Source: Cystobasidium ongulense
Lineage: Eukaryota; Basidiomycota; Cystobasidiomycetes; Cystobasidiales; Cystobasidiaceae
Assembly: GCA_022835595.1 (NCBI GenBank)
Contig: BQUP01000002.1
Span: 806,001 to 870,000 of the forward strand
Length of the DNA: 64,000 nt
Reading direction: 5' to 3'
In this document: in pieces, positions 1-64,000 of the stretch
Numbering within the stretch: the first letter of the stretch is position 1
Layout of the letters: each line of letters starts with the position of its first letter
The notes under the pieces: model-generated
The model's input: the letters and a program-made list of their open reading frames with translations, nothing else
Told to the model about the DNA's origin: nothing
Databases searched by the model: none
Position numbers and translations under genes: made by a program

Positions 1-61
1 CGGCCCTTACTAGCCAGCAAGGACAGGCAATGCTGATGATCCGTCGTATTCCCATCCGCAG

Positions 62-785
62 GAGAATGTCGATGCCTTTCTAGGTGGCTCGGATGTCGAA
101 GCTGAGCCCGAGCTGGCCAAGTTGAACGAAGTGCTCGCGTAGGTGATGATCATGCATATATGGTCGAGCAAGTCAAGGCAGTAGCTAACGTACAGTGCAT
201 ATGCGTTACAGCAAGTACCGTTTTATGGAGAAGTCATTCACGCAGAAGAAGCTGGGTCTTGAGGAGAAGATGGCCGAATTCAAGGAGACACTCGGTGTCC
301 TGTCATTATTGGACTCGAAAAAGGTCCGTCTGCATATACCTATGCGAGAGTAACAGAGATACGTGTAGCGGACACTAACATATTACATGCACATTATAGG
401 AAGCGGGAGAAACATTGAATACGAATTTCGAACTTACAGAAACATTGTATGCGAAAGCTGCTATCGAGCCTGTAGAGGAGGTCTTCTTATGGCTAGGTGT
501 AAGCCAGCCCATACCACTGACTTCCTGATAGGAACAAGCTGATCTGACTCTCTATGGTTACACCAGGCAAACACAATGCTTTCATACCCACCGAAAGAAG
601 CAGAACAACTTCTAAAAGACAAGTTAACGACAGCAGAGACAAGTTACGAAAACGCCAAAGTCGATTTATTATTTTTACGTGAACAAATAACGACGACTGA
701 AGTGAACATTGCAAGGCTTTATAACCACGATGTTAAACTCCGTAGAGAAAGACGATTGCGGGAACAGGATGAAGAGGCTAAGTAG
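62..785 (+). CDS. PAC10: Prefoldin subunit 3 (VBP1/Pac10 family), 3' part
   Basis: Subunit of the heterohexameric prefoldin chaperone, which passes nascent actin and tubulin to the CCT chaperonin in the cytosol. Four exons can be read in frame: 62-138, 212-323, 400-498 and 567-785, with GT/AG introns between them. The translation runs from NVDAFLGG through the coiled-coil stretch (KSFTQKKLGLEEKMAEFK) to the family signature VFLWLGANTMLSYP and the second helix ending in TTTEVNIARLYNHDVK, which closely follows human VBP1. The stop is TAG at 783-785. The extreme N terminus lies before an acceptor at about position 61 and was not assigned, so the gene is partial at the window edge. The identity is secure; the first exon is unknown. 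Confidence 0.92.
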
Positions 786-1096
786 TGGTGCCGTGGCTAA
801 CAATTATGGGCAGATGTATGTAACTCTGTTGTAAGGATGGCAAAAGCAACAATTCCGAAATTGGCACGAGCACACCAAACGTGCGATTTCTATCTTTCTT
901 TTATTGCGCTACAATGACTGATTACATATAATGACGAAGGCTGAAACGAGTCTACGTGACAACAATTCTCGTCCTCAATGGACAGACTTTTGATACGCAG
1001 CATACCGTACGGACAATACCAGGAGAAACTTCAATTCTAGCATGAATGAGAGGATAAATCGATACATGTTGCACGTAAATTCGAGCGTGAGCAAGA
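786..1096. other. Convergent 3' intergenic gap (PAC10 / E2)
   Basis: 311 bp between the stops of the prefoldin gene (+) and the E2 gene (-). It is AT-rich in places, as expected for two 3' untranslated regions. No further gene, repeat or RNA is visible. Confidence 0.6.
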
Positions 1097-2584
1097 TTAC
1101 ATAACCTTCCTGTATATAAGGCTCGCAAGCGCGATGACTACAGCACCGATAGCTCCGTCAAGCCACATTGGAGGTGCCGATGCCGGTCCAGTTACAGGGA
1201 TTGCGCCGCCGCGCCCGCTGTTGCTCGCTGGAGCAGCAAAGGCGACGCTCTGGGCAGCTGATGGTGCGTGGTGTACGGAAGAAGTTGGATCGTTCAGCGC
1301 GAGCTGCCTTGTAAGCAATTCGACCACTTGTAGATGTCGCTCTTCGACTTCCTGGCGAGACATGGAATCGGAGCGATTGGAACGGTTCTGGACAACATTG
1401 CTCAATGAAGCGTGTTGTATCATATTCGCTACTTGAGGCGACATTGTCGCATCTGATGTGTTATCCGCAGCCGCAAGGTCCGGTGTGTTGTTGATACGAG
1501 TTGAGTCTGCTCGTGTTTCTGGCTCAATCTCGGTTACTGCCGTAGATGAAGTGGTAGGTTTGATCGTCTCGAAGCTTTCCGCTGTGTTCAACTCGGGTTT
1601 GTCCTCGTCTCTAGTATTCAGCTTCTTATCTTCTGCGCATGGTGGCAAAATCTCGCAGTTCTTCAGTTGACATCCGGGACATGTCCACTCTCGTGATCTG
1701 TAGAAAGAAGCTTCAACTACAGTTCTGCTGCATTATAGCTATGAAAGACTTACAATGCTGCTAAACGCCTTCTCTCGCTCGCAGGCGCATCCAAGCCGCC
1801 TATTGCACCTTTTGCTTCGGTTGTAAAGAACGACTACAAGTACCGGGCAGACGGGACAAGGGACGTCAGCCACTGGTCAACGGGGCGTAGATGAAAGTAG
1901 GACGCACCGATAGGCCCACTAGAGCCGTTCTTATGCCCCATGCAGGCTGCCACGATTCTTCATGAAAGCCAGTAACTGCCGAACCGAGTGTATGTCAGCG
2001 CCTCATCAAGGCGAGCAAGTGCATATCAGGCGCAGCGCCACTACTTACTCGTCAGGCAGACCTTTTTGTTGAGTTCAAAGCGTCCATTGGGGGTGAGGAG
2101 CATTATATCTGACAAGTGATACGAGACGATTGTCAGTGTGAGCTGTCTTACCCGCCTGCTGCTTGCTCTAGCGTCGAGCTGCATTCGAAGAGAGCCCAGC
2201 CTTTGACGGGGCAGGCGGCTGGCGAGGCAATTGATGCTCACCTGGAGCCTTGAATGGATACTGCGGTGGGAGCTGTATGGAAATCATGCAATAGGAAGTC
2301 AGGATCGACTCTTGTGCTTCGCCTGGACGTCCAGCCCAACCAGTGACTGTGCTCGCAGACGTGGCAGGATAAGCATGACCCACTGTAATCCGGCCATGAT
2401 AGAGTCCGCCGTCAAACTCGCTGTCCTTGGGTCCTTCTATCGTGAAATGCCAGTGATACAGGTTCTCTTCGAATGGCGCAGCGTGTATGCCATCGTTTGT
2501 GCTCTCTCCAGCCAGCTCTTTCGCCTCTTGCAGGAGCCGCTTGACCGACGAGGAGCGCTTCGAGTAGCCTGAAGTCGAGGCCAT
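1097..2584 (-). CDS. UBC6: Tail-anchored ubiquitin-conjugating enzyme E2 (Ubc6/UBE2J family)
   Basis: ER-membrane E2 that works in ER-associated degradation. Exons on the minus strand are 2584-2384, 2272-2242, 2108-2049, 1975-1908, 1833-1754 and 1697-1097, which sum to an open frame of 346 residues. The UBC fold is recognised by LYHWHFTIEGP, LPPQYPFKAP, the LTPNGRFELNKKVCLT segment carrying the active-site Cys, and SWQPAWGIRTALVGLS, the variant catalytic region typical of UBE2J rather than canonical E2s. A CPGCQLKNC segment and a Ser/Thr-rich low-complexity linker follow. The C terminus is a single hydrophobic helix (DGAIGAVVIALASLIY) followed by RKVM, a classic tail anchor. I start at 2584 (MASTSGYSKR), because an upstream in-frame Met at 2650 adds residues with no family support. 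The CxxC pair in the linker is not a feature I can assign to the family. Confidence 0.93.
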
Positions 2585-2907
2585 CGCTGTGTTGGTACAG
2601 GCAACAAGTAGAGAGCGTGCGTAGACTGGATGAGCGTGCAATGCAACCACTCAATGGTCGTTGGGTCAAGATGCAACAGCTTGCTTGCTCACTGGATGCT
2701 GCGGCAATCAATCTATCGCCGTCCGGCCGATCAAGAGAGCCATCATGCAGTCATCCATGTCACTGCAGTCAAAGCTGTACACACTGCTCTCATATCTTAT
2801 CAGAAAACAGATATAATGTCCTTGCAAGCTTTCGCTAGTGAAGTCCAGCTGAAATCGCTCTCTTGTACATGGTGGCAAATCGTTTAAAACTGGTGACTAT
2901 AACGGAT
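2585..2907. other. Gap between E2 start and CAP stop
   Basis: 323 bp holding the E2 promoter and the CAP 3' region, both on the minus strand. I see no TATA box, repeat or extra gene here. Confidence 0.5.
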
Positions 2908-4973
2908 CTATCCGGCATGCTCCACAATCTCCGTCTTGAGCTTTCCGTCCTTGCCGACTGTTGTCTTCATTTGCTCAGGAACTGCCTTTTCCACAAATTC
3001 GCCTTCTTCTCCTCCCTCAAGTGGGAGCGAGATATTGAGACCAGAAGTCTTTGAGGTGATGATCTCAACGTTCATGCTGTCTTTGCTCAGGTAGATCTGT
3101 CCGCCATCTGTACTGTCTACAAGGATAGTCGGTACTGTACCGAGGACTTGTACGGTAAACGAAGGTGAATTGGTAATCTCAATAGACGAGACCGTCGATT
3201 CAAGGAGGATTGATGTCTTAGGGGATGAGACTGCAATGCATAAAGAAGCTCAGCTGTTGAGACTCACCCTCAGATGCAGTTACACGAGAAAGGAGCTACT
3301 CACCTAGACTGATAGCGTTCACCTTGCCCTTAATCTGTATGACTGAGTTCTTGCACCCGAAGATGTTGACCGTGTGACCAATCTCGGTAGCATCAATGAG
3401 TATCTCCCTGTTACCTTCATGATGTTCAACACGCCATTTCGAACCATCTAGATGCATGACAGCAGGCTTCTTCTGGAATGAAGCAGGCTTTTTGGGTACT
3501 ACCGGTCTAGAAGAGGGTGATTTATCCGCATCAGCAGCTACAACGCTGCCCGCTCGGAGAGTTGGATTCTTATGTGTCATTTCTGTCTTATCTACGTGGC
3601 GTAGTCCCGATGTGACCGTTTCGCCCTTGTTGAGATCTGCAAACACGGCACTCAAGTCGCCGCCTTTCGCTTTTGGCGCCGGAGGGGCAGCCCCTCCTGC
3701 TTGGGGTGGAGGAGGAGGAGCGGGCGCACCACCTGCAAGCGGCGGGGGAGGAGGAGCTGGAGCGCCAGCCGGTGCGGATGTAGGTGCTTGACCAGATGAC
3801 TTGGAAGCCAGGTATGTGGCGATGTCTTGACCCTGCGTATTGTGGAACATGTCAGACAGGGTTCCTGTGCGGTATAAGCTGAGATTACGACCAACCTGCT
3901 TGTTCCAGACCAGACCGGTCGTTTGATGAGCCTTGACGTATTTCTTGAGTTCTTCAAGCAGCTCAACGAAGCTGCGCGCCCATTCGACCTGTTTCGGGTC
4001 ACTATCATAAGGCAAAGGTCAGAAAGTGTTGTAGTATATATGTAGCCCTTCGCTAGGCAGCGCACCTATCCTTGAACTCTTTCACGACTCTGTTGGCGTA
4101 GAATTGAGCAGCATCTTTCATCTGTGCAACAAACTCCACCGGTTTTGAATCCTGTCGAACAGTGTCATTCAAATGAGATTGTGCTGCTCCGGCAATACAC
4201 ACGTGTGGGTGGCGAGTAAGCCCTCACTCACCAGCGTGACCCAAGCCAAGGCAGGAATACCTTCGGCGACTTCAGAAAGGTGGTTGAACTGCTTGCTGGG
4301 TCTGTTCTCCTCTTTGATGCTTGTAACCTTCATCAATGCCTGCTGCGTGGGTCCCAGCAGAGCCATAAACTGAGGGTCGCCAGGCGGGATCTGCTTGCAC
4401 TTGCTGGCTGCCTGCACGAAGTCGAGCTGTGCCGAGAAGCAGAGTACGACTTGCTTTGCCTATTGTACACACCAAGTCGTGGTTCCTGTTAGCGAGTGCT
4501 TGCATCGTTCTCTTCCGCGTGTTGTTCCTCGCGAACGATGGACTATAGTTCACGCACCTGCTCTGCGACAAGACCGCCGACATCGCTACTGAGGTCGCCA
4601 AACTTCTTTAGCGGGCCATCTATGAGCGCTTGGAAGGCCTTCACTTTGGCGTCTTCATGCGGGCCAGCTGCAGCACCGCCGCTTGCGCCTGCGCTCCGTG
4701 CTGAACCCGCCCCGCTGGCGGCAGCTGGAACAGTCTGTCCAGATGGACCCGGGACATCACCAATGACCTGTTGAGCTTGTTGCGCGAGTGCAATGTCTTC
4801 CAGCCGCGATGTAGCTGCTTCGAGGCTGTTGATGCAAAGGGCGTCGCGATGAGATCACCTCTGCGATACGACACTATACAATGGAGAGCATCCCGTACTC
4901 ACCGCTTGAGCAGCGTTCCGAGCGTATGCAGCGATGGCTGCTGCCCGGAGCTCTGAGATAACGAAGGCTGCAT
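2908..4973 (-). CDS. SRV2: Adenylyl cyclase-associated protein (CAP/Srv2)
   Basis: Actin-monomer recycling protein that also binds adenylyl cyclase and links Ras/cAMP signalling to the actin cytoskeleton. Minus-strand exons 4973-4903, 4825-4558, 4459-4232, 4151-4066, 4001-3304 and 3230-2908 give 557 residues with no frame conflict. In order: the N-terminal cyclase-binding coiled coil (RLEAATSRLEDIALAQQ), the helical folded domain (NRPSKQFNHLSEVAEGI, DAAQFYANRVVKEFKD, HQTTGLVW), two polyproline runs (APPPPPLAGG, APPPPPQAGG) that could bind profilin or SH3 domains, a WH2-like segment, and the C-terminal beta-helix CARP domain (VNIFGCKNSVIQIKGKVNAISL). It ends in EIVEHAG. The length is normal for the family. 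Head-to-tail with eIF3i upstream. Confidence 0.97.
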
Positions 4974-5218
4974 GCTCGTTCAGCTGCTTTTGCGTTTGAG
5001 GTGATTGTGGCAGATGCAAGCTGCAAGCGGGTGCGGCATTGGCGAGTTAGTAGTAGTCGACGACGAGAAGGCAACGCATGAGATGGGGCATCTATAATCT
5101 GCTAGTGGTGTCATATCATCCGTCGCATCTCTTCCATTTCTGCGCCGCGTTTTGGAGTGTCACACCTCTATTATACAAGACTTCCAGGATGCTAGGTAAT
5201 GATGGCAAAAGTATACAA

Positions 5219-6843
5219 TCAGTCCTCGCATTCCATCTCTGCACCGTATGGCCGTTGACGGAAGAAGTCGTCGTCGAAGCTGGGATAGTGCATTCACTTA
5301 GCATTGATCCAAGCTGAAAGGTCTTGAGAAGATAATTACTCACTGATGCACTCGAACGTAGCCATCCTCTCCTCCAATGGCGTAGCCTGTTCCTTGGGGC
5401 GAGACACCAATGCTGTGAAGGCACATCACTCAGTATCACGGTCATCTTGGTTAGAGATACGCATATACGCACGTATTGCATGGTCCGAAACCACCCTTGA
5501 CCCGTGCGAGCTCCTCTTCGAAGACCCTGGTGAGCGAACCAAGTCAGCCGGAGGGATGGGAATCTTAGAGTCGTAATACAATACGCACTTGTGCCAGAAG
5601 CGGATCTCGAATTGACCTTGTCGGGCACCTGTCGTAGTGACGTTCATAGCATCTTGACCACCTCCGAGGAGGACCTAGATTATCAAAGTGTGAGCGAGAG
5701 CACCTTAGACGAGGCTCAACAGAACCTACGTAAGGCTTGCCGGGCAGGATAGCAGCGCTGTTCAAGGGAGTTGTAGCTTCGTATTGTTTGATGACATCGA
5801 GTGAATCGGCGTCGATTAGCTGTGAAAAATGATATCTCAGTCAGAAGCGCTCTATCGAGTTCTTTCAATTAACAAGTTCGCGCACCTTGGCAAACTTGTC
5901 TCTCGAAGCAGTGAGGAAGTATGTTCTATCTGCACTGAATTGCATATCCATGACTTGACCTTCATGCATCTCCTCGACTCTATTGTAAAGTTCGCCGCTC
6001 TTTGCATCCCACTGGCAGATGGAGCCATCTTCATGGCACGAAACAATGTATCTGTCCAAGCTGCAGAAACCAGCCAAGTAGGCCTTGCTTCTCGAACAAG
6101 TGATAGTAAGAGATGGTTCATCTGCTTGTGTCTTTCCATCTCCCTCTCTTGAAACTTCATAGACGCGGATTGTTCCTTCGTGACCCATTCGCTTTTCTGT
6201 GACTGCTAAGAATCGATTCCCTTCTTCACTCCATTGAACGCGCTTGATAGCTGTGGGGACCTCCCACACTTTCAGGCATTCACCAGTAGCTACTCGCCAT
6301 AACCGAATCTGATTGTCTGCTGATCCTGTAACGACAAATTCCGAGTTGGCTGCGAGCGAGCGAGTTCGAGGTGAATTTTAGAGAGTCAGCACGCGGCTCT
6401 TGGTAGTTGTCGCGTGGGCAGCGGGAGAAGTCTGGGAGCTCACCATCAGGGGCAATGCTCCAGATTGTACCATTGTGTCCCTCTAGTGTTCCCACTGTGC
6501 GAGTAAAATTGATTGAATTCATTCAGCATTGTCCCGATCACCCATATGCAGGACAGCTGCAACGACTCGAGGCTACAGCTGCGATGCAGTGGTTCCAGTC
6601 CCGAGGGTAGTTCCTACTCACATCGTTCGCCGTTGTGGGAGAACCACACTGAGGCATTGTGATCCTTTGACGTCGAGAAGATGAGGTCGCCGTCCTGGTT
6701 GTACACCACCTGCAGCCAGACGGAACAAAGAGAATTGCGAATGCGACCATGTAAGCGACAACTCTCTTAGCAAGCAGACAATAAACAAAACAACCTACTT
6801 GTGTCAAAGATCTCTCGTGACCTGAAAGGAGGATAGGTCTCAT
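5219..6843 (-). CDS. TIF34: Translation initiation factor eIF3 subunit i (WD40)
   Basis: WD40 beta-propeller subunit of eIF3, needed for 43S preinitiation complex assembly and scanning. Nine or so exons were read on the minus strand, starting at [15 protein letters not shown] (6843), a start conserved across eukaryotes. Key stretches are [94 protein letters not shown] and [14 protein letters not shown], then the hallmark C-terminal HFDDDFF before the stop at 5221-5219. Seven WD repeats are expected and the segments are consistent with that. An intron follows the first 15 codons, as is common for this gene. Nothing in the sequence suggests unusual regulation. Confidence 0.96.
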
Positions 6844-7633
6844 TTTGGGAAATTGTCGAGTTGGTGCCAACTCAAGAACAAGCGGTCCTTTGAAAAAAGG
6901 TAGATTGTCGGGTTGGCTTCAATCCATGCTATCGATGGCAACAATGACTTACAGGAGGTCTCGGAGACCAGTGGAAGGTTCTACACTACTCTGCATCTAC
7001 ATACTTGCATCATTTCCGACACTCCCGAGCACTGCAGGGTATTACAGCGATTGCGCCACGCTTTCAAGTTGTGCAAATATGTACTATCGAGCTGCACTCG
7101 ATTAAGAAGCCCTCCAAATGTGACTCGACTACTGAGCTTGCAACTATGTTGTGCATTGAGTAACACCAGCACCTGAGTCCTACACTTCCCGAACATCAAC
7201 CTTTCCTTGTGTATAGTCGAATACAATGTCGCGTCGTCCAGCGTCAAGGTGCACCGTGTATCACTTAGGAAGTGATTCTGCAGACATTATTAGCAGAAGG
7301 AGTCGTCTTATCGCAGCTGGCCTCAGCGCAAACAGAACAAAAGGAGGAATCAAGAGAAATCTGACTATTTTGCACGCGTAACAGAAAAGCCCAGCTAATC
7401 TTACAGTAACGACAATGTATAGAGGAATGAATATTGCAGCTGCTAACGAAACAGTAAATCGGAAGTAGAGTCCTATATAGCTGAGTTGTTTCCACCCGAA
7501 GAGTATGATAAGTCTAGTAGTAAAAAATCGATCTGCAACGGAAATGCTATGTTACAGTTAATCTTCTAAATGGTCGTGAAGAAATGAAATAAATGCCTAT
7601 TAACCCGTAAGGGCGAGTCGGAGCTTGTTTCCT
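6844..7633. other. Gap upstream of eIF3i
   Basis: 790 bp with the eIF3i promoter on its left and the GT90 3' region on its right, both for minus-strand genes. Short ORFs here have no introns, family likeness or codon pattern to support them. The right part is AT-rich. Nothing else is recognised. Confidence 0.5.
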
Positions 7634-9928
7634 CTAAAATTCCTCAGAAATATAATCTACGTCTTCTAAATCTTGGTTTAGTAGTCTATTGTATTCTAAA
7701 ATAAGTCTGAACATATAAGCTGCCATGTCAGCTCTTCTCCAATGTTGTTTAGCGAATTGTTTTCCTTGTTCTGCTATTCTCTGAGCCATACTTTCATGAG
7801 CTCCGTCACCAGTTTCAGGATTTCCAATAAAGAAAGCCATGACATCGTAAAGATCCGTATAATCCACTTTAATAGGTACATAATGTACCCAAGGAATAAT
7901 ACGTTCTTGATACCATTCAGGGAAGATTGTACTTTTGAGTACTACACCATTCGTAGATAGTAAACGATGGAAACGTCCTGACCATCCATTTCCATCTACA
8001 TCCATTAGATAGCGATATTGATTTTGATCTTCTAGTCCCATAGTGGGAGCAAAATCGATAGTCTTGCTCATGATTTCGCAAGTTTCCTCATCGCACTGGG
8101 CAGGTACACCAGAGAAGGAGACATCCATGAACTTGTCATTGATGATTTTATTGCTTGAGTTTTGGAGTACCATAGCACCTTGATTCGACCACATTATTTC
8201 CGAATTGCCATCGTGCTTGTTACCCATGAAATGTAATCTAGCACGTTGACTTTGTTCCCAGTTGAAATCCTTACGGAACTCGGTGCCAGTAGTTGAACCT
8301 CTCCATAAAAGCTTGTTTTTGAGCTTGTACTCGAAAGGTGGATCGTAGACTAGGTAATCATCATCGTATTGCTCGAGTGGAGTAACGAGAATATCGCTTT
8401 GCATGTTCGTCTTTGCCCATGTGAAGAGAGGTACTAATGGCGTGATTCCAAGGGAAGAAGTATCGGTATAGCCGTGTTGCTTCTTGAATTCGGGATGCGA
8501 GCAGATATCGACTGCTTTGGAAACATCATGTACGAAAGATCGGCCTCCACTAACACTTCCGTAGCGAGACACGGTACCACTTTCTTCGGATTGTCGGAAA
8601 GCAGAATTAGGAGGACAAGCTTGGGCAAAATTACTGAGATTAGGATCTTCAGGCTCGACAAACTCGCTAGCGCTCCAGACTGAGAATAGAATTGACGCGT
8701 AAGTCAGCTGCCTGCTTCGTACAGACATCGTTCAGACGAGAAGTACTCACATTCACCCTGACTGGCGAGCTCCAGCATTCTCTCCTTCTGATTCCACGAC
8801 AGCATCACAGCGGGTTGATCATCGATAATATAAGTCATGTTGACCTCACCAGGAACATGTTGAGCGAACTTCTGCATCAGATTTTGCATATCTTTGGCAC
8901 GTCGTAGTTCAGGGTGAGGGCCATGCCTCGTGACATGCCCGTCTTTGATTGATAGTGTGAATGTATGCTCTCTTTCTTGCATTACCTTGTTGCGGTGTCG
9001 TAAATCGTGTGGTTCTAGTGCGAAATAAGGAGCTAGGTCGCGGGCGATTTGATCGTATTCATCTGTAAGAATCACTTTGTTCTCTTTTGCAAAGTTCCAC
9101 CTGCGAAAGACTAGTGGATCAGCATAGAAGAATGATAGATGTGGAGGATACTCACCATGCCTCCCATCCTTTCGGGGGATTGCGCTTATAACGTCTCTTG
9201 TATTCCTGAGTAGCTTCATCGAGAGTAGTAGATTGCTTCTTCAACAACGCAGTCCACTTTTTCTCGGCATTCTCGATGAGTACGTGAATGGGATGCCTTC
9301 CTTTGGGATTGACTAGGAGGAGTCCGTTGGGATGGAAGGTATGACCCCCATGAGGGGAGGTAGCAAGATCTTCCTCGCGAGTCTGCTTGGAGGTCTTAGC
9401 TGATCTCGAGCTAAAGAGACGCTTCAATGAAGAGGGAGCTCTGGCTGCTAGACCAGCAGCTGACGGAGGTGATGGGAGGAGATAAGAGTAGCTTCTAGTC
9501 GAGCTGGCATTGCCGGTAGACGGCGACCCGTCGCCCAACCTCCAAAAGACAAAGACGAAGAAGACGAAGAGGCCAGATAGAATTCGCTTGCTTCTCTTGG
9601 ACACGCGCACAGTCACGCCAGTCGTGCTTTTTGGAGAACGGTAGATCCCCAGCCCGATCAAAGAAGAAGTGGCGGTCACTCCAGGAATGGAAGAGAGCGT
9701 CTTCGCATGGCCATTGACGCGTGCAGACGAGAGGTGCTCGGGGTGGATGCTAGCATTGCGGTGCTTTTCATACGGCGAGTCGCTGTGCTCGTGGATCACA
9801 AACGGCTGTGCCTTCGAGAACCGCCTGCTGAAGAGCTGAGGTGAATCGAGGCCGCCGTTGCTGCCGTTGGAGATGGGCTCGAGTGCGCCGCTGATGCTGC
9901 TGCGCGTCCAGCCGCCCTTCTTGGACAT
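7634..9928 (-). CDS. GT90 glycosyltransferase, Cap10/Cxt1 type, type II membrane protein
   Basis: Golgi glycosyltransferase of the CAP10 superfamily (CAZy GT90). Family members in Cryptococcus include Cap10 and the xylosyltransferase Cxt1, so a role in transferring xylose or a similar sugar to surface glycans is likely but unproven. Minus-strand exons 9928-9156, 9100-8751 and 8679-7634 give 722 residues. The N terminus is a Ser-rich cytoplasmic tail of about 120 residues, then one transmembrane signal anchor (ILSGLFVFFVFVFWRLG) preceded by basic residues. The lumenal part carries the typical WWNFAKENKVILTDEYDQI region and, in the catalytic half, KNKLLWRGSTTGTEF, the SQRARLHFM segment, YRYLMDVDGNGWSGRFHRLL and a C-terminal YNRLLNQ helix. 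The donor sugar cannot be told from sequence. Confidence 0.9.
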
Positions 9929-10651
9929 GGTGTGCAGAGGATGTCGAGTGTGCAGAGCAGAGCAGACCCAAGCTGTGTCGGTGCCCTTCCTTGCTTCTTA
10001 TCTCTGCGATGTTCTTCTATTTGGCTGGGCTGTTCTCACTTTGTCTGCCAAAGCGTGGCCAAATACTGCAAGGTCCTGTTCCGCTGAGCTGAGGGTGGGT
10101 GGTGAGTGATGGGCGAGTTGGACGGGAAAGAGATGCAAGGGAGTACTGTAGCAGAGAGTAGTTTTCTCACTCCTTCACGGTGCATGCAATGATCCATCGT
10201 CACATCCATTCACTCGCACCTCGCATACAATTGGCGATTTGCATCCGGATTAGGGAGGTGGCCAGTCGCCCATACAGCTACAGCCGGCCTGGCCGAAAAT
10301 CTCATCGATGGAGCACACCTTGGCCAATTATCTGGAGGTGGCTTGCTTGCTTGCACCCACGTCAATTAATTCAATGTACCCTTCGCAACGTTCTGATGTT
10401 CGCACAATGCTGCTTTGCGACAGTCCTGCGTACCTGATATGGTGGCGACAAATATTTCACGCTGAGAGTCATCATGCAGGGAACGAGACACGCTGCACTT
10501 TGTGCTTCACTGGCGATTATGCACCACAGCATACTTTTTGGAAGTCCAGCTGCTCACTGCTACAATGGTCGCATCGATGCTCTGTGGACTAGAGCCAGCA
10601 TACACTTGAGCAGACTGCATCCGAGGAATGCGCGATTGAAGAACTCTGACC
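9929..10651. other. GT90 promoter region
   Basis: 723 bp before the GT90 start, bounded on the right by the 3' end of the flavoprotein gene. No convincing ORF, repeat, TATA box or RNA gene was found. Confidence 0.5.
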
Positions 10652-12077
10652 TCATGAATAGCTGAAATCTGGATGCTTAGCTGTGAACTCTGCCCAAGTT
10701 GGTCTCGGTATCTCTGCATGCAAGAGTGTATCAGTACTACACTCTCACCCGCTCCACTCGACAATGAAAAGCAAGTCGCTCACCATACGCCTCTGTCGTT
10801 CGACCATATGTGATGCCTCCTAGTCTTGAAACAGGTAGCATCTTACCCGTATCAATTTGTCCAGTGGGACCAAGCAAATCTTTCCTGACGTGGAAGCGTC
10901 TTACTCGTCCAAGGATAAGCGATCCAGTCTGTATCCTCTTCTCATCATCTGAGAATACCTGCGAAAGAAGCATGATTTAGCTTAGATAGAGGCGCGGTAT
11001 GATTACCGCATAAGCAGGCAAGGCAAATTATATGGAAACCTCACATCATGCATATGCTCGAGAGTGCATTCCATCGCGAAAGCACTCTCTCCTACACGAG
11101 GCGCTTTTACCAGATCACTAGGAACAGGTGTCAAGCCTGTCAATGCCCATTCACTGACCCCTGGCGGGGCATCGATAGACGCCATGCTATATACGCACTC
11201 TAAAGTCAGCTTATCCATATGGTAACAGTCGGCTATGCTGGAGTGTTTTATCATACTTGCTAGCTTCCACAAAAGGCTCTGAAACCATGTTCACTACGAA
11301 TTCTCCGGTGGCCTTTATATGATTTGCTGCATCTTTATGTCTTCCTCCTTTACCGTCAATTATTGGCTCAATGCACGAGAATTGGACTACCACCTATGCA
11401 ACGAGCATTTCCCAAGGTCATCAGTCTCTCCGATTTATCCAAGTTTAAAGGCAGCCAAGAACGTAGAGACAAGGAAGATGAGCAGGTATACAGATATTAA
11501 ATGAGCTTACCAGAGGAGGCTTCTGACCCATAGGAGCGTGATAAGAGAAAGGAGCCAATCCTCTAATTCCATCCGGAGAAACCGTAGAACAGAATGCAAT
11601 AGGTCTAGGTGTTATACCTCCAATAAGTAACTTGTAAATGATATTCTTATCTTCCACTTCATCTGGATTTATATGGTGATAGTCCTCTTGTGATCCTGTG
11701 AGAGTAGCTCCATCTACGAAAGCTTGATAACCGGGAATATCGGTGCGACCGTCTATTTCAAAATTGGAACAAATTCAGCCTGCATAGACGACGAACAATG
11801 CGTGATGATGTGGATGTCATGTTAACTCATGGGTTCAAGACTAACTCAACCCTTGTCCTGGTTTCCAATCTGGATTAGGTTGCTTAGATAATCGATATTC
11901 TTCAGCTTTGAAATCAGGTCGTCTTGCTTGTACTTGTTCAAAAGGTTCATGATGTGAATGACCAGAATGAGCGTACTCAAACATTTTAAGTTTCTTAAAT
12001 AGTTGCTTGGGAAGGTAACTATTAGTGGACCGATGAAGAGAATACAGAAGGTCGACTGAAGTGGCGAAAAAAGGCAT
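10652..12077 (-). CDS. Flavin reductase-like FMN-binding split-barrel protein (DIM6/NTAB type)
   Basis: Small flavoprotein of the flavin-reductase-like, FMN-binding split-barrel family. Six exons were read on the minus strand. The core begins with GGITPRPIAFCSTVSPDG and continues with LAPFSYHAPMGQKPPL, the conserved fold that holds FMN. The next exon carries KDAANHIKATGEFVVN and EPFVEAS, typical of the family, followed by APPGVSEWALTGLTPVPS, the SAFAMECTLEHMHD strand, GSLILGRVRRFHV and the closing LGGITYGRTTEAYEIPRPTW. The stop is at 10654-10652. The start at 12077 gives a roughly 30-residue extension; an internal Met (MFEYAHSGHSHHEPF) is an alternative. One donor (GTTAGT after GQGL) is assigned mainly on frame continuity. 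The physiological substrate is not known for fungal members. Confidence 0.85.
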
Positions 12078-12496
12078 GGATTAATAAGTCCAAGATTCCC
12101 CATTCCCAAGAGACATACGTACATCCCGCTGCCTCCCTATGTGATCATGATATGGTATCGTTGGAAGTTAGAAGACGGGAGCCCTTACTATTCCTGCGTA
12201 CTTTCATTGGTTTAAGTGATTGCAGGTAAAATGCTAGAATTGATTGTTACATGACTAATTTACTATTTTGACACAAATGTCCTCGGATGCGAGCTCTCCT
12301 AGAGCTAGTTCTAGTTATGATATTCACGACAAGTGGACGTAGTAATACGACATTCTGCTAGAGTCGATAATGAAAATGGCGGCAACCCTTTCCTCTGAAG
12401 TACGAATTGAGAAAGCTAGATCGCCTACCGGTCGTTTCGTGTTTTTCGGTTTCCATCGCTATGCGTGACTTTTCCTTGCATCTTTTGATCCTTGTT
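12078..12496. other. Intergenic gap
   Basis: 419 bp between the flavoprotein promoter side and the 3' end of the AIF-like gene. AT-rich with no supported gene. Confidence 0.5.
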
Positions 12497-14399
12497 CTAT
12501 ATGAAAGGATCATCCGCTGCGACTCCAAGGGCGCTCCACATAGCTTCCCAATAAGCGTCAACCTGTTCACCACTGTGTGAAGTGATTTCAAGTTCTCCCT
12601 TTTCACCAACAATCTGTTTAACTGAGCTTGTAAGTCCAAGGGAGACTGAAATCATAGGTTTGCCAGGAGTATATTCATCCAAAGGTTCCAATTTCTCCCC
12701 ATTCTCTCTAGCATTTGCGATTTTGACAATGTTATTAGCTGCGATCGTAGCTTGATGCCAAGCTGTATGACCAGCTTTGATTGCTCCAAATCCGTCTACA
12801 CAATCACCGATTGCGAAAATATGTGGTACTCTATGACCAGGTGCTAAGACTTGCATATGCCTATTTACTTTGATATATCCATCCTTGCCAACCGCATTAG
12901 GGAGAACGTTCTTCACTAAAGATGTATTTGGGAGTTGTCCAGTGCAGAATAATTGTAAATCTGATTCAATTTCCTTTCCTTTTTGAGTTTTCAATATCCG
13001 GTGATCTAATTCTTTTCCTTCGAAAACATGTCCTTCAGGTACTATCATTCTATCTCCAAGTACTAGATCAATACCAAGCTCTTTGATCCTTTCTACTGCC
13101 TTGTTGTGTAGTTCTTCTTCGAAATGCGGCAGCAAACGATCTCTCGAGTGGACTAGAGTTATCTTCTTGTCTTTGTACAAGTCTGCAATATCTGTTGCGT
13201 ATTGAATGCCTAGAGCACCTCCGCCGACAATCAGGATCGACTTTGCTCGGCGAATGACATCTTGTTGCCCTTGTAGGAAGCGCATGCCTGCTTCTTTCGA
13301 GCGAGAATTGGAAAAGAGAGGTCGAGGCATGATTGATCCAGTGGCCTGTTATATGCAAAGGAACAGAAAGTGTTGACAATCCAAATTAGCCAGAGAACGT
13401 GACGCGAGACGCAGCAGAGAGGCGAGCGGGTGCACTCACGAAGACGAGGTAGTCATATCTGACTTTTGTGGTATTTCGGTTGCTAATAGGCCCATCATCT
13501 CCATTCAAGCACATGCAATTGAACCCTTCTTCCAATGTGCCATCAGCTTGAGCTTTTTTGAAAGCGCCACATTCGATGGGGTGTTCATGTTCGACCACGC
13601 AGTTTTCTGTTATCCCGTCAACTTCGCATAATGTCCTATCGACTTCGACGTATTTCTTCGTCGCGTTGACTACCTTTGCTTGAATGAAAATTGAACGTGC
13701 GTAGTCGCTAATCTCGTCTGCAGCGCTGCCTTTGGGACAGTGATGTTCGCTGATTGAGGCTTCCGGTTGTGCTCCTCTTGTCAGGACATTGGTGTAAGGA
13801 ATAAAGACCTGGTGAAGAGAGAGGAATGCAAGTATGTAAGCTTCTGTGCGACCGTGAGAGCTGACAGAGGAAGCCGCTTCTCGTCTCAGCGTCTATTCTG
13901 CCTGCGATCTCACCTTTGCTTCGTGACCAGGCAGGACACCGAAGCGGACGAAACGGTAGATGTCTAGATGATAAGTACGATGTGAGCATGAACTAGATGG
14001 AGCGTAATGTGCTGAAAGTGTGCTCACGATTGAAGTGACTGTGGGAAACGACAGAGTAGATCGAGAATCAGCCGACTTGCTGCAAGAGGCAAACGAACGA
14101 GAGAACGCTCTAACCTGTTCTTGTCGATGAGAATGACTCTATGGCTCTTGGGTAGTCCCTTTGCGAGTAATTCTGCGACGTGTGCGCCTGGACGGGCACG
14201 ACGGGGTACCAAAGTCAGTTTTTTTGGCACTCTGGCATCGGGCCTGGACGGCAAGCGCTGCCCGCCCGCGTAAAGGTGCTCGCTCACCTCCGTACGAAGC
14301 CCCGATGACGACGACATTCTTGACTGCTCTTGCTCCACGCTGCATGTTGTCGGATGAGCTGCCCGCAGGCTTCTGCTGGACTTCTGGAGCGGGCGCCAT
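12497..14399 (-). CDS. AIF/FSP1-type FAD-dependent NAD(P)H oxidoreductase
   Basis: FAD- and NAD(P)H-binding oxidoreductase of the apoptosis-inducing-factor / AMID (FSP1) group; animal FSP1 reduces quinones, and fungal relatives are linked to oxidative stress. Six or so minus-strand exons start at 14399. The N-terminal Rossmann motif is VVVIGASYGGAHVAELL, followed by a second-strand acidic end (ILIDKN). The middle part carries VRFGVLPGHEAKVFIPY and VRYDYLVFATGS, where ATGS is the FAD-loop signature. The NAD(P)H-binding motif is ILIVGGGALGIQYATDIADL, and the C-terminal FAD contact is HIFAIGDCVD followed by KAGHTAWHQA. There is no N-terminal targeting peptide or transmembrane helix, so it is probably cytosolic or membrane-associated. 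It shares a 1 kb divergent region with ATG7. Confidence 0.92.
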
Positions 14400-15430
14400 G
14401 TAACTGGATTGTATCCTTCAGTCGAGTTGGAAAGAGAAGGAAAGATCTGCGATGATTGCTGGAGGGAAAGAGATTGACGGCGGGCGGGGTTTGGGCAAAG
14501 AGCCAGGGAGAGGCCAGAGGGAGGGCAGACGAGTATGGAGAGGCAGAGACAGGCAAGTCAGCACGCTGGAAACTGACCTTCCACGCTGGCCACTACCATT
14601 GCTAATCTGATTGATCAGAATGGGCGGGCGAGGCGGGCAGGCAGGCGACAGCGGGACTCACAGGGATGGAGGGGGTGTATGAAGTGTATGCTATGCAAGT
14701 GTCCTAGTTCCTGCGACAAGTGCGAAACCAACCGCAGACTCGCCTCACTTGCCAGATGAAAGCAGGAAAAGTCCGTCCCGTATCAGATTAAGATTGCGGC
14801 GAGGTGCGCCGACTTGGCGCGGATCTTCGGCGGACAAGTTCATCAGTGGCGAGCATGTGCTGCTTGCTGGAAGAGTGGCAGAAGCCTTGAATGATTTGTA
14901 GATAGATTATGCTGGTGAATGTGCGATCTAGCAGTCCAGTCTGACAGGCTGTCCGACTTTCATCAGTCGGGAGGTTGGCGGACATTCTTGCGTTTGACAG
15001 GACTCGTGTGGCGTTTGATGCTGCAGGTCTACATATGGTAGTGTAGATGACTGGATTGCCCATATCGGGCGGTGATGAGATGGTGGACAAGTAGACTATA
15101 CCCACCAAGTACTTCCGACTCTCTCCCAACCTTGCAAGCAACCACACTCATCCTCACTCGCCACACCCAATATCCGCCAAAGCAAGAACAATGCAAAGAG
15201 TGCGACGGTGGGCGAGATAGAGGCGGATGACAGAGGAGCACGTCCAGGAGGTTACACACAGACTGGCAGCCCTGCTCCTCTCCTACTCTTATAAGACACT
15301 GTCCCCCTACGGTACAGCCCAAGCAACGATAAAATCACGTGCAGCACGCTGCAGCTCACGGCTGTGGTCGAGCCGCATCTTGACGGCCACACCTTTTTAT
15401 CCTTCCAACTCGACGAAAACAACGGCAGCC
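14400..15430. other. Divergent promoter region, AIF-like (-) / ATG7 (+)
   Basis: 1031 bp that must carry promoters for both flanking genes. The short ORFs within it are not conserved in look and overlap each other in several frames. Part of it is purine-rich just upstream of the AIF-like start. No repeat or RNA gene was recognised. Confidence 0.5.
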
Positions 15431-18407
15431 ATGACGGTCCTCCAGTTCAGTCCTTTCGTGTCGGCCATACGGCCATCGTTCTGGGACGTCCTGAGCAGGC
15501 TCAAGATTGATGAGCTGAAGCTGTCGGAGGGCCCCATACCTATTTACGGCTCCTACATGGCCGCTCGAAGTGCGACTGACGAGGCCACAGGACAGCGAGT
15601 CTACCCCCAAACTACACCGCTGTACTTCGATGCCTACTCCTTCACGGACGCACATGTACCCACTGCCTCGTACGTCCCCGCTGCTGCTTGCTGCGTTTCG
15701 GCCTTGCTCGACAAGGCAGCCACTAAATTGCAGTGCTGCATTGCTTTGCTGGTAGGCATAGACACAATGCGACTGCTTCGTATGACATACAAGGCTCGCT
15801 CATCATCTACAACACCATTGAAGCGTTCAAGAAAAGCAAGAAGCCCGCACTATTCGACGCTGCCTCGCAAGCTGTACGTCCGTCAGGACTGTGTCGCACG
15901 TCTCACTCTTCGCATGCTGACGACACATAAAAACGTACACCCTCATCACTTTCATAGTTATGGCATACCATTACGCAGTCGGACAATCCAACAGTGTCGC
16001 AGCTCAATACCGTACTCGCTATTGTCTTTGCCGACCTCAAGACATACAGATTCCACTACTGGTTCGCCTACCCTTCTTTTCAGTCAAACCCACCTTGGCA
16101 ACTACAATCACCGTGGACACAAATAAACAAAGTCTTTAGGGATCAAGGGGTACGTTTATATGGTATATCTGGTTTGCAGATGTACACGACAAGCTGTGAC
16201 CAGGAAGCCGTAGCTGAATATTGATTGCTGTAGGCGGAAGCCATCAGAGCAGCATATTGCAAACATGTCGAAGGTACACTTGTAGAAGAATCAGGCGCGT
16301 GTCTACTGCGAATTACCAAGAGTGGGGATTTCCAATATTCTACAGTCTCCCAAGCTTCAGTCTTCTTTGCAGACACGGGGGCAACCGACGTAAGTTCTCT
16401 TTAAACTATTACCGAAACGTGTCCTAGCATCATCATGTCGGCCGGGAGACGCTAAAGAGGGCGGTGCTGCTGTTTACGCCCATTCCCACTTTTTATCTAT
16501 AGCGCATCTTACTATTTACAGATCCAAGCGCAAGTCCAGACAAAGTTGGGTGGCCTTTACGTAATATATTGGCCTATTTGTACGTTCGACATTCGATTCG
16601 AAAACTTCGGGTGATATCCGGGCGTGCATATCCTTCGGAATCTCTGACGAGTATAGTCGCACTCGACTCGGAAACAAGTGCTTATGATTTGGAAAAGCCT
16701 GTCTCAATCGGCTGGGAGAAGAATAAAAAGGGAGTTTTAGGTCCAGGAACCGCTGATCTGGCTGCTCTGATGGCTCCCCGGAGGTACGAGCACGAATTTA
16801 TTCATCCTTGCAACGTAATCGCTAAGGCTGACACAATCTAAATGCATCGCCATGCCACATTATAGCCTCGCTGATCAGGCAGTGGACCTGAATTTGAAGC
16901 TTATGAAGTGGCAAATCTTGCCAGACCTGGATTTGAACGCCATCAAGGATACGAAGTGCCTCTTATTAGGTGCGGGAACGTTGGGATGCTATGTGGCTCG
17001 CTCGCTCATGGTAAGGCAACCGCATTTCGAGTGTGCACTAAAAAGCTAGCTGCCTAACTGAAAGAGCGTTTTATCGCAAAGGCATGGGGAATAAGTACAA
17101 TCACATTCGTCGATTCAGGAACGGTATCATACTCCAATCCAATCCGACAACCATTATTTGAATTTGAAGATTATTCAAAACCGAAAGCAGCTTGTGCAGC
17201 AGAAGCGTTAAGGCGAATTCATCCTAGTATTGTACGTTGAACTTCTTGAGCCCTAAAATTTCGCTATCGATTTCGCTCTGACTCGCCTTTCTTCCGGACC
17301 GCTTAGAAAGCACTGGGAATACGGTTGGCTATTCCAATGCCTGGTCATCCAGTACCTCCAGAGCTCCTAAGTTCAACTGTGCAGGCTGTATCTGAACTGG
17401 AGAGACTATTCGACGAGCATGATGTTATATTCCTTCTTATGGACTCGAGAGAAAGTAGATGGCTGCCAACCTTGTTAGGCGCAGCAAAAGGAAAGGTAGG
17501 CAATCTTCTTCCGAGGCGTCTCGTTGACTCACGGGCTTACTTCCCCCGCGGTGTTTCCTAGCTCGTAATGAATGCTGCATTAGGCTTTGATACCTATGTC
17601 GTCATGAGACATGGCGTCCAAGAACAGCCCATCGAACGTCGTTTGGGTTGCTATTAGTGAGTTAACATCTGTTCGCACCCCCAGACTTCACTTTAAACCC
17701 CTTTGATCTTCTACAGCTGCAATGACATTGTCGCGCCGATGAATGTGAGCCTGATCTACAGCGGAACACTTTCACCGTCCATTTATTTCTGACAATCACA
17801 TCTACAGTCCTTGGCCAATCGGACGCTGGACCAAATGTGTACAGTCACCAGACCTGGTTTGGCAGCTATCGCTAGCGCGAACGTCGTTGAATTGATGACA
17901 TCGGTCTTGCAACATCCTGAAGGGTATGTCGTGTTGTTTAGCCGATGTCATAAGTGCATCAGCCGGTTACTGAGGACCTCCTTGTGGACGATCAGCATGC
18001 ATGCGCCCTCTGAGCTAACGAGGACTCCTGGATCAATCCTAGGCGCTGTTCCACACCAACTGCGAGGCGCACTTGGTGATTTCAGTGTGTTGAAAATCAC
18101 GGGACAAGCGTATAAGAACTGTTCAGCCTGCTCGGACAAGGTGCTTTAAAGACCCTTATAGTAGTACATGATGAATGTTGATTGACAGTACTTTCTGCAG
18201 ATCGTCGACGAATACCGCAAGGAAGGAATAAACATGCTCCTACGGGCATTTGACGATGCGAAGTATCTAGAGGATGTGACAGGATTGGCACAGCTTCAAG
18301 CGGATACGGAGACCATGATGGAGGGCATGGAACTGTTCTCGGATGATGATAGTACGAATGCGTCGTCAGAGGTAGAGGGATCGCTAGCCTCGGACGACGA
18401 CGATTGA
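15431..18407 (+). CDS. ATG7: Autophagy E1-like activating enzyme Atg7
   Basis: E1-like enzyme that activates Atg12 and Atg8 for transfer to Atg10 and Atg3. Thirteen exons (15431-15669, 15762-15873, 15979-16149, 16234-16389, 16503-16783, 16866-17010, 17082-17231, 17307-17495, 17562-17656, 17717-17744, 17808-17923, 17996-18140, 18201-18407) sum to exactly 677 residues. The N-terminal domain opens with MTVLQFSPF and includes [18 protein letters not shown] and [14 protein letters not shown]. The adenylation domain has the ATP-binding [17 protein letters not shown], then [17 protein letters not shown] and [15 protein letters not shown]. The catalytic Cys sits in YCNDIVAP, encoded by the 28-nt tenth exon. 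The C-terminal CSACSD and an acidic tail (SDDDD) close the protein. All family landmarks are present, so it should be functional. Confidence 0.97.
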
Positions 18408-18700
18408 TCATTTTTGGCGTCTCTACACGTATACTAGGATGTCGTGTAGTATGAAGTACCGGGGTCTGTAGGGTGTAAGATGTATGCGGGAGCAGCTCGA
18501 CCGACTGCAACAGCTCAATTGGTATGACTAGACACTTCAGGGACTGCTCGTAGTGCAGAAGACAGAGCCTTTACAAATTTTTGCTCCCTCCAGCAATGAT
18601 TTGCCACATGACTCTACGCGTGCTCTTAACTGGATGGAGCGCCTTGTCTTGCTACTTACTCGCACAGGATCGTGCAGCATTCGATAGATACACGGGGGAA

Positions 18701-20942
18701 ATGTCACGCAGACGTGGTGGACAACAAGGCGCAGGCGAGGTACGCGGGCCTAGCTCTGCTTTAACCTCGTAAGTCGTGGCCATCGACTGGGCCGGAAAGT
18801 GGCATCTGAGAGAAGCGAGAGCAAGAGCTGAACTGGAATTCCCTGCAGATTCCTGCGAGAGCGAGGCATCAGAGCCAACAACGTCAGAAGTGGCTTTTCT
18901 CGACGCATCGATGATGACGAAGGTACTGCTACTCCCGACGCTGGTCCTTCAGGCTCTTCATCTCCCGCCGCCGCTCCTGTCGCTGGACCCAGCAGAAGAG
19001 CAAGAGACCGCTTAGATAGCATAGGCGAGGGAGAGGTCGACGATCTCGGCGCATCCTCATTCACTGGTGATACACCTGATGTATCGCGTGTCGGATCGAC
19101 TGCACCTGGGACGCCGGCTGTCGAAGAAGATGAAGACAGCGTGATGGTGGCGTCTTCCAGCAGATCTGTCACTATTACAGCTTCCGCAAGCACTTCTGTC
19201 TCGGTGAAGAAAGTAGTCAAGAAGAAGAAGAAAAAGGGCGACGATGAAGATGACTATGAAGAGAATAAAGATGATTTTTTTGAAGTGCCGCCAGCTAAGA
19301 AGGCTAGATACGCCGACAGAAAACCAGGCAGCTTTGCCATGTGTGCAGAATGCAATAAAAAGGTTGGAAACACGTATTTAAGTCAGAGACTGGTTTTATG
19401 CTAAGGATTGGAAATGTGTATCCATTGCCACCACAGTTTACGGTCACGCGCTACACAAATCCTCATCCCGACATAGATGGCGGTCTGCTCTGTGGACCAT
19501 GCGACAAGGAAATTGGACCTGCATCCGGACAGATTGTCGGCGGCAAGCCTCAGCTGGGCTTGCCCAAGGCACCCGCAGCCAAGAAGGCTCGAGCAGTCAA
19601 GAACAAGGCTCCTATATCTCACGACAAACCCACCGTCAAAAGCTTAACTAAATGCTGCATTGAACTTCTAGGCAAAGCTATAGAAGCAGTTGAAGACTTG
19701 GGTGACATTGGTTCAGTGAATCAAGATCGCATCTGTCAAATTGTCTGCAAAAATCGCGAACTCACAGCCGAAACAGTAAAGCTCTTCCTCGACATTCGAA
19801 AAGAATCGCTTACGCTGTATGATTGTACTCGACTGGAACCCGAAGGACTCAAAATGATCGCAAATTATTGCCCAGATATTGAGACACTCAGATTATTCAT
19901 GTGCGGTTTCATGGACAATGAGACTATCATACATTACGCGCATCGAATGAAGAACCTCAAGCATCTTCAGCTCTTCGCTGCTTTCCTTGTCAGAAAAGAA
20001 GCATGGAACGACTACTTCAGGATTTTGCGAGAGGACGGCAGAAGCCTGAAAGGCTTTATGATCAGACAAACTCCTCGTAAGGTCATTCTTTCTCCGGTAT
20101 ATAACTGGTCTGACTTCTATATGTGCAGGTCTCGATAATTCTGTCATCACCTCACTTGTTGAGACGTGTCCGGATCTTACGCATCTACAGCTAGCAGAGT
20201 GCGGGTCTCTAGACGATACTTCATTAGATCTCCTTCATCCTTTGAAGAAACTCCGTCATCTCGATCTTTCACATGGTGGCTTGAAAGGAGAGAATTTCAC
20301 CGATGATGGTGTCATTCGCCTTCTCGAAGCAGTTGGCGGAACCCTCACAACTCTCATCTTGGATGACAATACGATTCTAACCGACCGGACTCTCATCGAA
20401 GGTATCAAAGTCAACTGCCCCAATTTAATAGAACTCTCCCTTAAGAACCTTACCGAGTTATTGCCTACGGGGGTCGCAGAATTATTCGGTGAAGATTGGA
20501 TCAATAGAAAAGGAATGGTCAGGATAAGCCTACATCGCTGCATACAGCTCGACGATCAGGCTTTAGAGTCTGTAGTAAAACACTCCGGACATTCTCTTGT
20601 CAGACTGGATCTTAACAGCGTAGATGGTGTCCGTGAGAAAGGCTTAAAATATCTCGCTGAAAACGCGCCGGAATTGACGGAGTTAGATGTTTCTTTCGTC
20701 AGAGAGGTATGTCTGGCATTCTTGCGCGGTATTTTTCTTCTCAATTCTGACACCTAAGCTGATCCATGATGAATATACATGGCCTGCAGATTGATGATTT
20801 CCTATTGAAACATTGCTTGGACAAGCTACCCTCGCTCAAAAAGATCTCCATATATGGCAACAATCGTATTTCAGATCTTCTACCACAAAAGGCTGGTGTA
20901 AGGATACATGGTCATGAGCAGGGTGTCGTGTCGTTCGATTAG
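18701..20942 (+). CDS. RAD7: Nucleotide excision repair protein Rad7
   Basis: LRR protein that, in yeast, forms the NEF4 complex with Rad16 and Elc1/Cul3 for global-genome nucleotide excision repair. Exons 18701-18768, 18849-19362, 19437-20076, 20129-20706 and 20790-20942 give 650 residues. The N terminus has the conserved VRGPSSALTSFLRERGI, split by the first intron. A basic lysine run (KKVVKKKKKKG) inside an acidic disordered region could be a nuclear localisation signal. The zinc-binding CAECNKK|FTVTRYT ... LLCGPCDKEIG pair follows, with an intron between the halves. The rest is an array of leucine-rich repeats (GDIGSVNQDRICQIVCKNR, LTLYDCTRLEPEGLKMI, NLIELSLKNLTEL, LVRLDLNSVDGVREKGLKYL). 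The domain order matches the family. Confidence 0.95.
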
Positions 20943-21128
20943 AGTGCTTGTTAAGCGAGGCCATATGTAGCTATGTTTCATATACAAGCTGCATTTCCCT
21001 TTCGAGTGCGGCTTTGGCGGATGTGCTAGTGCACTGCAGTGTAGCTGAGGTGTTTAGATGTCCATTGGATCTGGCTGTTGTGTCTTGATAGCTGGTATAA
21101 TCGACTTGTTATGTTGCTGTCGGGGCAA

Positions 21129-21793
21129 TTACGCCGGGTTTGCTAGAGGTATTGTAGCGACAATTTCCCATTCGTCTGATCTACCGACTGTCCGTACTAT
21201 CTGGATCTCCGTTGTTTCGAATTGTGTCAAGCCAAGTACTTCATCATGTCCATTCTCGAGCTTGACAGCTCGTCTAGAAGTAAGTAGATCATCGATAAGA
21301 TCTTTCCTTTCCTTCATGGGGATATCTCCATATACCAGACTCATATGCGGAAAGTATGACTTTCCTTCTGTATCTTCCGAGTCTCCAAATTCCTTTCGCA
21401 AAGAAGTGTGTAATTCAAGCAATCCTTCAGATTCCTTTTTTTGAAGCGTTACATAAATACATTGAAAGAATACTCGTCCCGCTTCGAGTTTATCGAATTT
21501 GCATACCACGTGTTGAAGAGACAGAGATCGCACTGTACGTATAACTTTGGCTTTGATATCGTCTAATGTTGCAGTTGGACCTATGATGCTACTTGAGAGC
21601 AAAGTCGCGTGTGGGGCGAAAGGTATGGTAGGTGGAGATGATCGTTTGGATAGATCATGGATGAGGTCGCTAAGAGCAGGTTCGGCACTGCCGGTGCCTA
21701 GCCAAAGATTGTATTTTGATCCTGCATTCCCAAGTTAGTGTTTGAAGAATCCCAAACCTCCCAAACGAATTGCTCACCTGGAGTGGCACTCAT
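21129..21793 (-). CDS. CPD1: 2',3'-cyclic nucleotide phosphodiesterase, 2H family (Cpd1 type)
   Basis: Small 2H phosphoesterase; yeast Cpd1 opens ADP-ribose 1'',2''-cyclic phosphate produced by tRNA splicing, so this is the likely role. Two minus-strand exons: a short first exon (MSATP) from 21793 and a second from about 21749 to 21129. The fold opens with YNLWLGTGS. Both catalytic H-x-T/S motifs are visible: HATLLSS near residue 43 and FPHMSLVYGD in the second half. The protein is about 205 residues, close to fungal Cpd1. The gene converges on RAD7 with under 200 bp between stops. Confidence 0.88.
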
Positions 21794-21842
21794 AGGGTCG
21801 CTTTCCAGCTTCAGGCGAGGTTACAAGCTTGTGGCTGCCTTG

Positions 21843-22306
21843 TCACTGTACAGGATCTCGTGAGGGGGTGATTGTAGGCTCTCCTTGTACGCGTCGACGT
21901 TTGGCAACCTCCTCCTCGAGTATGGCAATGAGCTCTTCCTGGTCCTGGATGCTCAGGTCTCCGCCAGGGATGTTCTCTGCCTGCTTTCTAGCTTCTTCAA
22001 GGGACTGACGGATTGTGCCGGCCTTTGAGGATTATATGTAGCAACATTGTCAGTTATTTCACTTGCCGGGTCATGCATGTCTGTCTGCGCTGCGCACCAA
22101 GCGGGCAATCTCCACCTGCCGAGAAGCGTCGAGTCCGAATGCGGTGAGCTGGTACAGTTGTGCGAGGTCAGGACTGGCAATTGTGGTATTGCACGTCTGC
22201 CATCAGCCCTTGTAGACTAAACCAATGAAAGCTAGCTTCCTACGCACAGCAGTGAAGCAAAGAGCTGGGAGTCCAGCTGGGCGTGCTGAGCGGGGGACTG
22301 CGCCAT
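21843..22306 (-). CDS. Probable Mediator subunit 9-like (Med9/Cse2) protein
   Basis: Short coiled-coil protein of three exons on the minus strand, beginning MAQSPAQHAQLDSQLF. The second exon contains SPDLAQLYQLTAFGLDASRQ and the third IRQSLEEARKQAENIPGGD followed by SIQDQEELIAILEEEVAKRR. The pattern of a helix, an LPG-like turn and a QEE(L/I)I.LEEE helix resembles the C-terminal half of Mediator middle-module subunit Med9, and the length fits. This is pattern recognition from a few conserved positions, so another small helical hairpin protein remains possible. The first donor (GTAGGA after CTGCTGTGC) was chosen because it keeps the frame. It is divergently placed 263 bp from the MDR gene. Confidence 0.55.
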
Positions 22307-22569
22307 GGACCTGGTCAGCAGCGATAGCTACTGTTGGTGATGTCCACTTGCTTCCACTTTGTACAACAGTGGTAATGCTGCTGGAAGGTGTGTAACAAGC
22401 TTCGAGCGTCTTCCGAGGCGCGCCATTGCTGCTGAGTGAGGGCGGCGTGATCGACCGCCACTTTCGCTACAACGAAGACATTATCATTATTTCCAGCAGA
22501 ATCCACAGCTTTCTTCTTTCCTTCATCAACATAGAATTCCACATTACATCCACTCCAACACCACCCACC

Positions 22570-24091
22570 ATGTCCCAAACTATGAAAGCACTCGTCGTCC
22601 AGCCTGACTACTCTGTCAAGCTCCAGGACAAACCTAAGCCATCAGCCTCAGACCTCGGTCCAAAGGAAGTCATCTTCAAGATCCTTGCAGTCGGCCAGAG
22701 TGAGTTGCTTGCATGCGCGCATTGTTCTTGCCTCCATATGATCCGGCTCTGACCCTGTTTCCACCTTTTCGCCTTCCCCACTTTGGCCATTTAACCTTTC
22801 GTCATATCTTCAGACCCAACGTAAGCAGTACTTTCTTCATATTCTAGCACATTCTGGAATACCAACTGACAATTGGTATCAATCAGCGACTGGAAGCACG
22901 TCGCATTCAAGCTCGCCGACCCAGACTGCATCTCCGGCTGCGACTATGTCGGTCAAGCTATCGAAATAGGAAGCGAGGTCCCGAAGGAAGTAAAAGGCTC
23001 CGTCCGACTTGGATTCGTCAGAGGAGGCAAGAGCAAGACTATCGGCGCTTTCTCCGAGTACATCAAGCAGGAATACGACCTGACTGCTGAAGTACCAAAG
23101 AACATCTCACCTGCTCAGGCGGCTTCTGCTCCTATTCCATGTATGTGGCAATGCATGCGTTCTCTATATATGCATCTTCTAACATCCCATGCCATCCAGT
23201 GTTCACCGCTTGCCAGGCTTTGTATCTCAGACTCGGTCTTCCCAAGCCCGGTCAGGACAACAGCAGCGTCGCTGGCAAGTGGATTCTAGTCTGGTCCGGC
23301 TCTACCGCCGTTGGACAGTGAGTCTTGCGAAACCCGAGTATGGGGAGTTTGGTCAATACTGACCGATTTTACTACAACTCTACAGGTATGCTATCCAGCT
23401 CGCCAAGCTCGCTGGCCTCAGAGTCGCCACAACTGCTTCACCAAAGAAGCACGACCTTGTCAAGTCGCTCGGCGCTGAAGTCGTAGTTGACTACAAGGTA
23501 AGCTATACTACATCCTAGTCCCGTGCTTCTTTCTTTCACCTGCTGAGATGAAAACGCTCCTGCATTGCGCTTACCTTGTACACAGGACCCTGAAGTCTCC
23601 GAGAAGCTCAAGAAAGCTACCAACGACTCCATCGTCTACGGACTCGACACAATTGCCGAGAACGGTAGTGTTCAATTAGCCCAAAAAGCTTTCGGTAGCA
23701 AGGGTGGTCATCTAGTTTGCACTTTGTTCAGCTTAGGCGAATCAGCTCGTTCAGACGTCAAGACTGAATCGACACTAGTCTATACCGCTCTAGGCTCAGA
23801 TCAATCTTTCGGTCCTGCTGCTTTCAAAACTTCTGCTGAAGATAGAGCAAATCAAGTCGAATGCGCTAAGATTGTTACAAAGCTATTCGCTGAAGGTAAA
23901 TTGAAGCCTTTGGAGATTACAGATGTTGGTGGACTCGACACCGTCGAAAAGGGCATGAAGATGCTCCAAAGTGAGTTCCTCTCTTTACGAAGAATTTACT
24001 TTGGGTAACACCTAACTGATCTATCGTGACATTAATTCTAGATGCCGAAAACAAAACGAAGCTTGTTCACACTATCGCTCAAGCCGCTTAA
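22570..24091 (+). CDS. Zinc-independent MDR oxidoreductase (ToxD/enoyl-reductase-like)
   Basis: Medium-chain dehydrogenase/reductase of the NADPH-dependent trans-enoyl-reductase type. Exons are 22570-22699, a 7-nt exon 22814-22820, 22887-23140, then four further exons ending at 24091. The GroES-like half carries MKALVVQPDYSVKL, QNPTDWKHVAFK and CDYVGQAIEIGSEV; the NPTDWKH site replaces the Cys/His zinc ligands of true alcohol dehydrogenases, so no catalytic zinc is expected. The Rossmann half has QYAIQLAKLAGLRVATTAS and LGAEVVVDYKDPEV. It ends LVHTIAQAA. Fungal relatives are sometimes in secondary-metabolite clusters, but the neighbours here (Mediator-like, RFC2) do not support such a cluster. 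The substrate is unknown. Confidence 0.9.
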
Positions 24092-24402
24092 AAATTCAGG
24101 ATACGATTCGGAAAAAAGAACGAGAAATGTAACTTAAAAAGCAAAATCAACTTATAGGGACATGTCCAAAGCATGCATTGATATTAAAACGTAGCAATGA
24201 TCATTCCATTTAGACTAGGACATATCAGCTCTGAGCTGTCTTTCAAGAGACCTCTGGTGCTCGAAGCTTTGCCTCCCTTACTGATGGGCATGCAGACCAA
24301 ACTCGGCGCAATTGATTGTTACAACACTCTCCAAGTGATTGGAGCTAGTACTACTACTGTACTACTGCTTGAACTCGACCGGCATCTATCCCTTGCGCTG
24401 TT
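24092..24402. other. Convergent 3' gap, MDR / RFC2
   Basis: 311 bp between two stops facing each other. The left part is A-rich as expected for a 3' end. No gene or repeat seen. Confidence 0.5.
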
Positions 24403-26051
24403 CTATCCTTTGATGACTGCTGCTCTGATCTGCAAGCACACATTCAGAATCTGTAGTTCCTCATCTGATCCGTCGTTTAAGCATTTATCAGCTTCTCCCA
24501 TAGCTAGAGCTATGGCAGCCTTTGCGCGCGAGGGAAGTAAGGGATCTAGAATGAGAAGGTCATGTAGCTAGCAAGCAAACAAAAAAACACAATGTAAATT
24601 GCAGATATGTCAGTCGGAATATGGGTAGCATTCATTGGATAGGATGTGAAAAGGAGAAGAAACATACCTGACTTAGGATCTGCCACGCTGAATAGCCTTC
24701 CCTCACGATTTTCTCTACTTCCGTTTTAACTCGCGCGAAACCTCCTTTAGCACCATTTTTAGCACTTGCAAGTCTCACATCTCCTAGATCTAACATTTCC
24801 TCATCCCCATCTCCACTGGCAGTTGTCAATTCCACACCAAGGGCTTCTACTAATTTAGCTAAAGTACGTTCAGGAACTATACCTGCAATTTCATGTAATG
24901 AAAGAGGAGTTATAGGATCATTAGGTGATGAATGTAATTTTGAAGCTGATTGTAAATATGTAATAGCTCGTCGTAGATCACCTTCCGATACTTTGATTAG
25001 AGTATCTAATGATCCTTCAGCATAATGAACGTTTTCTTGTTTGCAAATGTATTCTAGACGGGTTTTCGTGTTCACTTGGTCTAGAGGCTTGAAACGGAAT
25101 TTCGAACAGCGTGAGGTGATGGGTTCGATGATTCTGTAGGATTGTGAGAGAAGGCTTCAGTACAATCCTGAACGGATGTCTGCAAGAAAAACTATCTCGA
25201 CATACCTTGTAACGTAATTGCAGATGAGGCAGAAACGCGTTATACGAGAGTAGGTCTCCATGATACGGCGAAGTGCAGATTGAGCGTCTTGCGTCATTGA
25301 GTCTGCTTCATCAAGGATGATGATCTTGTAAGGTGGAGAAGGGAAGTTGCTGTAGTTGTGGAAGAGAGTCCGTTATGTCAGAAGAAGGCGCACTATGCAA
25401 GTGATAGATATGCCTAAACGCCACTCACGGATCGGGAGGACTGACTGCCGCTTTGGCAAACGTCTTGATCTTTTCTCTCACTACAGAGATACCACGTTCG
25501 TCTGAGGCGTTCAGTTCTAACACTCTGTTTCGCATGAGTTCAGGGCCGAAAAGCTCCCTGCAGAGAGCGAGAATAGTGGATGTTTTGCCTGTCCCTGGAG
25601 GTCCGTAGAACAGCATGTGAGGTAGCTGTGTATAGGGCCATGATTCAGCCAATAGTTCTCGGTATTTGCTGGAGTTAGCTCACATTCGCGCTCCCCAAGG
25701 TCTTCTTCAGGACTGCGGTTGTATGATCCTGCGCTGTCACGTCTTCAATGCTCTTCGGTCTGTACTTTTCGACCCATGGCTGTCGTGCGGGATCTGCAGG
25801 GTAGGCGTTAGTTGAGAAGGATTTAGAGTGGAATCGTGATTGTTACCTGGAGGAGCAGCTGTGCTCTTCACCTTTATCTTGGGAAAGGTCCCATCATATG
25901 GATTGCTTGCTGCTTGTACATCACTCCCTGATGGGAGAGCCGCTGCAGCTTTCTGTCCGGCAGCAGCAGCAGCGGGGGCAGCGGTGTTGGCCTTGGGATT
26001 AGCAGGAGCGGCGCGCTTCAGCCATGCGTCCATGGTGGGTGCAGTCGACAA
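24403..26051 (-). CDS. RFC2: Replication factor C small subunit (yeast Rfc2 / human RFC4)
   Basis: AAA+ subunit of the RFC clamp loader, which places PCNA on primer-template junctions. Minus-strand exons read from about 26051 to a stop at 24405-24403. An Ala-rich N-terminal tail ([14 protein letters not shown]) precedes [20 protein letters not shown], the RFC box II. Next come Walker A ([16 protein letters not shown]), the [15 protein letters not shown] box, Walker B DEAD ([20 protein letters not shown]), sensor 1 ([10 protein letters not shown]), the SRC motif ([11 protein letters not shown]) and the collar domain ending [17 protein letters not shown]. Alignment by eye is closer to Rfc2 than to Rfc3, Rfc4 or Rfc5. 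Two in-frame Met codons, 26051 and 26033, could start it. It is divergent from CCA1. Confidence 0.96.
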
Positions 26052-26304
26052 CGGCGACGATGGTGTTGAAGCAGAATGGCAGTCACTTCATCAGTGCAAT
26101 CAACACGCCTTCAAGTTATACGCGATCGAACAGCTTGCACATAGGATATTGGATACAGAGCAGAGCGAAGGTGAGAGCAGCGATGATGATGACTATCAGG
26201 CTGGCAACACCTTCGTACCCGAGTGTCCTGCTTGCCTCGTCCTCCTCGTGTTTGCATGCGACCACCTTGCCCTCCGCCTAACCATTGCTCGCTGCTCTGC
26301 CTGC
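26052..26304. promoter_or_regulatory. Short divergent promoter, RFC2 (-) / CCA1 (+)
   Basis: Only about 253 bp separate the two outermost start codons, so both promoters must sit in this stretch. No TATA box is visible. A call by position only. Confidence 0.45.
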
Positions 26305-28670
26305 ATGAGACTGCTGGCAGCAACATGCACGACGACTCTCCGTAGACTCGCTGGCACATCACTCCGTACACCCTTCAACCGACACCTCTCTGCTTCTCCA
26401 TCCGCACTACTGGCCAGCATGGAGGCCAGTCCAAGCGAGAGTCCTGCGGCTGGCAGCTTCAAAGTTCCTGCAATCCAGCTTGAAAACAGAGAGACCGCCG
26501 TCCTCGACCTCATCAATGGCTTCACAGAGCACCTTGCACAGACACGGCCAGACCTCCCGCTTGTCGAATGCCGTGTCGCTGGAGGATGGGTAAGAGACAA
26601 GGTGGGTCGTCGTTTTTTTGCAGGAACTGCAACTACTTGCGCTGAAGAGCACGGCTTATGCGATAATCATCCACCACTTCGAATTGCATTGCACGGTCTT
26701 AGCTGCTGGGAATGGTCTCTGAAGATTTGGATATATGCATCTCCTCGCTAACAGGACATCACTTTGCGACTCTTCTGGAAATCTACATTCAAACCGTTTA
26801 CACCACTACCGACTCTGGTAATGCGGCAATCACAAAAACAAAGATTGCAAAGATACAAGCAAATCCAGATCAGTCGAAACATTTAGAAACTGCAAGAATG
26901 CATGTTCTTGGAATGGAAGTTGACCTCGTACAGCTGAGGAGCGAAGAATATGCAGATGGAACATCGGATGCTGAAGGTGGTTCTCGCATACCGACAAGTA
27001 TAGTGAGTACACGATATACAAAGGGACAGAGTAACCTTCATTTAGCATAGTCTCCTGCTCCTGCAGAAATTCGGCATGCCTCTCGAGGATGCTCTGCGGA
27101 GGGACATCACCATCAACACCCTATTCTACAATATTCACACCAGACAAGTAGAAGATTGGACGGAAAAGGTCAGCTTGAACGAAACTCTTTCCCTGACAGC
27201 CCGTACTGACCACCTTTACAACTGTATTACAGGGTCTGTCGGATCTCCTCTCCTCCTCACCACTAATTCGAACACCTCTTGAACCGCTAAAAACTTTCCT
27301 GGACGATCCACTTCGTATATTGCGGTGTATCCGCTTTGCAAGTCGTTTCAATTTCCCTTTAGACGCAAACATCAAACCTGCTGTAGAAGATGAGCGAGTC
27401 AAGGTAACAACATCAAGTATTGCGCTGGCTGAGACTGAAAATGACTGACACTTGATGTGTTCTACCAAACTCAGAGAGCCTTCTTGAACAAAGTCAGCAA
27501 GGAACGGATAGGTGCTGAGCTTGAAAAGATGCTCAAAGGTGGGGTCGTACAGTTCCAGCACGCCGACAATTAAAGTCTGACCTACCTATTTGATGTCTAA
27601 ACTTTCTCCTTCAGCCCGTGATCCTCTACTCTCCCTTCAATTAATCAACCACGTATCCATGTACGACGATATCTTCTCCGCTCTTTCATCAGCCCAGGAA
27701 GCAAGTCCGCTACCTTCCGATGCACCAGAAAGAGCTCTAGCAGCATGTCAAGTCTTATCTGACATTGAGAAAGGTACTCTCAACACACCAGGAAAACTCA
27801 ACACGCCTTTGCTAAACAAAGTTGCTAGAAGACGCTTGTATCTGGCTTTGTTCCTTGATCCTCTACGTGGCCTAACCTATACTGAGAAGAGGAAAGAACT
27901 GCCATTAGTCGAAACTGTGATAAGGGATTCAATAAAGGTAATGCACCTAATCCATAGAGGGGAGATCATGACCTAACTGACGAGATCTATGGGAAAATCT
28001 AGCTATCTGGGAATGATCGCTCGTTCGTCCAGCATATACACGCCGCATACTCTAAGCTGTCGATAGATACACTACATCGCGTAGCAGCCTTGAGGGGTGC
28101 TCCTAATGAACGGTCAACTATCGGCTTCATACTCCGTGATATCGATGTACATAGCCTCGGTGACGCATTGGAATGGAGAACGTCGGTTTTATACGCACTG
28201 GTGATAGAAGTCGCCTCTCATCCAGGTAAGCTTTCTCAAATCCCGCTTAGTCGAATTTGACATATACTGATAAAACACATGTCACAGAAACTCGAAATGA
28301 GATCATTCAAGCCTACTCGCAATTCGTTGATCGTATAGAAGAGCTTCGTCTCGATACTCGAGCTTTCGAAAAGTCAAGGCTAGATGTAAGTTTAGCGGAC
28401 CGATCACTCATCACTCTGACTAATACTGACAATGCCATCGTGTTTGCTCTCCAGGGCATGGAAACCATCAAGTTACTCGGTATCAAACCCGGGCCCATCA
28501 CTTCAGTTCTACTTCACGAAGTTGTTGAATGGCAATTGGACCACCCTGATGGAACAAAAGACGAATGCAGCGAATACATCAAAGGAGAATGGGCAAGCGG
28601 GAAGATCGTAGCACCGCCTGTGGCACCGAAAATATCCAACAAGAAGAGCAAATCACATTCGGAATCATGA
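26305..28670 (+). CDS. CCA1: tRNA CCA-adding nucleotidyltransferase
   Basis: Class II nucleotidyltransferase that adds the 3' CCA to tRNAs in mitochondria, nucleus and cytosol. Nine or ten exons. The opening residues MRLLAATCTTTLRRLAGTSLR are rich in Arg, Leu, Thr and Ser with no acids, a mitochondrial presequence; a second in-frame Met at 26419 (MEASPSESPAAG) would give a form without it. The head domain has VECRVAGGWVRDKLLGM followed by the metal-binding EDLDIC (DxD). Motif B follows in PLEDALRRDITINTLFYN and QVEDWT, and the template-reading region in DDPLRILRCIRFASRFNF. The body and tail exons include LHRVAALRGAPNERSTIG. It ends in a basic tail (KISNKKSKSHSES). All core motifs are intact. 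Confidence 0.95.
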
Positions 28671-28843
28671 GATTCGAGTTTGAAATTAAGCAGGCACCAG
28701 CTAGATTGCAATACTAGGGGTGTAACGATGTAACGATGAAGAAATTACAAATGAACGAGTTGAGCATACGATAGTACAAGCAACGATGATGCATAATTCT
28801 ACTTAGAACGATAAACTTTTCATATTCTGTTTAAGCAAAGGCG

Positions 28844-31259
28844 TTATATCGCCAGACCTCCGAGCTGACTTGCTAAAAGTGCAGGTCCTGCTGTCTGCAA
28901 GGCTTTCTTAGCCTTCACTTCAGCCCACTCAGCAGCGACGAGCTTATTGATTTGTGTCATAGACAATGATGGCTGCTCGATCTTGATTCTTTTGAAGGCA
29001 CTCTGTTTTGGTGACGTCATCAGTATAGTAAAAAGCGGCTATTATTGAACCTTTTCATCGACGCACCTTTGAAAAAATTGCCCATTCGCTTTCTTTCCTT
29101 GGCGTGCCCGCCGCGCCGGCAGCAGGCACTACAGGTTGACCGTTCTTGTCCAGACGAACCAGGCGGCTCGAGCATCCTCCGCAAGCGTGCCTTGTCGGGT
29201 CAATCGAATTGGAGTGTCGCCCATAGATCTTCCCACATACTGCTTGTGTGCACTGCCATTGATACTTGAAGGCTGAGGCAGATAGTCAGATGTTAGTATA
29301 GGACTCGCTGACCTCCTCAGCGTCCAGCTTACCGATTTCATAGCTGTGTTTAGTTGTGACTTTTATATCATGCCTAGCCCGCATTACCTTGCGACCCCTG
29401 CATGTATAAGTTCAGACGCTGCGGCGACCATTGCACTTGAGAACGAGACTCACCATGATTTGAAAGCCGGGCCGTGTGCAGGTTTCATTTCTTGATCCAC
29501 AGCCCACGCTGCAACGTGACACAGTTCATGGGCGAGTGTGCATCGAAGCTTCTCCTCAGAATCTATCACTTTGATTGAAAGTTCTATTTCCGCTCGATGT
29601 GAGGTGGTGTTGGTAGTCTTATTGGTAGTTCTACAAATCTAGAGTCAGAAATAGCCCGATCCTACTGACTGAAGCTAGTACTCACTTTTTCCAGTTGGCT
29701 CTGCCAGCCGTTGTATTTAAGCGGCCATTCCAGACTACTGTCAAATCTTCGGGTAGTAAATTGTTGAAGACACTTGAGTTCAACTCTTCAATGAGGTTCA
29801 TAGCGAGCTCATCGCGTTGTTTGACAAAAGGATTCGCCTTTCTCGATGTACGGGGAGTAGAGGGAGCCGCTACAGGTCGGGGCATTTCTAGATTAGGTAC
29901 TTTGGCTTTAGCTTTGATTGAGCGAACCTAACAAGTCAAGGGATGATTCAGCCGCAATCAGCCGCAAAGAAATGAGAAAGCTATCAACCGTCATATTAAA
30001 CGTACCTCGCTCTTGCCCACTTCGTTCTCGGTCGTTCTGGGAGTAGTCGGCAGGATGTGCTTCTGGACATTTATGCTTCTGACTGGTGTGTTACCAGTAC
30101 CCGAGAGAGGTAGGGGAGCAAGAACAACGGTAGACGGCTTGACGATATTCTTAACTTTGTTTGCAGTCGGATTCCTGCGGACATTATGTCAAGTGAAGAT
30201 CTACTGACTGGTAATTTCAAGTCCAAGCTTACCAGGTTATGACACCTGCTGCACCATCGTATTCACTATCGCTCGAGTCAATTTCTATTACCCGGCGTAC
30301 CGGTGCAGGCTTCTTGACGGTTGCCTCCGCCTCACTACTTTCGCTGTCGGAATAGTCGGCGAAAGAGACCTCCTCCGCTAGCTCGTCTTGTTCCTCAGAA
30401 GGTTCTTCATTGACAAAAGAGGGCGTTCTAGAAGGTGAGCGACTTCTTATAGGCAACGGGGGCGGGTTCACATCGTCTTCACTATCTGAAATGGTGATGA
30501 TCGTGATACGCCGTTTCTTCCTGGCTTTCTCCTCTTCTTTGGCAGTCTTCGGTATCACAGGGAGGTGCAAATCAGACGCAGATCCGCGTACTGACTCAGT
30601 GATTGCAGAGCTGTTTGGGAGGCAGTGTCTTGATTCAGTCACGTGCCTCATTATCGTTAAGAAGGATAACCCGCTCACAATATCGGTGGTGCAGCAGCCT
30701 TCGCATGGCCTGGCCGGGGTGACGAGGGGAAAGAGGAATGTCTTTCTTGGGTCTCTCGCTCCCCAAAGAGATCCACCTGTGTATGAATCGGAGGCGCAGC
30801 GGTATGCTCTTGCGAACTTCCGGCTTGAGCGCTTTCCGAGACGCTCGCAACTCTCTGTGTCGAGCTTGCAGCAGGCGCGCGTCGAGTCTTTGTCGCCTGT
30901 ATAGCATTCACTGGTATAGATACTTGAGACCCTTCTACCAAGTGTGCAACCGCTTTGCTAGCTGAGCCTGTCTTCAACGGCGTCGATTGGGGTTTTTGTT
31001 TACTCGAAGTGGATGCAAGACCGAACGCATCTGTGAAAGTTGTATTGCCGATGATCTTGGTCTTGCTAGTACTTCTTGAGATTGGCTGAACAGCTGTCGT
31101 ACGCAGCTTAACCTTTGCCTTCGGTACTATGGCCTCCTCTGCCGGGTCGCTGACAGGCGAACACTCTCTTGTGACGCTGGTGACGGCCAGCTTTTGATGC
31201 TGCAACCGAGAGACGATAGCTGACAGCGATGGCAGCTCCTCATCGCTGTCTGTATCCAT
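28844..31259 (-). CDS. GCNA/ACRC-like SprT-family metalloprotease with SIM motifs
   Basis: Nuclear protease of the SprT family, likely a fungal GCNA/ACRC protein that removes DNA-protein crosslinks. Minus-strand exons run from 31259 to a stop at 28846-28844. The first ~350 residues are acidic and Ser-rich, with two SUMO-interacting-like stretches: ITIITISDSEDD and VIEIDSSDSEYDG. The SprT domain begins RDELAMNLIEELNSSVFN and carries the catalytic zinc motif AHELCHVAAW (HExxH) with a later His in PAHGPAFKSWG. A zinc-ribbon follows: YQWQCTQAVCGKIYGRHS and HACGGCSSRLV. The C-terminal segment SAFKRIKIEQPSLSMTQI...EWAEVK is HMG-box-like, as in fungal GCNA homologues. The overall order (disordered SIM region, SprT, zinc ribbon, HMG-like tail) supports GCNA rather than Wss1 or Spartan. 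Confidence 0.9.
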
Positions 31260-31581
31260 GTTGAATCAACTCGAGCCCCATCAAGCGTCCGCCTTCCAGA
31301 TTCGCAGAAGTCAAGCAACAACGGCAGCCAAATCCCAATCTCGAGCAAAGTGGCAAGAACAAAAGCAAAGAAGCCTGGCTGCAGAAGGCGCAATAAAACA
31401 GATAGATGAAGCGTATGAAGAGATGAGAATCAACGGCCTGCGCTGGTTGCTATTATTGCTTTGATATGCTCTATGATGTAAACGGTAACTATAGCAACAA
31501 ATGGTACTTTGATTTCTACTAAACTGTCTATTAAGGATGTCCGTACAAACCGACACTGTAATGCAATCTATGATGATCTGA
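31260..31581. other. Gap between aspartic protease stop and GCNA-like start
   Basis: 322 bp with the GCNA-like promoter and the protease 3' end. No additional gene seen. Confidence 0.5.
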
Positions 31582-34436
31582 CTAATCCGTACCATCCTCC
31601 TTCTTTTCCGCGAATCCAACTGCATTCTGGTCAAAATCAAATGTGGTGTACACATTCTTCAAGAACGAGTCGCCCATGATCCAAGAATTGACACCGACGT
31701 CCATGCCTACTACAGATCCGACGCATCTGTGCGAGCCGGAAGCCGTAGAGCCAAGATTGAGTGTATCTGCATCCATCTCCCACTTCTTGCCTCCGAAAGC
31801 AAAGCTTACATCTGGTACGCTGTCGCAAGGGAAAGTGTAGTAGCCGCCAGCATAAGGTTGAGAATCTGGTACCTTGCTCCAGAACGCTTCAGCTTCTGCA
31901 GGGGGAGCGACTACAACTGTAGTGCCTGTGTCGATGATAGCATAGAAGTCTTCATTTGCTTTGTTGTTGTCGACGAAAGCATCACCTTCGAGTACCCAGT
32001 AGCTTTCTGAAAGTACATCATGCCACTCGACATCCCCTTGATACTTGTCCGAATTTGCTCCACCGAGGTAGAGTTCTGAGCCAGACCCAGAATTGAGCGA
32101 AAAGGAGAATTGCGGCTTTGCGACGGCTCCATCTTGCATAAGAGTTTGGAAGAATGGCTTTTCTTTCAGAGTCGAAATGCTTTCGTAACCCATTCCCATT
32201 ATACCATCTTGAGGGTCATCTGCGAATGAGTTCGATAGTTCCGTAGCGACACCGATGGCTTGGTTTTGAGCTGTTACTCCGCCAACAGTGACTGTGTCGG
32301 TATAGATTTTGCCCTTGGTTGAACTGCCATCGCCGTATTCGATATCGAGAGAACCGCTCTGCAACTTGGAAGAGGAGGATTCCGCCGGATTGTACTTGTT
32401 GTGGCTTGCACAAGCACTTGTATCACAGGAAGATGATGGAACCCATGTATCGGCAGATCCAGTATCAAAGTCGAGAACAAAGTCTTGTGCAGGAGTACCG
32501 ATCTTGACGGGACCTGCCCAGAGCAAATCATCGTTGTAGCTTTTGAGGCTGACTCCAGCTCGTCGATTACCCCTGGTCAGACTGAGCTTCTCTTGTCTCT
32601 TGGCAAGATGATCTTCTTTCTCGGCCAATTCGTCTTCATTGAGGCGCTCACTATTGAACAGCGGCTTGCCGGTTCGCTTTTGGTAGGCTATAGCACCTTT
32701 CTGATATTTAATGCTGATGTGATCAAGATGTGCCTAATAGAACGCAAGATGAGAGTTAGTTATTTGTAGATGGCGACATCAAAAGAAAGTGAGCTTGCCT
32801 GGGCTTTGTCCATATCAACTACACCATCCGTCTTCAAAGGCGCACCAGCTCTCTTGAATAGCGGAATGGCTGTTCCGACATTCTCGCTAGCTTGAGAAGA
32901 GGAAGCCTCTTCGACCTGTTCGCTTGACTCTGCTTCAACATCTGCAATAGGTTCGACGGTGGGTGCGGCGATGAAGGCCTTTCTATTAGGTAGCGAAGAG
33001 GGATCTAGAGATCGTCTGCTTCGGCGAAGAGCTGCAGCTGGAGGAGCGTCTTCATCTTCTTCAACTGATTTCTCCTTGACCTTGGACTCTTTCGGCTGGA
33101 TGAAAGCTTTTCTGTTAGGCAAGGAGGAGGGCTCCACGGACCGTCTGGCTTGTAGCAGTGCAGCGGGTGAAGGTGGTGTAGCGACATGCTCAACTTCTTT
33201 GACCGATAATTGTTCGATCTCTAAATCGTCAGGATGAATGAAGGCTTTCCTGTTGGGTAGAGAAGCAGGATTGAAGGTCCTTCTGTCCAGAGGAGCGGCA
33301 GGAGCGGGAGCGGGAGGGAATGTATAAGCTTTAGCAGCGATTCTAGAAGCTGATTCTTCGAAGTGAGCTGGATCGGGATGAATGAATGCCTTTCTATTGG
33401 GTACGAAGAAAGGGTTGAAATCCCTTTTCTCAGCTGCTGGAGTAGCTGGGAAAGTGTAAGTGCTGAAACTTGGAATATCATGCATCGTAATCTTGATCTC
33501 GGCATCTTCAGCTTCAGGTGCTACATAGGCTTTGCGATTTGGAAGGCTTGATGGGAGAACCTTAGGGGCGGGAGTATCGCGCTTCTCGAGCTCATCTTCT
33601 CGGGGCACGATGAAAGCCTTTCGGTTTGGAAGATTGACAGGGAGGACTTTAGGTGCAATTGCATCGCGCTTCTCTACATCTTGTGCTTGAGGAGCAATGA
33701 AAGCCTTCCTGTTAGGTAGGTTGACAGGAAGCACTTTCGCTTCCTCTACATCCCGTCTCTCAACCATCTCTTCTGGCTCGGCGACAAAGGCCTTGCGATT
33801 GGGTAAAGAAGCAGGATTGACTTGAGCAGGGCCAGAAACGGATCGTCTTTCGGGAGTAGTCAATCCAGAAGGCGTCATTGATCTCTTACGAGCTGCCACT
33901 ATATCAGCTGGATTGGCCAAACTGCTTCGTCGCAGAGGTTGGTTGCCAGCATTATCGATGAGGGATCTCTTCCGAGCAGCGAAGATATCGTTTGCTACTG
34001 AGCTGCGACGAGACTCTTCTGGTGTACCTGGTACGGATAGGCCGCCGTCTGCGATTGATCTTCGGCGCGAGTTGGCGATGTCTTGTGGAGCTGCCAAGGA
34101 GGATCTTCTAGCAGGCGAGGAGGCATCAACGACCGAAGAGCGTCGGCGGGCATTCGCGATATCCATAGGGGAAGCACCGGAGCTTCGTCTAGCTAGATCT
34201 CCAGAAGCATCGGGAATGAGTGATCGTCTACGAGATGCCATGACATCCTCGGCAGTTGAACCTCGTCGAGAGTGAGAAAGTTCCTCGGTTGTCGAACCTC
34301 GGCGGGAAGGAGGACCAGAGCGTGGTGCCATGTCATCGTCTACAACCGAGCCTCGCCGGATAGGAGCAGCTTGGGTGTGACCTGCAAAGAGGACGGCTGC
34401 TGTAAAAGCTGTAGAAACGAGAGTAGGAGTGTGCAT
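31582..34436 (-). CDS. Secreted A1 aspartic protease with a long dibasic repeat region (KEP-like)
   Basis: Two exons, 34436-32799 and 32733-31582, together 929 residues. Residues 1-23 are a signal peptide ending at an Ala-Ala-Pro site. Residues about 25-200 hold some 13 copies of a short RR(R/S/G)S unit; residues about 205-490 hold eight copies of a PNRKAF(I/V) unit, each generally preceded by a KR or RR dibasic site. A normal pepsin propeptide (AHLDHISIKYQKGAIAYQ) follows, then the mature protease. Both catalytic aspartates are present, in DFDTGSADTW and AIIDTGTTVV, and Cys pairs lie near SSSCDTSAC and in FPCDSVPD/HRCVG. The intron between the exons has a GC donor (GCAAGC) and removes it in phase 0. 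The second exon has no ATG before the protease, so it depends on the first for secretion. The protease call is firm; the peptide-precursor reading is inference. Confidence 0.88.
32960..33830 (-). repeat. Eight PNRKAF repeats within the protease gene
   Basis: Protein-level tandem repeats. The constant core is (S/N)LPNRKAF(I/V), with one FV and one KAY variant. Spacing is about 25-45 residues. The first four units are the most alike (APKVLP..LPNRKAFIAP plus an acidic stretch and KRD); later units diverge. KRD, RRD, RRS or RRT precedes most copies. Confidence 0.9.
33840..34360 (-). repeat. RRxS repeats within the protease gene
   Basis: About 13 copies of (S/A)RR(R/S/G)S spaced 10-20 residues, with intervening acidic or Ala/Pro-rich linkers such as PQDIANSRRRS. 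Distinct in sequence from the PNRKAF block but also punctuated by dibasic pairs. Confidence 0.85.
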
Positions 34437-35364
34437 CTTGACTTGTTGAAGTTGAAGGAAGGTGTCTTGAGTGTCTTGAGTTCGAGAGGTGTCGAGTATT
34501 CACTGAATCAACTTCAGAAGATGAGAGATTGATAGAGTTGGCTAAAGATGTCCAGGAAGAAGACCGGCTTCGAAGAGGACTATAGAGAAGTATGAATAGA
34601 TAGCTGGATGTGGACGTGTAAAGCGCGGCTTCAGTGGATCAAGTGGAAGGTGTTGATGGGGGAAGAGAGAGAAGAAGAAGCGACAGTCTTGACTCAGAGT
34701 TGCTTCGTCAGTCGAGTCCTCGCAGCAACAATACGAGCGACCTCTCTCGTTTCGGCAGGTCTTGGATAGGGCTATATCCTTTCCAAGTGAGTTCCGCATT
34801 TGCACGCACAATACCCCGTGTAAAGTGACGTCGGGCGTCGCGGACAGCACGATAATTCGTGTATTGTATTGCCAATTCGAGAGCGATAGATGTCCCATTA
34901 CAAATTGAGTGCCTGTTCAAACAGGAAGGTAGGAAACAGGAACAATTGTACCTCGAGGCCCAGGGCAGCGGTGGATGATCGACCATTTCCGCAAAAGGCA
35001 GAAGAGGCGGGGCGTGGCTTTCTTCGCAGGCACAGGGACGAGGAGAGCGAGAGGAAAGCTGGAGTGATGGATGGACAGCAACGTGGTGGGTGCAGTGTGC
35101 CTGATGCGAGAGTCGCTTTGCTGCTGCTATTGTAGCGTCCATGCTGTGCTGTGTCTGCTGTTCTCGATATCCATATTCTCGATCACCACCTTCATACACC
35201 TTCGACAAAGATGGATGGAATGGCAGGACGAGCATTCGCAATGATGAGAAGGTGCAGCAGCTTGCCATCTCTGAATTATAATGGTGACATTGATGCGTGT
35301 ACTGCCGAGATAATTCGACTCGTTGATGCGTTGATGCGCTCATTGGCGAATCTCTCGTCCTGAT
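34437..35364. other. Upstream region of the protease gene
   Basis: 928 bp. It contains the protease promoter and the 3' end of the glutaredoxin-like gene. A 211-codon minus-strand ORF at 34708-35343 spans much of it but has a Cys/His/Ser-rich random look and no recognisable domain, so I do not call it. A pyrimidine-rich stretch lies just before the protease start. Confidence 0.45.
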
Positions 35365-35822
35365 TCATGATTGTTGCTGCTGGCCTCCAGCCTCGCGAAT
35401 GAGGCCTTCCAGCTTGTCGAGGTCGACGCGGTGCTTCATTACTTGCTTGCCATTCAGATGGAGGACCGGTATGTCGTACTGCAGTAGTCACGCGGATGAT
35501 TTGATGTCAGCCCTGGTGCCCTTTGAGCTGCTCTCGAAGAGCCAACTGCAAACGCACCTGATAGAGTCGCCTCCACTTCTTCAAGCTGGGATCCATGTCT
35601 TTCTCTCTGATGTTGACTGTTTCAAGCTCGAATTGAAGGCCCTGATAGTACTCACAGTCAGCCCTTGCGATGGCAATTTCGCACTCTTTCGACGAAATAG
35701 TCGCTCACCCTCTTTTGCCTCAGCTCCATCAAAGCTTCCTTCGCAACGTCGCACAGGCTGCATTGCGGGCCTGTATACATCGTCAAGCGTGGGAGTGTGC
35801 GAAGGAGCGCTGTGGCTCGCAT
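35365..35822 (-). CDS. Glutaredoxin-like protein (DUF836 family)
   Basis: Small thioredoxin-fold protein of 103 residues from three exons (35822-35709, 35641-35558, 35478-35365). It has a basic N terminus (MRATALLRTLPR) that could be a short mitochondrial signal. The redox site is YTGPQCSLCDVAKEAL, a CSLC (CxxC) on the first helix, as in the glutaredoxin-like DUF836 family. The cis-Pro region is QYDIPVLHLNGKQVMKHRVD, again typical. Fungal members are uncharacterised; a disulfide or metal-binding role is inferred from the fold. Too short for the usual ORF threshold in any single exon. Confidence 0.88.
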
Positions 35823-36020
35823 CTTATCAGCTTGGTGAGGTGGTCTGCAGGAATACGAGATGTCAGGTCCACGGCAGTTGCGGTGATCATGCGTACTACA
35901 CTTTCAACACTTCTGCCACGATGGCTTTACGGTACCTACAATCTCCGTTTGCGATATGTACAACAATCATAGCGATACACGAGGGTATATAATCTGACAA
36001 AACATCTTCAAAAGGCCACT

Positions 36021-38309
36021 TTACGCACCCCCACATTGGTTACCATGAACAAGCTTACTAGGATCCTTAGGTATCCAGCCATATTCAACGCCCTTCTTAT
36101 AGCTCCACTCGTCTGCACTTTCAGTTTTCCAAGCCCATTGGATCCATCCAGAAGCAGTTTCGAATACCTCGACTTGTACCTCCCAGTATTTACCTAAGAA
36201 AGTCTTGAACTCTTCACTAAATGTATCTGCACTTCCAGTTTTACCTTTGCAGGATCCGATTGCTTTACTTCCGGGATATGTGCCATCATAGCGTGAACCG
36301 ACACCAGCGCCTGTTTGCCGTTTCAGTCAAGATGAGAACATACGTCAGCTCGACTCGGTTTAGCTGAGCGACAAAAGTTGGGAAGACGAACGCGTACCGT
36401 TGAGCTTGGCGGCGCAGTCTATGAAAGGTGAGTTAGAGAAGTAATCGTCAGTAGATGTATGATTCAGTATACTGAAAACGCGTTTTTCTTCTCACCAGTG
36501 TTCGCAGGCGTCCATTCACCGACCATGGTCCAAATATCCTTGTTCGACTCGACAAGGCCAGCTTTACTCTTGCAGACAGCCTTGATGCGATCATCGTCGC
36601 TCATCCTAAGGTCGTTCTCATTGAAGATGGAATAGTCTGCACGCGAAAAGGGTCAGCCAGAGCTGCGTTATGCTCTACCATCTCGACCTGCTTAGGGTAA
36701 CATACAATGGGTGTCGAGCATGACTCTGCGCCATGATGGACTGGGCATGAAGCCTTTCCATGTCGAAAGAGGCTGGAAGGCATCGTGTATGCTGGAGCAT
36801 AATCAAAGAATCAGCAAGAGTTCCCTGAACAATGATGATGCAGCCAGTTTGAATGAGAACTCACACGACAAGCGTATCCGCAGCAGCCTTTGCATTCTCC
36901 GCCTTCTTGGAGTATCTGACTTGACCATATCCATCATAATAATATTGTTTAACAGTATCAACCATCTTCTGACCAATAAAACCAGCAGGTTCATTTAATA
37001 GCTCAATAGCAGTAACAGTATTACTATATTCAATACTACCAAAATCATTAATCATAGTTTGTAGAACAGCTCTTGTCCTATTGACATTTTCGCCGGTGCC
37101 ATCATCATGCCAGTGAATAGAGCCCCTTCTTCCTGAATTATCAAAACCATTCTGTGATCCTGGTGCTCCATGTATGTCTATTATCACTTTCAATCCATAT
37201 TTAGCTGACCATTCTACTGCTTTGAATAGGTAGGGGTACTGTCCCTGTGGATATGGTTCTCCTTTCGATGTATCCAAAGCCCAGTATCCTATTGGAATAC
37301 GAACATGATTCAGACCATACGATGCGATGGTCGCAAAGTCATCTTCCGTCACCCAAGTATCCCAGTGGTTCTTGAGTCTCTTCGCAGCTTCTTCAGCCCC
37401 ATATTTGGCTCCGTAGGTATATTCGTCTACGACTGCATCGTCGCCGGTATCCGTGAAGATAGATGGGGTGATCCAAGGTTCGACTGTGAACGTCGACGAA
37501 ATACGTTGCATCCGTTAGACGAGGAATCTGTAATTACAAGAGAAAAGAGAGGACAAACTTACGAACAAGCCATCCACCGATATTTACACCTCTCACAGGC
37601 TGCTTGGCATAATCAAAACTCTCAATCCCTTTCTTCTCAAGCTGCCTTCTCGCATATCCCCTCGATGCACCAAATAGAGCTCTACTACTATCTTCTTCAA
37701 CAAATTCCTTTCTTGGCACGATAGCAGAAGCTTTCAAATGAACTGGAGTATTGGTCTTGGCTTTCCATTTTCCTTGAGGCATGGCAGCTCGTTTATCATA
37801 TTGACCATCTTTATTTGAAAATTGAGCTGAACCACCATTTACTCTCATTAGACTTGAAGAGGCTTCATCATGGGTATGCTGCCATGATGATGGTGAAGAA
37901 GAAGAACGCTTCAATCGCTCAGTCGGTTTCTCAGATTTGCCTCCTGGTGAACCGCCTGATGCAGCTAAGAGATTGGGATATGCTTGCTTTGCTAGTTGAT
38001 CGTTCTGCTCTCTGGCTTGTGCTAATTTATCAGGAGGCGGATCAGGAGCCAGGAGGGTGCCTGGATGTCCACAAACAATCGAATAGTAAGTGAGTGAAAG
38101 TTCATCGATGATGTGCGAATCGAGGGAAAGGTCAACTCACTGTCCTGCTTTGCAGTCCATTCAGGCGCGCCACCACCATCGCGCTTAGTGAAAGCTAAAT
38201 GACCCTTTGGTTTCAGACGAGGTAGCAAGCCAGCTTGTACCGTGGTAGTCGATGCGTCCAAGAGACAAGGTAGCGTGGCTAGTATGAGGGCGGCAGTGTG
38301 GATCTTCAT
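36021..38309 (-). CDS. Exo-beta-1,3-glucanase, GH5 family
   Basis: Secreted glucan 1,3-beta-glucosidase that trims cell-wall beta-1,3-glucan. Seven exons on the minus strand. It starts with a signal peptide (MKIHTAALILATLPCLLDAS). About 170 Ser/Lys-rich residues with several KR pairs precede the catalytic barrel, which opens at [20 protein letters not shown]. Family landmarks: YGLNHVRIPIGYWAL, the IIDIHGAPGSQNG loop, acid/base Glu in AIELLNEPAG, HDAFQPL, and nucleophile Glu in TMVGEWTPA. One exon is only 21 nt (36418-36398, DCAAKLN). It ends DPSKLVHGNQCGGA after a GWIQWAWKTESADEW segment. All catalytic residues are present. The long N-terminal linker is unusual compared with yeast Exg1. Confidence 0.93.
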
Positions 38310-39318
38310 ATTGGCGACAAGAAAGTAGGAAGAATGTGCAGAGCTGGTCAGGCAGGGAATGTAGTGAGCAAGCTGTGGTCGATGCGAAGGTGGAAGCTGG
38401 CCCTGCAGCTTTGAAGGAGGCTAGCAACTGAAGAGACAGAGAAGCATCTGCCATGTTTGTTTGTGCTTCATTATCGGTGCATGTCCTGCTCTGCTGTTTA
38501 TTCTGAACTGGTCCGGCTGGGCTGTCAAGCTTGCCCCTCTTTTCACCTTGAACCAGTGGGGCTCCACATTTATTGGAGTTGCCCTTGGCAGAAGCTTTCC
38601 GGGTGGAAGTGAAGATTGCATGCAACTCGATATCAGCACTGTATGAAGTAGAACTGCTAATACAAGTGCAGCAGGGAGTGGAGCACCAGGCCAGCTGCAG
38701 TGTCCCTTTTCTTTGCTGCTGCAACAAGGTTTCGTGATCACGCACGTGCCTGACAGGCCAGACGGACCTGTCAGTAGTAGTTGAATAAAATACTAATCCT
38801 GATGCTGATGGTGATTGGACATTGATGAGTCTGCTTTCAAACGGCGAACGTTGCATCTATAGAGCACGCAACTACAATTCGTGTTCTACATACCGCGCAT
38901 TCTCCGGCCTCCACAGCCTGGGCGCCCGTCACTGGCTGGCACAGCAGCAGGCAAGTACTTTGTTCAACAGCGTTTCTCTGCACCAACCAAACGCAGCAAG
39001 TTGTCACTTGTGTAATCCTGCTCGTCTCCTTTCACACCGCACTCCTGTCCGGCCTGCATTTCTCAGCCAGCCAAAGCACGCACTTGCTGCTCGATTGCAA
39101 GTGTCTGCAGCTGCACTTCGACAAGGTGTGTCACGCTGCAGCAGCACAGCCTTTCCATCTCTTACTGACACTCGACATCCACACGACACGCGCGTACACT
39201 GCGTGAAGCAACACCTCCACCTCACAGCACGCGCTACGTGCTCACTCGCAGTCTCCCCCGCCATACTCGAGTATATCGCGCTCCACGGTCGTCCTGCTGC
39301 CTGCATACCGGTCCCGGG
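38310..39318. other. Divergent region, GH5 (-) / disordered protein (+)
   Basis: 1009 bp containing promoters for both flanking genes. A 239-codon plus-strand ORF at 38822-39541 overlaps the next gene in another frame and shows no domain, so I leave it out. The stretch just before 39319 is pyrimidine-rich and contains several upstream ATGs. Confidence 0.5.
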
Positions 39319-41556
39319 ATGGACTTTCTACGCCTATCTCGCTCGCGCAGTGGCTCGTCGGGGAACAAGAAATCTCGCTCCCCTCTGCCCAGTCCTCCTC
39401 GTGGTCAACTCTCGGCAGCAGCGGATGACCAGGACCATGGCCCGTCAAGCGGTGGTGGTCCAAGTCATGCAGGTCACGCCTCCGATCAGGCGCAGCGTGC
39501 AAGGAAAGGCAGCAGCACCAGCAACAACAGCAGCAACATGAGCAGCATAGCGGCACTGATAAGGTCTACCTCTGTTGCTACTGACCTCGACGACGCGGGC
39601 AGGTCTCCAGCAGAGCCGCATCATGGCTCACTTTCCCAAGCTCCTCTCGAATGCACCTTTCCATCTCTTCTCTCCCCGCCAAACCCAGCATTCGTCTCTG
39701 GCAGCGAGGCTCGCGGCATTCTCATCAAGTGAGTGGACACAGGATTCTTCTGATACACTGACTGCCTGCCTGATGCGATACTTCCCCCATTGCTCCCTGC
39801 TCCTCCTCACAGCGCTCGAAGACCTTCGCTTCAAGATGGGATGGTCCAGACCCGATCAGCATTTGCCACCACTATACCAGCAAAGCGCTCCAGCAATACT
39901 CCCGCCGCGACTCTTGCACCACGACCACCGCATCTACGTTCGTCAGTTTCCTCAGACTCGATACTCAAGACGACCACAGCTGCCTCGACTTCGACTTCGG
40001 CGACCGCAACCGACGAGCGTGGCAGAGGGCGGATACGTTTCGCCCCATTACCGGACCCGAGAAGACCTAGAAGCTATAGTACAGGTCGAGATATCTGGTT
40101 TGACGATGATGCAGAGAATCATGTACATATAAATACCAGGGACGGAAGCGATGTGACTCCTGGTTCATGGTCCAGTAGTGGGAGTGGAAAAGTTGGGCTT
40201 GGCAGCACGAATGGCTCATCTGCTCAATCAAACTCGCTAGCTATGAGCTTGGGCGATGGTCTAAATGATGACTATTCACTCAGTCCTGGGAACGAAAGCA
40301 AACAAGCATCTCATAAACGGACTTCAAGCACCCTATCCAAACTACTTCAACCCCTCAAACTCGGTCGCTCGAAATCAAGGGAAAGTGATAAGCCTAATAG
40401 TCCGGATAGCGATAGCAATCGCTTGTCACTTTCACTTTCAACCTCTCCTAGCACTTCATTGTCCCATTGGATGAATGGGGGCGAGCCTCTGAGTCGAAGT
40501 ATAAGTACAGGAGCAGGATCAGCAGATATAGAAATACGACGCAAAGAAGAATTCAAATCATCAGGAGTACCTTTGAAGAAATCTTCAACCCAAGAAAGTC
40601 AGAAACAACAACCTACTAGAAGGATATTGTATCCTTCAGTAGCCCAAGGTGGTGTCAGAAAAAGAGATATTAGAACTGTAAAACCTGTTAAAGAACCTGA
40701 ATTTGTGGAATGGACTAATCCATCAGCTAGGACTGGAATGAATGGATCTCAGCAAGATGACGATGATGATGGTACTGGAATGGCTTGGTTGAAGAAAAGA
40801 AGAGCTGAGAGAGAAAGGAAAGCGAAAGAAGAGGCTGCTGCTGCTGCTGCTGCTGCTGCTATAGCTAAGAGCGCGGATGTAAAGTCTGAAGAATCGCAAA
40901 AGATCGAAGCCAAAGAAACGACACTCGATACATCGACAGACGAGGAAGATGCTAGTAATACGCTTGATAACGGTCAAGCCATGCCAGGCATCATCGTGGA
41001 TAACAGCGAAACGATGGCTTCAGTCAACCATGATCAGCCAGAGTTGGACACGCAAGAGGACATAGCGTCGGAAGACAAGAGCTTAGATGGAAGTGCAGTG
41101 CTCCATGATGTCGCTCAGGAGAATGATGAGGAGGACGATGGTAAGCTTTATCGTCTGCTGTTAAGTTTCAATGACGTGCGTCATACTAAATCCAACTTAT
41201 TCGGTGTTTCTGCAGATTCAGCCAGCGATTTGGACGATGAAGAGGAGATTCAAGACGATTTATCAGCCGCAGAAATTGAGGAGGAAGATAGACTAGCAGA
41301 AGAAGCGCGTCGTACCACGGGAGGCGCTTCACGAGAACTATACCACTCTCATGAACATCAAGCTTCCACTTATACATTTGAAGCCCCTCCACTACAACGT
41401 CGGGTTTCATCACGTGCAAACAGTCTTAATATACCAACAAACTTTGATAGAACAGTATCATACTCTTCTCTCAAATCGGACATGCCTAGATCTATGGCTA
41501 ATTCACACCCGGGGGATTGGCCTGTCCTTGATCAAGCAGTAGTGCCACCTTGCTAG
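39319..41556 (+). CDS. Uncharacterised Ser-rich disordered protein with RIRFAPLPDP motif
   Basis: Three exons: 39319-39729, about 39814-41140 and 41216-41556. No folded domain is recognisable. The protein opens MDFLRLSRSRSGSSGNKKS and is rich in Ser, Arg and acidic runs. Around codon 215 there is GRIRFAPLPDPRR; RIRF fits a loose PP1-docking [RK]-[VI]-x-F pattern. A coiled-coil segment with a ten-residue Ala run (from a GCT repeat at 40830-40860) lies near WLKKRRAERERKAKEEA. The tail has QRRVSSRANSLNIPTNF. The last intron (41141-41215, 75 nt) has no stop in frame, so its retention would simply add 25 residues. A signalling or polarity scaffold is possible; function unknown. Confidence 0.75.
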
Positions 41557-41961
41557 ATCTTATCGGAAGAGCGGGCTTCTAGAAGAGATAGCGCAATCAA
41601 TTATAGCTTGGAGTTTAGTAACGTAGTATTGTATCAAAACCACTCTTTGTTTTTGATTGGTCAAAATCAGTCTGTACAGATCTAGAATACCATAGATTTT
41701 CTACTTTAACCCCCATATAGCGATATTATAACTATTTCATACCTGTACAATATATCTCATAGCCTTTTCCACAGAATTGTAACGGAAGCTCTTGTCTTTT
41801 ACCGCTCCTGCCTGCCAATCCTCATTCTCGATGCAGTCTCAGTTGCACGTGCATGCTTGCGATCTGCGCCGTGCGTGCGACTTTTTGACTCGCGAAAACG
41901 CGTAGACGATTCTCAATCCACACCCATACACAAAGCAAGGCATAATACAGCTAGGGGAAAG
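41557..41961. other. Gap before CMR1
   Basis: 405 bp between tandem plus-strand genes, AT-rich in the first half. Promoter of CMR1 by position. No other feature. Confidence 0.5.
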
Positions 41962-44071
41962 ATGTCTGAACTCACAGAATACGAGCGCGAGCGAATAGCG
42001 CGTATAGCGGAAAACAAGAAGCTGTTACAGTCATTGCAGATAGATAGAGATTCCAGAGTATCACGCGATGGAACTCCGGAAATCAAGCCTAAAGCGACAA
42101 AACGAAAAGCTGCTGCTCCTGTCAGAAGAGAACCTACGCAGGGCCTGAGGGTATCTACCAGGAGCAGAACTCAGAGGACTGCTTCACTTGCAGCTAGAGA
42201 TCCTGAAGCTGCTAAACGAAAGGTGGAGGAAGAGGAAGAAGAGGAGAGACTGGCTCTTGAAGCTGCAAGAAAGGCTAGGCATGCGTGAGTATTATCTAGA
42301 CCCCACTATGCGCGTGCATCATAGCTAATACAGTCTGCTCATCGTCCTGCTTTACGCTGGCCCCAAACCACATCGCGTACAGAGATCGGGAAATTGAAGT
42401 ATGGAATCCAACAGGTCGAGTTGTCATTGAAGAAGCAGCTGTGCCATTGCGGCAGCTATTACATAGTCTAGCGAATACGGGCAGCTGGAAGAGAGACGTT
42501 CACGCTCTCATAAAAGCTTCTCAGGCAGATGGTGTCAAAAGCTCGTCACCCATTACGCCCGTCACAACCTCCAAACGAGCAACACCAGGCCGAAACGGTA
42601 CCGGTGCTGGTAGCAGCAGCAGGAGCAGACGTAGAGTATCGTCAGTCAAGAAAGAAGAAAGTGATTCTGAAGACGATAGAGTCGGCCAAGATAGAATTGG
42701 AATTACTCGCCTACGCGAAACATTCGATAACATGGAATTAAAAGCAGTCAAGAGAATCAACCCGGATCGTGTTTATTCGTTAGCTGTTCACCCGACTACA
42801 GATAAAGATCTTGTTTTCGTCGGTGATAGGAAAGGCTGGCTTGGGATATGGAACGCTTCTGCTGATGCGGAGGAACAGCTCACGAAGGACGAGGATGAGG
42901 AGGATAAGTTGGATGCGCACGCTTTTGCTCAACGCGTGTATAATGATCACGGCACGATTGCATGCCTTCGCTTTGATCCCATAAAAGCGCATACGTACGT
43001 CTACCCCGCTTTCCAACCCATCTCCTTCTTACACCACTGACCACCTTTTTACAATCAGTGTATACGCATCTTCGTATGACTGTACAATCCGTTCGTTGAA
43101 CTTTGAAGTCGGTGTCTGGTCAGAAATAGTCGACATTGACCTACTCGCAGCAAAAACTGAAGGAGAAGGAGAAGCTCTAATTGGTGCTTTCGAGTTCGCA
43201 CAAGATGGCAACCAGATATGGAGTGAGTAGCATAACCTTCTACGCTCTTAGGCTCAAATGCAAGCTGACGAAGTCTCACCTTCCAGTCTCCGACAACAGA
43301 GGGGGTCTGACCCATGCCGACGTTCGCGAATCGAAGAAACAGCATCGGCGGTGGAAGATAGCAGAAAATAAAGCAGGCTGCGTATCAATTAATCCAGCAA
43401 ACGAAAATATGCTAGTAACGTCACACTTGAATCGAGATATGCGGATATGGGACGCTCGCAAATTAACAAAGATAGATAGCGTGAAATCCGATTATTATAC
43501 GACGTATGAGAAAGCTTGTGTGGCTTCTTACCAACATGGAAAAGCTGTTACTTCGGCCTATTTCGATCCGTCGGGGAGAAACTTGCTTAGTACCTGCTAT
43601 GATGACAAAATCAGAAGTGAGTGACTATCCCAACGACTTATAGCGTGCTGTCTGATGCTGTTCTACTCGGCTAGTTTGGGACGTGAATCACAGTAAATTA
43701 GACGAAGATGACTTTGACAAGTTTGAGCCTAAACACAGCATATACCATGATAATAACACAGGCGCATATACCAGCGTTTTCAAAGCAACATGGTCAAGCA
43801 ATCCTGTCGTCGAGCCATACTTTACAATAGGCAATATGAAGCGCTGTCTTGACGTTTACACGAAGGAGGGCAAGCTGATTACGCAATTGAGCGAGGGTGT
43901 ATCAACAATACCGGCTGTCACCTGCGGGCACCCTTCGCAGCCTGCACTGTTCGGCGGAGCTGCTGGGTAAGCCTCTTTTGTCAATACAATATCTCCACAT
44001 TACTGACGCGACAAGTTTTTTGGCTTGTTAGCGGCAAAATTTACTACTGGCGCGCTGACAAGTGGGAGTAA
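41962..44071 (+). CDS. CMR1: WD40 DNA damage-binding protein Cmr1 (WDR76 family)
   Basis: WD40 protein that binds damaged DNA and chromatin and, in yeast, moves to the intranuclear quality-control compartment under replication stress. Six exons. It starts MSELTEYERERIARIAENKKLL, the signature N-terminal helix of Cmr1. A basic region (KPKATKRKAAAPVRRE) and an RSRTQR segment follow, then RINPDRVYSLAVHPTTDKDLVF, GDRKGWLGIW, DHGTIACLRFDP, VYASSYDCTIRSLNFE, VSDNRGGLTHADVR, VTSHLNRDMRIWDARKL, GKAVTSAYFDPSGRNLLSTC and finally GKIYYWRAD. The order and spacing match the family, and it ends right after the last blade, at TAA 44069-44071. Confidence 0.95.
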
Positions 44072-44284
44072 AGCCGCATCATCATGAAGAGCGCTCTTAG
44101 CTTAGAATGTGGGTCAGTATGTCACCTCCGTAGAAGGCGAAACATATACTCTTTCTGCATATGATGTCACGCAATAAGGAATAAGGATACAAACAACAGA
44201 ATTTATGCTTTTCGTAAATAATTATCGTTGTTATTTTGTCGTACAGAGCCCATTGTATGTATATACCATATGAATGTTAGCTAT

Positions 44285-46748
<2,464 letters not shown>

Positions 46749-47347
46749 CTTGAACAGCTGCAGCCCGACGAATACAGTGTGTACCAGTGCAAGACTCAGC
46801 AGCGTATAGTATGCTTTGTCTCGAGTTTGGTCTTGTTTGCTAGCGGTTCTAGTGGATAGGTGTCGGGTCTCTTTGACAGGCAGCGTTGCCTGTGCAGCTA
46901 TAGCTATTGCACCATGCTCTTACGCATCCATCGAGTCGCACAGGAGATGTACGACGAGGTATGCAGGACTACTCTCGATAGATAGCTATAAGAGGTGTTT
47001 GGGTAGATCCAGCCTTGTCGCACCAAACAACACACGCTTTCCTGCACTTGCTTGCACGTTGCTGGTGATGGGAACGCTGGATGACCGGAATGCGATAAGA
47101 GACGAAGCACTTATGGTCAATACATGAACCCTGTTTGTGTTGCTGCTGCCACTGCCGCCTCTCTTGTCGTCGATGTTGGACTGTCTTCCTGCGTTGTAGG
47201 CGTCTTCCCGAATCGAGTAGAGCAAAGGCAAGACATCGAGTTTCATTTCACTCCACCTTTGTTCGGTTTACCTCGACCGGACTGACAAGCTATACCAGCT
47301 AATCGACTCCACCCAACAGAGACCAGTACTCCAGTCCTCCCGCAAGC
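46749..47347. other. Divergent region, kinase (-) / thioredoxin (+)
   Basis: 599 bp holding both promoters. Short ORFs overlap on both strands with no support. No TATA box or repeat noted. Confidence 0.5.
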
Positions 47348-48323
47348 ATGGTCAAGCTACTCGCTTCGCAGTCTGAGCTGGACAAGTGAGTGACTGTCTC
47401 GATCATCCTGCCGGGCATCTGGCAACAGGACATACGCAGTACAGATAGTCTGACCTGTGAACATCTCATGAAGGGCATTAGCAGCTGTAGGAGTCGTCGT
47501 TGTTGACTACTTTGCTGAGTGTAAGTTGTTGCGCAGCCTGACACGTTAGCCGATCAACATATGCTTACCATCTTACACCCATCCTTCTCCAGGGTGTGGG
47601 CCATGCCGGTAAAGAATTGCTCTCCAATCTCTGTCATTAGAGTCTCTCTGACAGCTCGTACCAGTGTCATTGCGCCCACCTACGAGAAGCTTTCAGGTCG
47701 TAAGCAGCCTACTTCTCGGGCATGCTATATTCACTCTTGCACACCCAGCTAATCACGATAGTAACAGAATACAAGCAAGCCCAATTCTTCAAGTGCGATG
47801 TCGATGCCAATCAAGACATCTCCAAAAGTCAGGGAGTTAGGGCCATGCCGACTTTCATCATTTACAGAGGTGGCAAAGCTGTCGAAACGGTAAGCTGTAA
47901 CAGGGCGCAGGACAGTCGCTTGAGGACGAATGCCTAATCCTATGTACAAGTGGCTAATGAAGACGCATCAATTCACTCAGGTAATGGGAGCTGACCCTCG
48001 CAAGTTAGAGACTGCGATACGTAACCACGCAGGACCACCATCTCAGAATACTTCGGCCAGTGCGACATATAGTGAGCTATACTCACCTCACTGCATTGGA
48101 TCACATCTGACTGAAACCTTCGCGTGCTTCCGTCAAAGACTGGGGCGCTGGTCATACCCTAGGTAGCAGTACTGAACCATCAAGGGACGTCCCCGCTAAC
48201 CCAATGGAGCCTGTCTATGGAGCATTCAACACAGTGAAGACAGCTATAGTAGAAGCTGATGTAGGCCTGAAGGTTATCGTTGGCTTGCTCAGTTTATACT
48301 TTTTCTATGTGATTGTATCGTGA
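47348..48323 (+). CDS. Thioredoxin with C-terminal transmembrane tail
   Basis: Thioredoxin-fold oxidoreductase of about 178 residues in seven exons. The active site is WCGPCR, split so that an intron falls right after it. Other landmarks are VVVVDYFAEW, VIAPTYEKLS, FFKCDVDANQDISKSQGV, and the cis-Pro AMPTFIIYRGGKAVET. Beyond a standard thioredoxin, which would end near residue 110, there is a Ser/Asn/Pro linker (PPSQNTSASATY) and a hydrophobic helix (LKVIVGLLSLYFFYVIVS) ending the protein. That arrangement is a tail anchor, placing the redox domain in the cytosol on an ER or mitochondrial outer membrane. The exons are very short (some under 60 nt), so the gene is easily missed by an ORF scan. 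Confidence 0.9.
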
Positions 48324-48567
48324 TGGACATTGTTAGATGCAGACGGTGAATGGCAAGAACCGCCAAGAAGGTGGACAGTGTATTTCTTCTCTGAAATGTT
48401 GAAGTGATTCATTCGTTTTTAGGCGTAGAGGCTGTAATTTCACTTCACTTTCTTTCTAAACCGCGAACAGAATTGGTATTGATAGTCTGACTACTAGCTA
48501 CAATACTCTCACTGCAAATATTGCTTCTTCAATATACGCATTCGGATTAAAATTATGAGCTCTGCAT

Positions 48568-51226
48568 TTAGTACATAACCTCAGAGACGTCACGGCCCCA
48601 GTGTCTGTGGGCAGCAATGGCGTCCAAGAATGCCTTTCCGAAAGTAGCGGCTGCGCCAGTTCCAGTGAGCTTCTCCCAGACAGTGGAGTCGGATCCAACG
48701 ACATTTGGACCGCAAACAACACCGTTCTTTTCTGACCATGCTTGCGCTCTGTCTGCCTTGATGTCGGTGCATCCTGGGAGGACGCTGTGGGCTAACCATC
48801 CGACAGCGCCACCAGAAACTGCGATAGGTTTGTAGTGACCATAAGCTTCAGCAGCAAAGTGCTTGACACGACCTGTCTTCAGGTTCTTGAGGAATGGCTC
48901 GCTTGAGCCAAGGATAGCCAAAGCATCGAAGTAGGTAGATCTGCATGTCTCGGGTGTGAAATCTGCCCAGAGAGCCTTGTTCTCTGTTAGGCTTTCATCG
49001 GTGCGGACTGGACCATGTCGGCTTCCGACGAGCATGACGATAAGACCAGCAGCAGTGTAGGCAGCCTTGAGAGCTGTGACTTGGGCACCGTCGCATCCAT
49101 CGAGTGCGAGGACACCGACCTTTCGGCCGACTGGAGTCCAGGTGTTGCCCTTCGATAGTTGCGAAACATCGGTCTTGGCGTCGGTATATCGTTGACGGAT
49201 GGCGCCTTCAGGAATCTCGATACCGAATCCTTCAGCGACAGCTTTACCAAAGTCCGGATGGATCTGAGCGAAGCGGGACATCATGCGTTCTTGGACTTCT
49301 CGTCGGACGCAGTGACCAAGTTCGAAAATGGCGGCTTCAGTCATATGCTGCTTCTCTACATCTGACATACTGTTGTAGAACATTGTGGCTTGATCGTATG
49401 GCATGTCACCCTCGTTGGTGAACTTGGGTGCGCGTACACGAGCACGAACACCTTCGACCTTGAAAGGAGCGTGGTGAAGAGCACCTTCTTCGATGGTAGC
49501 TGTGTGAGGTACGGACGTGCCATTAGGTCCTAGCGAGTTCGGGAAGTAGTTGGGTCCCTTGGGAATCTCAGTCTGCATCTGTCCGTCTCGGAGCAGGTTC
49601 ATGTATGGGCAGACTGGCTGGTTGATGGGTAGCTGGCGCCAGTTTCGGCCTACTCGGCTAAGTTGGGTGTCGAGGTAGGAGAAGTTTCGGACTTGTAGCA
49701 TTGGGTCGTTGCTGTAGATAAGTCAATTAGCTGCATTCTAGCTGATATCTCATCTTGTCACACACCTGTAGTCGATACCAGGAACGATGTGCGAGGTGCA
49801 GAAAGCAACCTGCTCAGTCTCGGCGAAGTAATCGGTAACGTTTCTGTTCAACTCCATGGTACCAATGTTCTTGATTGGGTACATCTCCTCGGGCACATAC
49901 TTGGTACAGTCGAGAATGTCGAAAGGAAGGTTGTCCTCATCCTCAACGGGAACTAGCTGTACACCGAGCTCCCACTTGGGGTAAGCACCGGCATTGATAG
50001 CGTCGTAGAGATCACGTCGATGGAAATCTGGGTCTTGTCCGTTAAGCTTCAACGCTTCATCCCAAACAAGCGAGTGTGTTCCCAAATGTGGTGTCCAGTG
50101 GAACTTGACGTAGGTCCGCTTGCCCTCCTTGGTGACAAAGACAAAAGTGTTGACTCCGAAGCCTTGAATGTGTCGGTATGAGCGAGGAATACCTCGATCT
50201 GACAGGTGCCAAGCAATCATGTGGGTAGATTCGGGCTTGAGAGAAATGAAATCCCCTGTTGGTGTTATACGTATTAGCGCAGGCGGGCGAGGCTCGACGA
50301 AAAGGAATTAGACTCTGTGAAAGCAAAATATGGATTAGCCTGGACAGTTTAAAGAAAGAATTAAACGACACGAACTAAAAAAATTATCGTGCGCTGATTG
50401 TCCTTGTGGGATCTCATTGTGAGGTTCCGGCTTGACTCTGCACTCGAAACATGTCAGTTGCCACTTTTGCCACCGACATGGAACTGTCGAATATGGACAC
50501 AATGAACTCGACATACGCATGTATTAGGTCAGGAAACTCGATTCCGTCCTGAATGAAGAAGACGGGTATGTCGTTGCCAACTGGCCGAGTGTCGGATGTC
50601 AATCAATGCTTTCACATCCTGCTTGAGCTTATCCTCACCGATATCCCAGTTGCCTTCATCCGTATAGAATCTTGAGGCGAAGCCTCTCACGTCACGACTG
50701 AGGAGATATCAGATGCTGCACAACTATAAGCATGCCAATATGCTTACACAGTATCGGCCGAACCCTTGGAGCCTTGGACAGTGCTGAATCGCACAAACAT
50801 TGGGCACGTGGCGCCGGGCTTGGTGAGAATTGCAGCAGAGGTGACTTCTGGAATAGGTGTATGAAGAGTGAATGTTCCGTGAGCAGCAGCTCCCCTTGCG
50901 TGGACTACACGCTCCGGGACGCGCTCGTGGTCGAAGGCGTGAATCTTTTCTCTTCCATGGGGGTCATCCAAAGTGAGGGGACCTCTTGCTCCAGCGCGCA
51001 TCCATCTGAAATAGAGTTTAGCCAGTGGGATAAAAGCGGGAGTGGCATACACTCACGTCTCTGTATTGTCCACCTTTGCGCCGAACATGGTTCTAATTGT
51101 CTGGTCTCCGGAAGCCATGTCCACAACGTGCTTGGAGAGCTGTTCGAGCTTGACGGAAGAGTTGACCGCATCTTTGGCCGCAGCGGCCATCTGCGCTGGG
51201 TCTCTGGTCTGAATACCTGGAGCCAT
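48568..51226 (-). CDS. Large-subunit catalase with C-terminal flavodoxin-like/GATase domain
   Basis: Haem catalase that decomposes H2O2. Five or so exons on the minus strand, starting at [13 protein letters not shown]-terminal core: the haem distal His in [13 protein letters not shown], then [20 protein letters not shown], the Asn-equivalent region around [25 protein letters not shown], and the proximal Tyr in [17 protein letters not shown]. The clade 2 C-terminal domain follows: [17 protein letters not shown], the nucleophile-elbow-like region [13 protein letters not shown], and [17 protein letters not shown]. Such large-subunit catalases are about 720-780 residues in fungi, which fits. It is divergent from a small unknown gene by only 178 bp. 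Confidence 0.95.
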
Positions 51227-51404
51227 GATTGAATGTGAGTATTGTGTTGTGTTGTACAAGAAGAAGGAAGAATTCATGCAGCTGACAACGCGGCACGTTT
51301 GCCCATTCTCGCCGTTCCTATTCGCCACGTCCGCGGACCCAGGGTAACCAATTCAAAGGATCGACGTCACTTTCGGAGCCTTTGAAGATCATCACCCAAT
51401 CGTC

Positions 51405-51692
51405 ATGGCCGGCATTCGCAGATGGGATAAAGGATTACCGCAGAAGGCAGCTCCTGATTGCTTGATGCAAGGTATCTCTAGCGAAACTACGCACGTACTA
51501 TTTACTACTATCGAACTGACGTTTAGCCTGCGATACACGCTTTCCTCAGGTGGAAACGGACAAACGCCCGTCGATCACTTCTGCCCATGGGAGAATGAGT
51601 GCCGGATTCCGAAGAAGTACACCATCCGGATGGAGGACTCCATTCTGCTGTCTGGTCCACCAGTACCTGTCTGGAACCTGGCTGCTCACTAA
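51405..51692 (+). CDS. Uncharacterised 69-residue protein
   Basis: Small gene with one intron, 51472-51549 (78 nt, GT/AG), between exons 51405-51471 and 51550-51692. The spliced product is 69 residues, begins MAGIRRWDKGLPQKAAPDC, and contains VDHFCPWENECRIPKKYTI, with His/Cys spacing that could bind a metal, then a hydrophobic C terminus (ILLSGPPVPVWNLAAH). I do not recognise a family. The intron length is a multiple of three with no stop, so the unspliced ORF also reads through. Its start lies 178 bp from the catalase start on the other strand, so the two may share regulation. Confidence 0.5.
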   Translation: MAGIRRWDKGLPQKAAPDCLMQGISSETTHVLFTTIELTFSLRYTLSSGGNGQTPVDHFCPWENECRIPKKYTIRMEDSILLSGPPVPVWNLAAH

Positions 51693-52610
51693 GATCGAGT
51701 GAAGGGCGATATCCACTAACTTTCCATTGAGTTTGCCATTCCCTTCTAATTTGCGTTCCTCACTGAAGCATCAACACAGCAATAACAACATCAACTCTCA
51801 GCCCAGATTCAAGTCACATGAGCATGCGTTCTGAAGGTGAGGGTGAAGGTGAGGGATAGTCCGGTTTCCCCCTCCTCTGAGTATCCCGCTTGACCGGCGC
51901 CCAGGGGAGCGGCTCTATTGGCCTCTTGTAATTACTACAGGAAAGACTAAGTCCACGGAGGCGACTGGCTCTGAAGCGGAGCAGCAGGCTGTCTGTGCTT
52001 GCTAGAGCTTACTTCCAAATATATACGGACTACCCTTCAAGCCTCATCGCGTCCTGCTGCAGCACTCCTCGGTCTTTTACACCCGCACTTCACTACCAAG
52101 ATACGGCTCCGCTCAATCTTGTTATGAGTGCATCCACACTTGGAACACTTTCACTAAAGCATACTAAAAAGGCACATTAGTATGTTGCCTGTTTCTGCTT
52201 ACTTTATGATGCTTCCCTTCTATAATTGGATCTTTCTAATGTCCATTGGGTGGAAATGTCCATATATGACTCTACCGGGCACTCATCCGCTGACTCTGGA
52301 AGGCAGTATCAGTAAGCAAAGGCAAGCTTCCAACCTTCCAGTTCTTCGCGACTGGGGTATAAAAGCCCGTCGTCTATGCAGTTTGTCTCTTGACTTCTTA
52401 CTTTCTTCGTGGTTATGAGCCACCACTGATTATCACAAGTCGCAAGCCCCACCTCAATGCTGAATACCGCAAGACTCAGACACTTCCTCTCTCAACTTAT
52501 GGTCCCACCCATGCAACTTGACCATCAATCCATCACCTTTTGAACACTTTACAGCAGCAAACCCGATTACCTGCAAATTGTAGGGCAAGCCGAGTATCCT
52601 GCACGCAAGA
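51693..52610. promoter_or_regulatory. Long upstream region with STRE-like sites and a TATA box
   Basis: 918 bp before the next plus-strand gene. It holds a short 6-nt-period repeat (GGTGAA/GGTGAG units, 51833-51855), a CCCCT at 51869-51873 and an AGGGG at 51903-51907, both STRE-like core sites, and a consensus TATA (TATAAAAG) at 52359-52366, about 250 bp before the ATG. No ORF here is supported. TATA boxes were not seen at most neighbouring genes. Confidence 0.55.
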
Positions 52611-53584
52611 TGACCATTTTAATGCCTACAGCAACAGAGGCGCATTGGGCGGAGATGTTCACGTGAGACAAACTATCCTTGCTGGCCTTTGCATCCACAT
52701 TAACTAGATCTGACGTGCCTTTAGCATCGAGCTCCAAATTCATGTTGCCGGCAACGCACAGCGAAACGCGGTCGTCAACTGGCTAGGCCATACGTTCAAA
52801 GCGCTCTACTGGGTCCTCAACAGAGCATGGCAGCCTGTTGCAGAAGGCAGGGTTCAAAGAACTCTGTTCTTTGTGGACAAGGGTGTTCATTGGTCTTCAT
52901 CGCTAGAGAGAGATGAAGACGGGTAGCTTCAAATGTTGTAGAATGGACATTCTTCGACCCTTCTAAGAAGGTGAGTTTACAGTGCAGCTACATACACGTG
53001 AATATATGCTGATCGTGACTCTTCTCACGTTACAGGAAGACGATGCCTGGCTTTTGTTGAAGCATGATAGAGGCGAAGTGCCGGAGAAAAAGTTAAGGAA
53101 ATGGGCTGTTCAAGTCGCCGAATTCTTAAAGGGTGAGTTGTTTACACTTTGTCGAATCATCTTCCATTGCAGTCTCGGCTGATTCTTCCGACTCGGTGAA
53201 GAATGTGATACGATTGTAATGTATGGTATTTCGAAGTGTGATTACAATCGCCTCCTCAATCTATTCAGATATCTACCTGAAGATGCAACCGCTCCCGACA
53301 TCTCCGTATTTGAGCCGCAACACAGCATCGTCAACAAAATAGCCGACAATACAAAGAATAAGTACCAAAGCAAGGCTAATAGACCACTCTACATACCGCA
53401 CGCGGGCCTCACAACAATCATGAAAAACAGCATAAAAACTGTGCAGCAGTCTTACGCCTTGAGCTATGAATGGGAAAACGACCTCAAAGCCTGTCCGACA
53501 TACAAGTCCTATATCGATGTCTGTTATCTATATGAATTTGTGAGAGCTGTTCAGTCGGTCGCCAATGGTGAGAAGCTGGGATGA
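52611..53584 (+). CDS. Uncharacterised protein, about 260 residues
   Basis: Five exons can be joined in one frame: from MTILMPTATEAHWAEMFT at 52611, then a second exon beginning IELQIHVAGNAQRNAVV, a 44-nt intron (52883-52926) joining FFVDK to ASNVVEWTFFDP, an exon EDDAWLLLKHDRGEVPEKK, and a last exon from ECDTIVMYGISKCDYNRLL to GEKLG at 53584. The 44-nt intron was inferred from the frame: without it the reading frame closes. No signal peptide or transmembrane helix. Middle and C-terminal parts are mixed helical in look (HAGLTTIMKNSIKTVQQSYA, KSYIDVCYLYEFVRAVQS). I recognise no family. The gene ends converging on RPF2. Confidence 0.6.
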
Positions 53585-53844
53585 AAGGAAGACAGTCTTT
53601 GTCGGATTGTAGTCGCAATTGAACAGTGGATGCAGGCTAGCGAGTTAGTTTTACTTCTTTATTGCTTGTGTAGTTTAGCAGTTTGGACATGATTTTGATA
53701 GTAGTTGAGTCATCGAAGAAAAGCTCTGCAATAAAAAAATATGCAATTGCTGAATTCGTATACTGACAATACTCTGTTCGAAAGCTAGAAAGTATTGCGA
53801 ATTTTCAACAACAAAGAAATCTAAAAGATTGCTTACAAACCAAA

Positions 53845-55146
53845 TCATACTCTAACGCGTTTCGACGGAATCTCGAAAGCTGCATCGAGTTCTTCTCCCT
53901 CTCCGCCGCTGCCATCTTCAGCACCAGGAGCATCTCTACTCTTCTTAAGACCCTTCATCTTTCTAGTCTGTAGCTTGGATAGATCTTGCTTGTTCATATG
54001 TAATCTACCGACCTTGTCACCCATCTCATCAATATCAACATTTCTATCCTTTCTCTTCTTTCCAGCCATAAGTTCAGGAGCAGTAGACTTCTTCTTTGCT
54101 TTTCTAGTAGCTGATTTCCATTGATCTGGATCAGCTGCTTTGACTCTGCGCACTCGGAAATCGAATGATGGACCGGCGTGTTCGAGTTCAATTAGAGGCG
54201 TGCGTGATCCAGAGTTAAGGAGCTTGATACTGTATGTGCGGAAGTGAATGAGGGGAAGAGCGGCATTTGTGGAGGTTGAAGTAGATGGCTCGGTGAGTGA
54301 AGTGACTGGCTGGGCGGATGCGACACCATTGACAGCCTCTTCGTCGTCTTGAGCACCAACAGTGCATGAAATCACATGCTCTAAACCAGCTAGATTGATC
54401 TTGTCGACCTCTTCACCGTGATAGAAATCGAGGATGATGTTCTTGAATTGCTGGTAGACTGAATGTGTCTCGAATAATTCTCCAGCAAAGTGGAAGAGAG
54501 GCTTCTGGGTAGGAGCATATCGCGCGGAAGCCTGATGCGAAAGGGTGGCAATGTAGTTCAGTCAGCTTGACAACATCGAGGTCTGCTGATAAGGCTGACG
54601 CACCTTTGATTCCTTGACAGACTTTGCCATCTCTACGCCCAACTCAATCATGTCCATCACCTCGTTGTTGTATGTTCTTGCAAAGACGAGATTGTTAGGC
54701 CTCTTCTTGGAGTGCATGCCCACTGCGAACAGCGAAGCATCGTTCTTCTTGGACCAGAAGGCCAGAGATGTCGCGTCATCGAAAGGATGAACAGGATTTG
54801 GCTTGCTAAAGTTGATTCCTTCGGGTTTCTTGAGTTGCATCTGGATTTGCAAAAGTCAATGGGTGATCGTGGTCTGTACAAGCAATACTCAAGACATACA
54901 AGCTCAGAGAGGGCAGTCTTGATGGTCTCGCTAGTGTGAGAGCCTCGTACGAAGATGGCAGTCTTTGCGTTCTCCTTCAGCTTGGACTCTCTGTTCTTGA
55001 GCACTCGCTTCGACCGCGCATTCTTTGGCTTGCTGGATATTTCGCAGAAATGGTGGCCATCAGTATTTGCTCTGCCCAAGGGATCAGTCTGATAGACAAG
55101 CAGCTCACATTGCCAGCTGCACAGAGGGTGTGATAGGCTTCGACAT
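53845..55146 (-). CDS. RPF2: Ribosome production factor 2 (Brix domain)
   Basis: Brix-domain assembly factor that, with Rrs1, brings 5S rRNA, L5 and L11 into the pre-60S particle. Four exons on the minus strand. It starts MSKPITPSVQLAIKPKNARSKRVLKNRE, the conserved Rpf2 N terminus, followed by NAKTAIFVRGSHTSETI, then NPVHPFDDATSLAFWSKKNDAS and GMHSKKRPNNLVFARTYNNE, the Brix signature segments. The third part contains PLFHFAGELFE and VRRVKAADPDQWKSATRKAKK. The tail is basic then acidic (KMKGLKKSRDAPG ... DAAFEIPSKRVRV). An Ala/Ser/Thr-rich insertion near SLTEPSTSTSTNAALP interrupts the domain. The stop is at 53845-53847. Confidence 0.95.
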
Positions 55147-55918
55147 TGTTGCAGCGTTCTTGGTGGTGAGTTTGGTAAATGTCAGACGCAAAGGTGGAAT
55201 CTCAAATTTCAGTGTTCTCCAGCTTTGATTTGAGCTGATCGAGGCAAGACGAGGATGGCTACATATATAGTCATGAAGGTGATGCAGACGCATGCAAGGC
55301 ATCCAACCATATGCAGGGTGCAACAGTTGCACTCGCCTGCTCTGTGGAGGCTGCTGTACCTTCCAGGTTGCTGCTCGCCGGCGCATGCACTGTTCAAAGC
55401 ACCGACGAAGACACACCTTACTGCTCGGATACTCGACTTGCGGCAGACTCTACAATCTGCCGGAGACTGTTATAAACGCACTTCATGCCTTCATATACCG
55501 AGATCAGGTCGTCCGAGCGTTCACCTTCTTGAGCGCCCTGCCGGTAGCTCACAGCTCACCAGGTCCACACCGCAACAGATGCCATAGCTACCTACTTTGC
55601 CGTCTAATAACCAAAACGTAGTATCCAGTATCCAACTGAACTCCTGCTCATGCACTCTCTGTCCCTTCCGCAGTCACCCTGCTGCCGTCGACGAGATTGT
55701 GAGGTTGCCATCGCTCTTTGTCGGCTGGACGACAGCTGACATGCTGCCTTAGCAGCGCCTACTGAATTAGGAAGGAGGAGATGTAGACCTCTGCAATCCT
55801 CTGAGCTGCACTTCTCTCTTCTTCTCATCCACTCATCGCTCTTGCCCTCTTCATCTCTTCGACATCCTTCAAGGCTCTGGAAGTCTGCATAAACTCCATT
55901 CAGTAACAAAGTTCAAAG
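55147..55918. other. Divergent region, RPF2 (-) / cupredoxin (+)
   Basis: 772 bp that contains both promoters. The last 100 bp before the cupredoxin ATG are rich in CT and CTC. No gene or repeat was recognised. Confidence 0.5.
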
Positions 55919-56959
55919 ATGCTGGCCATCTACGTCCTCACGTCTGCCATTCTGGTCTCTGCTGCTTCTGCTGCCAATCATACAGTTAGTCTCCTGTAAC
56001 ACGACCGAAGGACATCGCTCTTATACTTATACAATCCGCTCTTAATACCCGAAGATTGTCGTTGGAGGAGCAGCTGGTCTCAAATTCGTACCTGACACCA
56101 TCACTGCTGAAGTTGGCGATTTTGTAGGTTGCCGTCTATAGATTGCCTACCCGCCAATCCCATCTGAATTTGCCATCCTTAGGTCACCTACATCTTCCAA
56201 TCCAAGAACCACACCGGTTGGTCCATCTTCCCATTACTTTCCACCCTACCATCGTTGACCATCGCTCGTACTACTCCTCATACAGTCACGCAGTCTACAT
56301 TTGCGACACCCTGCAAACTGCTCGAGAATGCGACCATCAGCGCTGTCGGCTTTAACTCTGGCTTTGTACCTGTCGCCGCCGATGCAAAAGAGTTCCCAGC
56401 ATGGACCATTGAAATCACTGCTAAAGCTCCTATCTGGTACTACTGCGCCCAAGGCAATCATTGTTCAGCAGGTATGGTCGGTGCGATCAATCCTCCAGCT
56501 ACGGGTGAAAGGACTTTGTAAGCTCTCTTTTTTCTCCTCCAACCTTCGACATGCCGTTGCTAAGTCATCATTTGTACTCATATAGCGAGGCATTTAAAAA
56601 ACTAGCAGCTGTACCAGCAAGCACAGGTGGTGTTGGATATGGAGGCTATGGAAGCGCTGCTCCCGCTGCCCCGTCTCCGGTAAGAAGCATCTTGACTGCT
56701 GAAAGTGCATTCGCCAGCTGATTTCTTTCAGTGTTCGACTCTTTAGTTAATTTCGGCTACTACTACTGGAGTTAATGTCGCCGCAGTTTCGTCGACTGTC
56801 CTAGACGAAAGTCAAGTTGCTGATGCGACGCGCGCCGGCAGTCAAGAACCTTCGACAACAGGTACAGCTAGCGATACCGGTGCAGGGTTCTCTCGGAGAG
56901 AAGCTGGAGGCTCGGTACTGTTTTTCGCCATTCTGGGTGCTTTCTTCACACTTCTTTAA
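55919..56959 (+). CDS. GPI-type extracellular cupredoxin (serine-rich protein)
   Basis: Secreted cupredoxin-like surface protein of the fungal extracellular serine-rich family. Six exons. Signal peptide MLAIYVLTSAILVSAASA; the fold starts IVVGGAAGLKFVPDTITAEVGD and continues VTYIFQSKNHTVTQSTF. The Cys-containing copper-site region is IWYYCAQGNHCSAGMVGAI, typical of this family, with an earlier NATISAVG segment. A short Ala/Pro/Gly linker and a Ser/Thr stretch lead to a hydrophobic C terminus (GGSVLFFAILGAFFTLL), which with the small residues before it suggests GPI anchoring. Homologues are cell-wall proteins; whether this one binds copper is not shown. The exons are short and the frame is consistent throughout. 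Confidence 0.88.
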
Positions 56960-57102
56960 TCACGATACAGATCTATTTCTTTCTATTTTCCCCTATTTTA
57001 CAGCAGGATTGTAGGCTTAGATCATCTCCTATACACTTTGCTCGAATGGATACAATGCAGGGCAGAGCCTTTATATTATCAGGAGTAATGTGACAGATGC
57101 AA

Positions 57103-59160
57103 CTACTCTTTGCCTTCCCAAATACGCCTCGCCATCAGGTGCCCACAATCAGGCTTGTGTTCATTAGCTGGCCTTCTCCATTTCGCTTGTGCCTTCTTCT
57201 CGTAGTCTCCAGAGTCTGTATAAGCTATTCGACCTTGATTCGCGCAGTCTGCTACAGTACAAAGGGTGCACTTGCTGGACTTGATCTGGTCGATCAGAGC
57301 CAGTGCCTCGGATACGTCGCTTTCGATTAGGTCTAGATGGGAAAAGATATCCTTGTCTTCTTCCGATTCGAGGTCGTCGACCGAGCAACCTAGTTCTACC
57401 GCCAGCTTTAGTCTTTCCTTTCGCTCTTCAGGCGTACGGAAGCGCATGAGTTGAGGAAGCATGCGATCTTCAGCCGGAGAACGACTTGTAGCGTTGCGGG
57501 CTCGAGCATCGAGGCGTCGATATTCGGCTAGCTTCTCTTCGACGAATGCCACAGCATAGTCTAGTCCCTGCTCATAGCCCTCATTGAAATCTTCCTCCCA
57601 GTCTGCGCGCAGGTCGTCATCTAGGTCTTCGTGTTCATTGACTCCACAGCATAGCGATACGAGCGAAGGTGCAGAAGGGAGGATGACAGGCTTTTTCGGT
57701 GCAGTCAAAGCCAAGGTCGCAAGGGCATTTGTCAATGCAGCAGCCGCTGCCGGGTCTGCTCTAGCTTGCTGGCCTCTAGGTCTCCTTTCCGTAGCATAGC
57801 CAGATCTGCCTCTCCTAGCTCGCTGTACCTCGGCTTCCAATGTTTGCTGTCGCTCCGCCTCGTACAATTGTGCAAGCTCAGCATCTGTCATTTGTGCTCG
57901 CTGAGCCGCTTCTTCCGCTGCTCTTGCTCTTTCCTGCAAAGCCCGTGCAGTTGCTCTGTAGACCTTCATAGCTTCTGTAGCTCTGCTAACTCCGACGGTA
58001 GCTACTATCTTTCCGACGTCCCGACATGCTTCGTCCGGTATACCAAAGTGAAGTAATCCCGACCGGTCGACAACGAGATAGCGTAGGCCCGGATGCCGCT
58101 TTAGCAGTCCTTGAAAGGCACCATCGCAGTTGACATACGTTGTCGAGATGTCAAGGTGTTCAAGAACGGGGAAAGGCTTTGGAAGAGTTGCCGAGTGTGT
58201 CGCGGGAATGACGGTCGAAGAAGTTGAAGAGGTAGTGATAGATGTCAGGATGCTGCGATTCGGTATACGAAGGCGAACGTTCTCCACATAGGCAGAAATT
58301 GGCGCGGCGGCTAAGGTTGATATGCAAGAAAGCTTGAAGAAGACGATGGGCTGCGCATGTCCGCCTTTTGGGGCGAGTGCACCAGTGCCAGCTTCAAAAG
58401 CTGCAGCTACCAGATCGGAATATGAAGGTATTGGATCCTGCACAAGGCTTAAGTCTTTGAATGAGGGCGTCAAAGGCCACTTTGCCATTTTCAGGAGTCC
58501 AGAATCGAAGTACACTGAATAGAAAAGTTGTTAGATCAGTTGGAATCCAAAGTGGCGAAAAGTCTCAATAGCCTGTGGCGACACTTACGGCCTTTCAGAA
58601 AGATAGTGTATGCCGCCTTATCGACGTATGGGTTGAAGCGTAGCGCGAGGCGCTCCAATGAGGGACGGTGTTTCTCGATAAGCTCGTCGAAATGCTCTTG
58701 TGCAAAGAGAGGCCCGATGTGCAGGTCGATTGAGCGCAGGTGTGGAAAGGCATTGCCCAAATTAATGAGCAGCTGCGAGTCGGTCCTGTGTGATGCGGGC
58801 CCTTATCAGCACTTTTCTCATGTGTACAAGAGCTCAATGACAGTCTACCCACCTCCAGGCGCGATTTGCGAAAGTAACGACCAAGCTCTTGACTAAATCG
58901 GCATCTTTGTAGCGAGGACCCAGTCGTCGAATGAGCTGGTTTGCCTGGTTCTTGTCTCTGGTGACCCTGAGATGCGTAAACAGGTGCTTGAGCGTAACGC
59001 CAGAATGCGGCATTGCTCTCGAGAGAGCGAGTGCCGTATGTTGAAGATCGTCTTCGTCCAGCTGCTGTAAGACTTGACTCCAGAGCTCGGGTGGCAGCAC
59101 GCTCGATGAGGAAGCGTACACGGGCTTGCCATTTGCGACCGCCGCAGTACCGTTCGCCAT
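57103..59160 (-). CDS. F-box-like protein with coiled coil and C-terminal Cys-rich segment
   Basis: Three exons on the minus strand starting at 59160 (MANGTAAVANGKPVY). Residues about 20-55 look like an F-box (VLPPELWSQVLQQLDEDDL), which suggests a substrate adaptor of an SCF ubiquitin ligase. Leucine-rich stretches such as HLRSIDLHIG and VLEHLDISTTYVN resemble LRRs. A long helical region (VYRATARALQERARAAEEAA) follows, then an acidic coiled coil. The C-terminal 60 residues contain CTLC, two more Cys and a Cys-Gly-His, a plausible zinc-binding set (KCTLCTVADCANQG ... KPDCGH). I know of no close named orthologue. The last exon is the longest, ending at 57103. Confidence 0.75.
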
Positions 59161-59277
59161 GACTTCCGCGAGCCAAAAGCGAGTGGACTCGAATAAAGCG
59201 AAGCTGAGCTTTCTGCAAGGCCTTTCAAGCTGGGTATAGCTTCTCGATCATCGCGCTACAATCTTTGTAATCTAAAT

Positions 59278-61184
59278 TCACAACTTGACTTCCTCTAACT
59301 GCTCATCACTCGTTCCATCCACCTTTTCAAGCTCATCAGAGGTGTGATCACTCTCTTTCGTCGGTTCGCCATCTGTAGCTTTGGCATCGCCTTCCAGTTC
59401 ATTATTTGCGCGAATGGCGTTTGCTTCGTCGTTCAGGGCTATCGTTTCGGTTGCTGTGGGAGGTTCATATTCCTTCTCTGGAGCCGGGATCGAGGGGATA
59501 TCTGTATCTGCTGAATCTTTGTCTTCCGCCTCTATTGGCTCTGACTTCATAATTGCAGGCTCGACGTCGTCCTGCAATGTCGAAGCTACTTCAGTCGGTG
59601 ACGACGATTCTGTTGCAAGAGGCTCTGCCGCTTCCTGGGAGAAGACCTCTGCTTCCGCTGCCAGCGGAACTGCTTCTTCGATATGTTCCTGTTCGGCTTC
59701 TAGTTGGGCATCCGACTCTGACTCTGCCTCTGCTTCCACTGTCTCCGTTTCAAGCTCTGCGTCCGATTCGAGGTCGGGCTCTTGTGCTTCGACTTCGGGG
59801 AGTGCGGTAGGAGCTAGCTCCATTTGAGGCGGCACTGCGTCTTCCGTGCTCGAAACGTCGACTTCGGGGAGTACTGTCGGGGCTAGCTCAATTTCAGACG
59901 GTACTATGTCTTCCGAGCTCGGAACATCGACTTCAGGGAGTACTGTCGGGGCTAGCTCAACTTGAGTCGGCATTGTAGCCTCGGCACCCGAAGCCTGAGG
60001 AGGTTGCGCGTCCGGTAAAGGATCTGCAGCTGGAACTTCCGGGGAGTTTTTCGGTGGAGGAGGCTTCTGGAGCTGAATAGGCTCTCGCGGACCATTTCTA
60101 GGTTGCTGAGGCGGATGTTCCTGCGATTTCACCGATGCGTTCTTGCCCAAGCTCACAGATGATGAAGGTCCTCCACTGATAGCTGCTTTGTCAAGAGTAT
60201 ATGCTGAGATAGGTACCATACGCTTCTCTCGTAGACAGGCTAGTATCCAGGCGGGTTGTACTATTGGAATTGACAGCTGAGAAGCTCGCTGATACTCCTG
60301 ACCTGGATCTGGCGCGTCTTGTGGTGACTCATTTGGAGGAGCAAGCGCCGGTGGAGGGCCAGATGGATGCGTACATACGAAGTGGGTGGTCTCTATCTGG
60401 ATTCGCGTTGACCAGCGAGCGCGCATTTGAGTCAAGGCTTCTCTAGCTTCATCGAGAAGCTCGGGCGAGTCGATGGCACCGAAGCAGACTGAAATACCCG
60501 ACGTATCCGCAAGAGTCAAGGTCCTAGTCTTGATTGTTTGCGAGGCGTATGTGCCTGCCGTTGTTCGCAGGATGAGGTGGAAGCTGTACGGGGCATCAAC
60601 GTCCAGTCCGCTGACCTTTGTCGACGTGTTGTTGAGTGGGTTTGGTATTGCGGCGAGCCTTTGCCCGTTCCTCCATATCGTCAGAGACAATAGCTTGGAA
60701 GTAGCAAGGTCTAGCTTGTCCCATTCTAGCGTTACTGAAGTCTGCGTGACATTGCGAAGCCGTAATCTTGGAGGGGAAGGCGACCGCTCGCCAAAGGCTG
60801 CCATGATCTCATCTTGCAGGTCCCAGAACTCGTCGTTGCGCTTTTGCTCCTCCTTCTGATTGCGAGTACATGATATGGATATCACAGAACCAGTCGTGCA
60901 TCCAGCTGGAAGGAGTATCGATGGGAACTCGATGCAGTGTATCTGTTGATGCGTCGTTGGCAGAAACGGGCCAATATCAGCGCACTGCGGCTCGAGACTT
61001 ACAGGCACGACAGAGCACTACACACCTGATCTGATATGAGAACTGCTTGACCCGCGTCTATTTTGCTGACGGTGTACGTCGTTGGAGGCTCGGCCTGCTG
61101 CTTGCCCTTGAGCTTCGCATTGCCGCTGGAGCGCTTGCTTGCTTTGGAGGACGTCGACAACGTGGAGATTCCAAGACCTTCCAT
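59278..61184 (-). CDS. CHS5: Exomer scaffold Chs5 (FN3-BRCT)
   Basis: Core of the exomer coat that carries chitin synthase Chs3 and similar cargo from the trans-Golgi to the surface. Two exons on the minus strand; the first (MEGLGISTLSTSSKASKR ... VLISDQ) joins IHCIEFPSILLPAGCTTGSV in phase 0 at an intron from about 61023. The N-terminal Chs5 domain is followed by the FN3 region (PPRLRLRNVTQTSVTLEWDK, LAAIPNPLNNTSTKVSGLDV) and the BRCT domain (ISVCFGAIDSPELLDEA, THFVCTHP, IPIVQPAWILACLREKR). The C-terminal half is acidic and repetitive and contains a ~23-residue tandem repeat (ELAPTVLPEVDVPSSED) three times at 59796-59975. Yeast Chs5 also has a long acidic tail, so the layout is expected. Confidence 0.94.
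59796..59975 (-). repeat. Three copies of a 69-nt repeat in CHS5
   Basis: Tandem units encode (V/I/M)ELAPT(V/A)LPEV(D/E)..., nearly identical at DNA level in the two units nearest 59880-59975. In-frame length is 23 residues per unit, so copy changes would leave the frame intact. Confidence 0.85.
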
Positions 61185-61409
61185 ATTGCAGGCTGAAGAA
61201 CGCTCTCTGCTCGATACTTCCTCTCTGTGTTTCGCTACGCGAGTGAGCCTGGTTGCAAGAGTTGTAAGCGGGTCGAAAGCACCAAGCAAGCGCGAAGTCC
61301 AGCAGTAGATGGCAGCTTCGCCACAACTTGTTCGATACGACTGAATCTTTATTGCTGTTATACAGCTTTCCTCATACTACGTCTTATATTGTGCTATCAT
61401 ACCTCTAAC

Positions 61410-64000
61410 TCACAACTCTATCAACAGTGACTTCTTCAAGACCTTGCACACCACTGGTAACGGATCTACGACTACAGTTTGGGTATCATCAATAATCAAA
61501 GCAGGTCCTTCTACCAAATCTCCTTCTTTTAGCTGTTCAATCTGGAATACTGGAGTATCTACACGTCCAGTCTCTTCGAAATACACGGAAGTCTTCTCTG
61601 TCTTGGACTTGTCAACTGGCTTGAATTCCAGCTTCTCTGCTTGCTCGAAGACGCTGGGTCCGAGGGAACTGAATGACTTGCCAACACCTCGAACTCTGAT
61701 ATCGTCCACAATAATGTTCTTGTTTTTAAGCACGAAGCCGAATCTTAGTTGGAAAGTGGTCAGCTTCGACGCGCGAGTCACGTGTCAAATGACGAGGTGC
61801 TCACTCTTGCTTGTAGGTTGCTTCGAAGCTGGAGCGCTTGATCCACCCATCAGTCGGTATGCGAGTCATCAGAGATGTATCTGTGCCATCATAGCTGAGA
61901 TGAACGTCGTCAGCCTAAGTTGGAGCGTCTTGCTAGTCAAGTGTCTCACCGAAGATTAAGATATTCCTCAATTACCATGTACTTCTCTTCAAACCCAGCA
62001 TCCTCCAGCTGCTTGCGAACACCCCTGACAAGTGTTTCAAGCCGAGCTCTCAGCCTAGCCTCCGTATCTTCCTTGTCGAAGGTATCCGAGCTTGGTTCCT
62101 GCTTCTCGAATACTCTGGAGGGCAACTTTGTCAGTTCGCCGCTCGTACAGCATTTCACAAAGTGCGCACCTGTCCGAAAGCGACATTCCATAGGCCGACA
62201 GCACGCTCGAGAAGCGATGTATGAGAATGGTCTTGATGCCAAGTGTCTTTGCGATAGAACAAGCGTGCTGACCAGCAGCTCCGCCAAACGCTGACAGAAT
62301 ATGCTTCTGTGCCGCATATCCTCTCGCCTCAGTCAATGCACGGATAGGCCTAGACATAGTCTCGTTCGCAACCTTGATGAAGCCCCATGCAATCTCATCT
62401 AGACTCATGTCGTTCTTGACCTGCGACTTAATTTCCTTTGCCAGTTCATCGAACGCCTGCTTTGAGGCCTCGATATCTAAAGCTGCGGAGTCCGGATCTT
62501 AGTCAGCCATTGTCGCGAAATCTATACAAGATTGCTCACGTTGATCTTCTGTCTTGCCGAAGATCTTGGGGAAGTACTGAGGCAGCAAGCGTCCTAGAAG
62601 TAGGTTGGCATCGGTTACAGCCAACGGTCCTCCTTTGCGATAACAAGCTGGACCAGGATGTGATCCTGCGGATTCTGGTCCGCTCACGAAGAGCCCATTT
62701 CGGAAGAAGAGTCGGGAACCACCTCCAGCAGCGACGGTATCTATGGGCAAGTCAAGTTCATTGAGGTATTATTCACATCTGAGCTATCGCACTTACTGAT
62801 ATCAAGCTGTGGTGATTGTATACTGATTCCTGCTGTTGTCGTCTCGAACACAATTTCGTATTCTCCAGCAAAGCGCGACACATCTGTAGATGTACCACCC
62901 ATATCGAGGCCGATAACAGCCTGCTTTCTTTTCGGATCGTAGCTTGTAAGGGCGAAGCCTACGACACCACCTGCTGGTCCAGATAAAACCGAATGCAATC
63001 CACTGAATGTTTTGACATCCGTCAAGCCTCCATCAGAGCGCATGAACTCGACTCTTGTGACCTTTTCCTTCTTTCCTACTTCTCCTTTGCTTAGCTGATC
63101 CACACCCTCGCGTAAGCTGGCATCAAAGCCATTGAAGAAGCCGTCGATATAATCTTGGAGCACGGGCGTAAGGTATGCGTCTGCTGTCGAAGAGGTACCT
63201 CTGGGCACTGCCCGGATCATGGGCATGGCTGAAGAGGAGAGCGATATCTGCTTGAAGCCAACCTTCTTGGCAATGTCGCCGACTATCCGTTCGTGTTCAG
63301 GGAAAGTGTACGAATGGATGAAGACCACGGCTAATGATCGGAAGCCTTCTTCGTATAGCTTCTTAAGGTCTTCCTCCACTTGCTTCTCATCTGGTTTGCG
63401 CATAATACGCACTGCTTCTCCCGATAGACCTTGAACGATATCGTCATGTTCACCCTCTTCACCATCATAACCTCGAGTAACTTTGCCTTTATCGTCAAAC
63501 TTGACTTCTCGTTCTTCTCGGCGTGGGTCGGAGGTATATCCCATCAAAGTGACGCGCTCGTCAACCTCGATGACCTTCTTGTAGAGAACCTCCGGCTTCT
63601 GTATGTTTAAAGCGAAGATGTCTGGTCGCGCCTATATTGTGGCACTTGTCAATATTTGGGAAGCCATAAGCTTGTACGGCAGCCTGACATACTTGATTAC
63701 CAATGACTAGCAGATCTTTGAAGCCTTTAGTAGTAAGCAATGCCAGTTTAGCGCCTTTACGTTCGAGCAGAGCATTTGTAGCGACGGTCGTGGAAAGCCG
63801 AATAGTGCCTATCTTCTCGGTAGTGAACTTCTCGTCTCTGGGAATCTTCTTCTCGAGGACTTGCTCAAGGACACGTCTGATACCTTCACGTGGAGCGTCT
63901 TCGTAGTTGCCAGGATCTTGCGAAAGAAGCTTGATGATCAGTTCCTCTCTTGCGCCGCCTTCTTCGTCGCTCTTGTTAGATGCCGAAGGATAGGATGCAT
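61410..64000 (-). CDS. 5-oxoprolinase HyuA-half protein, 5' end beyond the window
   Basis: ATP-dependent 5-oxoprolinase/hydantoinase A family, glutathione-cycle enzyme that opens 5-oxoproline. Several minus-strand exons from the right edge to a stop at 61412-61410. Landmarks: [37 protein letters not shown] (phosphate-loop-like ASKHA motif), [120 protein letters not shown] and finally [16 protein letters not shown]. The protein ends at SLLIEL, exactly where full-length fungal OXP1 goes on into its HyuB half. There is no room for HyuB before CHS5, which starts about 225 bp away. The N terminus is outside the window. Confidence 0.9.

Follow-up and report, generated by a model that had tools for sequence, protein, structure and literature searches.

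A putative Kex2-processed repeat precursor fused to a pepsin-type aspartic protease in Cystobasidium ongulense

We analysed a two-exon gene in a 64,000-nucleotide stretch of the Cystobasidium ongulense genome (contig BQUP01000002.1, positions 806,001 to 870,000; hereafter the window). The gene and all of its features described below lie on the minus strand. As in the original prediction, it runs from an ATG at 34436 to a stop at 31582 (31582..34436), and in our GC-AG model it encodes 929 aa. Exon 1 (32799..34436; 546 residues) carries a signal-like N-terminus, the repeats and the first part of a pro-segment, and exon 2 (31582..32733; 383 residues plus the stop) carries the remainder of the pro-segment followed by a protease. 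The two are separated by a 65-nt intron (32734..32798) with the donor GCAAGC, a branch-like CTAAC and the acceptor TAG. An alternative GT donor at 32822, used with the same acceptor, would give an 89-nt intron, also in frame, and a protein eight residues shorter (921 aa). The two donors tied in crude donor scoring; we prefer the GC donor because it is preceded by CAG and continues AAG, whereas the sequence at the GT donor is GTAGTT, preceded by GGT.

With either donor the repeats and the protease are joined in frame, and the earlier claim that both belong to a single gene is borne out by the gene model, the coordinates and this junction. Read on its own, exon 2 has its first methionine at its residue 179 (residue 725 of the protein), within the protease. 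Exon 2 as it stands is thus no separate secreted gene, and the protease depends on the start and the signal of exon 1. If the intron were retained, an in-frame stop within it would end a 558-residue open frame containing the repeats only.

The window has 78 other ORFs of at least 100 aa, of which 40 were scanned with Pfam. They include a Chs5-like ORF with fn3 and BRCT domains, in keeping with a fungal source, as well as genes for a catalase, a GH5 enzyme, a Brix protein, a protein kinase and an oxoprolinase-type protein, and no peptide-modification gene was found in this set. Rfam gave no match in the window at gathering scores and ARAGORN gave no tRNA. As expected for a fungal gene, no homologues were found of the exon 1 and exon 2 proteins in viral contigs, or of the exon 2 protein in prokaryote genome contigs.

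The first 23 residues (34368..34436) are signal-like by hydropathy, the end of the signal being chosen by eye. The best 12-residue Kyte-Doolittle mean is 2.07 and starts at residue 6; on this measure of hydropathy alone, residues 41-600 reach at most 1.32 and the protease at most 1.66. They are followed by 505 residues (25-529) of Pro- and Ser-rich low-complexity repeats with no Cys, no Trp and three Tyr, punctuated by KR and RR pairs. About 500 repeat residues with such pairs, as originally predicted, are thus present, behind a putative signal peptide.

The repeats had been treated as one region. The punctuation by KR/RR was confirmed, but the fragments fall into two distinct peptide blocks. 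Block 1 (residues 24-198; 33843..34367) consists of 12 short fragments delimited by RR, RRR or RKR, together with the stub APIRR, and block 2 (residues 199-529; 32850..33842) of eight longer fragments with one PNRKA[FY] core apiece. Cleavage behind every [KR]R as far as residue 529 would give 21 fragments of more than one residue, namely the stub API, the 12 of block 1 (10-16 aa) and the eight of block 2 (27-52 aa). Mutual likeness is strong among the block 2 fragments, all eight of which are net acidic (summed local score 1789 compared to 628 +/- 26, maximum 713, in 300 shuffles). It is moderate in block 1 (891 compared to 779 +/- 24, maximum 865, in 300 shuffles; z 4.7), where it comes chiefly from fragments of the SSxAxPxDI type at residues 85, 112 and 171, to which a shorter fragment at 145 is related, and from the GS-starting fragments at residues 29, 47 and 59.

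Dibasic pairs are in clear excess. Residues 25-531 contain 25 [KR]R pairs, compared to a mean of 8.2 (sd 2.5, maximum 17) in 5000 shuffles, while residues 606-929 contain none and only a single Arg. For the ten ORFs of at least 300 aa, the frequency of [KR]R per 100 aa was 4.32 in the exon 1 ORF, 0.78 in exon 2 and 0.26-1.83 in the eight others. The Arg codons at the KR/RR sites are a mixture of CGN and AGR.

Eight copies of PNRKAF had been reported. Eight cores are indeed present; seven of them read PNRKAF and one reads PNRKAY. In order from the N-terminus they lie at 33786..33803, 33699..33716, 33612..33629, 33525..33542 (the PNRKAY copy), 33384..33401, 33240..33257, 33102..33119 and 32973..32990, and the six frames of the window hold no further PNRKA[F/Y]. 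The eight cores occupy eight separate KR/RR intervals, an arrangement with a chance of 0.006 for eight random cuts and 0.001 for seven; since the repeat copies share descent, such counts and lengths are not independent events. Conservation extends a little beyond the core: a Pro stands four residues before it in all eight copies, it is preceded by Leu (seven copies) or Val (one), and it is followed by Ile (six) or Val (two), which gives the extended block 2 element P-x-x-[LV]-P-N-R-K-A-[FY]-[IV].

All eight of the 18-base strings that encode the core differ from one another. Over the 28 pairs there are 1.01 synonymous differences per synonymous site as compared to 0.04 nonsynonymous differences per nonsynonymous site. 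The corresponding pN/pS is 0.04 for the core and 1.06, 0.51, 0.68 and 0.69 for four flanking codon sextets, which were taken in fixed register without gaps, so that the outer ones partly compare unrelated positions because head lengths differ. With silent sites saturated and nonsynonymous change near zero, the core is evidently kept for its protein sequence. Other occurrences of the motif were set aside. The string PNRKAF appears in a sorghum RNA-silencing paper (PMC10917670), where, judging from the title, it is presumably a construct name. A degenerate form of the core pattern gave two single matches in viral contigs, one in a 19-residue frame and the other without PNRKA[FY] in any frame, and both were taken as chance.

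KR and RR pairs are a general signal for Kex2. We scored the basic pairs with a matrix for S. cerevisiae Kex2 (PMC2515848, Table 1), the sums of which are predictions only. Sums of 1.86-3.14 were obtained for the KR and RR sites as far as residue 604. The matrix assigns a P1 score to Arg alone (PMC2515848), and the RK inside each of the eight cores, which would place Lys at P1, scored 0; these RK pairs also make up most of the basic pairs that the repeats contain besides KR and RR. Cutting at the core RK was set aside for this reason. The RK within PNRKAF is probably not a Kex2 site, and with a P1 score of 0 the core is predicted to remain whole in the released peptide.

The residues over-represented after Kex2 cut sites are Asp/Glu, Ala, Val and Leu (PMC2515848). 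After the 25 [KR]R pairs we found Ser 13 times, Asp four, Gly three, Ala and Thr twice each and Gln once, so that six of the 25 are of the favored type; four block 2 fragments begin with Asp, which is one of these. For the majority of the sites in block 1, the P1' residue would seem neither to bar cutting nor to favor it. About two thirds of the proteins tested in the same study were cut rapidly at predicted Kex2 sites (PMC2515848). The RRxS strings also fit kinase sites and gave a Pfam match to CFTR_R (E 0.0086); this was below the cut-off of that family, and a kinase-site domain was set aside.

Residues 530-604 (32560..32849, split by the intron) form the putative pro-segment, with KR/RR at residues 565, 591 and 603. 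A normal pepsin propeptide had been proposed here. The place of the segment and its size, 75 residues, agree with this, but it matched neither Pfam, with the two exon parts scanned separately, nor the PDB chains, where residues 530-631 gave no match at E 0.001; short pro-segments diverge fast. A 193-aa stretch gave three unrelated PDB matches (E 0.49-1.7). The mature A1 aspartic protease follows at residues 605-929 (31585..32559). Exon 2 matched Pfam Asp (PF00026) with E 1.4e-84 over profile positions 3-314 of 315, and the closest of 110 matching PDB sequences was 9uf9_A (E 2.2e-99, a 336-residue chain). Both DTG motifs are present, with the catalytic residues D636 (32464-32466) and D814 (31930-31932), as are a flap-type Tyr679 and four Cys. 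A complete A1 protease with both active-site Asp, as predicted, is thus encoded.

The layout given by the gene model (with one or other of the two donors), the dibasic excess, the presence of one core per interval, the constraint on the core codons and the complete A1 domain all agree with the original reading of a Kex2-processed repeat protein (KEP) plus a protease; secretion, Kex2 cutting, peptide release and protease activity are what these features would predict. We consider it probable that the gene encodes one secreted polyprotein in which a Kex2-processed repeat precursor of two blocks and about 20 fragments is fused ahead of a pepsin-type protease zymogen. Kex2 in the late Golgi would cut after the KR and RR pairs and Kex1 would trim the basic tails off the fragments, while the protease would be freed through cuts within and at the end of the pro-segment. 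Each chain would then yield 12 short peptides, eight longer core-bearing peptides and one protease as secreted products. Our guess is that the peptides act extracellularly, under conditions that suit an acid protease. Several observations count against this reading, namely the moderate likeness among block 1 fragments, the favored residue after just six of the 25 [KR]R pairs, the fit of the RRxS strings to kinase sites and the failure of the pro-segment to match any known zymogen.

It could be speculated that the attached protease also cuts the block 2 fragments at KA(F/Y)|(I/V), so that the precursor would carry its own finishing enzyme. We put this forward tentatively, as an addition that is rather unlikely to hold. 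Such cutting would produce eight peptides of 13-19 residues ending in [LV]PNRKA[FY], and retention of the GC-AG intron would additionally yield peptides without the finishing protease. F/Y is followed by I/V in all eight cores, and residues 25-529 contain one other aromatic-I/V pair. The head, from the dibasic site to the core F/Y, is 19, 18, 18, 18, 13, 13, 13 and 13 residues long, while the tail, which runs through the next dibasic pair, measures 11, 11, 11, 34, 35, 33, 27 and 41 residues, and conservation drops soon past the I/V that follows the core. A near-fixed head and a variable tail that meet at a pepsin-type bond are what trimming by the attached protease predicts.

May1, a secreted A1 protease from Cryptococcus neoformans, has a preference for bonds flanked by hydrophobic residues, with Phe in the P1 position (PMC5158083). 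Its preferred residues are given as Phe, Leu and norleucine, with neither Ile nor Val among them, and the cleavage profile of the same culture medium disfavors positive residues and proline (PMC5158083), both of which occur near the bond in question here; these preferences speak against trimming. The conserved F-I pair may also simply be part of the active peptide, and shared ancestry accounts for part of the equality of the head lengths.

Other explanations of the whole gene have to be weighed against the polyprotein reading. One to which we give some weight, while regarding it as unlikely, is that the repeats are an overgrown pro-domain, a repeat-expanded extension of the pro-segment that Kex2 shreds at activation; the fragments would have no function and the sites would serve disposal or folding. 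The repeats directly precede the pro-segment, block 1 fragments are weakly conserved, and Kex2 cleavage of aspartic protease propeptides is known (PMC2515848). On the other hand, codon-level constraint is restricted to the core and is strong there, one core is found for each KR/RR interval, and the length of the repeats far exceeds that of the pro-segment. It is also conceivable that PNRKAF is a built-in inhibitor, a pseudosubstrate held in the active site of its own protease until dilution or low-pH degradation. Lys would then sit near the catalytic Asp as in pepsinogen, and the released peptides would restrain the protease. The pro-segment of pepsinogen contains Lys-Tyr-Phe, which the Lys-Ala-aromatic of the core recalls, and multiple conserved cores lie beside the enzyme they could bind. 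Against this, none of the PDB matches to the part of the protein that bears the cores was a zymogen of an aspartic protease, and AlphaFold of exon 2, run without an alignment, reached a mean pLDDT of only 32.5. We consider such an inhibitor improbable.

Two further possibilities concern whether the repeats and the protease are ever joined and whether they are ever parted. If the fusion were rare or absent, the locus could make two products under separate control, a 558-aa repeat-only KEP by intron retention and the protease by splicing. The best donor is a GC and the intron holds the stop that closes the 558-aa frame, as this would have it; we nevertheless find it very unlikely, as a full-length protease must include exon 1, given that the first possible start in exon 2 is at its residue 179, and as in-frame splicing is possible with either donor. 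Conversely, the repeats might never be processed and might remain attached to the protease as a disordered, basic stalk that binds the cell wall or another surface. Low complexity rich in Pro and Ser and free of Cys and Trp would suit a stalk, but the general Kex2 signal is here threefold over shuffles and the remaining basic pairs are mostly the core RK with a matrix score of 0. We regard an unprocessed stalk as extremely improbable.

If the polyprotein reading is correct, one chain would hold about 20 small peptides and a complete acid protease, an unusual packaging that puts potential signal peptides together with an enzyme. Fungi commonly possess KEPs, and for the majority of the peptides concerned no function is known (PMC9769878). 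The presence of an enzyme on the same polypeptide offers a rare handle, in that its pH range and specificity may give clues to the site and manner of peptide action, and recombinant pieces allow the link between peptides and enzyme to be tested. Should the protease indeed finish the peptides, the precursor would supply the enzyme for its own maturation, and direct assays would become possible for a type of trimming that is generally unknown.

We compared the protein with two published definitions of KEPs. The first (PMC6339444) calls for a signal peptide and no membrane segment, at least four KR/RR fragments of which at least three are similar, and a product of smallest repeat and repeat number that is at least 15% of the protein. 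Here there are 21 fragments, eight of them with the core (similarity being judged by local alignment and the shared core, not by FIMO), and the block 2 share is 27 x 8 / 929 = 23%. The second (PMC7329392) calls for at least three repeats in tandem, each 8 to 100 aa long and set off by Kex2 sites, and a 40-aa seed score >0.6. With KR/RR as the sites, the repeats are of this number and size; that survey also counts RK and KK, and on this basis each core would be split. The protein thus resembles KEPs in its signal-like N-terminus, in having at least three similar KR/RR fragments and in the repeats exceeding 15% of its length (PMC6339444, PMC7329392), and differs from them in ending with a complete A1 protease. 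Precursors with several motif types have been recorded before, with two types in 77 of 1193 KEPs and three in two (PMC6339444). The two surveys list 1193 (PMC6339444) and 7878 (PMC7329392) proteins; in their main texts, words starting aspartic, aspartyl or peptidase are absent.

Among peptide precursors, those of dikaritin RiPPs and of ascomycete alpha-pheromones share the Kex2-repeat layout. A dikaritin was set aside as no DUF3328 (UstY) protein occurs among the 40 ORFs scanned out of 78, and an alpha-pheromone precursor as residues 25-529 lack Trp and an XA/XP second residue for STE13 is found in one of 20 fragments. Ustilago maydis Rep1 and Candida albicans Ece1 are similar in having Kex2-separated repeats and a longer, unlike terminal fragment (PMC2515848). 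They differ in that the passages on them in PMC2515848 assign no enzyme to that fragment; in the present protein the block 2 fragments all have a net negative charge, and neither Cys nor Trp occurs in the repeats. The secreted fungal A1 proteases CaSap2 (PMC2515848) and May1 (PMC5158083) are like ours in belonging to the pepsin family, in having both DTG motifs and in the dibasic pair that ends the pro-segment; in contrast to them, 505 repeat residues precede the pro-segment here.

The original prediction knew of no described protein with this architecture. A KEP-protease fusion was indeed absent among the matches listed, as judged by titles and abstract openings, with supplementary tables and most subscription journals lying outside this scope, so that absence is not proven. 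There is, however, a partial precedent, and it is the nearest that we found. Protein 365456 of Coprinopsis cinerea has a signal, one Kex2-released peptide that was detected by mass spectrometry, and then a GH128 domain; its authors call this arrangement unique and, because the protein lacks repeats, do not count it as a KEP (PMC9769878). The two proteins share a signal sequence and a Kex2-flanked peptide N-terminal to an enzyme. In 365456 this is one short non-repeat peptide ahead of a glycoside hydrolase (PMC9769878), whereas the C. ongulense gene encodes a real repeat array ahead of a protease.

The upstream neighbour of the fusion gene, which joins KR/RR-punctuated repeats to an A1 aspartic protease, lies on the same strand (36864-38309, -) and includes a GH5 ORF that matched Pfam Cellulase at 1.7e-10. 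A signal-like MKIHTAALILATLPCLLDAS begins at the ATG at 38309 (-) and is shortly followed by a Kex2-type site, AFTKR|DGGG. The signal-like segment and the GH5 ORF may form one putative gene, for which possible introns are listed.

In the 929-residue fusion protein itself (31582-34436, -), we counted no N-x-S/T glycosylation sites, and residues 606-929, within the mature protease domain, contain a single Arg versus 17 Lys.

Repeats were also observed elsewhere in the window. A Chs5-like ORF with fn3 and BRCT domains contains a tandem array of 69-base units (59789-59972, -; 2.7 copies, 84% matches) encoding 23-residue repeats (ELAPTVLPEVDV...). A perfect (GCT)9 run (40834-40860) is found within a long open frame (39754-41553, +), for which a Pfam scan gave no hit at E 0.01.

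Retention of the fusion-gene intron, for which a GC donor is the preferred model (32734-32798, -), would yield a 558-aa product consisting of the repeats only. Regulation is often met among weak GC-AG introns.
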